Shown here: one piece after another, positions 1-64,000 of the stretch
Numbering within the stretch: position 1 is the first letter of the stretch
Layout: the number at the start of each line of letters is the position of its first letter
From: Pezizomycotina sp. ARF18
Lineage: Eukaryota; Ascomycota
Reading direction: 5' to 3'
Assembly (NCBI GenBank): GCA_002224055.1
Contig: AZLU01000152.1
Coordinates: 1 to 64,000, forward strand
Length of the DNA: 64,000 nt
The notes under the pieces: generated by a model
The model's database searches: none
The model's input: the letters and a program-made list of their open reading frames with translations, nothing else
Told to the model about the DNA's origin: nothing
Position numbers and translations under genes: made by a program

Positions 1-2348
1 GACAGTTCGTGAATAGCCTCGCTAGGCAGAGCTTCGCCTCCTGACTTCACATATTTGATCCTAGTAGCGGACACAACCGTAGAGAACTTACTTGCGCTCT
101 AAGCTTTCTTCTGAACTACGCCGCGCGTCACATACTGAGTCTATCGCGTTCTCCGAAGCCAGCATAAAGGCCCCAGGATGCGTCCGAGCTGCGAACGTGA
201 CTTGACTAACGCCCGCCGCTTGCACGATATTGGAATTAAGATTGTGGAAATTTACCAAGGAGACATCAATGATAAGCAGAACACGTAAATTGCAGCTTCA
301 AGCGATACCTTCAACTCTTGGTCGAGGATTGTGTAACGAATGGAGGTATCAAGGCGGATAGTTAAGGAAAGTCTTGTGAAAGTCCTCAACATTATATTTA
401 GAGTCTCGCCCCAACATGTTCATATTGAGAACTTAGCATCGGCACCGTAGATAGCTACTTATGCGCTTCGTGCTCTTCTGACTACGCCAATCCTCCAAGC
501 ACACGGGACAGTGAGTTTAAAGCATTTCAAACATCACAATGGATATTTAGTAGTAAAACAGTATCTCAATTGTTTATATCGTCCGCGAGAGTACTTTGTC
601 ACTTTATACTCCGCTGACGCTGCGATGGAGCCTGACAACGCACCGCGCAACTAATAAACGCAATATCGACACCGATGCAAAGCTCATAAGCTAGTTCAAA
701 GCTTTTATACAAAACCAACCCCACGAATATTTTCCGCCGTGGTATCCACCGTATTAACAGTTAGAGGCTATTCTAAAAATGCCCAAAGAAACGTACTATA
801 GCACGAATCTCGAAGCTCGGGATTTGTTACGGCAGCTCCAGCAGCCCTATAACGGTTATTCACGCTCCTGAATTTTCCGTGCGTTACCAGAAGGTAGTAA
901 ATAGGCTTTTAGTAGAAGGATGATTACGTACGAGGATGCCGAGATCTGTAGAGGGATAAAGCACGAAAGTGTTGGTTTCGTTAAGGCTCACTGGTTTATT
1001 TCTTCATAGAGCGACGAGACTACGGAACCATCGATATTAAATCGCATTCGATGGATGTGTTAAGGAACCCGCACGGCGCTGGATAGCGAGAAAAAAAAGC
1101 AATCTTCTATTTATCGTAGGCAAGTGAAGGAAGCCGAACCCATATCAGGTAGAAATATGGCGGGTGGCGGCTATCGACATGCCACAATACTGGAGGATCA
1201 AGCTGTGATTTCCTTCTTATAAAACGTACTTCAATTGCAAAACCTCCACTAAATACAAACGTAATTTTCGAGCTTTCTCATTCTCTCCACAGGCCGACAA
1301 TGTTACAAGTAGATTCAGTAAATCGCTAACCCGAACGGATAAGTGGCTTATCTTTGTAAAACTTTTACAAAGAAGGGATACGCTTCTCCAAGATGAACAC
1401 TCGTATTGCACGAGTGTAACGTGTACGTAGACCATTAACGAGATGGGAAACGAAGAGAAAAAACATGGCTGAGGATAGAATAACGCAACAATATCTTTGT
1501 CATTTAATTATCCGAAAGCCACTAGCTCTCCAGCACATAGAAATTGTTCTTCTCGAAACAAATACGTTTACTTCGCTAGTGGAATACTTGCGCTGGAGAA
1601 CCAGCCGACCTATAGACTTATTCGAAAGCGTATCCATTTGTAGAAACCGACCATCGCGGTTAACACTGCGTCCATAAAGCTACAGATATAGCTCCGGATG
1701 GAGTGAAAGACTTGCCATAAACCACTTCGCTTCACACGCTAAACTCAGTCGTACGTCAAGCTCGGGAACCATAAGTTGCAGTTAAAGCATGTTCTGACGG
1801 CTCGAACATGATAGGGGAAAAATGGGCCCACGCAGCATACGGTGAAAATCACTGAGTTCCGTCGGATGTACTAAACGACGTCATAGCTAGGAGAAGATGC
1901 GATACTTTAGGCAAAGCAAGCAAACTTACGATGTATTCAGCAAGCCAGCAGAGACGGAACCGCGCGCTCGGATAATCACTGAGGCAGTCGATCATCAAAA
2001 ATCAAGGGGTTGCTTCTCTATCGTGTAAAGTTGTGCCTACCTCACCGATATATTTGATAACCGGATAGTATCTATTGACAGGGGGCACAAATGATAAATC
2101 TTGTGTCGACCTCATGCCGTCAAGGCATAGTTGCGAAAATATCTTCAAGAACAAACTGATTACACCCCGTATGCCGCACACGTATAGAAGTAAAGTGGAA
2201 TTCAAGAACAAGCACGCGTTTGGGCCATAGACAAAAAGGTTATTTCGCTAAAATGTCTTACCATTTATTACCTAGTAGGACGCGCTTCTCCAGATACAGC
2301 TTTTTTTACGGACGTTGAGGAGACGAATCATGAGCACGATGCTGCCAC

Positions 2349-2381
<33 letters not shown>

Positions 2382-5300
2382 AAAGATATCATCAGTCAAA
2401 CTAGATATGGATACATCCACAAGGGGAAACGCCGCATAGTGATCAAATCGCGAGCCACCCCGCATCTTTCCAAAGTTATCCGCCCGGCGACGTGATCATC
2501 CAGTAGCGGAACCTCATTATACATGGAATGTTAAGTGCTGTAACATACCGAAGAAAAGTCTAAAAGGGACTATTTCCGTGAGTATAATTCTATGCGCGCG
2601 ATTAAAAAATAACTTCCTTGTCCGTCTACTGGGGCTTGATCATCCATCGCAGTTCATACTATCCGAAAACAAATAGCAATAGAACGGCCGAATATAGGGA
2701 AGTAGAGGGAAAGAAAAAGTGCCTGGACCGAAAGATGGCGTGAAGCCAGTGTTACACAATCAAGTTGCAAGCGCTAAACTGCCACCGAACGACCAACACG
2801 AGCTCTATACAAATGCGAGTTCGCTTCTCTCAAAACTGGTCATATTTATTCGTTCGATTGTTATCCGTTTCAGAAGCGATATTTACGCTAAAAAGACGCC
2901 GCTAGTCATAAATCAGAATGCGCAATGTAATGATTATATCACGTCCAGCCGGGCCTGTATGATATTATCAAATGTAAAGAAATGCGAGTTTGCGGAGTCC
3001 GTAAAGTTCACAGATTCAGATGTAAATTCGGAGTGACCAGTCCGTACATACAGGGCTTGTCTGCTTTATGCCAGCAGATCTCCAGACCGACATGATCCGA
3101 TATGGCTTTGCAGATTAATGAGCACATATTTGAAGAGTATATATGGTTTTATTTGTCAGATTATGTCTACTAAAGAAAATCCCCTTGGGTCCACAGTGCA
3201 TATGGACACAAAAAAACATTTTGCATAGAGACTATGATTTGTCTGGGGTTTCGACCGATAGTTTTCGCGAACAAGTTGATTGTAAAGAGTATCTCACATG
3301 GAAGGATATCGCATATTTTTACTCGAAAATTACTCTTTGGCAATGTAACCTTCAATGCGGAACTTCGAGCGGGAGCATATTGTGAAGACATACTAAGCAC
3401 AATCTTTACGGGTGACAGCAGCCGATATTAGCAAGTTAGAACCTTACAATGCGTTACTACGCCTCGAAATCTACCTCTTCCTTTGCCATATTGTAGACAC
3501 CCAGACTGAGAAAAATGCAGTCACTGTAAATAAGGAGTTATCCGAAACTCGCGACAGAATCGGTAATAAATCCAGTTTACCAGACAGCTCAGTATTCGAA
3601 AGACAGTCGAGCTCATAAATATGACCATAACTCTCGATTGCTAGGAGCTAGTCATGGGGCAATGAAGAGAAGGTAGATGTATCCTTAGGACAACTAACCG
3701 CACTTGATACAGCCTTTAAAGAATACTTTTTGGACCGTTGAGCGGCCAAACACTATCCTTTTTATTCTCAGTGCACAAGCGTGATGTCAAGGACAAATTT
3801 AAAAGCGCATGAATCTGTAACATCCTACACGATAATGAAAGACGCAGAACATGCTCTCAGTTTTACCAAGGCCTATGAACGAACCACAGAATAATCTTCC
3901 CTTGCTCTAGGAGAGATTTATATGGTCATGCTTTCGGCCTAGCGACTACTTTTCCGGACCCCCGATAAAGCCCTTCTCTGGAAGAGAAGCAAGAAAATAT
4001 AAGTCAAATTATTTCGATTACGCCGTACACTACTAAGAATTCCTTTCTTTTGCCTTTGGGAGTTCAAATAAATTTCACAAACACTCTACGCGGAAGCTAT
4101 ACACATGTCATATCATCTAGGTCTAACAAAAAGCCGGTTCCCAAACGTTACCCAAAAGAGGGGACTTTTGCAACGATGTTATTTGCTTCTAATACATACA
4201 ATAACAGCTACGATGTTGAGGATACTCCATCATCACCTCATCGGGCCATAGTTTCAATGCTCCAACATAGGTGTAGTTTTTCTTAGCCGTAGAATTCAAC
4301 AAACTGATCTGGGATTTTCATGTTCGTGATCTCTCTCGTCTAGAAGTTCATAACGGGCTTCCAGAGATCCCCTAGAATTTTTACTCTATAACCCGAAGTT
4401 ATACAACTTCGTGAGTTGATAGAGCGAGGTTGGAAAAAGAAAAAAGCATTTAAACCAGAGGCTGCATGCAAAGGATCGCATAGCACGTATCCGCGTACCC
4501 ACACGAGGCATACTAGGTACCTCGCTGTTACCATCAGATATATCATTCTATCCTTGAAAGTGTTACGCCTGCCATCTTTAAATCTGTCGAAGAAAGGGCC
4601 ACTAAAAAAGCCGATAGTTCTGTGTTGTACACCTCTTCTCTTCCTCTTTTCTTTCCTCCTTTTGGTCCCACTTTTCCTTGTTTCTTTTTTTTTCTTTTAC
4701 TTCTCTTTTTCTACCCGTCCTTTCGTGCCTTTATGACTTCAGAGATTATAGTACCGATTATATCTTTTTCCAACTTATTGAAAAATTAGAACACAAGCCT
4801 TAACGACGCTGTTAAGATATCATGGCTTTTTCGTCAGAAGGAAACCAAGATTTACGCTATATCATTCCTATTATTTTACCTTTTCCGACCATAACTATCG
4901 TCTAGCTTTAGACGTCAGCTTAATAAAACCTTAAGGTATCGATATTACAGCAGCAGCGATGTTTGATGAAAGCAGAAAAAGTGAGAAAAGATCAACAGCC
5001 CGGCGATAGCTCCCCAATATGCACAGAAGAGATAATCCAGTCATACTCGAAAACATAATTCAAAGCCTACGAAGACATGGAAATTGCGGAAATGAGGACG
5101 TGCCATAATTCAAATCGTGATAGGTCAAACCGTGCATATTAGCATATGTTTAGACGACCTATCCTCGAACAACGATTCATAGGTCATGGAGGAGTCAAAG
5201 GCCGGCTGCGGTACGGAGCATATGAAATACGAACAATTGGTCTCGACCCTCGACCATATTTACTAAAGCCCTCTTGTATAGAGGAAGATCTCCGCATCTC

Positions 5301-5850
5301 ATATTGTCTGTACGGGTAAGAACCGACGTCAAAGGATATCTACGCTGAACTTCGAAGAAACCCCATAGAGGATCGCGGGTCCTTTTATGGTTTAGAACGG
5401 ACTCTCCTAATCGCGCTCTTGTCCGCGCGCAGGATAGCAGGAATATCAATAGCATAAACGAGGCAAAGAACATAGCATGTGCGAAGCTCCCGAGATTTGT
5501 GGATACTGTATTTTTGCCGTGCAGAAGGTATAACAGCGATGACTTAATGAACCAGATCCTTTTAATATAACTAAACTGGACAAAACAAAAAAGCCGGAGA
5601 AACTATCATTGTATATAATTCGAATAAGGAAGCTACTAGACACAAGCTTGTGTGGGATTACGACGATACATTTAGATCTGACAGCTCCCAAATTTCAAAG
5701 AAGATTTTATCCAAGTTTGCTCACTCCGACATGTATAATGTATACGTTCTAGGGCGGTTTCCGATCTGAGCGGGATATTTCTTTGCTTTTTGATTGTAGT
5801 CTAGCTATATGTTCGAGTACATTATATACCAATATACATATTTACATTCA
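1..5850. other. Gene-poor left end, no supported gene
   Basis: No open frame here exceeds about 106 codons. None has a recognisable domain, a plausible chain of exons or codon use like the real genes further right. The sequence is of mixed composition with few repeats apart from an A-run near 2349 and a pyrimidine-rich stretch at about 4620-4730. I see no terminal repeats, tRNA or rRNA. It may be old intergenic or decayed repetitive DNA. Confidence 0.6.
2349..2376. repeat. Poly-A tract (28 A)
   Basis: An uninterrupted run of A inside otherwise complex sequence. It is one of many long A or T runs spread through the intergenic DNA of this window. Confidence 0.9.
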
Positions 5851-5897
5851 TTCCATTCTACCTCCTCCTCATCTGCTCGGAGGCAATTGCCTGTAAT

Positions 5898-7535
5898 CTA
5901 CTTCTGAACCAGCGAAGCCGCCATCTTAACCGCCTCCTCCGACTCCTCTTGTAGAACACGAACAGCCCCTGTAGCTGCGCCGTAGATATACCCCCAATAC
6001 CACCCTCAGAGACACTCTTAAACGCTCCCGCGTTTCTAAGAGTACTCATAAACTCCTCTTCAGCTTCATTACATCCTCCTGCTTTCTACCGTCCTTAACT
6101 ACATCCGCATCCTCCACATCCCTCCCTTCCGGAGAGTAAAACCTCTCGAACATCCTCCCCGCCTGCCACTCCGACGCCAACCCCAATTCCATCTCCAAAT
6201 CCACCCTGCGGGTCTTATAAGCGCCTCATCAAGCCTATCAACGTGATTCGTCGTCAAGAACAATATCCGTTCTTCAGCGCTTACAACACCGTCCAACGAA
6301 TTCAACAAACCCGAAAACGTAACGTTAGCACCTCTATACCCATCCTCCGACGTCTGCACCCGTCTATTCGCGAAAGCAGCGTCGACATCTTCCAGCAATA
6401 CCAACGCCTCGACGGTAGATTACTCAGAAGGTGGTTTAATCGATCGTCCGTGAGTCCCCTTTCGGATAAATTTAATAGGCAGATGCTGTAATCGAACTCC
6501 CCCGCGAGCGCCTGTATAAAACTACTCTTCCCGCTTCCCGGAGGACCGTGTAATAAATACCCGCCGATACGGTATGCCTCTGTCTGTGTACCATTTCGCG
6601 CTCATCAAAAAATCCCTAACATCGTCCACGATCGCCTCTTTAACGCCTTTATCCAATATAACCGAATCTAACGGTCTCTTTTTTCTCGGTGATCCGAACG
6701 GTTTCCACTCCACGCCCAGGCCGTATACAGCACCGTTTTCCCTTCTTGCGATTTCAACGCTAAATTCTGCGCTTCGAGTAGTATATCGTGAAAAACGTGG
6801 CGCTGTGAGTACAGCGTCGTCAGCGAGACGGTCTCGAACGGGTGCCCGCTCAGATCCGTCGTTTCATTTCCCTGTGCCTGTTCACGCGGATGAATGAGTT
6901 CTTGTAGCGGAGGACGTGGTTACCGATTCCCGGGACGAGGGAGAACTGCGTCGTCACGGAACCGTTGTCGCGCTTCTGCGAAGTCGTCTCGACGGATAGG
7001 AAATGCGAGCGGGGTTTGAAGCGGTCTAGCGCCCGCTGCAGGATTGACGTGGAGGGGGACGATGAAGAGAGAGAGGAGGAAGGGAAGGCGAGCTGGCGCT
7101 GGTGGTACGCATCCATTTCAAAAAATACCCGAAGGCGTCGTCCGTGATTGGTATCTCGAGGCGGACGAGGTAGTGCTGCACGATGGCGTTGGAGGCGACT
7201 TTAATACCGATCGGGCCATGGCGAGGATTGCCGTCAGGGCCACGACGCCGAATCCCTACAAAATTTTTTTTTTCAGTATTTCTCGTCCTTTTCTTTCGCC
7301 AATGGCAGAAGGGGGTCGAGGAATGTTGAGAATTATCTGCGCACATGCGAATGTCTTTTAAAGTCGAGTGACGTACTGCTGTGAGGTAAGGGTTTGAATC
7401 GAGGCGGCTCCTCAGTGTCGGTGAAGCTGGCGGCTTCCCGTCTGAGGAGGGTTGTGCCGTCGCCGTTGGAGCTCCATTCTCGTTCGCTAGGGATTCAGGT
7501 GCTTCGGTGGCAGTAGGCGGGAGCCCTTGCGACAT
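5898..7535 (-). CDS. BCS1: Mitochondrial AAA chaperone BCS1
   Basis: BCS1 is an inner-membrane AAA ATPase that translocates the folded Rieske protein during complex III assembly. Exon 1 (7377-7535) starts MSQGLPPT and ends NPYLTA. A 121-base intron (7256-7376) follows. Exon 2 opens with the membrane segment [16 protein letters not shown], typical of the BCS1 N-terminus. The BCS1-specific domain leads into [18 protein letters not shown], then Walker A GPPGSGKS near 6535, Walker [10 protein letters not shown] near 6390, and the second-region motif [19 protein letters not shown]. The C-terminus ends AASLVQK with a TAG at 5898-5900. Several one-base frame jumps occur, for example just before Walker A and after LIRPG, but all motifs are present, so I infer consensus errors rather than a pseudogene. 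Family identity is firm; exact frames are not. Confidence 0.92.
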
Positions 7536-8436
7536 CTCGGAGAAGCGGCAAGAATCCGAAAAAAGATCAAAAGAAACCGAAGATGTTAAAATGTTTGTCG
7601 TAACCGCTGCATGACGTTGGGAATGGATTACGGAAGCAAAAGTTTGAAAGGCTTCGGAATTTTTCTTTTTCTTCTTCAGAAGGCTTGCATTTTCACCTCA
7701 AAAAATTTTTATAGAACCAATAATATTCAATATGTATATTCTTCTTTAGAGACCCTTGCTTTTTGTTTTTATATTTACAAACGAACAACGAATAAGATGA
7801 ATAGAGTCTCTATAGAACTTTTTTGAACAGTGTATTCTACGAGGAAGGGTGTATGTGTGTATATATTTCTACGTTTAGTGGAAAAGTGTAGTAATCACAA
7901 GTTATAGGGAGGGACCGGAAGACCCTCTCTATAACAACCCAAAAAGCAAAAGTACAAAAAACAAAGAGGGGAAAGAAATATAAAGAGTTTAGAGAATTGT
8001 CTCGAGCTCTCAAAATATAAGGTTTGTAATATCTGGCACTGGACATTGCATCGCAGTGCCACTGACATTCCGTCTCGAGGAGGGTATACGAATTTCGTCG
8101 CGATAGGTATCTCTTTGAATGAGCCGCACCAATTCAGCGCCGGATGAAGAGGGAAGAAAAAAAAGAAAAGAAAAAAAAAGTGATAGTTCTTTGAGTGAGG
8201 CTGGCGTATTCCAGAGGAGCTTTTGATACGTATACCGTCCGATGTTGCTGAAGGCTGAACACCATCCCTTGAGGTGGCGGCCGTGAAAATGTCGCTCCAT
8301 TGGGAGGTCATGGTGGTGAGTTTGCAGACTTAATCGGTCCAAATTCTTGTTGTTATTGCGCTCAATAGCTATATAGCAACCCTCTACAAATGCTCGAGGG
8401 TAAAGGACGTGAAAAGATGTCCCAAGCATCCCGCTT
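7536..8436. other. Intergenic, upstream of BCS1
   Basis: The first part should contain the BCS1 promoter and 5' leader. A minus-strand open frame at about 8010-8311 starts MTSQWSDIF and could be a tiny gene, but it runs through a polypyrimidine stretch and matches nothing I know. I do not call it. Confidence 0.4.
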
Positions 8437-10318
8437 TTAAGTCAGCGAATGTCGCTGAGGAGCTATAGTAAGGTGGTAGAGTATTCTAGCGTGAATACCA
8501 CCTGCCCGGGCGGCCTTTTCTCGTAGATTGCTCTTGAGCTTTACTTGGGTCAAAGCTTGTCGAACGGCGTCGTCAGAAATTCGCTTGCTCTTTTTCATTC
8601 CCCATGGATTAACCGCGGATGCATTCCCGAAGGTTGCTATCGAGTGACACTGTCTATAATTCGAAGTCAATTTCCGCTTCGCAGGGGACGCCGCGTGTTG
8701 GGAAATGTAGTTGATTTGACAACTTTCCCTCCATTGCTTCGAGCATTATTTAAGTGCTTCCTAAACTTGTTCAACCACCGAACAGCCTCCTCCCAGCAAC
8801 TAGGACAGACGCCGTTCGTCTCCGTGTCGCTGTTGTCCTTTTTCTCCGTAAACTTAGGATGATATTTGACTTGTCTACAGGCTTCGGTGCATTTCATAGA
8901 CTCCCGCCAAAGTTTTGTTTGTACTCGTCGGAGAGCCGATATGCGATGTTATTGTCCGTGATTAATGTTTCCGCATCGGTGACTGGCAGCGTAACCGCGT
9001 CGTACTGATCGAGGCCAGACTCTCTTTTGAAAAGTCTGGCCTTCGCCATAGGATTCCAGCTTAACGATTTTTTTGCGGGCTTGGGCGCGGCTGTGGGACC
9101 TTCCCTACTCAAATTTTCATCGCTAGGGCGTTTCTTTAAAATACCAGAGACGAGTTCCCCTTTGCGTTATACGCAGGTTTTGGCACATAAGGAGGAAATT
9201 TTGGAAGCCGTTCTTCTAGATCAGAGTATCCGTCGTCGTCCGAGTAATACTCATCCGATGAATCATCGGCTGAAAATTCTTCGTCTGAATAGTCCATGGA
9301 GTCATCAGAAATTTCGTCGTCCTCATCTTCAAAATCCGATTCATCTTGCTTTGGTATCCCCTGTGCAAAATAAGTGTCTGTCATTTCCTCGTCTGAGCTT
9401 TCTTCCATGTCTTTCATTATGCTGTCGCCAAACATCGTTCCTGAGGATGTTTTTGATTTCTTCCATAGGAAGAATCGGAAGCGTAAAAATTTGCAGTTTT
9501 TCGTTGATCCCGCTGCTCTATCCCCTTATGTTGCTTCCACCTTTGAACAGCGGCTCTGTAAAAAGGATTCAAACTCTCTTCCGACCGATTCACGAGGACC
9601 GTCGACGGTGACAAAGATTTAGTATCCATGAAGTGCTTTTCTTCCTTCTGTTGCTTCACAGAGTTCGTAGGTTTTGCTCTCTCTTTACACCCCACCATGT
9701 TCCAAGCCGCGGGGTCGTAATATGGTTTTTGTTCGATTTTGTTGTTACTCCCAATAGCAAACGTTGACGGTGGTGATAAAGCTTTGAATTTGGAATAGTT
9801 TTTCCCATTTTTTCTTCAAATTTGCAGCGCTGAGCAGTTGTCGTTGTTTGTTTGCTTTGGTGATAATTGTTCTCGTTGAAAGGCGAAGATTTAATGTTTG
9901 ATGGTTTGTTGTCTTTGATAAAATTCTCGGAGCCTCAGCAGGTGTGAGAGGCGGCGGATCAACTGCCAAGCCATTATCTAAAGACATTGGAGCTGCCACC
10001 ACCTTTCCTTCTTCTAGCAATTCTTCGGGTCTGTTTGCTTCTCCTTCCATTGCTTGAACGTACGCTAGCGTTTGTTCCGTAGCCTTTGGAGATAAAGTGG
10101 GTTTTAAAAGCGTATTTTCATTTTCTTGAAAAAGGGTCATCCGTTCGTCCACCGGGTCTCTCCCTGTCCATCCCCACCAGCTGATGGAAAGATTGAAATT
10201 TTGGGTTCCTTCGTTGAATTGCCCCTTTGTTTGAAGGTGCAGATATCGATCCGACAGCATTCATATCTGACAGTCCGTCAGAACTCGGGTGTATATCTTC
10301 GTTCTTTCTATTCGCCAA
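8437..10318 (-). CDS. Uncharacterised acidic protein
   Basis: I do not recognise this gene. A chain of minus-strand open frames reads as one protein interrupted by one-base frame jumps. An N-terminal part rich in polar residues (LSPKATEQTLAYVQAM, near 10070) is followed by KPYYDPAAWNMVG near 9700. Next comes a very acidic Asp/Glu/Ser stretch (9190-9400), then LPKFPPYVPKPAYNAKG and a basic segment with GILKK and KKSLSWNPMAKARLF (9050-9160). The C-terminal part is NPWGMKKSKRISDDAVRQAL (about 8590). The spacing of GILKK and KSLSW...RLF resembles an RVxF-type docking site for protein phosphatase 1, as in PNUTS-like nuclear proteins; this is inference only. No membrane segments or signal peptide are visible, so it is probably nuclear or cytosolic. 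It may be continuous with the frame at 10434-10946. Confidence 0.5.
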
Positions 10319-10433
10319 TGTTTTCGAAACTGTTCAAATTTCTCAGCTTGACGCAGTCCTGCAGATCGAAAAAAGAGCAAGGTGTAGGAAGGGAAGCTAA
10401 AAAAAAAATTTAAAAAATGTCTAGATAAAAGAA

Positions 10434-10946
10434 TCAGGGCGCACCATCCTGCCTGGTGTTCACCTTGGAAGAGCATCTAGACTTCAGCTCCTCACTCTTC
10501 GATAACAAAGATATCGCACCAAGTCGTGCATGTAAATTCTTTTTTCTGTTCTTTTCCATTTCATAAAAAGGGCCTGTTGAAGCCTTTTGCTGCTGGTCCT
10601 GATGCCTCTGCTGCCGCTCCTCTGCCGCTGCTTTGAGGCGGCGTAACCTCCCGAAAGCAGTTTCAACAATCGACTTTTCGTCCTTGGTCAATTTTCCCTT
10701 GCTTTTCTTTCTAACGTGAGCAGCTTGGACGACTTGGAGCTGTCGCAGAGTGTCCACTTGTTCGGCATGTAATGCCTTCATAACATTCTTTTGATGCTCG
10801 CAGGGTTGCGCAAGGTGAGCGCTGCCGAGGCCGTCGTCCGAACTCGAATCCGAAGTTTCGGGTAAGGTAGAGCGCACCGACTCTGGAATTTTGAAAGGAA
10901 CGATATGGCCGCATTCGCCGTACCTTGTCGAATATATGCAACACAT
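10434..10946 (-). CDS. Hypothetical coiled-coil protein or 5' exon
   Basis: This is a 170-codon frame on the minus strand. It starts MCCIYSTRYGECGHIVPF, with a Cys/His cluster that could bind a metal. An acidic, Ser-rich linker follows, then a long charged helix-forming stretch of Lys, Glu, Gln and Arg (about residues 70-140) with coiled-coil character. A GTGAAC at the end of the frame (after SRCSSK) and a TTTTTTTTTTAG or CTGCAG downstream could splice it to the acidic protein at 8437-10318, in which case this is that gene's first exon. No known family is recognised. The frame is long and its codons look real, so some coding role is likely. Confidence 0.45.
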   Translation of the reverse strand: MCCIYSTRYGECGHIVPFKIPESVRSTLPETSDSSSDDGLGSAHLAQPCEHQKNVMKALHAEQVDTLRQLQVVQAAHVRKKSKGKLTKDEKSIVETAFGRLRRLKAAAEERQQRHQDQQQKASTGPFYEMEKNRKKNLHARLGAISLLSKSEELKSRCSSKVNTRQDGAP

Positions 10947-10989
10947 CGTCTCTCGAAATAATTAATTTTAAATCCCCTTTTTCATACAA

Positions 10990-12657
10990 ATGTATATTGC
11001 GCTTTAGTCTAAGCAGAAGAAAAGACCGATTAGTTATATCTTGATATCACAACTTCGAAAATTGAAATCCTTGTTAATCCAAATAACCGTTAGTCCTCAT
11101 GCTTGTGAAGTCGGAGTTGTGAAGAAGCGACTAGCAAGCTTGCCCGCTGGACACGGGTGTCCGAAAGAGCGAAGGGGAAACAACGAAGGAGAAACAAAAA
11201 AAAAAAAGATTATATCAATGACGAACAAACCACTCAGCCGTACTGTCAAGGTTACCAATAATGCCCAACAAGTCGGCAACCCCGAGAATCGCGAGTTTGC
11301 GGATATAGGGGGTGTCTTGTAGACGCGGTCTGACGACAAGACTGAAGCAGCGCTTTCTTTCTATCCAGTGATTTTGAAAAAAAAAAAAAAAAAATGAAAA
11401 AATGAAAAATGAAAAAGAAAAGAAAAAAGATTCGAGAAAGAGAAAGATAAAAATGTGAGTGAAAGTTTCAAAAGCCCGTTGTAAATTGAGACTAATTGTA
11501 TTAAACAAAATATCGAAAGGAATTGCTACTTTGGAGAGCAAGATCGTGATATTCCAGGGAAAGAAAAACTGGAAAGTGGACGACGATGCTTGTATATATA
11601 TATATATATGTATATAAGTTTTCCATCTTTTTTTTAATTTACCTCCCAAAAAGTCCGGTCCATCTCTCATAAAGCCTTCTTTTTGTGGGAAATTTATATA
11701 TACGCTCTTCTTAAAAAAATGGAGAAGCGCCCGGGCCGCGAGGAATAAAGCTTTCTAGCCATAAGAAATAAATTCGCCATGTTAAAAAAGGCTCAAGCTT
11801 TGAGCTTAAGTTAAAAAACAAAAAAAAAAAAAAAAAAAAAAAAAACTGAACTTTGCAAGCACAATAGGACACCCCCCCCCCTTTTTCCTTTTTTTTTTCT
11901 CTTTTAAACCTCGTAATATACGTTCAGGCTGAGGTACCGAGTATTATCGAGTCCTGAGCAGCTACTAAACGCAAGGCTGCTCGAGTAACGTTTACAAGAG
12001 GAAGGGGACATGCTGCTCGCTTGGTCCATTTCTTGACTTTGGGCAGCTTACCGTTCAATGTTTGCTATTACGGGATCTCGATCGCGAATGAACGGAAAAG
12101 GCAGCACCATGTATATGTAAAAGGCTACGGCTTTCTTGGAATTTCGCTCATCTGAAATCGTTTAGTTTGATTAAGGATATGTATGGGTGGTCATGTATGT
12201 ACAACGGCTGGTGAATTCTGGGTATTCCAGCTACAGGCGGTAGCCTGAAGGTGAACAAACGGTCGTAGAATCCATGAGCTTATACTCAGAGGGAAAATGC
12301 TTCTTGTGAGAGGAAGGATGATAAGACAAAAGCGACAGAAGCGAAGAAAAAAAAAAAAACTATCCCCATTGATGGAAAAAAACCGCTAACCTACGCCATG
12401 GTATAAAATCGGAAATTTGAAGAAAAAGGTTCGAACCCAAAATGAAAAAAAAAGGAAAGTAGGGAAAGGACGTGCTAAATCCGTGAATCGCCAACCAAAA
12501 GGAGTAAGAATGCCATTATTATTAAATCTAAAACTAAACCTTGACCCTAAATAAAGAAGCAACTACCAGGAATTAAAAAAAGACAAAAAGAATGCTATGG
12601 TGCAAGTAAATGTTGCAAAATAAATAAATAAATAAAAAAAAAAAAAAAGGGTACCAA
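10990..12657. other. Low-complexity intergenic DNA
   Basis: No gene is supported here. The stretch has several A or T runs (11379-11394, 11820-11845), a C-run followed by a T-run at about 11871-11900, and a short TA repeat at 11595-11610. Polyphenylalanine-like translations across it are artefacts of the T-runs. Confidence 0.55.
11820..11845. repeat. Poly-A tract (26 A)
   Basis: An uninterrupted run of A, followed about 30 bases later by a C-run and a T-run. Confidence 0.9.
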
Positions 12658-13434
12658 TCATGGTGGCGCCCTTACAATGGGAGGCACCGTGATGCCGCCG
12701 CCAGCGATTCGATGGGTATGAGACTGTTGGAGCTCGAATATTTCAAGGTCCTGCTGTTGCCGACTTTGCGTGACGTTCCTCGCCTGGGAGCCTTCAGGCG
12801 GTGGCGACGGCGTCGACATATGGTCATGATGACCAGCTCGACCATCGGCGTTCTCAACCTCCGCCTCGGAATTCAATCGATACGCGGGGGCTTTCCCCTT
12901 CGGGATCTCCCTTGCGGAGGTCTCCGAGCCGCTCTCTGACTGCTCTGTATCCGCTCCCTACCGCCTCCTCCTTGCGTAGAATCACGCCTATGAAGGAAAA
13001 CCTTTCGTCTACCCCTGCCCTCGTGTAAGGGAACGAAAAGCCGAAGGATGGGAAGTTGTAATGTGGATTTGTAGGGAATGAATGGTGTTGAATGAGTTCG
13101 CGGCACGCCTTTCAATTAAGAATTGGGTCGATTGGTAAGATAGCAGGAGCAGTAGTAAGATTGAAAAGAAGGTGAAGACGCTGTAAATGGAATTCAATAT
13201 TAATAACAATAATGACAATGGCGTTAAGTGGAAAAGGGAAAACTGGAAATTATTATATAAATAGATAACTGACATAACGATAATCCCTGCTGCAACGCCA
13301 ATCTGGGACATCATACAGTATGTCTTGATGTCTTCATCAGTATCGGCGCTATCTAAGGGCGAGTTAGGCCGGAGCTTCGGTTTCGAGCAATTAGTTGAGA
13401 ACCGCTCCATTATAGTAGGAACGTATAGAGACAT
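12658..13434 (-). CDS. Hypothetical membrane protein
   Basis: Not recognised. The minus-strand frame begins MSLYVPTIMERF at 13434 and contains a hydrophobic segment MMSQIGVAAGIIVMSVIYL and a second one, VFTFFSILLLLLLSY, separated by a polar or intron-like stretch. A polar tail follows in a neighbouring frame, with Pro/Ser and Gln-rich sequence (STPSPPPEGSQ, SRQQQDLEIFEL) ending at 12658. This is consistent with a small two-pass membrane protein with a cytosolic tail, or with the last exons of the gene just upstream at 13564-14528. Frame jumps make the exact chain uncertain. Confidence 0.4.
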
Positions 13435-13563
13435 ACTAAAAGTCGAACAAATGTTTTATTTAAGATTAGTTCAAACCAGAAAACATTGATACAGGAACAG
13501 AGGAAGCAGTGTTTTTTTTACATGTAATTTGACTTTTATTTGTATTTTATTTATTAATTATTA

Positions 13564-14528
13564 TTATTCTGCTACGGAGGTCTTGCAATACGAGGGCCAA
13601 GCTTTTTGAATATCGCTTGACATCTTGGTGTCTTGGCGTGCAGCGCCAGGAAAGGAAACAGCACGGCCATATATACGAGCCAATAGGAGATGGACCGTAA
13701 CAACCCTGCACGAGTCTACAACCAACAGAGCCGAGGACGTAGAAAAAAAAGCTTGTTTTTTCTCTTTCATGTTCTTTTTTACATCGTATGAAGGAAGAGG
13801 CAAAGCTATTGGTGCAAATTTGAGGTGGAATAAAAAAGGAGGTTTGCGTGTACTCACAATGAAGACCATAGTGACAGTAGCATCGCCTCTATTGCGACGC
13901 TAATCCTTCGTTTATTGAGAGCAAAGAGGATCGGATAGATAACGATAGAAAGGGAAGCCTGTAAGTAGACATGGTTATTTTAGCGGTTAGCCGGATTTGC
14001 CAAGAAAATTTTCATGATCAGGGTAGAACCAGAAAATAAAGAGGAAAGATGGACGTTTGGAAGGAGAGATAGAAAGCAGGAAAATCTTGACAGGTATATA
14101 TATCCTTGAAAATAATAATAATAATGATAAATAAATCAACAAATGAATAAAAAAGCGGGAAATAATCGAAAGACGAGGGATCAGGATAGGACATAGAATA
14201 CGATATCCAGCAAATATAATTAGAGCCTCCTGACGATTCCAATGGTAGAAGATTTTCAATAAAACTTTCCGGGAAGGGGCGGGTTTACTTGCCACAACAA
14301 CCAGGAGAACAGCTCTCCAGTCTGCTCTCCGACCATATCCATCAGGAACATCCTCCCAAGCTCTTCCAACGCCTGCTGGCGTACAAGAAGACTTTCTGCC
14401 TCTATACCGAACTTCGCGACCGAAAAAGCACCCGCCACCAATACCAGGGCCGAACAGACCGTTTGGGTCACGCGAACGAGACGGAGAAGTATCCGAGGCG
14501 TTCGGTGGCCAGATACCGCCCGCGGCAT
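13564..14528 (-). CDS. Hypothetical multi-pass membrane protein
   Basis: Not assigned to a family. Exon 1 starts MPRAVSGHRTPRILLRLVRV and carries a clear membrane helix (TVCSALVLVAGAFSVAKF). It ends at a GTAAAC donor near 14290. A candidate exon 2 (about 13863-13952) reads ASLSIVIYPILFALNKRRIS and then AIEAMLLSLWSS, with a GTGAGT donor and a TTACAG acceptor. The last exon (about 13564-13715, after GTTGTAG) ends WPSYCKTSVAE and is followed directly by an AATAAA-like signal. The helix spacing and short cysteine-containing tail recall fungal MARVEL-type four-helix proteins, but I cannot confirm this. It lies directly upstream of, and on the same strand as, the next membrane protein. Confidence 0.45.
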
Positions 14529-16175
14529 AGAAATATGTAGACAAAAATATAATCCGCCTTGAATAATTCCCCAAAACCCCGTAGCCTATTCACTCACGCT
14601 GACGCGAAACGAAAGTTCGGGATAGCCGTAAGAAAAGGTACGTTGCGGAAAAACAGTGGAAAGATCGTTGATGACGGCACAAAGGCCTTTGAACAACGGG
14701 TGTATCGAGATTCGAAACTTAGCACGACTACGGAATGCCCTCTTGAACAGAATATATTCGACAACCCATTTGAAACCTCGTTCGAAATATTAACCCGTAA
14801 TCCAGAGAATCATGTGGTAGTAGCCTGATACTAAGTGGAATCCTAGGTAAACAATAATCGAGCGTTGGCGCGGAAAATATATTTTCGTGACAGTGGTGTT
14901 TATTGATGAAGGGATTTCATATATATATCCCTGGGGGAGATTTGGAGTTGCTGTTGGTGTGGGTGATAGAAAATAAAATGAAATCGAAAAAAAAAAAAAA
15001 GTTTCGTTACAAGGAAAGGGAAATGAATAAATAGCAGCAAAAAATAAAACCGAAAACTAAAAAAGGGTGGGAGATTCGATTCGTGGGCAAGAGAAACGAA
15101 AAAAGAAAAAGAAAAGAGAAAGAAAAAAGGAAGAAAGAAGGAAAAAGGAAAGAATAATAGTTGGGTTGCGAATGCTTGAGGGATAAATGAAAAGGCAGAA
15201 AAGATAAAAAAGAAAATATGATAAAAATGATCAGAACTGCTTCACAAGTCCGCGTCCACACGAGTCAAGGGTAGGCGACCATAATGCATCAATACCTATC
15301 TGTTCCCCACCGAGGGAAGTAAACTCCAAATCGTACAAATATGAGAATATTAGTAGAATTATATTCAGCTCTCATGACCTTTGGTCTGTGAACACGCTGC
15401 GTCCGGGGTGCTCTTTGAGGATGGCGAGACACCTCCTTGGTCGAGGACTTTCCATCGCCTGTTCCGCTTTAGAACTGAAGGTTGACCAGAGAAGGACTTC
15501 CCAAGAAGCATTTTAGCACAGGCAGAACAAGCAAATGGAGGTATCAAATTAGCATTTTAGGAGCATGCTTGGGGCAGTTCTTTTCCCTTACCTTTGCTTC
15601 CGATCTATTTCTTTCCTTTTTTTCCCCCTTCCCCTTCGGCCTGGAGGCAATTTCCTCCCAGTTGCTGGAGCCCCGACCCCTTTCAAAAATGCTTGTCATG
15701 CTAAGCTTTTTCGCCTGTGCCGCTATACACCTTGGCACTTGTCATCGAGTTACTCGAGCACAAGTTTTTTTTTTTTTTTTTCTAAACCCCAAATGCCTGT
15801 ATTCCTTGGTTACGCCCCTTCGTCGAACAGAACGATTAATCGTTGGTATTCTTCCAAGGCCGGCAAGGGGATCAGACGAGACATGGATTAGCACGTATTT
15901 GTCTCCAAGGAAGACAACAGACAATTTCTGTCGAAACACCCCTTCCCTCTATTCGGTCAGTACCGGCGAGATGGCGGTTAGTCTCTTGGTGATTAGCAGC
16001 CGGTGTTCCCATCTCTTTCACTTTCTCCACTTTTGCGTCTTTGTACTGGAAATAAATGTAACAAACAACTAAAGTATTTTTTAGTGCCGATCAGTTGTTA
16101 GAATTGTAGTTGGCTGATTATTAGCGGAGGAAACAATCAGCAATCTATTAAAAAAAGAAAAAATGATTGGATGAA

Positions 16176-16204
16176 TTTCTTTCTTTCTTTCTTTCTTTCT
16201 TTCT
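16176..16204. repeat. (TTTC)n microsatellite
   Basis: About seven copies of TTTC, running into a T-run and then an A-run up to about 16250. Confidence 0.9.
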
Positions 16205-17327
16205 TTTTTTTTTTTTTTTTTTTATAAAAAAAAAAAAAAAAAAAAAAAACAATTAAGGCAATTGTCTTACCCGATTTAGTTCTGTTTAGTCAGATTTAAA
16301 ACTTCGAATATTTGTGGGGGGTTCAACGTCTGTGCAATTCTTAATCTACTTAGTGCTAACTAAAGCCTGCAAAAAGTAATCCTCGCCATCCTAGTACGAA
16401 AATACCGTCGTGCTATTGTAATTGAATAAAATTTTAGTATTCAACTGTCTTGACTGCGAAGCTTAGCTCAAACGCAGCTAAATTTATACGGCAACATCCG
16501 TGGTCTCGATCAAGGCACGTAGGTATTAGTCTCCACAGCTTCTACTTTAAAATGTCGTTGGGTTTTGCGGTCTTCCTTCGAAACCAATTTACCTAGAGTA
16601 GACGCTCTGCCAACTTCATCGCCGGCGGCCTTTGTCAGATCCATGAGACCACAATATTGGCAATGCCGCAACACTTCACCGGTAGGATTTTGAAGTTGGC
16701 AGCATTCCTTCCGGCTGCCTTTTTGCGTTTCTTTCGTGTGATGGTAACCTGGCGAACGTCGCTGATTCGCAGGAGGATGAAACGCATGGCGAGAGGGCGG
16801 TCTCGATCGATTCCGCTACAGGGTCCCCGTGATATTCTATTTACTGCCGGTAACCATCCAGCAATTCCTACGGCGGGGGTGACCATCTCTCGGTTTTTGA
16901 TGAAGGGGAAAATGTGATCCATTATATATACTTGTCTCGTACCCAACTCTAATATTTTATTTGGCCCTGCGGGAAACCTTTTTTTTAGTGGGGAACGAGC
17001 GTGCAAAAAGGATTTGGTCTACGAGACAATATTATACCGCCGCACGTTCCATGGGAGTAAACAAATCTTGTTCGAGAGAGGGCTGTCACCACCTTTTCGA
17101 AAGCGCCTTACGGTTTCTGCCTATGATCCTCCAGTGTAAATGAAAGCTGCACAAAGAAACGATACCCGAATAACTGGGAATTGAGAAAAGAAGATGTGCT
17201 TATATTAATAACCAATTGCTTGCGTGAAGAAGTTCTTTTTTTACACATCTTGAAGAAAGCAGATGGAAGAGTAGATGGAGGGACATGGGGTTTGGGGAAA
17301 TTTAATATTTTGCTCTATCAATTTCAA

Positions 17328-17329
17328 TT

Positions 17330-17361
<32 letters not shown>
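17328..17361. repeat. (TTTC)n microsatellite
   Basis: About eight copies of TTTC followed by TTTA-rich sequence. It has the same motif as the tract at 16176. Confidence 0.9.
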
Positions 17362-17362
<1 letters not shown>

Positions 17363-18252
17363 TTTTTTTATTTATTTTATTTTTATTTATTTATTTACTT
17401 ATTTTTTTATGGACTGGAAATAGGGAGAATACTTTTCAACTTCTCAAGACTTCATTTTCTTCTTTTCATTCAAAAACCGCCCTTTGAGGCTATTTACGGT
17501 CTACTTCAAAAATTATATAGATTCAGCGAGCCCTATTTTTCTCGAAGCATGCTCATCTTCGTGAGGCAATAGTAGTTCGCGATGCTGGCCGACAGTGGCG
17601 GGCCTATTGGAAATTGAACCAGGTGGGATTTGGACGGGGGCGAACCAGACCGCGATCAAATTAACGACGCTTTCTACTACTTATAACACTGGCAAACTGA
17701 CTTGCGTTTAGCATTCTTTTTTTTTTTTTTTTTCATCGATGTTGCGCACGAGGCCAGCGTTCTTCTATCTTAAAGAGGAGTTTTGATATTATTTTTTTTT
17801 TGGCTCCAAGTCTTTCGAAGTTAATGGTTAGATAGATATGCCAAGGCATATCTCCGCGTTCCCTCCTCTACAGCAAACGGATAGGAAAATAAGAATTATC
17901 TTCTTTTCATATATATCGTAACGACGCTGCTTTTAGCCCTTTTTCTTTTCTTTTTTTCTGGCTTAAGTGCGCATGCTTGTTCTCATAATCAAGATCCATT
18001 ACTTCCCCTACACCCAAGCTGTATGCAGCTCTTAGCAAACTAGATACTGGTAAAAAAAAAAAAAAAAAAGGAAATAAAAACAATAAATGAACAGAAAAAA
18101 AAAAAAGAAGAGGAAAAGAAAAGAGCCTTCACCGATCGTCCGCTGATTGACCGAAAATTCGCTGCCCGAAGTTGCATAAAGTCCGGGGAAGTAACTCACG
18201 AAGGATAAGTTGACGGAGAAAGCTCCCTCACGATAGAAAAAGTAACAACTCC

Positions 18253-18265
18253 TTTTTTTTTTTTG

Positions 18266-18300
<35 letters not shown>
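18253..18300. repeat. T-run / A-run palindrome
   Basis: About 24 T (one G interruption) run directly into 24 A, forming a near-perfect dA:dT inverted repeat. Confidence 0.85.
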
Positions 18301-19287
18301 GGAAAGAAAAAAAGCTTGTCTTCGCTCATGATAACAAAAGCCAATGAAAATAGCCGCCAGTTGACCAGGTGGTATCTGCAATTGGTCGGTTTCTTTTGCT
18401 CGCCAACAGGAATCCGTCACCTTTTCCAGTCATGGACGGTGGCTTCCCACCAAAGGCCCCCGCCCCCCGGCAGCGATTGGCATCTTCGTATTGGCAGAGC
18501 TGTTGGTGGGATAATATCTTGTCCGAATGGCGCGAGCCCGGTGGGTCTAGCTCGTTTTTCCCTCACATTATCGCAAAAATCGGCGTGCAGACACGGTTTG
18601 CCGGGAAAATCCGTTCGTTGCTCTGCGACTCGTGGATACCTAAAAAAGTTGAAATGTTTGACCCTCTTGGGAATGAATATATCCGCAAAATCGCCTTGGT
18701 TATGGCCGTTCGTGTTGGTTTAGAAGATCGACTTACTCGGTCGCGCGAGTGACCGTCACTCGTTCTCAGGCGATTGCCGTTCAGATGTAGGTAATAGAGA
18801 GAGGTCTTCTTGAATTCAAGTGTATTCAATAACTGGTACACTACTAGCTTCTTAGCTTGATTGACTAGGCTATTGTGGTTACTGAGATCGAGCAGAAAAC
18901 ACGGGTGTATTGCGAAATGCTTCTGGAGAGCGGCAGAGAGATCTCTGCTAAACTTCTTAACGGGACCATGAAATCGATACTTAAGTAAGTATGGATTGAG
19001 AGGTATTTTAATCGTATTCGGGTTTGGCCTTGAGCGCCGCCTACTGAATTTTTATCCGCTTAGCCAAACATGTGCACCAATAACTTTGAAAGTAAAGCTG
19101 TGAAAATCTACCAACACATCAAAGCAAGAGGCACTGGCGGTACAGAAATTATATTACAAAGGAATAATCTTCTCTATAACTTGTCTCGTGCCCATCCTCT
19201 CCCGCATCTATATCGCTCTTTCCTTCTTCTTTTTCAGAAAAAAAAAATCAATTAGGATATATGTATATACTTGAGTAATTCAAAGGT

Positions 19288-19320
19288 AGTCTGGGACGCT
19301 ACGAAGTAGGGTCCCAGACT
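19288..19320. other. Perfect 10-bp hairpin
   Basis: AGTCTGGGAC and GTCCCAGACT are exact inverted copies separated by 13 bases. The flanks also share TAATTCAA as a direct repeat. It could be a small transposon end, a terminator-like RNA fold or chance. Confidence 0.5.
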
Positions 19321-19630
19321 AATTCAAGGCCTTTATATGGGTATCCCGTCAGCCAGAAATTGGCCAAGGACGATGCAATAATTATATTTAGATAGCGATA
19401 ATAATTATTTACACACATACCACAGCGGGGATAACGGCGCGGTCCGCGCAATCCACGACAACCGATGAACATCTAAGGTCTTTTATATTACTTCGAAATA
19501 TTTGTATCCTCAATGAGCAACTATATGGTTAGTGAGACAAAAAGCAATCTCAATTATATAGTTATAGCTCTTTCGTGCCTTTTTCCCTTCTAGGTGCCCC
19601 CGCCGCTGAGGGTAGTTGGCCGTAGTATAA

Positions 19631-20404
19631 CTACCAGAGTCGTACGCTACCAAAATTCCTATAATCTCCTCCTTTCTGATAACATTCTTTAATACGATTG
19701 TCCATGAATGATCTTACGGCTAGAACTAATCCAATGAAGCACAAAGTGACCCTCAAGGCAGTGAAACAGCTGCGTAAAGAGTGTAATTGGAAAATAAAAT
19801 AAAGGCTGCCTGTGTAACATATCCAAGAAACCATTTGGACGCGTCGATAGCTTCTCTTATCAACCACCGGCTCTAGTAGTAGAGAGGAGCTGAACATGGA
19901 TACTAATATTATAAGCGAAACAGATACCACAATCGCCGGGGGCCGTGCGGCAGGCTATCAGGCTCATTGAAGAGTCTCCAGGCTTCTCTCCTGTTAGTGC
20001 TCGGACTTAGCAACACCACGAAAACCATGTTTGCTTCGCACTTACCTAGTCACTTCAAAGTTCTCGATGTTGTTGGGTGGCCGTGGCCGTTCCTTTGGGT
20101 TGGTTCATAAATCGGTAGGTCTTCGTGAAAATTCTTCATCGGAAAGGCGGGCGAGCCCTGCATACCTGAAACGGATTCAACGAGGGTAGATTTATTCAGG
20201 GTAATACGTGGGATACTTGCGGGGCGGGTACTCTCCGGCCGGAAACTGGATTTTTCGCGTGAGTGTACGCAACTGCAGCTGTATACGTCGGCGAATTTTA
20301 TACCTATGAAGATAGTGTACAATAGAAGATACTTGAGTATTGAATGCGTATCTAGGTCGGGCTTCGAGAAGCAGTTGCTGGATACTGACGATTTTGTCAG
20401 TCAT
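19631..20404 (-). CDS. Hypothetical membrane protein
   Basis: Not recognised. A start at 20404 (MTDKIVSIQQLLLEARPRY) is followed, in a neighbouring frame, by a hydrophobic segment ILYTIFIGIKFADVYSC and a polar linker with IYEPTQ. After a likely intron at about 19935-20050, a long hydrophobic stretch from 19930 includes SVSLIILVSMFSSSLLL, WICYTGSLYFIF and ALRVTLCFIGLVLAV. It ends at 19631 with a short polar tail. This fits a four-helix membrane protein, but the joining of the two halves is inferred from frame and spacing only. Confidence 0.35.
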
Positions 20405-20850
20405 TGGTGTTAGCGGCCAGTGTTTTGTGATAGTTTGGGACGTACTGTTCTTTTAAAAAGCTTACGTAGATTTTAAATTCTGGACTCTTGCCACAGAAAG
20501 TCAATTTGCGAAGGCTTCGCGACGTTGTGGACGCTTGCAACGTTTAGCATTCTGATAAGTTCACCCACCATCGAGATACAAGCGACGAAAGGGTGACTTT
20601 TTTTTTGACCCACTATATATATATAAAATAAAATAAAAATAAAAAAAAAAGTTCCTCGAGCGAACTCGCAACGCGCGAAACTCCAGTCTTCGCAAGAGAA
20701 CAACTGAAGGTCATTATTTCTTCTCCGGGTATTCATCCGTTGGATTAGCAACTCCTAGTTTTCCATTGTAAACGTTGGCATTTAGCGAGGTCTACTTTCA
20801 CCCTTAGAAAAATCCACACTTATAAGCCCAAAAAGATTTTTTTAGGGAAG

Positions 20851-20887
20851 TGGTATATCGAACGCCGCCAATTTTGGTATATCGAAC
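20851..20887. repeat. 13-bp direct repeat
   Basis: TGGTATATCGAAC occurs twice, 24 bases apart, in the region upstream of MUS81. Short spaced direct repeats like this can be paired regulator sites; nothing here identifies a binding protein. Confidence 0.6.
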
Positions 20888-20975
20888 CCCCTCTCCAAAG
20901 GAGGTAATTTTTGCCCTTAAGAGGCACGTGTGAGCGTGCTCATGCATCGAATGCCTCGTAGAGTGAAGCCGTTTC

Positions 20976-21325
20976 GCAATGTCGCTGTTGTTGTCGCCGC
21001 TGCTGTCGATTCTGCTGTTAATTTTGTTGTCGAATCGGCTGTCGAATAGGCTGTTGACGCTTGCTGGTGATGTTATCTATTGGCGACACCGTGATTTGAT
21101 GCTTGATGTTTGACACAACTGCCTTGCCGCTGATCCCTCGAGACCACTATTCGGTGCCGTTACTCCTGCCCTCTTGCTCAGTATTGCTGCTAACGTTAAC
21201 GCTGCCGCCGTCGTATTACTGTTGTTGTTGTTGTTGTTGTTGCTGTTGTTGTTGCTACTGTTAATGCTAACGCTAACGCCGCCGCCTCCGCTATGTTGCT
21301 GTTGCTGTTGGCGTCGTTCATGCTA
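20976..21325. repeat. Imperfect (GYT/GCN) trinucleotide tract
   Basis: About 350 bases of degenerate three-base periodicity built from GTT, GCT, GCC and GTC units, with an uninterrupted (GTT)n core at 21221-21240. It lies 270-600 bases upstream of the MUS81 start. Read on the minus strand it would give Asn/Ser/Gln-like repeats, but no start or flanking coding sequence supports a gene. Confidence 0.75.
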
Positions 21326-21590
21326 ATATTGAATTATTAATGTCGTAGCGCAAATGAGTGAGGGGGGTATTGGGGAGACGCGATTTGTTTTTTTTTTTTT
21401 TTTTTTTTTGCCCTATTATTTTTCTTCGCTTGGCGTCATCGACCTTCTTATTCGGAATATACATAATACAACACGAAAATCACCCTCACCCTTTCACCAA
21501 CAACCAACCAACTACATCGAAAAATTGACGACTCGACACCGCCGGAGCCGATTCAACTATCTTCGTCCTTCTTACCGATCTCGAAAGAGA

Positions 21591-23790
21591 GATGGCTACA
21601 AATCCTCAATGCGGCAATCCTCTCCTCCTGTCTTTCCTCGAGAAATGGGATCGCCAGGCCCAGGAGTCGGATAATCTGCATGCTCGCCGAGTGTACGTTG
21701 ACAGCACACCAAGGATAACACCTTCTTCCCTCTATTCTCGACTTAGAATGTAAAAAACGGCTTTCTAACTTCTTTCTCTCCTGCAGATACCGAGTGGCAT
21801 GCGAATCGATGCGAAACTGTCCCGTTACATTCGAACACCCCTCACAAGCTGAGTGTCTGAAAGGTATCGGTCCTAAAATAGCCCAGCGGCTCACCTCCGA
21901 GCTTACCGCCTACAAGTTACAAAGGGGAGAGCAAGCTCCCAGACTACCCCAAGCTTCACTACCTGCTCCACCTACGACCAATGAAAATCAACCACCTAAA
22001 GCTACAACTACTACTGCCCGCAAACGCAAAGCACCGGCAAAATCATCATCGTCCGCAGCACTTGCCACTATATCAGCTAATGTACCGCCAGCTGAGGAAT
22101 TAGACGATGAAGAGGACATCATTGCTGAAGAAGCTGAGGCTGCAACAGCAGCAGCAACCGCCCCGAAGAAGAAACGCCGACCAGCACAGCCCAAGGTCTA
22201 CGTTCCGAGGCAAAGGACGGGTGGCTACGCCATAATACGAGCTCTGGCAGAACTTGATGAGAATGCTGCGCTTACAAAAGAGGAACTAATACGAGCAGCG
22301 CAGCCGTACTGCGACTCCTCATTTACCGTTTCAAGCAATGCCGGCAATGCGAGCTTGAATGGCACAACAGCGCGATATACGGCATGGTCGACGATGGCTA
22401 CGCTGAAGAACAAGGATCTGGTGATGCAAAGGGGGAAACCGGCAAGGTTTTGCCTGACGGACCTGGAAGGGAGACTGGGGAGATCATATTGCAGGTCGAA
22501 GCTGAAATAGATGCGGAAAATGATGAAGAGGAGGATGGCGAGGTGGCTCCGTTAGCACAAGTACTCAGGATCGGCACTCGTCCAAGAGGCAAATCGAAAA
22601 GGCACGATGAGGATAATCTCGACACACTTTATAATCAGAGTGGTGTTACGGAAAGGAGTGCTTCCAGCGTTAACCAGCTCCTTCAAGCAGCCGGACCCTC
22701 AAGGACGACAAGCAATCTCTCACATTTATCGGCAGACCCCCTTCACAATTAAGAGGCAGAAGTGCCTCCGCGGCTCCGGTGGACCGAATCCCGACATATA
22801 CCAATCGTTCCCGCTCAAATACTTGAAAGCGGGGACATTCAAAGTGGAACTTATACTCGATAATCGTGAAGTTGCGATGAAGTCGGACAGGATTACATGC
22901 AGAGGCAGCTATCTGAGATCGACTGTACGCCGATTACCAGAGGATTAGAAGTCGGTGATGCCATGTGGGTCGCGAAGGGAAAACTGTATAACGAAGCTGG
23001 AGAAGAACTGGACGAGGAAGTCGAAGTGTCTCTCGATCACGTATGTGAAAGGAAGCGCATTGACGATCTGGTTTTCAGTATCAAGGATGGGAGGTTTCAC
23101 GAGCAGAAGGTCAGTATCAGCAATTTCTCCACATCCTTGCTCGTTTATCATTGTCTTCCGTGCTAAAGTTCCAATTTCCGAAAATAGTTCCGCTTGGGCA
23201 AGCTCATAAACAATGTTACATACATTATCGAAACCTCGAATGCTCCACAGCAGAGTCACACCATGGCAGACGCAATACAAACTGCAATCTTCTCAACCCA
23301 GGTTGTCAACGGCTTCTTCGTAAAGCTGTCGCCGAAGATTGACGATACGATACGCTACTAGCGAGGTACACACGGTACTTGAGAAGCTCTATTCGTCGAA
23401 AAACCTCTATGTGGTGCCCCCTAATATGGTCGCACCCCGCTCGTACCCGGAGCTGCGGGAGCATTTGAAAACAAAATACCCCAATAAGGAATTTGTGCTC
23501 ACCTACGGCAGCCTCGCTAGCTTGGCGAGCAAGAGCAAGACAATAACCGTTCGGGATGTGTTTCTGAAGATGCTGATGTGCACGCGCGGGATTAGTGCCG
23601 AAAAGGCCCTAGAGATCCAGAAGGAGTTTAAGACGCCGGCGGGTCTGTGCGAGGCTATGAGGCGGTGCAAAATGTCGAGCAAGGCAAGAGGTTGGTCGCC
23701 GATAGGGTCGATAGGAAAGCGATGGTAGATAGGAGGAAGATCAAGACGGCATTGTCTGCCAAACTATGGGAAGTTTGGGGGCAAGGTTAA
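21591..23790 (+). CDS. MUS81: Structure-specific endonuclease MUS81
   Basis: MUS81 is the catalytic subunit of the MUS81-EME1 nuclease, which cuts branched DNA (3' flaps, nicked Holliday junctions) in repair and meiosis in the nucleus. Exon 1 begins MATNPQCGNPLLLSFLEKW. An intron at about 21698-21786 is followed by the helix-hairpin-helix LKGIGPKIAQRL. Then come a Ser/Ala/acidic linker, a winged-helix region (GGYAIIRALAELDEN) and the XPF-type nuclease core with LKAGTFKVELILDNRE and the catalytic signature CERKRIDDL near 23047. A small intron lies at about 23109-23186, before FRLGKLINNVTYIIE. The C-terminal HhH (MLMCTRGISAEKALEI) precedes the end at LWEVWGQG. The start is the first ATG in frame with the conserved N-terminus. 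At least five one-base frame jumps occur, but the catalytic motif is intact. Confidence 0.93.
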
Positions 23791-24782
23791 AACGGAAAAC
23801 ACCGACGTACTGAAGCATCGAATTTACTTCGAAATGACCTACTCAAGCAAGGGCTAATATGCAAAAGGATTCACTCCATCGAAAAGAGGACGGTTAATGA
23901 AAGCCTACGAATTGGAGATTTTTGCGCAAAAGTATTGGCATCCCGAGAAGGTAAATTATACTTATGTTACTATCACGGCTTTTACCGCCTTGAGAGTCAC
24001 CTTTCAGGCAAAGTGACCGTAACGCTCGTTGTTTCTCCTTTTATGCATTGCATGATTATTATTCTTCGTCTCCAGGTTCTATCATTATTTGTACTACCAA
24101 GCGGTTCTGCATAGCAATATTGGTTTAATCATTATTTCCTTTTTCCTTTTTTGCTTTTCTTATTTTGATTTTTAATATTGTATTCATGAGGTTACCGAGT
24201 GGGTTTAAAGGCAGCATATATAGACGTCACGGTTCGGAAGGTTTTGCATAGTTCAAGTACATTATTCTTATTCTTACCTTTCCTATGGAATTCTTTTTTG
24301 AATTCGATGTTTTTTTTTAATGGGTTGTTTTCGTGTTCACGTCTCCACAAAGGCTCGTATCTATATGAGCGTATTTTCCCTCTATACTACAATACTACTT
24401 GTATGAATATTCCTGAATATTTACTTATGATTCAGAAGTGGTGAATCACGTTGTTTCCATTGCAATAAACAATTCTTTTGTTTCATTTCGATATTGTTTG
24501 AGCCAAAAGTTCTATAAGATTCACCGCAATTTTCCTAATAAACCCAAATTAAGGAAAAGCCGAAATTCCGGTCAAGGGAGGCGTTTTTTATTTTCCCCCT
24601 CTGTCCCTTTCTTCAAAATCCCCCTCATTTCTCAACTTCAACAAAGTCTACACCTTTTTTTCTCCTTTTGACATTTTTATTGATAACAACTGAACTATCA
24701 GTGTTCTTTGATATCAGCAACAAGATATATATCTACGAGTTTCGACTTTTGTGATCTATAAAACAGCTCGAGCAGAAGCATT
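23791..24782. other. MUS81-RIB5 intergenic region
   Basis: AT-rich DNA containing the MUS81 3' end and the RIB5 promoter. A short plus-strand coding-like patch at about 23876-23950 is followed by a GTAAAT, but it joins nothing recognisable. T-rich runs occur at 24138-24170 and 24640-24665, and two-base variants of GATATCA near the RIB5 leader. Confidence 0.5.
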
Positions 24783-25948
24783 ATGTTCACGGGAATCGTA
24801 GGTAAGTAGAGCCTGCAGATTTCATCTATTTCGCTCGGAAAATATATATCCTTCCGACATTTGACAGATTTTTTTGCTAATTTCTTTCCCCCCTGGACCT
24901 TACAGAAGCTATCGGGGGTGAGTTGAGATAAGCAATATCCTACCCCAAAAAGAAAATACTAGGCCCCACATTCATATTCCGCAACTTAGCTTATATCATG
25001 AGCGATATACATGATGATGCTGATTATCTTCACAACGATTTTTTGGATCGTTGATTGATCAGTCGTCGAGAATGTCACCGAGCTCGACGATACGGAGACG
25101 GAGGATCCGGCTGGTCCATGATAATAGGCAATGCCGAAGGTATACTCGGCGACGTCGCGCTGGGTGATAGCATCAGCGTTAACGGTGAGCGCATTCCCCC
25201 CCGCAAAAAGTCTTTTTCTGGTTGTACTATCCAGTTGTTTTGACTCCAAGATTATTGAAACTTTGCCCAATTTTTTTCTCTCTTTCTATTTGGGACGGAC
25301 GTAAACACAGGCACCTGCCTCACCGTCACCGAATTCACCGCATCCTCATTCAAGGTCGGCGTAGCTCCCGAAACCCTCCGCCGCACGAACCTCGGCGAGC
25401 TCAAGGTGAAATCCCCCGTAAACCTCGAGCGCGCCCTCTCCACAACCTCAAAGGCCGCTCTACACCTCGCCGCCGCAGCGTCGGGTACCGCAGAAGATGA
25501 AGACGACGACGGCGTCGACTACATACCCACAAACACCCGCTTCGGCGGCCACTTCGTGCAGGCCACGTAGACACCACCGCAAAAATCGTCGAGGTAAAGC
25601 CCGACGGCAACGCGCTGTCGTTTACGTTTGCGCCGAGGGAAAAGGATGTATTGAGGTATATCGTCGAGAAGGGGTACGTGTGCATCGACGGCGCCAGTTG
25701 ACGGTTACGGCGGTAGATGATGAGAAGGGAACGTTTTGTGTTATGCTTATTGCGTATACGCAGGGGAAAGTGGTTACGGCGGCGAAGAAGGCGGGGGAAT
25801 TGGTGAACGTGGAGGTTGATATGGTGGGGAAATACGTGGAGAAGAGCGTGGCTGCGTACATGGATAGTCCCGGGAATCGAAGATTGGGGAGTACATAAAG
25901 GCGTTCGTGGAGAAGATTGTGGACGAGAAGCTCGCGGCCGCGAAGTGA
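24783..25948 (+). CDS. RIB5: Riboflavin synthase (RIB5)
   Basis: This enzyme converts two 6,7-dimethyl-8-ribityllumazine into riboflavin plus a pyrimidine, the last step of vitamin B2 synthesis in the cytosol. The protein begins MFTGIVEAIGVVENVTELDD, diagnostic of the family. It is built from exon 1 (24783-24801), a 12-base microexon (24906-24917, EAIG), exon 3 (25063-25184) and exon 4 from 25311. Introns have GTAAGT, GTGAGT and GTGAGC donors. The first lumazine-binding repeat runs from the start to LGDSISVNGTCLTV; the second starts at NTRFGGHFVQGHVDT and includes YIVEKGYVCIDGASLTV. The protein ends KIVDEKLAAAK. One-base deletions occur near 25116, 25566, 25695 and 25880. The 3' end faces RRP3, about 330 bases away. 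Confidence 0.95.
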
Positions 25949-25983
25949 TATGTAGTAATGGGTGCGAATTTAACATTCTGATA

Positions 25984-26040
25984 GTTTCTTACTTGGTTTC
26001 TTACTTTCTTAGTTTCTTACTTTCTTGGTTTCTTACTTTT
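25984..26040. repeat. Short tandem repeat, about 16-bp unit
   Basis: Four imperfect copies built on TTTCTTACTTTCTTGG, just after the RIB5 stop, followed by a T-run at 26060-26082. It probably lies in the RIB5 3' untranslated region. Confidence 0.75.
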
Positions 26041-26276
26041 GTCTTCCTTCTCATTTGTCATTTTTTTTTTTTTTTTTTTTTGGTTTATATTAATTTCTGT
26101 TCTCGAAAGCTTTCCAGTTTTTTCATGAAAATATACCATTTAAAGCACACAGAAATGAGAAAGATCAGCTCTATAGTGGCGATCTATATTTTATACAAAA
26201 TACTTGATAATTCAAGGGCACTTGAACACCATTGCTCGACATATAAAAATAAGACAGAAAAAAAAACCACTTAATA

Positions 26277-27962
26277 TTAAACTTCCTCTCTATCCATATC
26301 ATCTCTTCTCTTCCCTCCCTTGAAACCTTTACCCTTCGGTCCACCATGCTTTCCACCACCTTTCTTCTTCTCTTGCCACTCTCTCAGTTCCCGAACAGCC
26401 GCCCTTTGTGCTTCCCCAACAGTCTCAGCCAGCAGCGCAACTTCCTCCTTGTTGATGCCGTACTCCGGTATCTTTTTCCCCAGCGCCTGCTCTATCCTCA
26501 TAAACTCCTCGACGTCGTATTGCGTAACTAAATTTACGCAGACACCGCTCCTCCCAGCTCTCGCTGTTCTCCCCACGCGGTGGATGTACGTCTTCGAATC
26601 GCCGGCCACGTCGTAATTCAAACGTAATCCACTGCCGGAATATCCAAACCTCTCGCCGCGACGTCCGTCGCAACTAATATGTTCCTCGTGCCCGCCTTGA
26701 ACTTGTTTAGCGCACCCAAGCGGCCCGTCTGCGACAGCTGGCCGTGCAGCGGAACTGCGCCGCAGCCTAACATCCTCAGCAGGAACGCGACGCGCTGCGT
26801 ATCCTGCACCGTCCTAACGAATATGATCATCGGTTTTCCCGCGAATTTATCCGCGACCAGGTACGCCAGGTACGTATCCTTGTGTATCTGCGGCACGAGG
26901 ACGTAGTACTGCAGCAGCGTTTTAACCGTCGAGTATTTCGTGCTCACGGCGACCCTAGCCGGATTCGACAGCGACATCCGCTGCAACCGTTCTACTTTAT
27001 CCGTCATCGTCGCCGAAAACAAAAAGTCCGCCGCTGGCGGGGATGACTTTTAGTATTTTTTCTATTATCGGGCCGAAGTCGAGGTCAAGCAGGCGGTCGG
27101 CTTCGTCCATGACGAGGAATTTCAGCGTGCGTAGGGAGAATCCTTTCGTGTTCTCGAGGTGGTCGAGCAGGCGGCCGGGCGTTGCGACGACGATGTGCGG
27201 TTTCTTAGCGAGGGCGATGGACTGCTGCATCTGGTCCATGCCGCCGACGATGACGGTGGAGCGGACGCCATGGAGCCGCCGAGGGCGTCGAACTGTTCGG
27301 ATATCTGGAACGCGAGCTCGCGGGTCGGCGCTAGTATGCAGGCGAACAGGCCGGAAGAGTTCTCCCAAAGCGCTAAACAGAAAATCACACAATCAACATT
27401 AGTAAGAAAAAAAAAAAAAAGCTCAGAGATTGAGTAGGTCGAAGTGAGATACCTTGCAGTATAGGTAATGCGAATGCAGCCGTTTTCCCGCTACCAGTTT
27501 CCGCCAGACCAATAAGATCCTTCCCGGCTAGCGCCAGCGGTATGGACTCCACCTGAATTGGCGTTGGCGACGTGAAATTCAGAGCCTCGCATGCTTCGCA
27601 CAGCTGGTCGACTATGCCCTATATAAATATCGTAAGCTAGTCTCCTTCCTTTCCTATAATTATGCAACTTGTGGAAAATTGGCTCCTACAAGCTCCCTGA
27701 ACGTCTTCGTCGGTAGGGTATCTACTTGAGCGCTTGTCGTATCATTCGAGCTCGCAGGGGTATCGCCATTCGCAGACGCTGGTTCACCGGAAGCTTTGTC
27801 TATTGTAGAACCGCTCTTCTCCTTCTCCTTCTCCTTCTCCTTCTCCTTCTCTTTCTTTGCCTTCTTCTTAATCGATGCGACGAGGGCGGCAGTCGAAGGT
27901 TCTTCCGTCGGCATGAAATCCGCCGCAATCTTGCGCTTCTTCGTAACTTTGTGATCCGCCAT
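26277..27962 (-). CDS. RRP3: DEAD-box rRNA helicase RRP3
   Basis: RRP3 (human DDX47) is a nucleolar DEAD-box ATPase needed for early 18S rRNA cleavages. Exon 1 (27690-27962) starts [12 protein letters not shown], carries a Lys-Glu repeat and ends TFREL. The first intron (27619-27689) joins it to [22 protein letters not shown] (Q motif). Motif I is AETGSGKT. A second intron (27374-27452) precedes [20 protein letters not shown] (Ia). Then come the motifs [13 protein letters not shown] ([13 protein letters not shown]), [25 protein letters not shown] and [10 protein letters not shown]. The tail is Gly/Lys-rich and ends DDMDREEV. One-base frame jumps near 27015, 27280 and 26615 interrupt the frame without touching motifs. 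It is convergent with RIB5. Confidence 0.95.
27816..27853. repeat. (TTCTCC)n repeat inside RRP3
   Basis: A six-base tandem repeat that codes for the Lys-Glu repeat in the N-terminal tail of RRP3 on the minus strand. Its copy number is likely variable. Confidence 0.85.
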
Positions 27963-28645
27963 TTTGACAGCTCGCTGCGGGTAAGTTGTTGAAAGGCAGC
28001 GATGGTGCTAGCAAGTCCTAGAAGATAGACCCAAAGAACTGCGGAGAGTAAAGAGGGGAGACGCTGTGTGGATTTTCAAAGAAGATGCGAACTAATACCT
28101 GTAGATCTGGTTGATATAGTTTTGGGTAGACCAGCAGAAAATTTCTGTTTTGCGACGGGCGAAATTTTTGAGGCTTAAAAAAGTTTTTTTTTTTTTTTCT
28201 CCCTATATAGCGGATGAGAAAGGGCCTTTTGCTCCACCTATTATCTATCGTTTACTGGTTAATTCTCACTTGTTGAAAACTATGTGCGGAGATATACTTA
28301 GGTACAGTCTAAGTGTATGTATCCTCACGGGCAGTAAGTCTAAGTAAATATCTAGTTACACAAGTAAAACCTTGATGTGTGGTTGTATAGACAGTTTGCC
28401 GTTGTCTAGCCGTTCCTTGTTGTTAGAAATAGTGGAATTTTTCTTTAATAGTCGATCTTGTTTTTTTTTTTTTTTTTTTTGGAGAAAAAAAAAAAAAAAG
28501 GAGTGAAAATCGATAAGTGAGTATCTTTTAACAATAACGATATAAGATTATCCGGTTGTGAAGCGATCATTCAATCGTAGCGGACTACTTAGCTAAATCA
28601 CTTTTCCCTCTGTCTTTATTATAGAGTACATAGGCAACTGCAAAG
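27963..28645. other. Intergenic, upstream of RRP3
   Basis: No gene is seen. It should include the RRP3 promoter. Contains T-runs at 28183-28199 and 28460-28480, the latter followed by an A-run. Confidence 0.5.
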
Positions 28646-28716
28646 ATACCAATAAAAAGAGATTTACAAAAATATAATTATTTTTCGCTGTTTTGTAAAT
28701 CTCTTTTTATTGGTAT
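28646..28716. other. Perfect 26-bp inverted repeat (hairpin)
   Basis: The arms 28646-28671 and 28691-28716 are exact reverse complements (ATACCAATAAAAAGAGATTT and onward) around a 19-base loop. A weaker inverted pair (GTGATGCTTA at about 28719 with TAAGCATCAT near 28782) flanks it. It could be a very small MITE, a transposon end pair or an RNA fold. No open frame is associated. Confidence 0.85.
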
Positions 28717-29003
28717 TTCGTGATGCTTACAGTATTAAATATTAAAATATGATATATATAACACTTACAAATAAGCATCATATACTTATCTATACATAAG
28801 TAATATAGTAGAATTAAATAGTATATAAGCGACAAATGATAGCATGATGTTAGTATTCTAGCCTCTGTCCCTATTCAATTTATATATATAGAGACGTCGA
28901 CGTTTGCTTCGATAGCGGCCAGATAATACGGTAACTCGCCATTCCTTTTTTTTTTTTTATAATATTGCTAGCGAATTAGCTTCCCTCACCTACGAGGTCT
29001 ATG

Positions 29004-29604
29004 TTCCATTTGACTCGCCTACATCCGGATTTTAGGCATATGGCTCACCTACAGTTAAAATTTTGCAAAGCGCAAGCGACCTATATATCAATCTGCAGGC
29101 GACTCATATACTAAATTAAAACTGCTTATAATTCAATCAGCTTTTATTTAATTATTATGAAAACTATATGAAAATGTAGCTAAATGTTTAATCTATAATA
29201 TATCAAGGTATTATTATTAAAATAACTGTAAGTATATTATACTATTATATTATAAATATTTAGTTATTTTTACTACGTCGGCGAAGACATTAACTAGTAA
29301 TTTTATTTTAAAACTTCGTTATAGTTTTAGTATTTTATATGTTATAACAAAATAATCTGCACATATTATTTTTTAGTAATAATTTTAATATCTTATAAAT
29401 TAAATGTTTAGCTACATTTCATATAGTTTTTATAATAATTTAATAAAATCAACTGAATTATAATAGATATTACTTTTGTAATTTGTTTTCTGTTTGGCTC
29501 ACTTACAATCTCTTTAGTGATAGTACATGGTCCGCCTGCAATTTAATGTAAGCGAGCCAGATAGCTATTTGTAGCTGCAAATGGCGTAGGCGAGTCAAAC
29601 GGAA
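29004..29604. mobile_element. 601-bp foldback MITE-like element
   Basis: The ends are 19-bp terminal inverted repeats with one mismatch (TTCCATTTGACTCGCCTAC at 29004-29022, its complement at 29586-29604). The complementarity continues inward over most of the element. The segment at about 29124-29205 is an imperfect inverted copy of about 29385-29465 (shared core ACTATATGAAA and ATGTAGCTAAA). A motif like GGCTCRCYTACA recurs several times in both arms. It is very AT-rich inside and has no coding capacity. This is a non-autonomous foldback/MITE architecture. Target-site duplication is unclear; a TA dinucleotide is possible. A related CCCTCACCTAC lies just outside the left end, so the true border may be a little further out. 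Confidence 0.75.
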
Positions 29605-30662
29605 TATATATGAAATATCGGATAAGGAACCATAAGAATCTCCTGATGGTAAACAAAGTGGCTTACCAAGTTTTGAATGCTCACGATGTTCGTGATAGAC
29701 ACGGTATCAGGTTATCAGCTTTGATTCGCGTAAAAGAATGTTATGATAGATCCAGTTTTTGTCTTATTACCGTAGAAAGAAATAATGTATCCCCACCGAG
29801 CAACACTTCCAAATACAATGTCTTTGAGTTCGTAGCGTAAGGTACCAGGCATTCAGCAACTGGCCCACCCAAGGCGATGCAATGTGTTGCCAGCACTCTG
29901 TAGGCTGTTTCAATACAGCGAGTAGCTTACCATTTGAAATTTTGCTTGCCCACTTATTCACACCGTATCAGTTGTAAAACACCGTCCTACCAGGACCTGA
30001 ACTATACACTCACTTGAGATGTTCACAGGCTTTTATATCACGCAATCGCGGGATTTGTGTTTTTCTTTTGTGAATGACTTGCACAGAGTGAGGCCACACC
30101 TACAGGCGGCCTGAGGCAATTTCATATGTTTTGTAATGAAAACCGAAGACAAAACACGAGTGATGACCCAGATAACAGTCCTACAAGGACAACACCAAAA
30201 CGGGCGGGAGCAGGATACGCCTGAGTAAGCAATCTGTATTCATTTTCAGGGCGGCTGCCAAATAGTACCCACGTCCTTAGTAAAATTGGCTTAAAGACGG
30301 TCATCGGCGAATGTGAAGGCCCTGGTATTTGTAGTGTAGAATCATGCTGCCGTCAAACAGCACAAAAGGACCGAAATAGAAGCGCGAGGCGCATTTTCAG
30401 ACATGAAAGTTTCTGTGATACTCTATCGAAAGATGGCGTGTAGCGCACGCATTGGTCCTGTTTGAAATGATCGGTAATACCGGGTGACGGCTGATCATCG
30501 CACGCTAAAGAAAATGCGCTGCTTCATTTCTGTGCGTCAAGTGTTTCACGGAAACACTCTCTCTTCACAGATAGCAACCGATACCAGCCGCTTCGCAAGC
30601 CCGCCCATCTGCAGGGAAAAAAAAAAAAAAAAAAAAAAAAAAAAGGAAGTAAGAAAGCAAAA
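29605..30662. other. Intergenic, upstream of the RS-protease gene
   Basis: No gene is convincingly supported. A frame at 29610-29840 (+) has no recognisable motif. A 28-base A-run at 30617-30644 lies just before the putative start at 30663, immediately after a CTGCAG that could be a splice acceptor. Confidence 0.45.
30617..30644. repeat. Poly-A tract (28 A)
   Basis: An A-run 18 bases upstream of the first ATG of the RS-rich protease gene. Rigid poly(dA:dT) upstream of fungal genes can keep the promoter free of nucleosomes. Confidence 0.9.
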
Positions 30663-32268
30663 ATGGCGAGCGACCAGCCCAAATTTAGGTCACGTTCGAG
30701 GTCTACTAGAAGAAGCCGCAGTAGTAGATTTAGGTCGCGCTCAAGATCCCAAGAAGCAGGCAGGGTGGAAATAACAGTAGAGATGACAGGCGTCGAGGTG
30801 CAAAAACCGCTACCGCGAGCGATCACCACTGGATAGTTACCCTCGACCAGTAGAATGGCAGTCCCCTCGGCCCTCGAAGAAAGCTAGGTTGCATGGCGGG
30901 ACGAGCGACAAAATGACGGAGTCGAGGAGCCGCCGTGTTTCTCCTTTCAATAGCCGCGGCCGCCATGAGAAACACTCGGACCATCGCCGCGACGGTCTCG
31001 ATTCGGAGTTTAACGGAATGCCGGAGAGGAAGAAAGTTGGCAGCGGCGAACTCTTGGGGCGGGCGAGGGAGTGTGTCGAGAGGGAGACTGTAATCAAATA
31101 CCGCGATAACCGTAGAGTCGTATCCTCAGAATCAATAATTTTGGAAACCATCAAGCTGGATATATCCACAGCAGGCACTAGTTTCTTCGAAGCAGATGAA
31201 GAAACAAGGCGGCAGCTGTCGAGGTTCCTTGGGGCCGCGCCACCCCCAAAAAAATGCCACCCGGAAGCCATCCTATACCTCTCACCCCTACAAACAATTT
31301 GCGTTAGGTGGTACCACGCAGCGACAGGAAAGTACCGATATTCCGTCGGCCACGCCTTTGCTTTTGGTAGACGATACCTTTTCACGGCGGACCACCTTGT
31401 CGAGCCGAAGGATCAGTTCCAATTCGACGGTGTCTATCTAACGGACCCGAGGAACCCGTATAACCGGACGAATGTCAAGCTCGATGTATTTCACCGATGT
31501 CCCACCCTTGACGTAGCGATTCTAGAGAGCAAAATCGCGCTTTTCAAACGGCTGGAGCTTCACTCGTGTGACGCTCAATCGTTCGAAACCGTATACCACG
31601 TTGACTATCTGCAACGCTATCAGCCAAACGTTCATCCTGGCAAGTGCTACAGCAGCTCGATTGACGCTTGGGAGGTCCACGGACGGAGCGACGCTAAGAA
31701 TAGCAAGGGATATTCGGGCGGCCCCGTCGTCTTAAGGAACGGATGGTGCGTTGGTATGCATATACAAGGTGGTGAGATCGATTCCAAGTTCGTCACTACA
31801 GAAGGGCTCTTATTGGCTTTGGAAAAATGCCACTCGGAGAAGAGAATAGGGTATGACCATTGGGGTATCAAATTCTTCGGTGACAGACAGGACCGGGATG
31901 CAAAAAGCGGCGATCCGCCGGCTGGGCCGCCCTTATGGATTGATAGTTGCGAAACTGTCAGGGACGCTCAATTAACCCCGGCAGAGATCGTGGTTATCCT
32001 CCCGGGGAGCGGGCGCAATTCCGGTGCCGGAGCCAGAAGCTCGGACGATACCAGCGCTGGCGACGTCACCGACGCTAGCTCAGGCTCGAAAGTAGACTTC
32101 GAAGGTCAGAATCCCCTCGACGAGGAGGTGAAAAACCAATATTGCGGCCTACATCGCCTCACCGGAAAACTCCCTCGGGTCAACTATTCGCAAACGGGCC
32201 GACTTTCGCCCTTCTGGGCACCGGAGCGTCTGGAAAATTCGGTGCTCGAGTTCTGGAAGGATGAGTAG
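30663..32268 (+). CDS. RS-rich trypsin-fold serine protease
   Basis: From 30913 to 32268 there is a single unbroken frame of 451 codons, the longest in the window. It carries a chymotrypsin-fold core with the whole triad: His in YLFTADHLV (near 31393), Asp in PTLDVAILES (near 31512) and Ser in GYSGGPVV (near 31718), followed by GWCVGMHIQGG. This is the Trypsin_2/HtrA-like pattern of nucleophile loop and beta-hairpin. Upstream, from ATG 30663, is an Arg-Ser-rich stretch (FRSRSRSTRRSRSS) in a neighbouring frame, continued by SRDDRRRG and ESRSRRVSPFNS, so I place the start there; 30913 is the safe alternative. The C-terminal 110 residues are polar and acidic. No signal peptide or membrane helix is visible, so it should act inside the cell, perhaps in the nucleus given the RS-like leader. 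Its substrate and role are unknown. Confidence 0.75.
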
Positions 32269-32854
32269 ATGCCTGGCGGTTTCCGAGATTTTGAGATTCT
32301 GAAATGGCCACAATGAGGCAATTTAATTTCATAAAGTTGAAAATCCGTTAGTTGGTGTTTCCCAATATTCATTGCCTCCCCTTCTTTTTTTCTTCCCCCC
32401 CCCCCCCCTTCCTTCTCCTGGGCTTGCCTCAGACAGATTTTGTTTTTTTGCTACCCCAGATGGCACAGTGGCGAACGGGATTTGAGTTCTCACTTCTATG
32501 ATCTTTTTGGAGTTGGCGTGGGGGGGTTGTTTATAAACGTTCTTTGATTTTACTTTGCTGCTGTGACAGTGTTTGGTGCTTTTGGGAATTATGATGCTTA
32601 TCCTGGGGTTTCGTTTGTAACATATCTACTTAGATACCTACCTGCTTTGGTTCTTGAGAGACCTTGAGAAGTTCCAGCTTCATTTCTTTTTGATTAAAAG
32701 GGTACTGTGCTGTAGTCTGTAGTAAGTACCTGTAAGTATTTGTCGACGCAGACAGAATACTGAATACGTGATTCTCCTTGTTTTTCTTCAAGAGAGGTTC
32801 AGGCAAGTAGGTAAAAAACCGAATCAGGAGAACCGAGGACCCCAAAATCTCCCA

Positions 32855-32895
<41 letters not shown>

Positions 32896-33104
32896 ACCCG
32901 CCCAGTTGAGATCGAAATTTTTATTAGCGGGCCGAAATAATTTTTTTCAACCTCCAAAAGCCCTAACCAGAACCACCAGGACTACTCACTTTATCACTTC
33001 ATCGTCGATATCTTTCAACAGTTCAAAACATCCAACCCTCCCACGAAGGTTCATTAGCTCCTCTACCCTCTACTCCTATCCTCTTACCTTAATCCGCAGA
33101 CTCA
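32269..33104. other. Intergenic with long homopolymers
   Basis: Contains the 3' end of the protease gene and the SSF1 promoter. A 14-base C-run occurs at 32395-32408 and a 37-base T-run at 32858-32894. No gene is seen. Confidence 0.55.
32858..32894. repeat. Poly-T tract (37 T)
   Basis: The longest homopolymer in the window, about 210 bases upstream of the SSF1 start. Confidence 0.9.
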
Positions 33105-34531
33105 ATGGCCCGCCGCCGCCAAAAGCGCCGCACGCACGTGCCCGACGCCGCCCGCCTGAACCCAGCGCCTCAGCATGCCGTCACCTCCAAAACGCCCATC
33201 CACGCCTCGATGTCGCGGACGCCGAAGACTATGGTCATCCGCGCCGGAGCCGGCCAGGTCGGCCCCAGCATCACGCAGCTGACCCGGGACGTCAGGCGTG
33301 TAATGGAACCGTTCACCGCCAGCAGGCTGCAGGAGCGGCGCACGAACAGGCTCAAGGATTACATCACCATGGCCGGCCCGCTCGGCCGTAACGCAGCTCC
33401 TCCTCTTCTCCCGCTCCGAAAGGGCGAAGGAAACACGAACCTGCGCATCTTACGTACACCCCGCGGACCGACGCTGCACTTCCGCATATTAAACTACTCG
33501 CTGTGCAAAGACGTCCTGAAATCGCAGAAGCGGCCGAGGGGAGCTTCGGGGAAAGAATTCTTGAACCCGCCGCTGCTGGTCATGAATAATTTCATGACCA
33601 ATAACAGCGACGAGCGGCCGAAGAACCACGAGATGCTCGCGACAAGCATGTTCCAGTCCCTTTTCCAGCGATCAGCGCGCAAAAGACGCCGCTGTCGTCT
33701 ATCCGCCGCGTATTACTGCTTAATAGGGAGGTCACGGAGGGAGGCGGAGACGGAGACGGAGAGGATAAACCGTTTACGGTTGATTTACGGCATTACTCCA
33801 TCACCACGAAACCAGTTGGCATTCCGAGGACCATACGCCGCCTGAACCGCGCTGTCACCGGCGCCCCCTCGTCGCGGAAGAAGAAAGGCGACAGCTTTCC
33901 GGACCTCGGTGGGCTGCAGGATATAGCGGATTTCATGCTCGACCCTGCCGCCGCCGGATATACGAGTGAGTCCGAGCTCGACACCGACGCAGAAGTCGAG
34001 GTTGCCGCCGCCGCACCCGTTACGGTAGCTCGGCGTAATGCCCCGAAGGACGGCGAAGTCGTGAAGGGAGATGGGGAAGGGCGATGGTGCGGACGGAAAA
34101 GAAAGCCATAAAGCTGCACGAGATGGGGCCGAGGATACGGTTGCAGCTTGTCAAGATAGACGAAGGCGCGAACGAAGGGAAAGTCCTCTGGCACAACTTC
34201 GTCAAAAAGACGAAGGCCGAGGAGAGGGCGCTGGACATTCGCGCGAAGGAACGGGCGCAGCTCAAGGAGAAGAGAAGGAAGGAGCAAAATGAGAACGTCA
34301 AGCGGAAAAAAGGATGAGAAGGAAGCTCGAAAGAAGAAAAAGATTGAGGCGGAGAACGGCAAGGGTGAAGGAGGCGATGAAGACGAAGATGACGACGATG
34401 AAGATGAGCTGATGAGGGACGATACGGTGTGGAGCGGCGACGAAGATATTTGGAGCGATGTAGCAGAAGGGGAAGAAGAAGACGAAGATGAAGAAGAGGA
34501 AGAGGATGACGTTGAGATGGAAGACGAATAG
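33105..34531 (+). CDS. SSF1: Brix-domain ribosome biogenesis factor SSF1
   Basis: SSF1 (metazoan PPAN) is a nucleolar Brix protein that binds pre-60S particles and is needed for 27S rRNA processing. The start MARRRQKRRTHV is the usual basic N-terminus. The Brix domain shows KTMVIRAGAGQVGPSITQL, RRVMEPFTASRLQERRTNRL, KDYITMAGPLG, NTNLRILRTPRGPTLHFRI, NYSLCKDVLKSQKRPRG and FLNPPLLVMNNF. In neighbouring frames it continues with GYTSESELDTDAEVEV, then KKAIKLHEMGPRIRLQLVKI and a Lys/Glu helix, ending in a long acidic tail (stop 34529-34531). No intron is evident. One-base frame jumps occur around 33390, 33670, 33835, 34070 and 34310, all outside the best-conserved motifs. Confidence 0.93.
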
Positions 34532-35061
34532 CTTCGTTTTTGAAGTTGATGTCATATCATTGTACATTACGCTGTGTTTTGCTCTGCGCTTTAATTACCA
34601 AGGCGACGCTCCATCCACAGAATTCATTTCTAACATTTATTATAGATAAAGATACTGTATCATTAGTGGTTTTTGACTATCTTTTAAATTTCATGCCACA
34701 ATCGTTTCGTTGGTCCCAACCCCCGAGGGAAATCTCCGTCGTGATAATAGGATTACAAACTCCAAGCTATGCAGAATTCTGAAAAACTTCCATAATCGAA
34801 ACACCAACATCCAAATTGAGACTACAAGAAGTCCAAGCCAATACAGTTGAGAGAAAAATAAAAGAAAGAAGTGAAGGAAATCTCCTATTTCGTCAGACAA
34901 TATTCCAAAGCCGCCGTTAACGTCTCGAAATCACTACACCGAACTTTAAGAGAAATATTCTAACCGTCCAACGTTCAATAATAGTCTCCGGCTATTTCCA
35001 ATGCAAAGTGTATCAAGAGCATCAAAATACTAAACCCCCAAATTGTTTCCCAGCACGCACA
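34532..35061. other. Intergenic region after SSF1
   Basis: The SSF1 3' untranslated region and spacer. Nothing else recognisable. Confidence 0.5.
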
Positions 35062-35574
35062 CTACTCGCTTTCGTAGTCGCTCTCATACACCTTCCTCGT
35101 CCTTACGGTCCTCTGCACGGTCCTCGTCGGCGAATGGTAGCTTCCACGGTGCGGTACGGTTAAAATCGTCGGCGGCGGCGGCGAATGCGAATGCCTGCTC
35201 CTTCCGCGGCCGTCGCGACATCCAGAGCACGGACACGGCGACGAAGTCGAAGGCAAGTGGCTCGAAGTGTGCGTCAAGCTGGAGTGCGAAGCACGAGACG
35301 AAGACGGGCAGAGAATGAGAATGCGTAGAGGAAGATGAAGACGAAGATTCGTGGCGGGAAGAGTGCCGGTAAGTCGTCGTCGGCTGGTGTGGTTGGTGGT
35401 GGTGGTGCAGAAGCGTTGGGAATCGAAGCCGATGCGCTCGCTGTGCTCTTTGTGGTGGATTGTGGCGCCGCAGCCGCAGCCGCAGAAGGAGGAGGAGGAG
35501 GCGTTGTCGTAATAGTGCTTTACGCCGCAGGGGAAGGCGACGATGGTGCTGTCGGATTTGCTGGAGTAGGTCAT
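35062..35574 (-). CDS. Hypothetical Cys/His/Ser-rich protein
   Basis: Not recognised. A 170-codon minus-strand frame starts MTYSSKSDSTIVAFPCGVKHYYDNA, followed by a Cys-rich patch (CGCGCGATIHHKEHSER) that could bind a metal. A Ser/Thr/Pro-rich middle and a basic end RTVQRTVRTRKVYESDYESE follow. The neighbouring frame at 35084-35653 is also open for 189 codons, so the real chain may switch frames. The organised N-terminus and polar tail make some coding role plausible. There is no signal peptide. Confidence 0.4.
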   Translation of the reverse strand: MTYSSKSDSTIVAFPCGVKHYYDNASSSSFCGCGCGATIHHKEHSERIGFDSQRFCTTTTNHTSRRRLTGTLPATNLRLHLPLRILILCPSSSRASHSSLTHTSSHLPSTSSPCPCSGCRDGRGRSRHSHSPPPPTILTVPHRGSYHSPTRTVQRTVRTRKVYESDYESE

Positions 35575-36395
35575 CTTGATGGAAGCTGCTGCTTTGGGAC
35601 TTCAGTTGGAGTAGGTAGATGTTTGTAGGTGAAAGACGACCAAAGGCGAGCAAGGACTGAAGATGAAATTCGATGTCGTTTTGGAAGCAAAGATGGGTAT
35701 CGTTATAGGTTTATAAGCTGCTTACGCGATGTAGTAGAAGTTTGAGAACCCCTCGTATGAGCTGCCGCAACTATGTACCAGAAAAGGAAAATTTTGAAAA
35801 TCGCGAGCACGATCCTGTGAGTAATATTGATATACGAATGCTTTTTGCCGTCCGAGAACCCTGACCTAAATTGGATCCAGTACAGTGCTATAACCCTTAT
35901 CCTACAAATAAAGTAGCCGATATGAAATATCACGAATGGATTGTCGACGATATGCCTTAACCTTGAAAAATCTTTCGATTAGTGTGTTCTGCCATCATAT
36001 CAAAGGCCATAGGGCTAGCCTTATAACATCTCCCGATTGTCGTGCAAGCCGACTGGCGAACAAAGAAGCCCCGCACTGACCGTGGAACGAAACGATGCGA
36101 TTACACAAAGCATTGATTGCTGCATAACAGGACTCAATTGATGTCGCAACGGGAATAACGACAACGCGCAAGACAAGAAAGCTAAAAAGAAAAGCAATAT
36201 ATCTCATTGCTCAAAACAATTGCATTATTCATTTCTTTATATGAAAAATACCCTATGTGGACAATCTTTATTCCCTTTCTTTCATCAGTTAAAATCCTTG
36301 CTAAACATGAAAAAGGGGAAAGAAAAGGTTCTGCAGACGCACTTACCCGCTCTTCCGATCTTTTGCAACCTCAAACCACACAGAAACCATCATTT
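35575..36395. other. Spacer with small open frames
   Basis: A minus-strand frame at 35995-36207 starts MRYIAFLFSFLVLRVVVIPVA, which looks like a signal peptide, and has three cysteines after it. It could be a tiny secreted protein but is only 70 codons long with no known relative. A second hydrophobic frame lies at 35703-35933 (-). Neither is supported enough to call. Confidence 0.35.
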
Positions 36396-36821
36396 TTAGC
36401 TTCCCCTGTAGGTGGAATAGCTATACGGACTCAGCAGAACAGGCACATGGTAGTGCTCGTTCCCCGCTTCTTCTTCACCACAAACTGCACCTCAACGCAC
36501 GGGAAAAAGTTTCGCCCCTGAAGTACTCCACGTATCGAACCGCAGCTTGTAAACTTCTCCATCTTGCGTCTCAAATTTATCGTTCCACTCCGCGATGCGG
36601 CCGTCGCTGTTCGTCAGCCCCGTCGTCGTCCACTCCGCCGTAGCAGAGGCGTCCGAAGAAGACAGGCGGTGCAGCGTCACTGGAATCGACGATGCCGGAC
36701 GGCCGACAGAGTATCGAGGACGTGGCAGGTGATGGGCGGTTTGGCCACGGGGTGGATGCCATGATGTGTCGTGATATGCTCTGTAGGCGGTCGGACGCGG
36801 GTGCGGGAAGGGGTTGTGCAT
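36396..36821 (-). CDS. 5-hydroxyisourate hydrolase (transthyretin-like)
   Basis: HIUase hydrolyses 5-hydroxyisourate, the product of urate oxidase, in purine breakdown, usually in peroxisomes. Diagnostic parts are [13 protein letters not shown] with its active-site His (near 36740), then [40 protein letters not shown] and EVQFVV. The C-terminal signature is [19 protein letters not shown], whose end is the family's YRGS. The stop TAA is at 36396-36398. The leader [10 protein letters not shown] closely resembles the PTS2 of vertebrate HIUase (RLQ..I..HI), so I set the start at the ATG at 36821 upstream of it rather than at the internal MASTPW. One-base frame jumps occur near 36735, 36708 and 36510. 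Length (about 135-140 codons) fits the family plus a targeting leader. Confidence 0.9.
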
Positions 36822-37797
36822 ATGCTGCCGTAGCGAAGGAGGGTTGTTAGCTCTTCTCCTTCAATGAACAAAGCCGCACACAAAGAAGATGACGACAATT
36901 GTTGATAGCAAGGGAGACTGGGAGTTGAATGATTTGGTTTGCAATTGCACCTTTTTTGTCTTGCTTTCGGGCAAAGCAGGAAAATTATCAATCGACAAAT
37001 TTTCGTCTCAACTAATGAACCGTCACTCTGCCAAATTGTCTTCGAAACGTTGTTATTTCTGTTCGGTATTGCGCTTTGCGGTAAGTCGTGATAATGTGAG
37101 TGGCGGAGAGAAGAGAGAAAGACAGTAGCAGCAGTAGTGGTAGTATTTTATAGCTAAAACGTTTCGGCGGTTTCCGATGTGAAGACTAAATTGGGCATCT
37201 GCAGAATGGCAGCCAATACCGATATAACTCATTAATTATTCTCAGCAGTATTAACATCACCACATCTGTTCAGTGTCGACTTCTTAACAACACTTCACTC
37301 AAACCAATCAAATACTAAGTAGGCATCTAGAAAATCTCATTATTATCTAATTATTTATTTTTATTATACTTTCTTTTTTTTTGATAAGGGAGGAGGAACA
37401 AGAAGAACGATCTATTCGAGCTAGTCTCTTGCAATGGCTTTGCTTGCACGCGAATATAAAAACCATCTCAAACTTCCAATTGTCGAGCGCGTCCTAGTCA
37501 AAATGATTCTACGCAAGATATTACAAGAATTTTGTGACCGAGAATGCAAGCTTACTGCTCGAATCAAAGATAAATAGGAAATGGGGCAACCGCTTATCGA
37601 GAGTTCGGTTAGCGGTGACTCGCCTCTGACCTGAACGTTGCAACTGGCATCGAAGCCCTTCTCTCACCTACACCAAATCCCCTTTTCGCTCCTAATACAA
37701 GCCCGAGGCTGCTGCAGCTAAAACTTTTGGAGCCTTCACTTCAAGCTGCCTGAGCGGCGAATTCTACTACCTCCAGGATCCAATCTCCCTCAGACAC
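36822..37797. other. Spacer upstream of HIUase
   Basis: Promoter side of the HIUase gene. A plus-strand frame at 36889-37128 has no recognisable domain. Contains the left copy of a diverged duplication (37048-37240). Confidence 0.45.
37048..37240. repeat. Left copy of a diverged direct repeat
   Basis: Shares ordered blocks with 38829-39060: a TTTCTGTTCGGTATTGCGC-like block, CTTTGC(G/A)GTAAGTCGTGAT, a GAGAGA patch, GTTTCCGA(T/G)GTG(A/T)AGAC and CAATACCG(A/G)TAT. The copies are in the same orientation about 1.78 kb apart, with indels between blocks. Confidence 0.65.
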
Positions 37798-38446
37798 ATG
37801 GAGCCCTTGTCAAACCCCGGGTATCCATCATTCCACGGTCTTAATCCTCACGCTTTCGACAATATTGGCCGTGATGCTGTCACCCATGGTCGACTTGCAA
37901 TTGACCATGGGCGTAGGAACAAACTCTCACCAAGGCCTAATATTCATACCTCCTTTAGCATGCTAAGGTCATTCCTGTGGGCTATTTTGCACTAACATTG
38001 CAGCCCTAGCAGCTTCACAGACCGGCAAGGAAATCCTCGGGCGCAAATTTAATGTAGGCGTTGAAGACTACTATAGCGTAGTAGTTCTTCAGCACGATAG
38101 CTCGCAGCCCTCGGAACCCGGTCTGGCTTTCCACACTATAGCCCCCGTCGAAGCTGTTGATAGCTGGGCGCAGACGTGCCAGCGACAATACTCAGCCGCG
38201 CCCGTGCTCGACGCTTTTCGGACAGTGAACAGAACCGTGGGAGCGGACGGTCAACGTTTCCCAGATATCATTCACGCAAGGGAGTGCTCTGTAGCCCTCA
38301 CTGCGCTCAGGAGTAGTCACTGGCTGGGGCCAGCCGTCGTCCGAAGCTCAGGTTGGCGTTCCTCATACAATACGCCAGCCGCCGAAGCTACGCCCGCGGG
38401 AAATACGCCGAATGGAACGCTATTTCCTTCACCCAGACTGCTGTAG
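37798..38446 (+). CDS. Unrecognised open frame pair
   Basis: Two neighbouring plus-strand frames look coding but match no family I know. The first (37798-37995) contains GYPSFHGLNPHAFDNIGRD and VTHGRLAIDHGR. The second, open from about 38000 to 38446, contains ALAASQTGKEILGRKFNVG, EDYYSVVVLQHDSSQP, AFHTIAPVEAVDSWAQTC and FPDIIHARECSVALTALR. A frame jump or small intron lies between them near 37990. GC content and codon use are higher than in the flanks. It sits between the two copies of the diverged repeat, so it could be part of a duplicated or mobile unit. Confidence 0.35.
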
Positions 38447-38828
38447 CACATGGTGCGGAGAGGAGAACACGGGGAGCACAAAATCTCGTTCCATCTGCCC
38501 GTCGTCTCTTTTAAGGTTCCTCCTAACAAGCGTAACAAGTAGTCGCCTTTATATCTCTCTTTCTACAACTAATTAGTAGACGAACAACATCTCAGCTCTC
38601 CGAAACTATTATATACACATTCCCCTTTGTTATCCTCATCATTTTGTCAAGCTCATACGATCAAAGATTATTTACCAGTTCAAGCTAGGATCCTAAGATC
38701 AAAAAGGATGTATTATCTGTGGTTGCTTTGCTTATGATAACGTGAAGCTCGCGTACACACGCTCAAGGATGAAATTGAACAAAGTTTAAATATATGTATA
38801 TACACAATTTAGCAAGCGACCGGACTGA

Positions 38829-39060
38829 ATCGTTATTTTCTGTCGGTATTACGCTTTGCAGTAAGTCGTGATGGAGAGAGAGAGAGTTTGAGACATTTGC
38901 CTTGAACCAAAAAGGATTTTAATGGCAAATTTTCTTTCTCTTTTGCTGTAGCTATAGCTCATTTTCGCCTGTTTCCGAGGTGTAGACAAAGGTGTCTCTT
39001 CTTCGAGTTATCAAACGATACATCAATTGAGTCAATACCGGTATCACACAATCAATCAGG
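38829..39060. repeat. Right copy of a diverged direct repeat
   Basis: Partner of 37048-37240 with the same block order. It has a longer GA-rich patch and an insertion before GTTTCCGAGGTGTAGAC. Confidence 0.65.
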
Positions 39061-42000
39061 GAGGGTCTCTTAACAGATATTTCGCGGCGGCATAAACCAA
39101 GGACGCAAGTGTCGAAAGTTTAATCAAAATATATCGCGATATATTAATGAATCTAGGTATTAACGAGATAGGCATGATCTCAACGAATCTTCCGAAGGGA
39201 TCTGGACATTTTGTAGTGTAACAGTGAAGCTTTCTAACTTGCGATAAGTAAGCTAGCTATACTATAGACCGCCGCCGCCACAAAAAAAAAAAAAAAGACA
39301 AAATTATTTTCTGCGAGCTGTGCCTCGGCCGAGTATGTTTCCAAAATAACAAAGCTATTATCCAAGGGAGAGCTACAACCGTCAGTATTTCGATGCAAAA
39401 TGATGAAAGCAGGAAGTAGCATGTGCGCTGCTAGTTCTGCTTCTGTGCTCTCGGATCTGCAAAGTGGTTATCTATATGCACCAGGCACAGCTCCCTCGTT
39501 GAGCGGGCTTCCGTGAAAGCTCGTGATATGGTAGAATTCGCCGGCCCTTCGTTAGCTTTTAGCACTCAACCATGGCGAATGCTGCTTTTTTTTTTTTCTC
39601 CTCTAGATTAAAACGTTAAGGCAGAAGTCAGGGCTTCGGCCGTTTCCGCGGCCGTCCTTTCTAACCTTTTCAAAAAGAATAGCTCGTGAGCTTCTGGCTT
39701 CCGAAGTAGCTTTTCGATTGAATTTTCCCTTTTCGCTTAGCGAAGGAGGAGGAAAAAAAGAAAAAACGTTAGCCTTGCGAGGGAGCTCCAGAATTTTTTA
39801 GCTTGTACCGTGGTCACCTTATAGCAATAACGTTCCTCGGAGGGAGGCGAGCGAGAAAAAAAAATGTCAATTCGAAAATCACCTTCTTAGTCAAGAAGAT
39901 CAAGAAAGAAAATTTTTTAAAATTCATGGAGCTAGGAAGTTTTTGTTGAACGAGAGGGGCTCTAGAGCCACCCAGCCAGAGTGTAAATCGGTAGCTAACC
40001 CCTGTTGTTCCTTGCGCTGGATGTTGAGATCGAGCTTTTCAAGAATGAAAGGTTCTAGTGCTATTCGCGGTTCGCTGCAAGAGCTCAAGCATCTCGCATA
40101 GAAAAGAAGAAAAAAGAGAAGAAAGAAAAGAAAATTTCACCACATGAGTATGGTAAATGCACCGAAAAAGCAGGTTCCCGAGTTAGCCTAAGCAGCCTTA
40201 TCACATCGGCTGGCCGATAGCGAAGATGGTAAATGGGTAAATGATAAAATAATAGTGATAAATCACATATATCCTTGTGGAATCGAGGGTCGATCCTATT
40301 CGCTCCCAGAAATAAAAAAGGCAAGAAAAGATAGGAGGGAGTCGATAAAGCCTTATGACATATCTCTCTCCGCTCCTCATCAGCGATTCAAGAATAGAGG
40401 GCAAAGAAGCTTTCCGCAATGCCAGCGAAATAACGGTGCTAATGATGCATACTGTTGAATAAAAAACGTGTAAATCTGTGGAGTCGCACAGAGATTTTCA
40501 CAATCGAGCAGAGGTGCATACACCTGTCACTGGTGGGTAAGATCTTCAATATCTTTCCAAGTATTCGTTTTTTAGCCGACTGTTCGAAGCTTTTTGTGCT
40601 GCTGGCTACTTAGTGTTGAAATATAAGAACACGGGCATTGGAAAATTGAGAAGAGAAAGAATTTTGCAGCCCTCTGATTGATCGGATGAAACCCTGGCAG
40701 GCGCGATAACCTGTCCAAAAAAAAAGGGTCCTAATGTGTTAAGTGTAGACACCAAACGAAACTGGAAAGAACACATGTGCGTTAAGTTTGCTCGGAGAAG
40801 AGCTTCGGAGCTTGAGGGCTTTCTCAATACCCCTCCTCAATGAGCAAGTATTTTGTTTGATATTCTGTGGTAAAAAAAAGTGTTAGCGGGGCTGCACCGT
40901 AGCTCGAAACCGGGGATGGCGGCAATGACCCCCGAGGTATAGCTCGAAATTTAAAATAGAGGAATAATGAATACTAATAATAATAATAAATAAAAAAGAA
41001 TAATAAATAAAAAATTCTAAAGTATTTTGTTCTCCTATAACTATACCCTAGGCAAGATTAAGCGAGAATCGGAGGTATTCGCGATCTAAACGGGCGAACT
41101 TCAAGAGCAAAAGCACTGCAAAGACACCCCTCGCCTGACAATCTCCAAGCTTCAAGGTAGATTGGAAGCTATTCTACCCCAGTTCTTGGCTACTGAGCGT
41201 TAAGTAAGACGGATTGAATATGAGGAGATGGAAGCAAGGCAATCTGAATACTAGAACCATAGAAAGAGAACAAAGTAAGGACCCTTTACATAACGAACGT
41301 TAGGATGGTACACCCGCGGCATATTGGAATCCGCACCCAGGAGGAAATGGCCCAAAGCCAGATGTATCCCCTCATGACTGTTATGTGAGGAAGGATCTCC
41401 GAAGCTTTGAAGACGAAGCAAAATCGAGAAAGCAGTTCCAGGAACTTTTGCCGCAAACCTATTGAAGCTGAAGATCTTCAAGCTGCGATTGAGAAGTATC
41501 CTGAAGCGATAGTGGCTTAGGAAGTAGATTCTTAACAATCCTCGATTCCGTCGGGCTCAACTGCGTTACCGAGAAGAATGCGAAAAATTGTCATTAGATA
41601 TAAGTTCTTGAAAATCATTCCAATTGTGGGTTGCGATGTACATGTTCTGCATCATAAAGTACTTTGAGGTAGGATCTCTTGTCGAACCCTTCAATGAAAC
41701 AATGCACTCAATGAGGTGCTTGAGGATCCGCAAAGTTTGAATCCCGACCAATACAGACAACTCTTGTTCGTGTTCTGCCATGAACCTGTAGTTCGATAAT
41801 CATGTTTTCTGGGTCGGTATTTCTTGGTGTCATGATTCATTTTCCATATCTTTAGAATTGGGCCTCTTAGTTTCCTCTCTTCATGAAGGATCAACGACCA
41901 TAGTCAAAGCCGACCTGCAACTCGAATTCCAATATGCTATCTTCCGTGAGACAGCGCAAAGACAAAGCTTAGAATATCAAGGTGGAAGTCGGCAATGTAA

Positions 42001-43625
42001 CTCAGTTCTCAAGCATCCGGTCTCAATGCTGATTGTTGCAAAAGCAAATAACCAATCGCAACAGAGACTGTTCGAACCGAGTATGTTGGACGTCAAGCGC
42101 GCCGTTTCCTGCACAGCAGCCAGAGAATTCCGCCAATAAAGCCAGTTCCAATGATATATTGACGCATACAGCTCTGTGGCATCCTCAGCATGCGCGCTGA
42201 AGGCAAACCATCGAATTGCGACCATCCATTCTTGACACATTGCCATAAGTAGCTAGCCGGATGTGGAAGCTCTGACTTGCTGCGTGATAATGTTAAAACG
42301 TGCTAATATTTTAAAGACAGAGACCACTTAAGTTCAGACCGATAGACAGATGAATTCGTGAGGGGCGACAGTTTTATTTTTCGACTTTTCGCTAGAGGGA
42401 AGCTGCATGCGATTTTTCCTTTTCTTTCGTCGCTGAACCGAGAGGGTCCGTTCAGGTGGACACGAGACCAGAAAGCACGATTTTGTGCAGGGCTCCGCCG
42501 AGGGGCGGCGCTGTCCAGCCAAAAGCAAGGATTAAATGTACTCCACGCATTTAGTTCCTTCTTCTTCTCTCATTCTCTCTTTTTTTAAACTTTTTTTTTT
42601 GTGTTCTGATATGCATATATGCAGCATGGGTTGAGAGCAGCAAGGAAGGTCGTTTCCAGCCCTGTCCCTAAAATAAAAAGAAGTAAAAAAATTCAATAAA
42701 TACTTTAACAAAATGAAAAAAATAATCAGCAAGTCAATGTATATACCTACCTTTATTATACGCTAAATACTTCAATAGATAACTTGGAAAGAAATCTCGA
42801 GGAGCGAGAAGGAAAAAAATATCCTTGCTTTCTCTACATCGCTGTCCGCTGTCCGAGACCGCACGGTTAAGCTAAGCTTCCTTCGGAACGTTCCATTTCA
42901 GTGTGATTTTCGTTTTTTTTTTTTTTTTTTTTCAATTCGAAATCCTTGCCCTGAACCCTTCAATTATTCGTTCGATTTTTGCTAAGCCCAGGTTAGAGAA
43001 AGGAATCAGCCAATCGATAAGGCTGTGTTATAACGATCGGTTAGCCCCACTTGCTATCTAGGAAACTGCAGTCACACAAGATGTCATTTTGCACAGAACG
43101 GGGGATGGGAGAAAAGGGAAATATCCAAAAAATGGCGAAATGAAATTTTTTTCATCTTATCATCCAAAGTAAATATATCGAATAATAATATTTGGTATAT
43201 TAATATAAAGACGTTGAAGACACACTCAAAACGAATCATATAATCTGGGGTAAGGAGATTAAAAAAAAAAAAAAAAAACAGCCGACACTAGCATATGCTG
43301 AAAAAAAAAAATGAATAAATGGATCATTATTTCTCCGAGAACAAGTCGTGTGTGCTTCTGGCGTTCTTCTCTGACCCATGTGAAGCAGAAACTGGGTTGC
43401 TTGGTTGCAAACATCGCCGTTTTAACTTCACTTTCATTCGTCTGGATTGTAAGAGGAACTATCCGTGCGCTGAGTGGAGGCAGCCGGAGAAGAGCCAGTC
43501 GAGCTCCCCCTCTTTCAAGAGAGATGAACTTTGGAAAAAAAAAAGGAAAAAAAAGAAAAGGAAAAAGATTGAACTACAAAGAGCAGAGGTAGTAAGTGCG
43601 CACTTGCTTTTTCCACTTCCTCTAG

Positions 43626-43629
<4 letters not shown>

Positions 43630-43663
<34 letters not shown>
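43630..43663. repeat. Poly-T tract (34 T)
   Basis: An uninterrupted T-run in intergenic DNA. Confidence 0.9.
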
Positions 43664-43665
<2 letters not shown>

Positions 43666-45358
43666 ATAAAATACTTCGGAGGCCTTATTGGCTGAATGGC
43701 CCCAACTACTTGTGGGTAGTCAATCGTTGATGGGGGAGTGAACTGAATAAAAAAAAGATGTGCTCTCTCGTCTTTCCCGCAGGCAAGGCGGCAAGCAACT
43801 GCTCGCAATAGCGATTGTGGAAGGTCGTGGCAGCATTGGGCTCATGGGTTAAGAAAAGATCTCTTCTTTGCTTTTCTCCACTCAACATCGTTGGTGGACG
43901 CTAGCTTCCATGCGGGAGTCCCAAGGAAGGAGTTTTCCACTTTTTCACTTTTCTCTTTCTCTTATTTTTCTGTTGTTTGTCAGGTTTCCTTTCTCGTGGG
44001 AAGACCAATGAGGCAAGGAGTTGAGGAAATGCGAAGTACGTATTTACAGTACGTACGAGGGAGTAGGAAATCGTCCTTTCTTGTTCCTTCTTGCCTTCCC
44101 CTCTATTGCCTTCACCACGATATTTCTGTTGCTGACAGCTGCATCTGCTTTGGTATCCTCCTGCTTCGCACATCTCGAGAGGCCAAGGAGCAACGCTAGA
44201 GAAACTCGTGAAAAAATTTTTTGAATGAAACATCGAAAAAAGCTACTGTAAATTCAACAAGCTTTGGGTCAATGAATTGAGAACGGGGTTTCCCCCTCTT
44301 CAATTGAGGGTTATTCCAATTTTTAAAAGAAAATTTTTTTTTCTTAGCCCGTTTGTTTTATTCTTCCCTTTTGGCTCGTGATGTATATGTGTTCAGAAAT
44401 TGGGGGCAAAGAAGACGAGAGCAAGAAAAAAAGACTTGATAATTTCTCAAATCCCTGGCATGTAGATATGGGTGTCGTGTATTCAGCCAGCTTGCGAGCT
44501 GCTCTTCAATCGATTTCTGTTCTACTTGAAGATCAAGGACCATGTTAACAAGAGTCGTCCGCTTGCTCTCTTCCTCGAGGAGACGTTACTTTCTCCATAT
44601 TTTCTTTCTTTTTTCTCTCTTTCTCTGCATTCTTTTTCCAGCGCTCGCTTTTTCGTCTAATAATGGACGCAATGGAGATGTATAATGTATAATGTAGTTG
44701 GTACATGCGTCTTCCACGCGTGATTTGATTTGGTGTGTAGCAGGAACTCTTCGAGCTCGTTTTCATTTTTCTTTCGAGCTTCAACCTCACCCTCACCTTG
44801 CATGCACGTATAAACACCCAATCGGCGCTAGCCCACCAAACGTAAGAGGAAGAAAGAAAGAGGGGTGTTTAATAAATAAAAAGAAAAAAATAAAATAATT
44901 TTTTCTTTGATCACCTCCCATGCTGTTTGTATCTTTTTTGCTTGCTTCTTAGACACCCCCATCTCTTTTGGCTCTTAGCGAAACGTAAAAAAAAAAATTT
45001 CCTTCCTGCTAGTTCTGGCGTGAAAAATTTTTCTCGTTTTTTGTTCATGGCTCAAAAATGGTTATAAACATGGAAAAATCTTATTACTTGAACTCAGAGC
45101 TAAATGTGTCCATCGAGAGGTCAATCAGTTTTCCTCAAATATTGTTATTAGTGTATGTTTTTTTTTATAATTCGGTTTATTATATTAATATATATAATAA
45201 AATTTTTGAATCATATATTCCTTTTTTTCTTGACCTGACGAAAGGATCCAGTGTGTGAAAGGGAAAAGGAAGTAAGGAAGCAGCAGGCAAAAAAGCATTT
45301 ATCCCTCCTGCGAAACGTTCGATCTCTTTTCCCACTGTATACCCACTCACACCCCAAG

Positions 45359-45387
<29 letters not shown>
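45359..45387. repeat. Poly-A tract (29 A)
   Basis: An uninterrupted A-run followed by a C/T-rich stretch (45430-45560). Confidence 0.9.
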
Positions 45388-45392
<5 letters not shown>

Positions 45393-47042
45393 ACACTAAG
45401 AAAAAAATTCACCTCTGCCGTGAAGTATAATATCTCTTATACTCGCCCGTTTTCTGGTCCCTTTCCTTTTTCCTTTTCTCTTCTTTCTTTCTCTTTTCTT
45501 ACACTCCTCTTACCTTTTTCTTCCCTCCTCTCCTTCTACTTACCTTCCTTCCCTCTTCCTTGAGTCTTTCGACATCAGAAGTCGTGATCATCTAGATCCA
45601 GAGTAGTGCTCGGTATCTAGGAGTCTTTTTAAAAAAGACCCTTTGTATAACCCAATAGAAAACCTCCAGAGACAGATATAATATAGTTAAAATTGAAGAT
45701 GCAGGTTGTCGCAGAGCTGTAAATCTCCCTGGAGTAGGAGCGTACGTGCTCTTACTCCAGCCTATTCAGCGTTAGCCATTGGAACGAGACGAGTATCGAG
45801 ACAAGCGAAGAAATCGAAGAAGAGAAGGAAAAAAAAGTAGACTTTTCCAAAGAGCCTCACACAGAAATCAATCAATTCCTCCCGTCGACCTTCAAATCGT
45901 TGATATCCGTATCGAGACGTTTTCCAGGTCACAGAAAATAAGCCAAAAATACTCAAAAACGACGTTGAATATCAAAACCAGAAGCTCCTTCCTGCCTTAA
46001 CTCAGTCCATCAGAGATCAAATCACCGGCGGGCGTGTGAAGGGCGACGACGAATTTTTCATCACCAAAATCCGCTTCCGAATTGACTACTTTCTTTGTAA
46101 ACTGCCGCACAAGAAAGCATAAAGGACCTGTCATAAGAAGCTCTCGAGGAGGTTTCAACACCGCTGAACCTCGAGCCGATTGACGGGCTGCCACACCTAC
46201 ACCCGAAAGAGGAAGAAAAGAGAGCCTCATACCTGCGCAATATACAGAAGCTTTGCGTCAGTTTTATCATCTTTTTTGATATCAAAGACATAGACTACTT
46301 AGATCATTTACTCTTTTGATCTTCGCATTCGTCAGTCTTGCTGAAGCACTAGAGCTTTAATACTTGGGGTATACACGCCCTTCAATAGACAAAAGAATTG
46401 TCGTTCAGAGATCACACAACTTGCAGGTATTCCTTCTACTCTTTAAGTGTGATTCTGCTTGCTTCCCTCACCCCCATCAGCCCTCCCCTGCTTATTCCTT
46501 TGCAGTTCAATACCTCTCCAGTTACCGATGTTGCAATGCTGAGCGAGAGCATCCTTCCCGCTGCTGGTTGCTTGTTTTGGTGACGAGGAGAGTGTCTTGT
46601 TAATTTCTTTTTTAGTGTATAGACAGTCTCAATTTTTCTAGGGAAACAAAAGGTCCAACGTCGAGACTTGACCAAAAATTAACTCAAATTAAATTACTTC
46701 TTTTATTCCATTCAATTTATTATTTATTTATTTTTAAGTATCATTACTCCTATTATTTTCCTCTCTGTTAAATATTTCATTCTATTTTATTTTACAACCA
46801 ACCTTCACACAATCAAGCAAAAGATATCCACCTGTCTCTCTCTCACCAGATCCATAGCTAGAATCACATCATTCTCCTCCACATCCTACACCTCTTCTGC
46901 CACACCTTCGAGCTTGCTTGAAAGTGCTCAGGTGTCCTTTTCCTCTTATTATTATCCGTCTTCGCTCGAATTCACATTCTGTATATCGAGTATTCAAAGA
47001 AGAAGAAAAAAAGAAAAAAGAAAAAAACAAGGCACGTGAGAA

Positions 47043-49187
47043 ATGGCTCGAAACGTACCATCTCGAGCTGGCGGTGGCGGTACAGGAGGCCATCACCTTC
47101 TGCATTCGCACAACGCAGCTTGATTCTTACAAAAAATCAGCAAAAGATACACACACCCAAACCTCTACAAACCAGAGTTTTGCTGCAACTGCTGCTGCAA
47201 GAAAAGCGAAAGCTGCCAGTGTGTTTAAGAACGACATCGAAGACAGCTCTTCCTCGGAGTCTCTAGACGAGGACAGCAGTACGGGCGAAACGGAATCGAG
47301 CGACGAAGAGGACGACGAGGGATTTGTCAAGGGCCCCGTCCAACGTTTTGTGCGCAATGGCAAAAGTCAACAACTGCAAAGTCTCTTAAAAAGACGTCGG
47401 CTTCTTCTAACAAGAAAAGCCAAAGGACGGGGCCTGCAAGCAATCTCCAAAAAAACTCCCCCAAAGAACACGGCAAAGTCCTCTGCTGCCGTCAAAAACA
47501 AAAGGGTAACAACAAAAAACGTCAACTTTCGGACGACGACGAATACGATCCCGATGAAAGCCCAAAAAAGAAGGCCAAAAGAGTGAATTTTCAGAAGGAA
47601 CCAGAGTTTATGCCAATCTCCAGCAGTATCTACGATGAAAACTCGGTCACTGAGAGCGACGACGACGATGACGAAGACCTTGTCTCTAGCGATAGTGAAC
47701 TCTCGGAAGAAGACGGATCGGATGACCAGACAGCACAACGACAACGATGATGACGAAGATGGAGACGAAGACGCCGACTCTGTACTTGCTGAGGAAGAGA
47801 TGTACATGGTCGAAACGGAAGCTGGAAACGCTGACTTTGATATCATGAAGATTATGACGGCGCATACGGATTCTCCTCCCCGAGTGGAGCTCCGACTTGA
47901 TAAAGGAGGCTCAGAAGCTAGTTGATGGCGAGGAGGCCGGTTTGAAGGCCCCAGCAAATACTCCTATCCGTACTCCTTCGCGCCGGAGGTCGTCTATAAT
48001 GTCCAACTCATCTGCCGGGTCCGACGATGAATTCCCTTGGTTCGATCGGGACGACTCTGCTCTGAAGTACGTTATCAATACTCATGGTTACTTTGACGAT
48101 GAGCTGGACGAGTTGGAGCTTGAAGGCGACGTTTTTTACTCTTCTGCAGACGATGGCACAGATGGGGGAAGCTCTTGCGAGGAATCCGGTTCGACGACCG
48201 ATGATGACGCTACGGACCTCGATGGTAAGTTATTTTTTAAAAGCGTCTCATTGGTTGTTGACCAACGTGCGGAAATTTCTTTCTCCCTCCTCGCTAACGA
48301 TTGAAAAAAATCAAATAAAAAGAAACTCCCGTTGTCAGTGCCAAAGCTCGCAAGAATGACCCATTGCCCAGATCTGAAAAGGCGCCAAATACTGCTGAGA
48401 AGACCCCGCAGAAAGGAACAGCCGCACCGATCGGCCCGAAGCTTGGCAGCTTCGTTTGTGACCCTAGGCCGCCTGATCTGCCTTATGATGGAAAGAACGA
48501 AACCGTCTTCTTGCACCCTCGGTGGCTTAGCGAGAGCAGCGACTGTGCGGTCACTGGCAGCAGGACTGAAAGCGATTGTGATTACAGCGGTCCCTCCCGT
48601 AGGCAATCTACCACCAGCGGAGATCCGGAGCTAGCTTCTGCCGCATTCACGCCAGCTGCCTTCTCTGCTAGGAACATGGACAATACCTTGGTTCCCAATG
48701 CTCTTTTCTCTTCCCCTGCCATCATCTTGGCGAAGTCCTCTACTCTTCGTCGGAAGAGTATGATTTTGAGGATGAGGCTAGCGAGATTGAGGATGAACAC
48801 GAGAAGCTCATCGACAAGTACCTGGAGCTTTCATCCTCTGAAGGCGAGTCTGATGATGGCGGCGAGCAAGATACACCGCAATCGAACTTACCCCGCGTCG
48901 CCCTCCACCGCATCCTCCGTCAATGCCACCCCTCAGGAAGCCATGTTGTCTCGCTGGGATCAAGTGTCCGTCACCGCTTTTAGGAAGCGCCAGATCGAAC
49001 ACCAACAACGTATCAAAGATGGAAAGCAAAATGTCTACGGCCACGGAGTCTATAAAGGCAGGATCAACCGTGCCAACTTTAACGTTACGCCAACGCGCAA
49101 GAAGAATCCAAGAATAACTTCAAGGTTCCCATGAAGCCTCGTCCTGCGGTGTCTACGCCGACCAGACGTCAGTCGTACTACCTATAA
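47043..49187 (+). CDS. IFH1/CRF1-like ribosomal-gene coregulator
   Basis: Probably a nuclear partner of the forkhead factor FHL1, which in yeast links TORC1 signals to ribosomal protein gene transcription. Start ATG 47043 gives MARNVPSRAGGGGTGGHH. The N-terminal half is Ser/Asp/Glu- and Lys-rich (FKNDIEDSSSSESLDED; KKKAKRVNFQKEPEFMP). Then come ADFDIMKIMTAH and DDEFPWFDRDDSALKYVI, with GYFDDELDELELEGD. An intron at 48225-48322 (GTAAGT, branch GCTAAC) follows. The second exon has PIGPKLGSFVCDPRPPDLPY, a pattern like the P.LG.W..D...P...DG..T segment of the CRF1 family, an acidic EASEIEDEHEKLIDKYLEL region and WDQVSVTAFRKRQIEHQQR near the end. The last residues are TPTRRQSYYL. Frame jumps occur near 47110, 47390, 47750, 47900, 48760, 48900 and 49110. 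The family call rests on remembered motif patterns and is moderate. Confidence 0.5.
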
Positions 49188-51862
49188 ACGAAAGTCGACA
49201 TTTGTTTCAACCTATATGCTTTTGACTGCTTTGCAGAGAGAGAAAATTTTATGCACACGCATCACTACAAAATCCATACGACTACGAATGGATATTTCGA
49301 CATTTTAACCCTTTCTTATCACCTGTTTAACAAAAACACCGAAACCAAATATCTTTCTTCGAATAAAGAGGTAAAAAATTAGGGATAGACATTCGGATCT
49401 TCTTACCATTTCTTCTTCTCACCAAAAAGCAAAAACATATGGTATGGATACACAATAAACAACATTAACTGGAAGACAAAATATGGGTTTTCATTAACCA
49501 GGAAAAGCATACGTTATTTTTTTTAGAAAAACATTCCTTAGCTTTCTAATTTCCTTCCTGTCAGCTAAACTTAACACACTTTTTCTTTACATCTCAACAT
49601 TTCTTTTCTTGTCCTTTCCTTTTCTTTCTTCTAGGTCCTAGTTTATAATTTCATTATCACATAGGTCTTAAAGTCATATTCTCGATCCGAACGATTTTCC
49701 TTATATACACTCTCGTTACTCTCCTTTGTACATTTCCTTCCGTTTAGGCTTTCTCTTTTTCTTCTTTCCATTTGAATTCGATATCCTTATGGACAAAAGT
49801 TCGAGTTTCTTTTCCTTTTCTCTCTCTTTTCTTTCTTCTAAGCGGATAGGAGCATGTTGTGCATATGGCAGTGTAACACAGGAGGACTTATTCTATTGTT
49901 CTTTTTTATTTCACGAGGTTTATGATCCTACGAGGGAAGGTGTTTTTTATTTCCTTGTATCTTCATCTTTCCTTGACTTTTTTTTTTCGTGTTAATACTT
50001 ATTTCTTTGTACTCTGATTCTTTCTTTTCTCTTCTCTGGTGTATTATTTCCTTCGGTCACGAATTTTCTTGCATGATACGGACGTTCTTGATTTTTTTTT
50101 TTTTCTGTTCTGTTTTCCTTTTCTCCTCCTCTATTCTTACTGTTCGACACGGCCTGTTTCCCTTTTCTTCTTACCATTGCAAGAATAACGGCGTACTCCA
50201 TTTTATGATCATGGCAAATTTTACCATGCCAGTCTATGAGACGCCATTTTTACGACTGTATATGTTCTCCTGTGCGTTCAAAAGTACACGAGTGACGGCC
50301 TTGTATTCCCCTATTTCGCCTAACTTTTTATCTCTATTTTCTTTTATTTCCTCGTTGTCTACGGTTCAAACGGTTTACATGCTTTGGTCAACGGTGTTTC
50401 TCTGCTCTTTTTTCGTTCTTGCTTTCTCCTAAACAGAAATCCTTTTTTTTTTTTTTTTTTACACCTTTTCCTTCGCGATGATAGTTTTTTTTAAGTCGTA
50501 CTCTTACTCTTATTAACGATGAAAACAAAGAAATAATATGATCTTTATAAGTGTACATTGAAACAACGAAAAAAAGGATGGAAATGGCCATATATATGGA
50601 GATATATTATTTTTGTTATTATTATTATTATTATATTATTAAGTATTCTTTCCTCGTGTATGTAATCGTCTTTAGGATAGTTTTTTACGTAGTTCAAAAC
50701 GAATTTCGAAGTTACTTTTTCTCTTGATCTTGACGAGATACTCTATTTCATCCTATTCTTCAAATGGGTGAAGTCTACGTGGCTTTCGTGACAATACTAT
50801 AGCTAGAACTCTTGAAAAAACAAATATCTAGAACGTATGTACAACCTCGATGGTTCTTTTGCCTGAACAAGCGGGGCATTATAAACCAATGATGAGTAGT
50901 CCGTATATAGTTCATTTTTGCGCCCAAAAAAACAAAACTTTAACCCTCCGATTCTTCTTTTATATAAGGATCTTACGCCAAATCCGAATACTGAAGTAGA
51001 AAGAACTCCCTTTTCTTCTTCCCCATCCCAGGTGCGTCAAATAGCTCCTCTATAGCTCTCAAAATTAAAAAAAAAATTAAAAAAAAAAAATACAATAGAA
51101 AAAAATAAGGCGCTTTTCCTGTCCCGACCCTGCGGATACATTTTTCCCTATCGAATTAGCCCTTTTTTTCTGTAAACTAGGATCAAGCTAGAAAACAACG
51201 ACAGTAAGCTACATTATCTGATATCTCTCTAATCTTACATTGTGCATTATCCTCCACATCAAAGCAGTACCCGACGAGGATAATTCGATAAGGAGACGCA
51301 ATGCACGGTTTTTTCTTATCTACACATTGCATGAAAAGGTATCTCGAAATATTTCTAACACGCCTGAGCGGTATCGATATGAATTACATTTGAGTCATTC
51401 AATATAATTTCTCCCCAGTGAGCAAAATGCAAGAAGCACCATGTGGTACTACAGCTCGAGATCATTGGTGCTTTATTCTCATTCCTGTTTTATCCTTTTC
51501 TAAACAATGTTCCCGTGGTGTACCAGATATATGGTATTTATGGCTGCTGCATATCTCACATTTTTGACGTCACGCATGTTTATTTCTGAATGGGCTGTGC
51601 GGCATTATAGTAATGACGAAAACCGAGATGAAGTAAATTGATATTGTGATATCTAAATCTCGTGATAGCATTGGATAAGCAGTAGCAGTAGCAGTAGATA
51701 AAGAAATACTCCGTAGCCGTTGAATTTTCTCCTGCGACCATAATGATCGTGAAGAGTTCTAAGAAAAAAAGGAAGATTGGAAAGGACAAACATCGGCAAA
51801 AAAAGAAACGAAAACAGAGAGATATTAAACGCCAAATTTCCCCGGATGATGGCTAGCCATTG

Positions 51863-51893
<31 letters not shown>

Positions 51894-52023
51894 CAAAGAA
51901 AAATCAAACTCTCAGAGGGAAAAGAAGAGACGAGAAGAGCGCATTCCAAAAGCTCCCAAGCTGTCGCTCCGCATTGCCTATAAGATGGAAGATTTCCGAA
52001 TTCGAGCTTTTCGTTTTTGTTTA
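49188..52023. other. AT-rich intergenic DNA, T-rich strand
   Basis: No gene is supported. 49.5-50.5 kb is markedly T/C-rich on the plus strand, so apparent Phe/Ser/Leu-rich frames there are compositional artefacts. A 29-base A-run lies at 51863-51891, just beyond the 3' end of the E2 gene. Confidence 0.55.
51863..51891. repeat. Poly-A tract (29 A)
   Basis: An uninterrupted A-run downstream of the E2 gene. Confidence 0.9.
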
Positions 52024-52707
52024 CTACTTGGCGTAGCTCTTGACCCACTGCTTCGCCGTCTTCTCGAACTGCGCGCGGTTGTTCTTGTACTCTTCCGCGA
52101 TGCTGGTCTCGACCGCGTCGTCCCTATCACAGAAATTCCGTTAGCCTCACTCCATATTACCACAACCCCTCCCCCTCCAAAAAGCAAGAAAGAACAAAAA
52201 CCTACGGATTAGCCTCACCAGCAACTCCATCGCCATCTCCAATACCTGTCCCACCTTACAGCTCGGCTTCCAACTATCGCTCCTCAATATCCCAAGACAC
52301 ATACTCCCCTTCTCATCATTGCTAACATTCGGATGGTAAATCTTCGTCTTAAACGATAAAGTAGGCGGTTTAAACGGGTATTCGGGGGGTAGGGTAGGAG
52401 GAGGTTGAAGGTGCCGCCGTGGTAGATTGATTGTTTGGTGGGGAGAGTTTGATATTCCATTTGAAGAGATCGGAGTCGTCGGGTTCAACTTTTATTCCGT
52501 CGAGGGGGGTGGAGCGGACTTCGTTAGTTCCTGGGGGGAGGGTTATTAGTTTTGGTATTTGGGATGGAGGGTGATGAGTGTTATGGATGGTTTGAAGGGA
52601 TGTGTGTGATGCGCGAATGCGTGAATCAAGCAGTAAAGTACAAGTGGAGTTTAAGCTAATGGAGCTTGCCGTTTTACCTTCGTGATCCTCCTGAGTGCCG
52701 TCGACAT
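52024..52707 (-). CDS. Ubiquitin-conjugating enzyme E2
   Basis: This enzyme carries ubiquitin as a thioester and passes it to substrates with an E3. Exon 1 (52678-52707) codes MSTALRRITK. Exon 2 (52206-52530) codes ELTEVRSTPLDGIKVEPDDS, then LFKWNIKL, TLPPEYPFKPPTLSFKTKIY, HPNVSNDEKG, the active-site Cys in GSMCLGILRSDSWKPS, and KVGQVLEMAMELLV. Exon 3 (52024-52133) ends EEYKNNRAQFEKTAKQWVKSYAK. The HPN motif and catalytic Cys are intact. KTKIYHPN and SDSWKPS place it nearer UBCH7/UBE2L3-like and UBC4-like fungal E2s than UBC9 or UBC12. Length (about 150 residues) is a bare catalytic core. One-base deletions fall near 52212 and 52425-52445, and near the exon 2 start. Confidence 0.93.
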
Positions 52708-53507
52708 TGTTTCTCAGGTATCTAATTATCCGTAATGGAAAAAGTCGCTGTTGTAAAGTACGAGAAAGAAGACCGTGAAAGAGAAAAGCTAGTTTTTAAA
52801 AGCACGCAGCGAACGATGTTCGTTGAAGAAAAGGTGTTGGTGGCGGGAAGGCAACTCAGAAGGTTGAAGAGGTGAGTTGTAGGTTGAGTTGTGAGGCTGA
52901 GAGAAAGGGAAAGGCAAGCTCCGGTTAATTTATAGGGCAGCGCCAGAAAAAATTAAGCACCGGAACATTCCGTCCGTCGAATGTCCAACGTCGTGGGAAT
53001 CTCATCGAATAGAGTCATTGTCACTCCCATGCAAAAAACCGTCCAATGGAATTGTAAGGAGCAATCGCAAACACCTCGACTTGTACATCAGCTTGCATAG
53101 AAATTGGAAGAAATAAAAGACATCGGCATCATCTTCTAGTGATGTTCCTAGGGACAAAGTCCGGATTTCCACTCTATCTATTTCTCGAAATCGATAGAAA
53201 GAAAGCTAAAAATGATACAAACGACAAAAAAATCAAAAACTGCGCCGAACTTTTCAAGTCGTCGGATTTAGTATATTTTCTATCATAAAAAAAAGCCTAG
53301 AACATTCAAAACGCCCGCTAACGATGCGCCTTTCTTGTATGAATGTGCATATGTTCTAATTCCATAAACGTGGAGAGCTTTCATGTAACCCAAAGGCGAA
53401 AAGTAAAAAGATCACTTATGTTTCGTCAAAAGAATAATAATAATAATTTTCCACAAATAAAAGATCCAATGGCATTGCACAGAAGAAAGCCACCGGCGTT
53501 TGTATGC
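52708..53507. other. Spacer between E2 and kinase genes
   Basis: Promoter and 5' leader of the E2 gene plus the 3' end of the kinase gene. No other gene seen. A short open frame at 53343-53534 (+) overlaps the kinase end and looks non-coding. Confidence 0.5.
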
Positions 53508-55540
53508 TCAAATAAATATTTGTATGCAACGTGATTCTATCCTCCTCGTTTGATTGCGAGCCTTCGCGATCCTTTTCAAAGCTCTAAAGTAGTTATCCGT
53601 GACGCTAGATGCGGTAAAGCTGAATCCACCAAACAGGTCATCCTGGCGGTCCTACTGACCGAGCCCATGGGGAAAAAAGAAGTCGTGACGACGGACTCAT
53701 CGGGGCTTCCGTGAACTTGACGCAAGTTTTCCGCGAGCTCGGGTCAGTGATGATGGCGAAATGGTGCCGTAAGTTCACGCCGCTCGAGCTTAGCCCAGTC
53801 AATCTTGCGGAAGAAGCGGTGCTTCTTGATGTTTCCAGATCTTTCGGCATGTTTGCACCGAGGCGGCGGTTCGTTTCCTTGCGGAGGAACCTGGTGAGAA
53901 GATCCTTGGCGTCCGGCGAGAGGAGAACGGCAACTTGAGCTTCTGTTCTGAATTTTCTGGAGGATACGATCGTAGTTGGAGCCAGCTGTTTGTAGCAATG
54001 AGTCAGAAACTGTCTTGCATACATATTCGCGCGGGGGAAGGAAAGAAATTGAGGAAAACTCACGAATGGCGGGCTCCCAGTAAGGAGATCATACATCACG
54101 GCACCCAAGCTCCACAATCAACTTCGAATCCGTAGCTCTTCCCTGCAAGATTTCGGGAGCCATGTACTCCGGAGTTCCAAGCAAACTCTTGCAGCGACCA
54201 CCGTCTTCAGCTACCTTGCTCAGACCAAAGTCAGTTAGCAGCAGGTGGCCGGTGTGGTCGAGCAGGCAGTTTTCCGGCTTGAGGTCGCGGTAGACGACAC
54301 GACGTTGTGGTGGAGGTGGGCCAGCGCTAGCACCAGTTCGGCAACGTAGAAGCTCGCCGTATCCTCGGGGAACATCCTCTCCGTAGCGAGGTAGTTATAC
54401 AGCTCTCCTCCCTGGGCGTATTCCAGAATAAGGTAAAGCTTCTGCTGGTCCTGGAACGCGTATAGCTTGACGACAAAAGGATGTTGCACGGCTTCGAGTA
54501 TTGCACGCTCGGTCCTGGTCTGCTGCACCATCTTCGTGTGCACGACGAGCGAAGCCTTCTTAAGCTGCTTCTGTGCAAAAAGACGGCCGGTAGTTTGTGG
54601 CCGCACGAGGATGACGGTTCCATAACTAGTTGAGGAGGTCAGAATTTATACTTCTATTATCAATTCGAGCTATGTATACTCACGTTCCCTTCGAGCACTT
54701 GATAGGCTCGAAGTCCTCCGCAACATCTCCTCTTAGCCGGACCATCTGCGACATGCTCCTGGAGCGCACGATTGGCGAACGAATCCTCCTCCAACGGACT
54801 TCGTAGCTGGTATCCGTCCCTCCGGAAGCATTGCTCGCGTGATCGTCAGCTGCGAAAAGACTTCTCAGCACCGTTCGTCGTGTCGACAGCCAGCTGAGGG
54901 AACCCCGCACCGCGAGCTTCGCGCAGAGAGTCGAAAGCGAAGAAACCCAGAACCAGGACGTGGCGGGCTAAGTCGCTTCGAGAACACAATCGGAACCGGA
55001 GCAGCGCCCGTAGTCCATTAACCTCCTTGGCCCCGCCGTTGATCGCATCCGGCTGCGGCGACGTAGACGAGGACGAAACCCGATCCTTCGTCGACGGGGA
55101 TAGCCTGCTTCTTGTTCTTATTTTTCTTCTTATTTTTTCTTCTTCTTCTTCCCTCCCGCACCCGGTCCGCCGCTAGGGCTTCCGCCGCAGAGCTTTCGGT
55201 AACTTCGTCTTTCAGATCGCCGAATCGTCCATTGCTCTCCTTGTCGGTAAGTCGCTGTCGGAGGTGGCGGCTTCGTCGGTAGGAACAGGCGCGCGGTTGA
55301 AACCCCTAGTAACAACGCTAGCGCGCCGCTCTTTCCTCCGAGTACGGGCTCCTCGAAGAGAACGTCGGCCATCTGGATGTCAATGTCCGGTCCAAGCAGA
55401 TCCGTGGGGCTTTGGCGGGGAACCTCCGGCAAATCCGGGGAGAGCCAAGATCATCCTCGGGTGACCTACCGCATGGACCTAGCATTGGTAGCCTCCTTGG
55501 TGGGGCGGAAGTGTGAGTCGATAGAGTCGAAGTGGAACAT
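53508..55540 (-). CDS. AGC protein kinase, S6K/Psk1-like
   Basis: A serine/threonine kinase of the ribosomal S6 kinase type, expected downstream of TORC1/2. Exon 1 starts [20 protein letters not shown] and ends at a GTAGGT donor near 55474. A linker has [18 protein letters not shown] and an Arg/Ser region. The kinase core follows: [15 protein letters not shown] (ATP-binding Lys), [42 protein letters not shown] (catalytic loop), [27 protein letters not shown] (activation segment), [17 protein letters not shown] and [16 protein letters not shown]. The AGC tail reads [24 protein letters not shown] and KFTEAPMSP. It ends with the hydrophobic motif FGGFSF near 53625. Introns lie near 54080 and 54640, and there are several one-base frame jumps. 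All catalytic residues are visible. Confidence 0.88.
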
Positions 55541-57826
55541 CTTTCCTTTTTCCGAAGAATGTCTCCAAAGAAATTTTTTTTTAAAAAAAAAAAAGGAAAA
55601 ATTTGATCTAGAGCTCCTCGATCCTCAAAAGAGTTGTATAAAGTCAATTTTGTAACTAAAAAGAAGCCAGAAAGGAAAGCCAACCACAAGAAAGGGAAAC
55701 AGCAGTCAAATAATTAGTCTCGTGTTGCATTTCCCAACTGCATGCAATGCTGGTCTGCAAGAATTCATGGAGATTGGGGGAAGAAGGAATGTATACCAGT
55801 ACGTACAGTAAATTAAATTTAATTATGTAAAAAATACGTTGTCTTTTGCACCTAGTCAGCAACCAGAGTACTCAGTCGCAATAAGTTGCAACTGATAGAT
55901 TGGATGTCTCGTTTGTGATATCCTTTCTATATATGTGAAATTGGTTGTCAATCTTCTTTGCCAACTAGGAGCGCTCAGGGTACAAGCCTCCGGACCCGAA
56001 CGACAGCGATCAGGAGAAGCAGGATATCGCTTCCGCCGGGACAAAGCAGACGAAAACGGAAGAAGAGACGCTGCTGTCTTGTCGATGCCATAAAGAAAGA
56101 TATTGGTAGATTTGTGAAGATAGTGAAAAGTAGACTGTCGCAAAAAGAGCTTTTTGTGTCCGTGATGAGTTGGTAAGTTGGTTGAAGTTGTGATGTTCTG
56201 AAGGAAAAAAAAAAGGAAAGGAAAGTAAGATTAAAAAAAAGGGAAATTAAAAATAGGGAAGTTAAAAAAATAAAATAAAAAATAAAATTTTCTAAGCAGA
56301 AATTTTTTTTTTTTTTTTTTTGCATTTAGAGTGCGGCTGGCTGATCCACTTTTTTTTTTTTAAACTGCAAACTTGCACGTGCATTGCACTTCTAAGATCG
56401 ATCTCCTGCTTAAAATAAACTCTCCTCTCTGTTTCTGCTGGTATTCCCTAGAATGCGTTGTCCCTCCTCTGTCCCTCTTTTAAACGGGTAGCACGTCCAA
56501 TAGATTTTCTAGAACCCTGGTATTGTATAAACAACACGCAACTACGGGATGTGCGTGCTTATAATTAAATTTCCTAAAATAGAAATCTTCAACTTCCCCA
56601 GCCTTTAATTTTTTTTTTTTTCTAGCAAGTTGTGATTTGTGCCGTCCCACAAAGAGCAGTCCACGACACTTTGTTCATAGCTTAACATGAAAAAACAGGA
56701 AAAAAATTTTTTTTTTTTTTTTTGTTTGCCTGGTTAATTACATCTATCCATTGCACAAACCAATCGAATCTCGAAATGTAGAACGTGTATTGAGAACAGT
56801 TCCTTAGCAAAATGTTTCTCTTTTATATATAGATGATAATCATTATGTACTGTATGTATATATTTTTTGTGTTCATGATACTTTAAATAACATGTGGACG
56901 TTCATAATATATTGATAAGTAAGAAATGAGCACCTAGAAAAAATGATACAAAAAATAAATGGAAAAGAACGCCTTCCTCTCTTATTTTTTTCGGTTGGAG
57001 CAAGTTATAAATGAGTCGTTATAGAATATGAAGAAAAAAAATGAAAAGTACAGACATCTCATGAAAGATTCTTGAACAGCGTGAAAAAGGAAGCTGAAAG
57101 GGATGCACAGCTTTCAAAAAAAAAAAAAAAAAAAAAAAAAAGGATAAACATATATGTAACAGCCGCCTACCATAAATATGCACAGATGCGCACACGGGAC
57201 AGACTGTACTATACTTGTGAGGAAAGAAAAGATACTGAAAGAAAGAAAGCGGCCATGGCATGGAAAGAAGGGTATATATATGTATAGAGAAATGGAAACT
57301 GTTCATGATAAGTTGTTGATGAAGGAAAGTAATTTTCCAATAAGGCGAGGAGCGAGAATTAGCAAATCAAAAAAGCGAACGAAGCAGATATTTTTTTTGG
57401 TAGAAAGAAAAGTCCAAAGCAGAGTTATACGGGCAAAAGATGCGCAGAATGAAGAATTTTTGAAGTAGAGCCGTTGTGCAAGAAAATGAGGTAGAAAAAT
57501 ACACCAGTGACTTCGTTTCCAAAAGCATGATGAAAAATGGAAGAAAAAAAAAAAACGAAAGAAAAAATGCTCTAAAGGCCGTAATGTTGTCGTGAGTCCT
57601 TTTTTTTTTGCAGATGAAAGCGAGAGAAAGCGAATAATATAATTTGGCAAAGATTTTATAATAATAAAGGATGGGAGAAGAAAGAAGGCAGAATTGGAGG
57701 ATAAATAAAGTTAGGGGGGAAATTATCAAAGGTGTATAGGGCATGTTATTAAGAATTAAAAGTTAAATGACGAGGAGCGAGGACGTATCCGTTCATCTCC
57801 TTCGTGGGTAGTACTTTCGTAATTTC
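55541..57826. other. Kinase promoter and AT-rich spacer
   Basis: No gene is supported. The part next to 55540 should hold the kinase promoter. Many A or T runs (56303-56321, 56707-56723, 57115-57140) dominate, and open frames in 55.9-57.7 kb are Lys-rich or Phe-rich by composition only. Confidence 0.55.
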
Positions 57827-60800
57827 CTAGCCGCGTCGTCGCCAAAGTGGAAACCTTTTCTTAGCGACAGGTCGTCCTTGCTTCCTCTCCCGATAGCCAT
57901 ATCGTCTTCGCCTAGATCGACGCCCGTCCTCCGCTTCTTCTCCTTCTCGATAATCTCCCGCCGCTCAGCACGTCGGTCGTCGATTTCCTGCTGGCTAAGG
58001 TGACCGTAGCCGTTCCTCTCTTAAAGCACAGATCCAAGAGAGCACCCGCGTCGATAAACTTCCTCGGCGCCGTCTGGATGATCTGGAAAACGTCGATCGG
58101 TCGTTGACCGCCGGATAGCCGGTTCAGACACCTTGAACAGAGCAAGCGAAATCCGGAACAGAATCTTAGACCTTCATAGAAGAAGGCATCCCACACACGC
58201 AAGACCGTTTCGATCGGTAGATTCGAGATGAAGCCGCCTATGCAAAAATAATATTAGTCAACCTGCCAAATGTAGAACGTTGAAGGGCTTAAAGACAACT
58301 TACTCATCAGCCAACCCGCGGTACACAGGGTGATATCGGGAAGCTTAGTGTTGGTGAGAGTGATCGTAGAGCCATCCAAAGCAGTGCTGATCTTCGCCCA
58401 GACATGTGGCACAGATTCCTTACGCTCATCATCAAAACCTACAAAAGCACAAAATTAGCTACTGGAAGAGAAAAAAATAACATAATAATTCTTTTGCGAT
58501 CTCCTGAATACTTACACCTTGGTCAATGTTCGAGCCTTCCAAGCTAGTTTCGTGAGTTCCGGGAAGATACTGGTGGGTTATGATGTAAAGCATCCAAACG
58601 CCTTCTCTTCGTCCATGAACAGGAGAAGCATGCCCGCCCAGAAATTCAAACTTTGGCAGTAACCGATCCTCGGAACATAAATTGCGAAGGCGAGGAGCAC
58701 ACGTCTCAGCTTTTGAACCATGGAGTTTCGATGACCTTTGAGCCGGACTGCTTATGCTTGCTTACTCTGGTCGACCCGGAGGACCCTGCATTTGCGACTC
58801 CGGCTTGAAGTGTATGTTGTCCGGGAATGTTCTGTGGAGATCGCGTTCGATTAACTCCGCAGCCTCAGAGTTTGGAGGGCACCCTGGCTACGAGCTTCTG
58901 GTATAGTCTGGGTGCTTCAAAAGGTGCGTGCGTCCTCCAGCATACCAAAACCAAGCAGCTCCCCTCCATTCGGGCGGTATCCCCTTTCGGACGAAGCGTT
59001 CACCTTCGCAGACCTAGAGGAAATCTGACCGGACCTTCGTCTCCAAGAGCCAACCCCGATTCCTTCAGCAGTGCCTGCCATTTCTTCCGGCGCCTCTGCA
59101 ATGTTTCTTCGTAGGCATTACCCAAGCATCGTATTCCTCCAGGTCACCCACTGAGATTGTTTCTTGAAACCGTAACGATCTCTGGGAATTTTGCCGTATT
59201 ATCCATTATTGTGGGGTTGCGTGGCGGGGTGTCGATGCTCGTAGGGTCTATGTCGGCCATCTGACGGGCGGGACGGAGGAACATCCTCATTGATCGAAGG
59301 GTCCACTGTTTTAACATCCTCTTCCTCTTCCAGCATGGAGGGTTCTCGGGGTATTTTGGGCTTCTTCAACTCGTCCTGGAGCTGAGCGCGGGGATATCGA
59401 TAGCCAGCGTAGGCTCGGCCTCGCGCGCGGCTCCACATCTTCGGATATGCGTTCTTCCAGCGTCGGCGGTCTCGAGGGTGGCCTCGATGATGAAACTCCA
59501 CTGGCCCATTTCTTCACGACTGCATCGCCGTTTTACAGCAGAATCACCGTACCCTTTAGTACCAACCGGTGTACCGCTGCCCGTTCGTTTTTGGCGGTCT
59601 ATAATCGGATTCATGCTGGGATCGACATCATCGCCGTCACTTTCGTACATGCCAATCATATCCTCAACCGAAGTGTCTCCAGTTTCCGACGTTGAATTCG
59701 TCAGGTTCGAGTTCGATGTCGCGACAGACGACCTAGCCGTCCCCGGCTGACCGTGACTATGCAGAAGCGAGTTCTGAAGGGCGGTTCTGAAAGAAGAGCG
59801 TACCTCAGCTGCGGATTCGGGAGTTTGAGGTGGTGGAGTAGTAGATGTCGAGCGAAGTTGGGGAGACGGTGGCCGAGATCGCTGGGAGTGACTACTAGAG
59901 GGTAACGACGGGACTTGCGGAACCTGGGGATATCCATGTTCCTGAACAGCGCGGATGTGCTCTCTATGAGGCCTCGGAGCCGATGGTCTCCGACCCACAG
60001 CCGTCTGGCTCGGTGGTCTGCTATTTTGAAGATCGGGAAGCGAGGTCGAGGGCCGTGGGTTGCCGCTTGGTGTGGCGCTGGTCGGAGAGGTGGATTCCTG
60101 GCGGTCCTTGGCTATCGAGTTGAATGCGAGAGGCATCTGGATGATAGGTTTCGGTTCGTGGGGTCGCGGTTGCTGGGAGGGATCCGGGGTAGTCATACCG
60201 CGGGGAGGAAGCTGCTTCCCGCTCGGACTCTGTCGAACCCGTAGTCCCGGGGAGCCTGCGGGTGTTGAGAAGGATGCGGGTAATTCGGTCTCGGTGGAAG
60301 CCCATTCTGCCGTGGATCGCCCTCCTGGAATCTTCTTGCTGCCTCCGGACTGTAATCCCGTCTCTCTTGGCGTAGGTTTATATCCCCACCGTGCATCCTC
60401 ATACCTCATCCCTCGGTCCTCGCTGCATCATCATTTCTCTGTTCGGAGAAGGACCTCTAGAATTCTGGCGCTGGTAATTTTGATACTGCTCATGAGGACC
60501 CGAGGCCTCTGGTAGTTGTCAAATTGAGGGTGTGCAGGATGGGTTGCTGGCCGTGAGGGTGGGGAGGATGTGGATACGGATAATTAGGGCTATTATTGTG
60601 ATGGTGAGCAGCAGGATGGTGATGATTGGGAGGATGATTGTAAGGATGAGGTTGATTATGGGGGAATTGTCCATGCTGCTGTTGCTGCTGCTGATGTGGT
60701 GGGGGACGGTATTGGGGATGCTGTGGGTGCGGGTATTGTTGAGGATGTGGGGGATGTTGTTGTTGCTGGTATTGATCTTGTGAGTCTGACCGCTTGGGGA

Positions 60801-61713
60801 ATTCACGTTGATCGTTTGGCTGTTGCTGTTGTTGCTGTCCCCCTCGGGATTGTTCCTCTTTTTCTAGAATCTGTCCTCGGGGAAACATGTTTTGCGAAGT
60901 CGATGAAGAAGCAGGGGATGTCGGGCTCGAGTTGGATTGGTACTGATGGATTTGAGGTCGTTGCTGCTGCTGAGATGTTCCTGTTGCTGTTGCTGACCCA
61001 AAGAACCAGTCTCATGCATTGTCGTCATCATCCTCCCTTGTGAATCAGGTTGTGATTGAGCCCCTTCCTCCACTAGGGACCGATATTGTTGCTGCTGCTG
61101 CTGCTGCTGCTGTTCGTAATGATCCCCATGTTTGTAAATTCGTTTGGCTTTGAGACTGGGCTTGTCAGGAGCCGCTCTGCATTTCGTAACTGCCTGTGCA
61201 TTGTTGGACTGGCGTTTAGGCTGGCTCCTGACAGCGGCTGGAAGGTTGTGTCAATGCTCTGACCATTCAGCGTTTCGAAATTTTTCTGCGGCGTGCGCGG
61301 CTGGTGGCGGTGGTGGGTATTGTACCGAAGGTATTGCTGCTGTTGCGGTTGCTGTTCTAGTTGGCCGTGGCTCACCTGCTTGGGGAAATACACTCGGGTT
61401 CCTGTGTAAAGGGGCCGTCAACAATCACACCGTTGATGTCGTAGTCAATCGAAGCTGGGAGACGGGGGACAACGTTCTCGGCGTCTTCGGATCGAAGGCT
61501 GGCTCTTATTGTTTTGGAAGGAGAAGGAGGAAGGGAGGAGGAGGAGGAGGAGGTGAAGGTGTTTAGTTTCGGTAGAGGAGGAGTGATGGCGGCTGGCAAT
61601 TGATTTTGTTGATTTTGTTGTTGTTCTAGTCGCCCTAGCTGAGTGTGGTGGTCCAACCCCGTGACGTAGATATCCGCCGTTGGATCGCGTGGGAGAGGTT
61701 GTATGGCAGTCAT
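57827..61713 (-). CDS. TBC-domain Rab GTPase-activating protein
   Basis: TBC proteins switch off Rab GTPases; the closest pattern I know is yeast Gyp3/Msb3. The start [19 protein letters not shown] is the first ATG of the frame, at 61713. About 600 residues of low-complexity Gln/His/Pro/Ser sequence follow (60490-61570). A Pro/Ser-rich stretch comes next (59370-60410), with [20 protein letters not shown]. The TBC domain follows: [39 protein letters not shown] (near 58960), [52 protein letters not shown], an intron at about 58239-58305 with branch TTGACTAAT, then [18 protein letters not shown]. The tail [20 protein letters not shown] ends [12 protein letters not shown]. Many one-base frame jumps occur; the glutamine finger motif GYCQS is intact. 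Confidence 0.88.
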
Positions 61714-62695
61714 GCTACTACTAATAATAATAATAAGAGGCAACAAAATAAATAAATAATAAATAAATAAATATAAATAAGACTAAAAAAAAAAAAGGGG
61801 AAAGAAAGAGGGCGGGAAATTCAAAAAAAAAAAAATGCACTACCAAACAAAAAAAGCAGGCACACCTTTTTTTTTTTTTACTACGCTACAGAAAGCAAAA
61901 AAAAAAATACTATTGGACGAAACGAGACAAGACTTTTGAGTGAGAAAAGGGGGTGCTAAGGGTTAAAAAGAAAAGAAAAGTAAAGCAATGTAAGGGCCTA
62001 GGTAAAGAGAGTAATAATAATATCAAAATATTATTAACTGTTTGTAGCCGGTAAAGGCCTAGTTAGAAAGGGAGGGATCTCGGAAAGGAGCCAAAAATGC
62101 CCTCCCCCGTCTGCTCCGCCGCTAATCTAAGGCCTAAAAGGAATGGACTGGCGAGATGATCGAAGGAAAAGAAGAGCGGATGGAATGGGCTCTATTGAAA
62201 AAACGAAGAGGAAGAAGGAAAAAAAAAAAAGAAAAAAAGTAAAAACAACAGGTAGGAGAAAATGACAGTTGCAAAGGACGAAGAAAAATAACAAAAATGG
62301 ATTCTAAAAGTAAGATAGAAGGACGGGATCGTAAGTGATTTTACTCCTTTTTTTCTCTCCCTCGTTCCCAATTGCGAGGTAAGATTGCTGAAAGTAATAA
62401 CAAAATAAACTTCTAGATCCTAAACACCTCCGTATCAGCCGGTTTGAAAAAGGTCGAAAAAAAGAGACCCGAGATATCCAAGGGAGAAGAGAAGAGAAGG
62501 AAAAAGCGAAGAAAAGCGAGTAAAGAGGGAGAAAAGGAAAAGACGAAAAGAACAGATAAATGATAAAGAGATAATTTGGAGCTACCAACTTACCTTATAG
62601 TTTAATTGACTTTGTTAATGTTAGGAATACTTATTGAATATAAGAGCAATTATCGTATCGTATACAGAGCACAGTTCGTCGAATTGAAAGCGACG
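61714..62695. promoter_or_regulatory. Shared divergent upstream region
   Basis: About 980 bases between the TBC gene (-) and the small plus-strand gene at 62696. It is purine-rich on the plus strand, with A/T runs and a CAAAAT/TAATA-rich part near 62000-62040. It should hold both promoters. No specific element is identifiable. Confidence 0.45.
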
Positions 62696-63193
62696 ATGTC
62701 TATACCTGAGGAGGAGAAGTTGTAAGTATATAGGGTTTTATTTTTGGATCCTTTCTTTTCTCCGTTAGTCCCTATTCTCCTGCTGAAGCGCCGCCTTTTC
62801 GCGATGTATTTTTTTTTGGCGTTAAATCAGTAAGGCTGTGAGAACTTCGAAACCGCCGCCTGTCTTGTTGTTTAAGGCCACCGAGACTCGCAAAAACCCT
62901 TGGAATAAACGAGCAGTATGTCCTTCTCATCCCGCTGCTATTATATTAAATATGCAATAGTAGTGATATATTATAGCCTTTGTTTCTTTCTGATCGTTGT
63001 TTTTTTTTTTATTCGTTTTTTAAAAATGTTTATTTTTATCTTTTTTTTATATCATCCCTCTTTTTCTTTTCTTTTGTTCTCTTTTTTCTTCTTCCTTTCT
63101 TTTTTTCTCTCCCAGCTTCGCTCAATTTCAAAACCAGGAAAGATACAGCGCCTGCAATTGATATTTATATTTTCACCGCAAATGCAGCGGTAA
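62696..63193 (+). CDS. Small three-exon hypothetical protein
   Basis: Not recognised. ATG 62696 begins MSIPEEEKF. Exon 1 (62696-62721) ends at a GTAAGT donor. Exon 2 (62831-62915) follows AATCAG and codes KAVRTSKPPPVLLFKATETR, then KNPWNKRA, ending at GTATGT. A candidate exon 3 (63116-63193, after CTCTCCCAG) reads LRSISKPGKIQRLQLIFIF and stops at 63191-63193, giving about 62 residues. Phases agree across both junctions. The first two exons have good splice signals and a basic, Pro-containing sequence. The third exon is less certain because it could also be the start of a longer protein. Confidence 0.5.
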
Positions 63194-64000
63194 ATAAAAG
63201 TAAATAAATGAGATATACGTACGTACTGCAGCAAGTCGATAAAACCGGCTCCTCTCTCCGCTCTCTTTTTCTTGCTCTCTCTCTCTTTCTCTGTCTTATA
63301 ACTCTATCTCTTGGTATAGAAGTAAAATTGAGAGGAATGGGTAGATATATGAGGTTGCAGTGTCCCTTGCGATTCAGGTGTGTTACCAATGTCCCTCGCT
63401 CAGCTTCTTGGTCTTGGGTGTGTACCCCATGTGGATCCACTTCACTCACACTGCCTAACAGAAGAGGCCCATACGGGTGTACCTGAATCCGCAATCTAAA
63501 AAAGAACAGAGGAAAAAAAAAAAAGATGGGTCAGCGGAAGGCAGACTAGGTAGACGGCAGAAGAAATTGGGAAAGAGCAAGAATGATTTCAGAGAGAAGA
63601 AAAAAAAAGGAAAAAAAAAAACAAAGGAAAAAGTGAGAGGAAGAAGAAAAAAAAAAAAGGAATTTGATAACAGCTATATATTGACCAGGATCAACCTCGC
63701 ACATATATTAATGGGAAGCAAAAAGGACCCTTTTTTTTTCCTTTTCCCACCGGCAAGGACAAATTTGATTTAACTGACTCAGAAAGAAATAAGAAATAAG
63801 GAGAGGAAAAATCACAAAAAAAAAAATATATATATATATATATATATTGTAGTTATTATTAAGAGAAAAAGGAAGGATCCAATCCAATATATATCGCTCC
63901 GTAAATTGCGGAGTGCTTTTTCCCCTTTGCTTAACAATATTCGGAAATTTTCGAGGGTAGAGAAAAAAAATATAGTGAAGGAGAGCGAGAAAGGGCGAGT
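63194..64000. other. Right end, mostly low complexity
   Basis: Purine-rich and T-rich runs dominate. On the minus strand at about 63390-63500 there is a short GC-richer patch with coding character (EVDPHGVHTQDQEAERG in one frame, GYTPKTKKLSEGHW in another). It may be an exon of a gene that extends past the window, but it is too short to identify. Confidence 0.4.
63826..63847. repeat. (TA)n dinucleotide repeat
   Basis: About eleven TA units after an A-run. Confidence 0.9.

Follow-up and report, generated by a model that had tools for sequence, protein, structure and literature searches.

A predicted intracellular trypsin-type protease with a probable Arg-Ser-rich leader in the fungus Pezizomycotina sp. 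ARF18

Introduction

Trypsin-like proteases are a very common enzyme class. Their intracellular members are few compared to the secreted ones, and the known examples FAM111A, Ssy5 and HtrA2 have regulatory or defence roles. Here, we ask whether a locus of Pezizomycotina sp. ARF18 encodes an enzyme of this intracellular kind and whether an Arg-Ser-rich stretch lying just ahead of it belongs to the same protein. The window, by which we mean the whole stretch of DNA analyzed, corresponds to bases 1-64000 of contig C152 in an assembly of 46.4 Mb and 408 contigs. A first-pass annotation of this DNA had described an open frame of 451 codons with the catalytic triad of a trypsin-type protease, and this observation as a whole was confirmed: the frame, a Pfam match and the triad are all present.

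Results

The open frame of the protease occupies 30787..32268 on the forward strand. It comprises 493 codons from stop to stop (30787-32265), followed by a stop codon at 32266-32268, and from the ATG at 30913 it runs through 451 codons without a stop up to 32265. It is the longest among the six frames of the 64-kb window, the runner-up having 353 codons. To place this length in the genome, we sampled 20 stretches of 10 kb, one of which contained 2,906 N, and excluded the frames cut by a stretch end. Among the 28 frames of at least 230 codons, the longest closed one had 371 codons, and longer frames (607 and 640 residues) are present elsewhere in the genome. Codon usage gave a score of +28.7 for the protease frame versus -86.6 and -37.6 for the other two frames, both of which were additionally penalized for their own stops. 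A chance open frame is ruled out by this codon use together with the Trypsin_2 match and the comparison with a second copy, both described below, and the protease gene is very probably real.

The first-pass annotation had suggested a Pfam profile search for this protein. PF13365 (Trypsin_2) indeed matched at 31354..31758 (+ strand), above the cut-off (31.8 bits versus 27.6; E = 2.8e-7) and over nearly the full profile (positions 3-144 of 144), and it was the sole Pfam-A family for the protein at E <= 1. The His-Asp-Ser triad that had been claimed was recovered both by motif and by alignment. The codons of the catalytic His (TADH), Asp (TLDVAIL) and Ser (GYSGGP) lie at 31393..31395, 31510..31512 and 31714..31716, respectively, all on the + strand, at distances of 39 residues (His to Asp) and 68 residues (Asp to Ser), in the same order as in Trypsin_2 and S1 of clan PA. 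Profile and motifs thus bear out the assignment to the trypsin-type proteases. In an alignment of four sequences, the three residues of the window protein fell on the H, D and S of a secreted-type protease encoded on contig C34; in the other two rows, His and Ser were aligned with those of the window protein and the Asp was unaligned. AlphaFold models computed without an alignment for 264 and 188 residues had pLDDT values of 32.1 and 30.9, too low to bear on a two-barrel fold in either direction.

We then considered the residues expected to shape the S1 site. His213 is a feature of this site in Glu/Gln-specific enzymes, and the review describing it adds that specificity is not fixed by His213 alone (PMC5508998). 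In the window protein, a His located 15 residues past the catalytic Ser (GMHIQGG; codon at 31759..31761, + strand) occupies the His213 place by counting, and the second copy of the gene retains a His after the place of the Ser (GTHLAG). This arrangement resembles the pockets of V8- and 3C-type enzymes. By counting back from the Ser, position 190 is an Asn (KNSKGYS) instead of Ser or Thr. A preference for Glu or Gln is likely, because the His takes the position that His213 has in V8- and 3C-type enzymes, but less than sure, because the Ser/Thr190 companion is here an Asn. Thus, the window protein would share the His at the 213 place with the glutamyl endopeptidases (V8, Glu-SGP) and the viral 3C-like proteases (PMC5508998), from which it differs by the Asn at 190, the lack of an apparent signal peptide and the absence of any visible polyprotein.

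Searching the genome with the protein returned the locus itself and one other, on contig C17 (C17:135795-136477). A frameshift-tolerant alignment of the two comprised 299 residue pairs, 126 of them identical, with a score of 375 versus 35-48 in six mononucleotide shuffles; about 20 of the 299 pairs lie in window frames outside the protease frame. The start of this alignment extends into RS-type residues, a part that is short and of low complexity. Aligned as plain protein with the read-through of the C17 copy, the window protein showed 39% identity. The C17 copy carries several frame breaks and stops, its His at the TADH place is absent in all three frames (read by eye), and its read-through matched no Pfam family at E <= 5. 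Over 141 in-frame codon pairs, taken from well-aligned blocks, which somewhat favours a third-position pattern, the two copies differed 52, 43 and 94 times at codon positions 1, 2 and 3, respectively, and the same codon was used for 29 of the 73 identical residues. Since the differences are greatest at third codon positions, both copies seem to have long evolved as proteins. Judged by this comparison, the window protein and the C17 copy constitute a real protein family, which may be dying out in this genome, the C17 copy being broken and devoid of the His.

The RS-rich stretch reported ahead of the protease is real as well. It starts at an ATG at 30663, in a context (AAAAATGG) that we take to be a good one for initiation, and reads MASDQPKFRSRSRSTRRSRSSRFRSRSRSQEAGR in frame 0 (30663..30764, + strand), with 14 RS/SR dipeptides within 30 residues and a charge of +10 over 34 residues. 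The complete frame from this ATG, MASDQPKFRSRSRSTRRSRSSRFRSRSRS, ends at a stop at 30834. Among the stop-free segments of all six frames in the window, this is the only site with at least 8 RS/SR dipeptides per 30 residues. Four different Arg codons and six different Ser codons are used in its first 40 codons, and since Arg and Ser are spelled by so many synonymous codons, the leader is a repeat at the protein level and not at the DNA level. By codon usage, the leader's own frame did not score as coding, although codons of RS stretches are atypical whatever the gene.

Whereas the leader is read in frame 0, the protease uses frame 1, and two frame changes separate them, between about 30760 and 30815. 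The description of the 451-codon frame as uninterrupted hence holds for the protease and fails for the leader, which sits in another frame. An RS/RD-style stretch in frame 2 (NNSRDDRRRGAK; 30770..30805, + strand), recognized by its composition, is a possible, weak bridge between the two. We considered whether an intron could join them, allowing for lengths of 41-200 bases, donors at 30700-30835 and a single open frame being kept. None of the 32 GT-AG candidates contained a match to the YTRAY branch point, so that an intron is disfavoured, without being disproved. Conserved genes of this assembly, Ssf1 and chaperonin genes, break frame in a similar way with no room for an intron. Indeed, among the 33 chaperonin matches found genome-wide, two pieces on contig C53 cover consecutive profile positions and lie one base apart, and two pieces on contig C54 overlap in different frames. 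Likewise, the coding sequence of the adjacent Ssf1 gene jumps to another frame near 33665 although the protein loses no residue there, which indicates that the assembly contains indels. Because the candidate introns lack a branch point and conserved genes are broken alike, we prefer small indels, which probably separate the leader from the protease frame; assembly indels are enough to explain why the leader is shifted. Moreover, RS-type residues also occur at the corresponding position of the C17 copy, and the RS stretch is for this reason probably part of the protease gene.

The same two frame changes could also be real, in which case the locus would be a pseudogene or a dying gene whose leader was severed as in the C17 copy, itself a broken second copy. 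We consider this unlikely: 493 codons are open, the triad is in place, and similar breaks occur in conserved genes of the same assembly, so that those seen here need not be real.

Taking the gene as functional, we examined the parts flanking the protease domain and the probable location of the enzyme. The first 108 residues of the open frame (30787..31110, + strand) form a region that is basic by composition, with a charge of +11, 30% Arg+Ser and a KKAR motif, presumably NLS-like. At the other end, 123 residues (31897..32265, + strand) form an acidic, polar tail with a charge of -8, for which the C17 copy has a weak counterpart in the first part only. Signal peptides were judged from mean hydropathy over 19 residues and not with SignalP. 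The maximum was 0.91 in the protein, in the segment beginning at residue 116; the frame of the RS leader gave 0.24 and the 60 residues after ATG 30913 gave -0.3, and a control, the N end of the secreted-type gene on contig C34, reached 0.93. This is in agreement with the earlier statement that a signal peptide is absent. Since there is no hydrophobic segment, the enzyme should remain intracellular; a secreted fungal trypsin was rejected on the hydropathy of the N end.

To find relatives elsewhere, we searched several collections. No relative was found in IMG/VR or the GTDB genomes by scans seeded with exact 8-residue peptides, whose reach is close relatives only, nor in a phage collection queried with a 218-residue core; these collections of prokaryotes and viruses yielded no close relative. 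Among plasmids, 10 Curtobacterium records matched with E 0.09 along 40 residues that surround the catalytic Ser, and the frame concerned looks secreted. A plasmid of Curtobacterium flaccumfaciens has at 3236-4174 a frame without a listed gene that looks like a secreted serine protease, and the loop following its Ser (YGVHVQGGD) is similar to the one in the window protein. No trypsin-type chain matched among PDB sequences, where the one match was a Dicer (E 0.67, in the RS-rich part) and further searches gave none at E <= 10, and NCBIfam had no match at E <= 1. In the literature, no fungal trypsin-type protease with an RS domain was among the matches listed, a weak negative since the wording of the query omitted "serine/arginine-rich".

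The genome holds other frames of the PA type (on contigs C32, C330 and C45), and by eye these look unsecreted too. One Trypsin_2 frame of 180 residues (C32:106097-106612) matched the PADLOC model LmuA at 4.8e-6. Another, of 296 residues (C330:15333-15707), has no obvious signal peptide by eye and carries GISGAI in an adjacent frame. The third (GGGSGGPVLTIDG; C45:121904-122065) contains tandem half copies, one reading TARHVF and the other AARPIF at the place of the His. Two further loci, on C65 and C74, look by eye to be of the HtrA/Nma111 type.

The recognized neighbours of the protease gene in the window are of the housekeeping kind. On one side lies an Ssf1/Brix-domain gene (33105-34528), which matched chain Cg of PDB 8i9r at E 5.8e-50, better than the yeast and human chains; we take 8i9r to be from Chaetomium thermophilum, and the match would accordingly point to a filamentous ascomycete. 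Ssf1 is essential in yeast. On the other side, at 26280-28007 on the - strand, lies a gene for a DEAD-box RNA helicase, spread over several frames and Rrp3/DDX47-like by eye.

Discussion

We propose, with a probability of about 0.5, that this locus is a host fungal gene and that its product is a serine endoprotease of the Trypsin_2 type (clan PA) that stays inside the cell, probably in the nucleus, and works as follows. The basic, RS-rich N-terminal part would recruit the enzyme to nucleic acid or to RNA-protein bodies of the nucleus. Cleavage of a few selected proteins, with Glu or Gln as the most likely residue before the cut, would fall to the central domain, presumably a two-barrel one, and the acidic tail could cover either the basic leader or the active site, to be released by a signal or by self-cleavage. 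We infer here the nuclear location, the Glu/Gln preference, the control by the tail and the union of leader and protease in one protein. The protein would be a regulated, site-selective endoprotease of the nucleus, acting in the manner of FAM111A or of Ssy5/SltB, with membership in neither group shown.

How does the window protein compare to known systems? With Trypsin_2 (PF13365; clan PA, MEROPS S1) it shares nearly the full profile, the His-Asp-Ser triad and the GxSGGP loop, to which it adds a long RS-rich N-terminal part and an acidic tail. Within this very large class of enzymes it is a divergent protein whose leader is unusual. The animal proteins FAM111A and FAM111B are Trypsin_2 proteases found at nascent DNA, and FAM111A cleaves itself after Phe (PMC9798293). 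The window protein would likewise be an intracellular Trypsin_2 enzyme and, if nuclear, could work in a similar manner (PMC9798293). However, FAM111 has two UBL domains, and the window protein has no Pfam match ahead of the protease.

The first-pass annotation had divided fungal chymotrypsin-fold enzymes into secreted trypsins and HtrA/Nma111-type proteins, a division that proved too narrow in view of Ssy5 (PMC5567314) and SltB (PMC4557415). Ssy5 (S64) is a described fungal PA-type protease (PMC5567314), and a PA-type protease domain is predicted in the Pezizomycotina protein SltB (PMC4557415). The latter is 1272 residues long and begins with a pseudo-kinase, and its authors found no stand-alone relatives of the protease (PMC4557415). 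SltB and Ssy5 resemble the window protein in being non-secreted fungal proteins with a PA-type protease domain, a predicted one in the case of SltB, and both are linked to the control of transcription factors (PMC4557415, PMC5567314). Unlike SltB, the window protein has no kinase match, and unlike Ssy5, it lacks PF08192, the S64 family (both Pfam, E <= 1). PF08192 had no match in the genome, where the control for this profile was silent too. As for HtrA/Nma111, this type was rejected for the window protein since no PDZ domain follows the protease, Trypsin_2 being its sole Pfam family at E <= 1.

A viral origin deserves more attention than it had received. While the earlier preference for a host gene stands, the viral reading had been set aside too fast, since a PF13365 peptidase is encoded in ORF1 of a barnavirus that infects a fungus (PMC9147972). 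Domains of this family or V8-like ones are described for barnavirus ORF1 in viruses of fungi and nematodes. The locus might thus derive from the protease of an RNA virus, barnavirus- or sobemo-like, that integrated into the fungal genome and persists there as a captured gene or as a relic. The GxSGGP loop, the His following it and the triad spacing (39 and 68 residues) would fit, and so would a long intronless frame in a genome whose sampled stretches hold few long frames. Still, we find this distinctly improbable. In barna-like viruses, ORF1 includes a membrane region and a VPg region and is overlapped by the RdRP, whereas the window protein contains no membrane segment (hydropathy maximum, 0.91). 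RdRP_4 (PF02123), RdRP_1 (PF00680) and Peptidase_S39 were unmatched in the genome, the controls for RdRP_4 and S39 being silent as well. An RS-rich leader is not among the virus parts named in the source excerpts, and the scans of IMG/VR by exact short peptides gave no relative. Finally, codon use fits the host, and the recognized neighbours are of the housekeeping kind.

More specific than the host protease proposed above, and very doubtful, is a scenario in which a 3C-like, Glu/Gln-specific host protease is tethered to chromatin or RNA by its RS domain and would be the fungal counterpart of FAM111A, acting against DNA-protein blocks, mobile elements or viruses, and perhaps captured anciently from a barna-like RNA virus.

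The protein could also be a cytosolic effector protease of a non-self or cell-death pathway, like the protease partners of fungal gasdermins or bacterial defence proteases. Indeed, the domain is matched by two PADLOC models, RT-Protease_XI with E 3.3e-9 and LmuA with 2.7e-4, and the partner proteases that cut fungal gasdermins are mostly classed as serine proteases (PMC12881547). This has little probability: RT-Protease_XI is generic, matching 12 of the 14 control genomes and the secreted-type protease on C34 as well; the gasdermin partners named in the excerpts are of the S8 and CHAT types (PMC12881547), trypsin types being still possible; the word "trypsin" is absent from the available texts of PMC12881547 and PMC9815663; the protein has no sensor domain in Pfam; and the recognized neighbours (Ssf1 and DEAD-box helicase) are housekeeping genes. 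A defence effector on the PADLOC match alone was rejected, the RT-Protease_XI model being generic.

If the proposed intracellular protease is real in all its parts, a fungal enzyme with a leader resembling those of splicing factors and a specificity predicted to be narrow would allow regulated proteolysis, possibly nuclear, to be studied in a genetically tractable organism. Even if it merely represents a branch of a common fold that had not been charted, it would indicate that secreted trypsins and HtrA do not cover all fungal S1 proteases. We rate the interest of the locus as moderate pending fungal homologues, a transcript and activity.

Just upstream of the protease gene, at 29000-29608, we also observed an AT-rich foldback element, whose only matches in the genome are itself and its own palindrome. 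It has long inner arms and is bordered by 23-base terminal inverted repeats (TATGTTCCATTTGACTCGCCTAC) that are 91% complementary.
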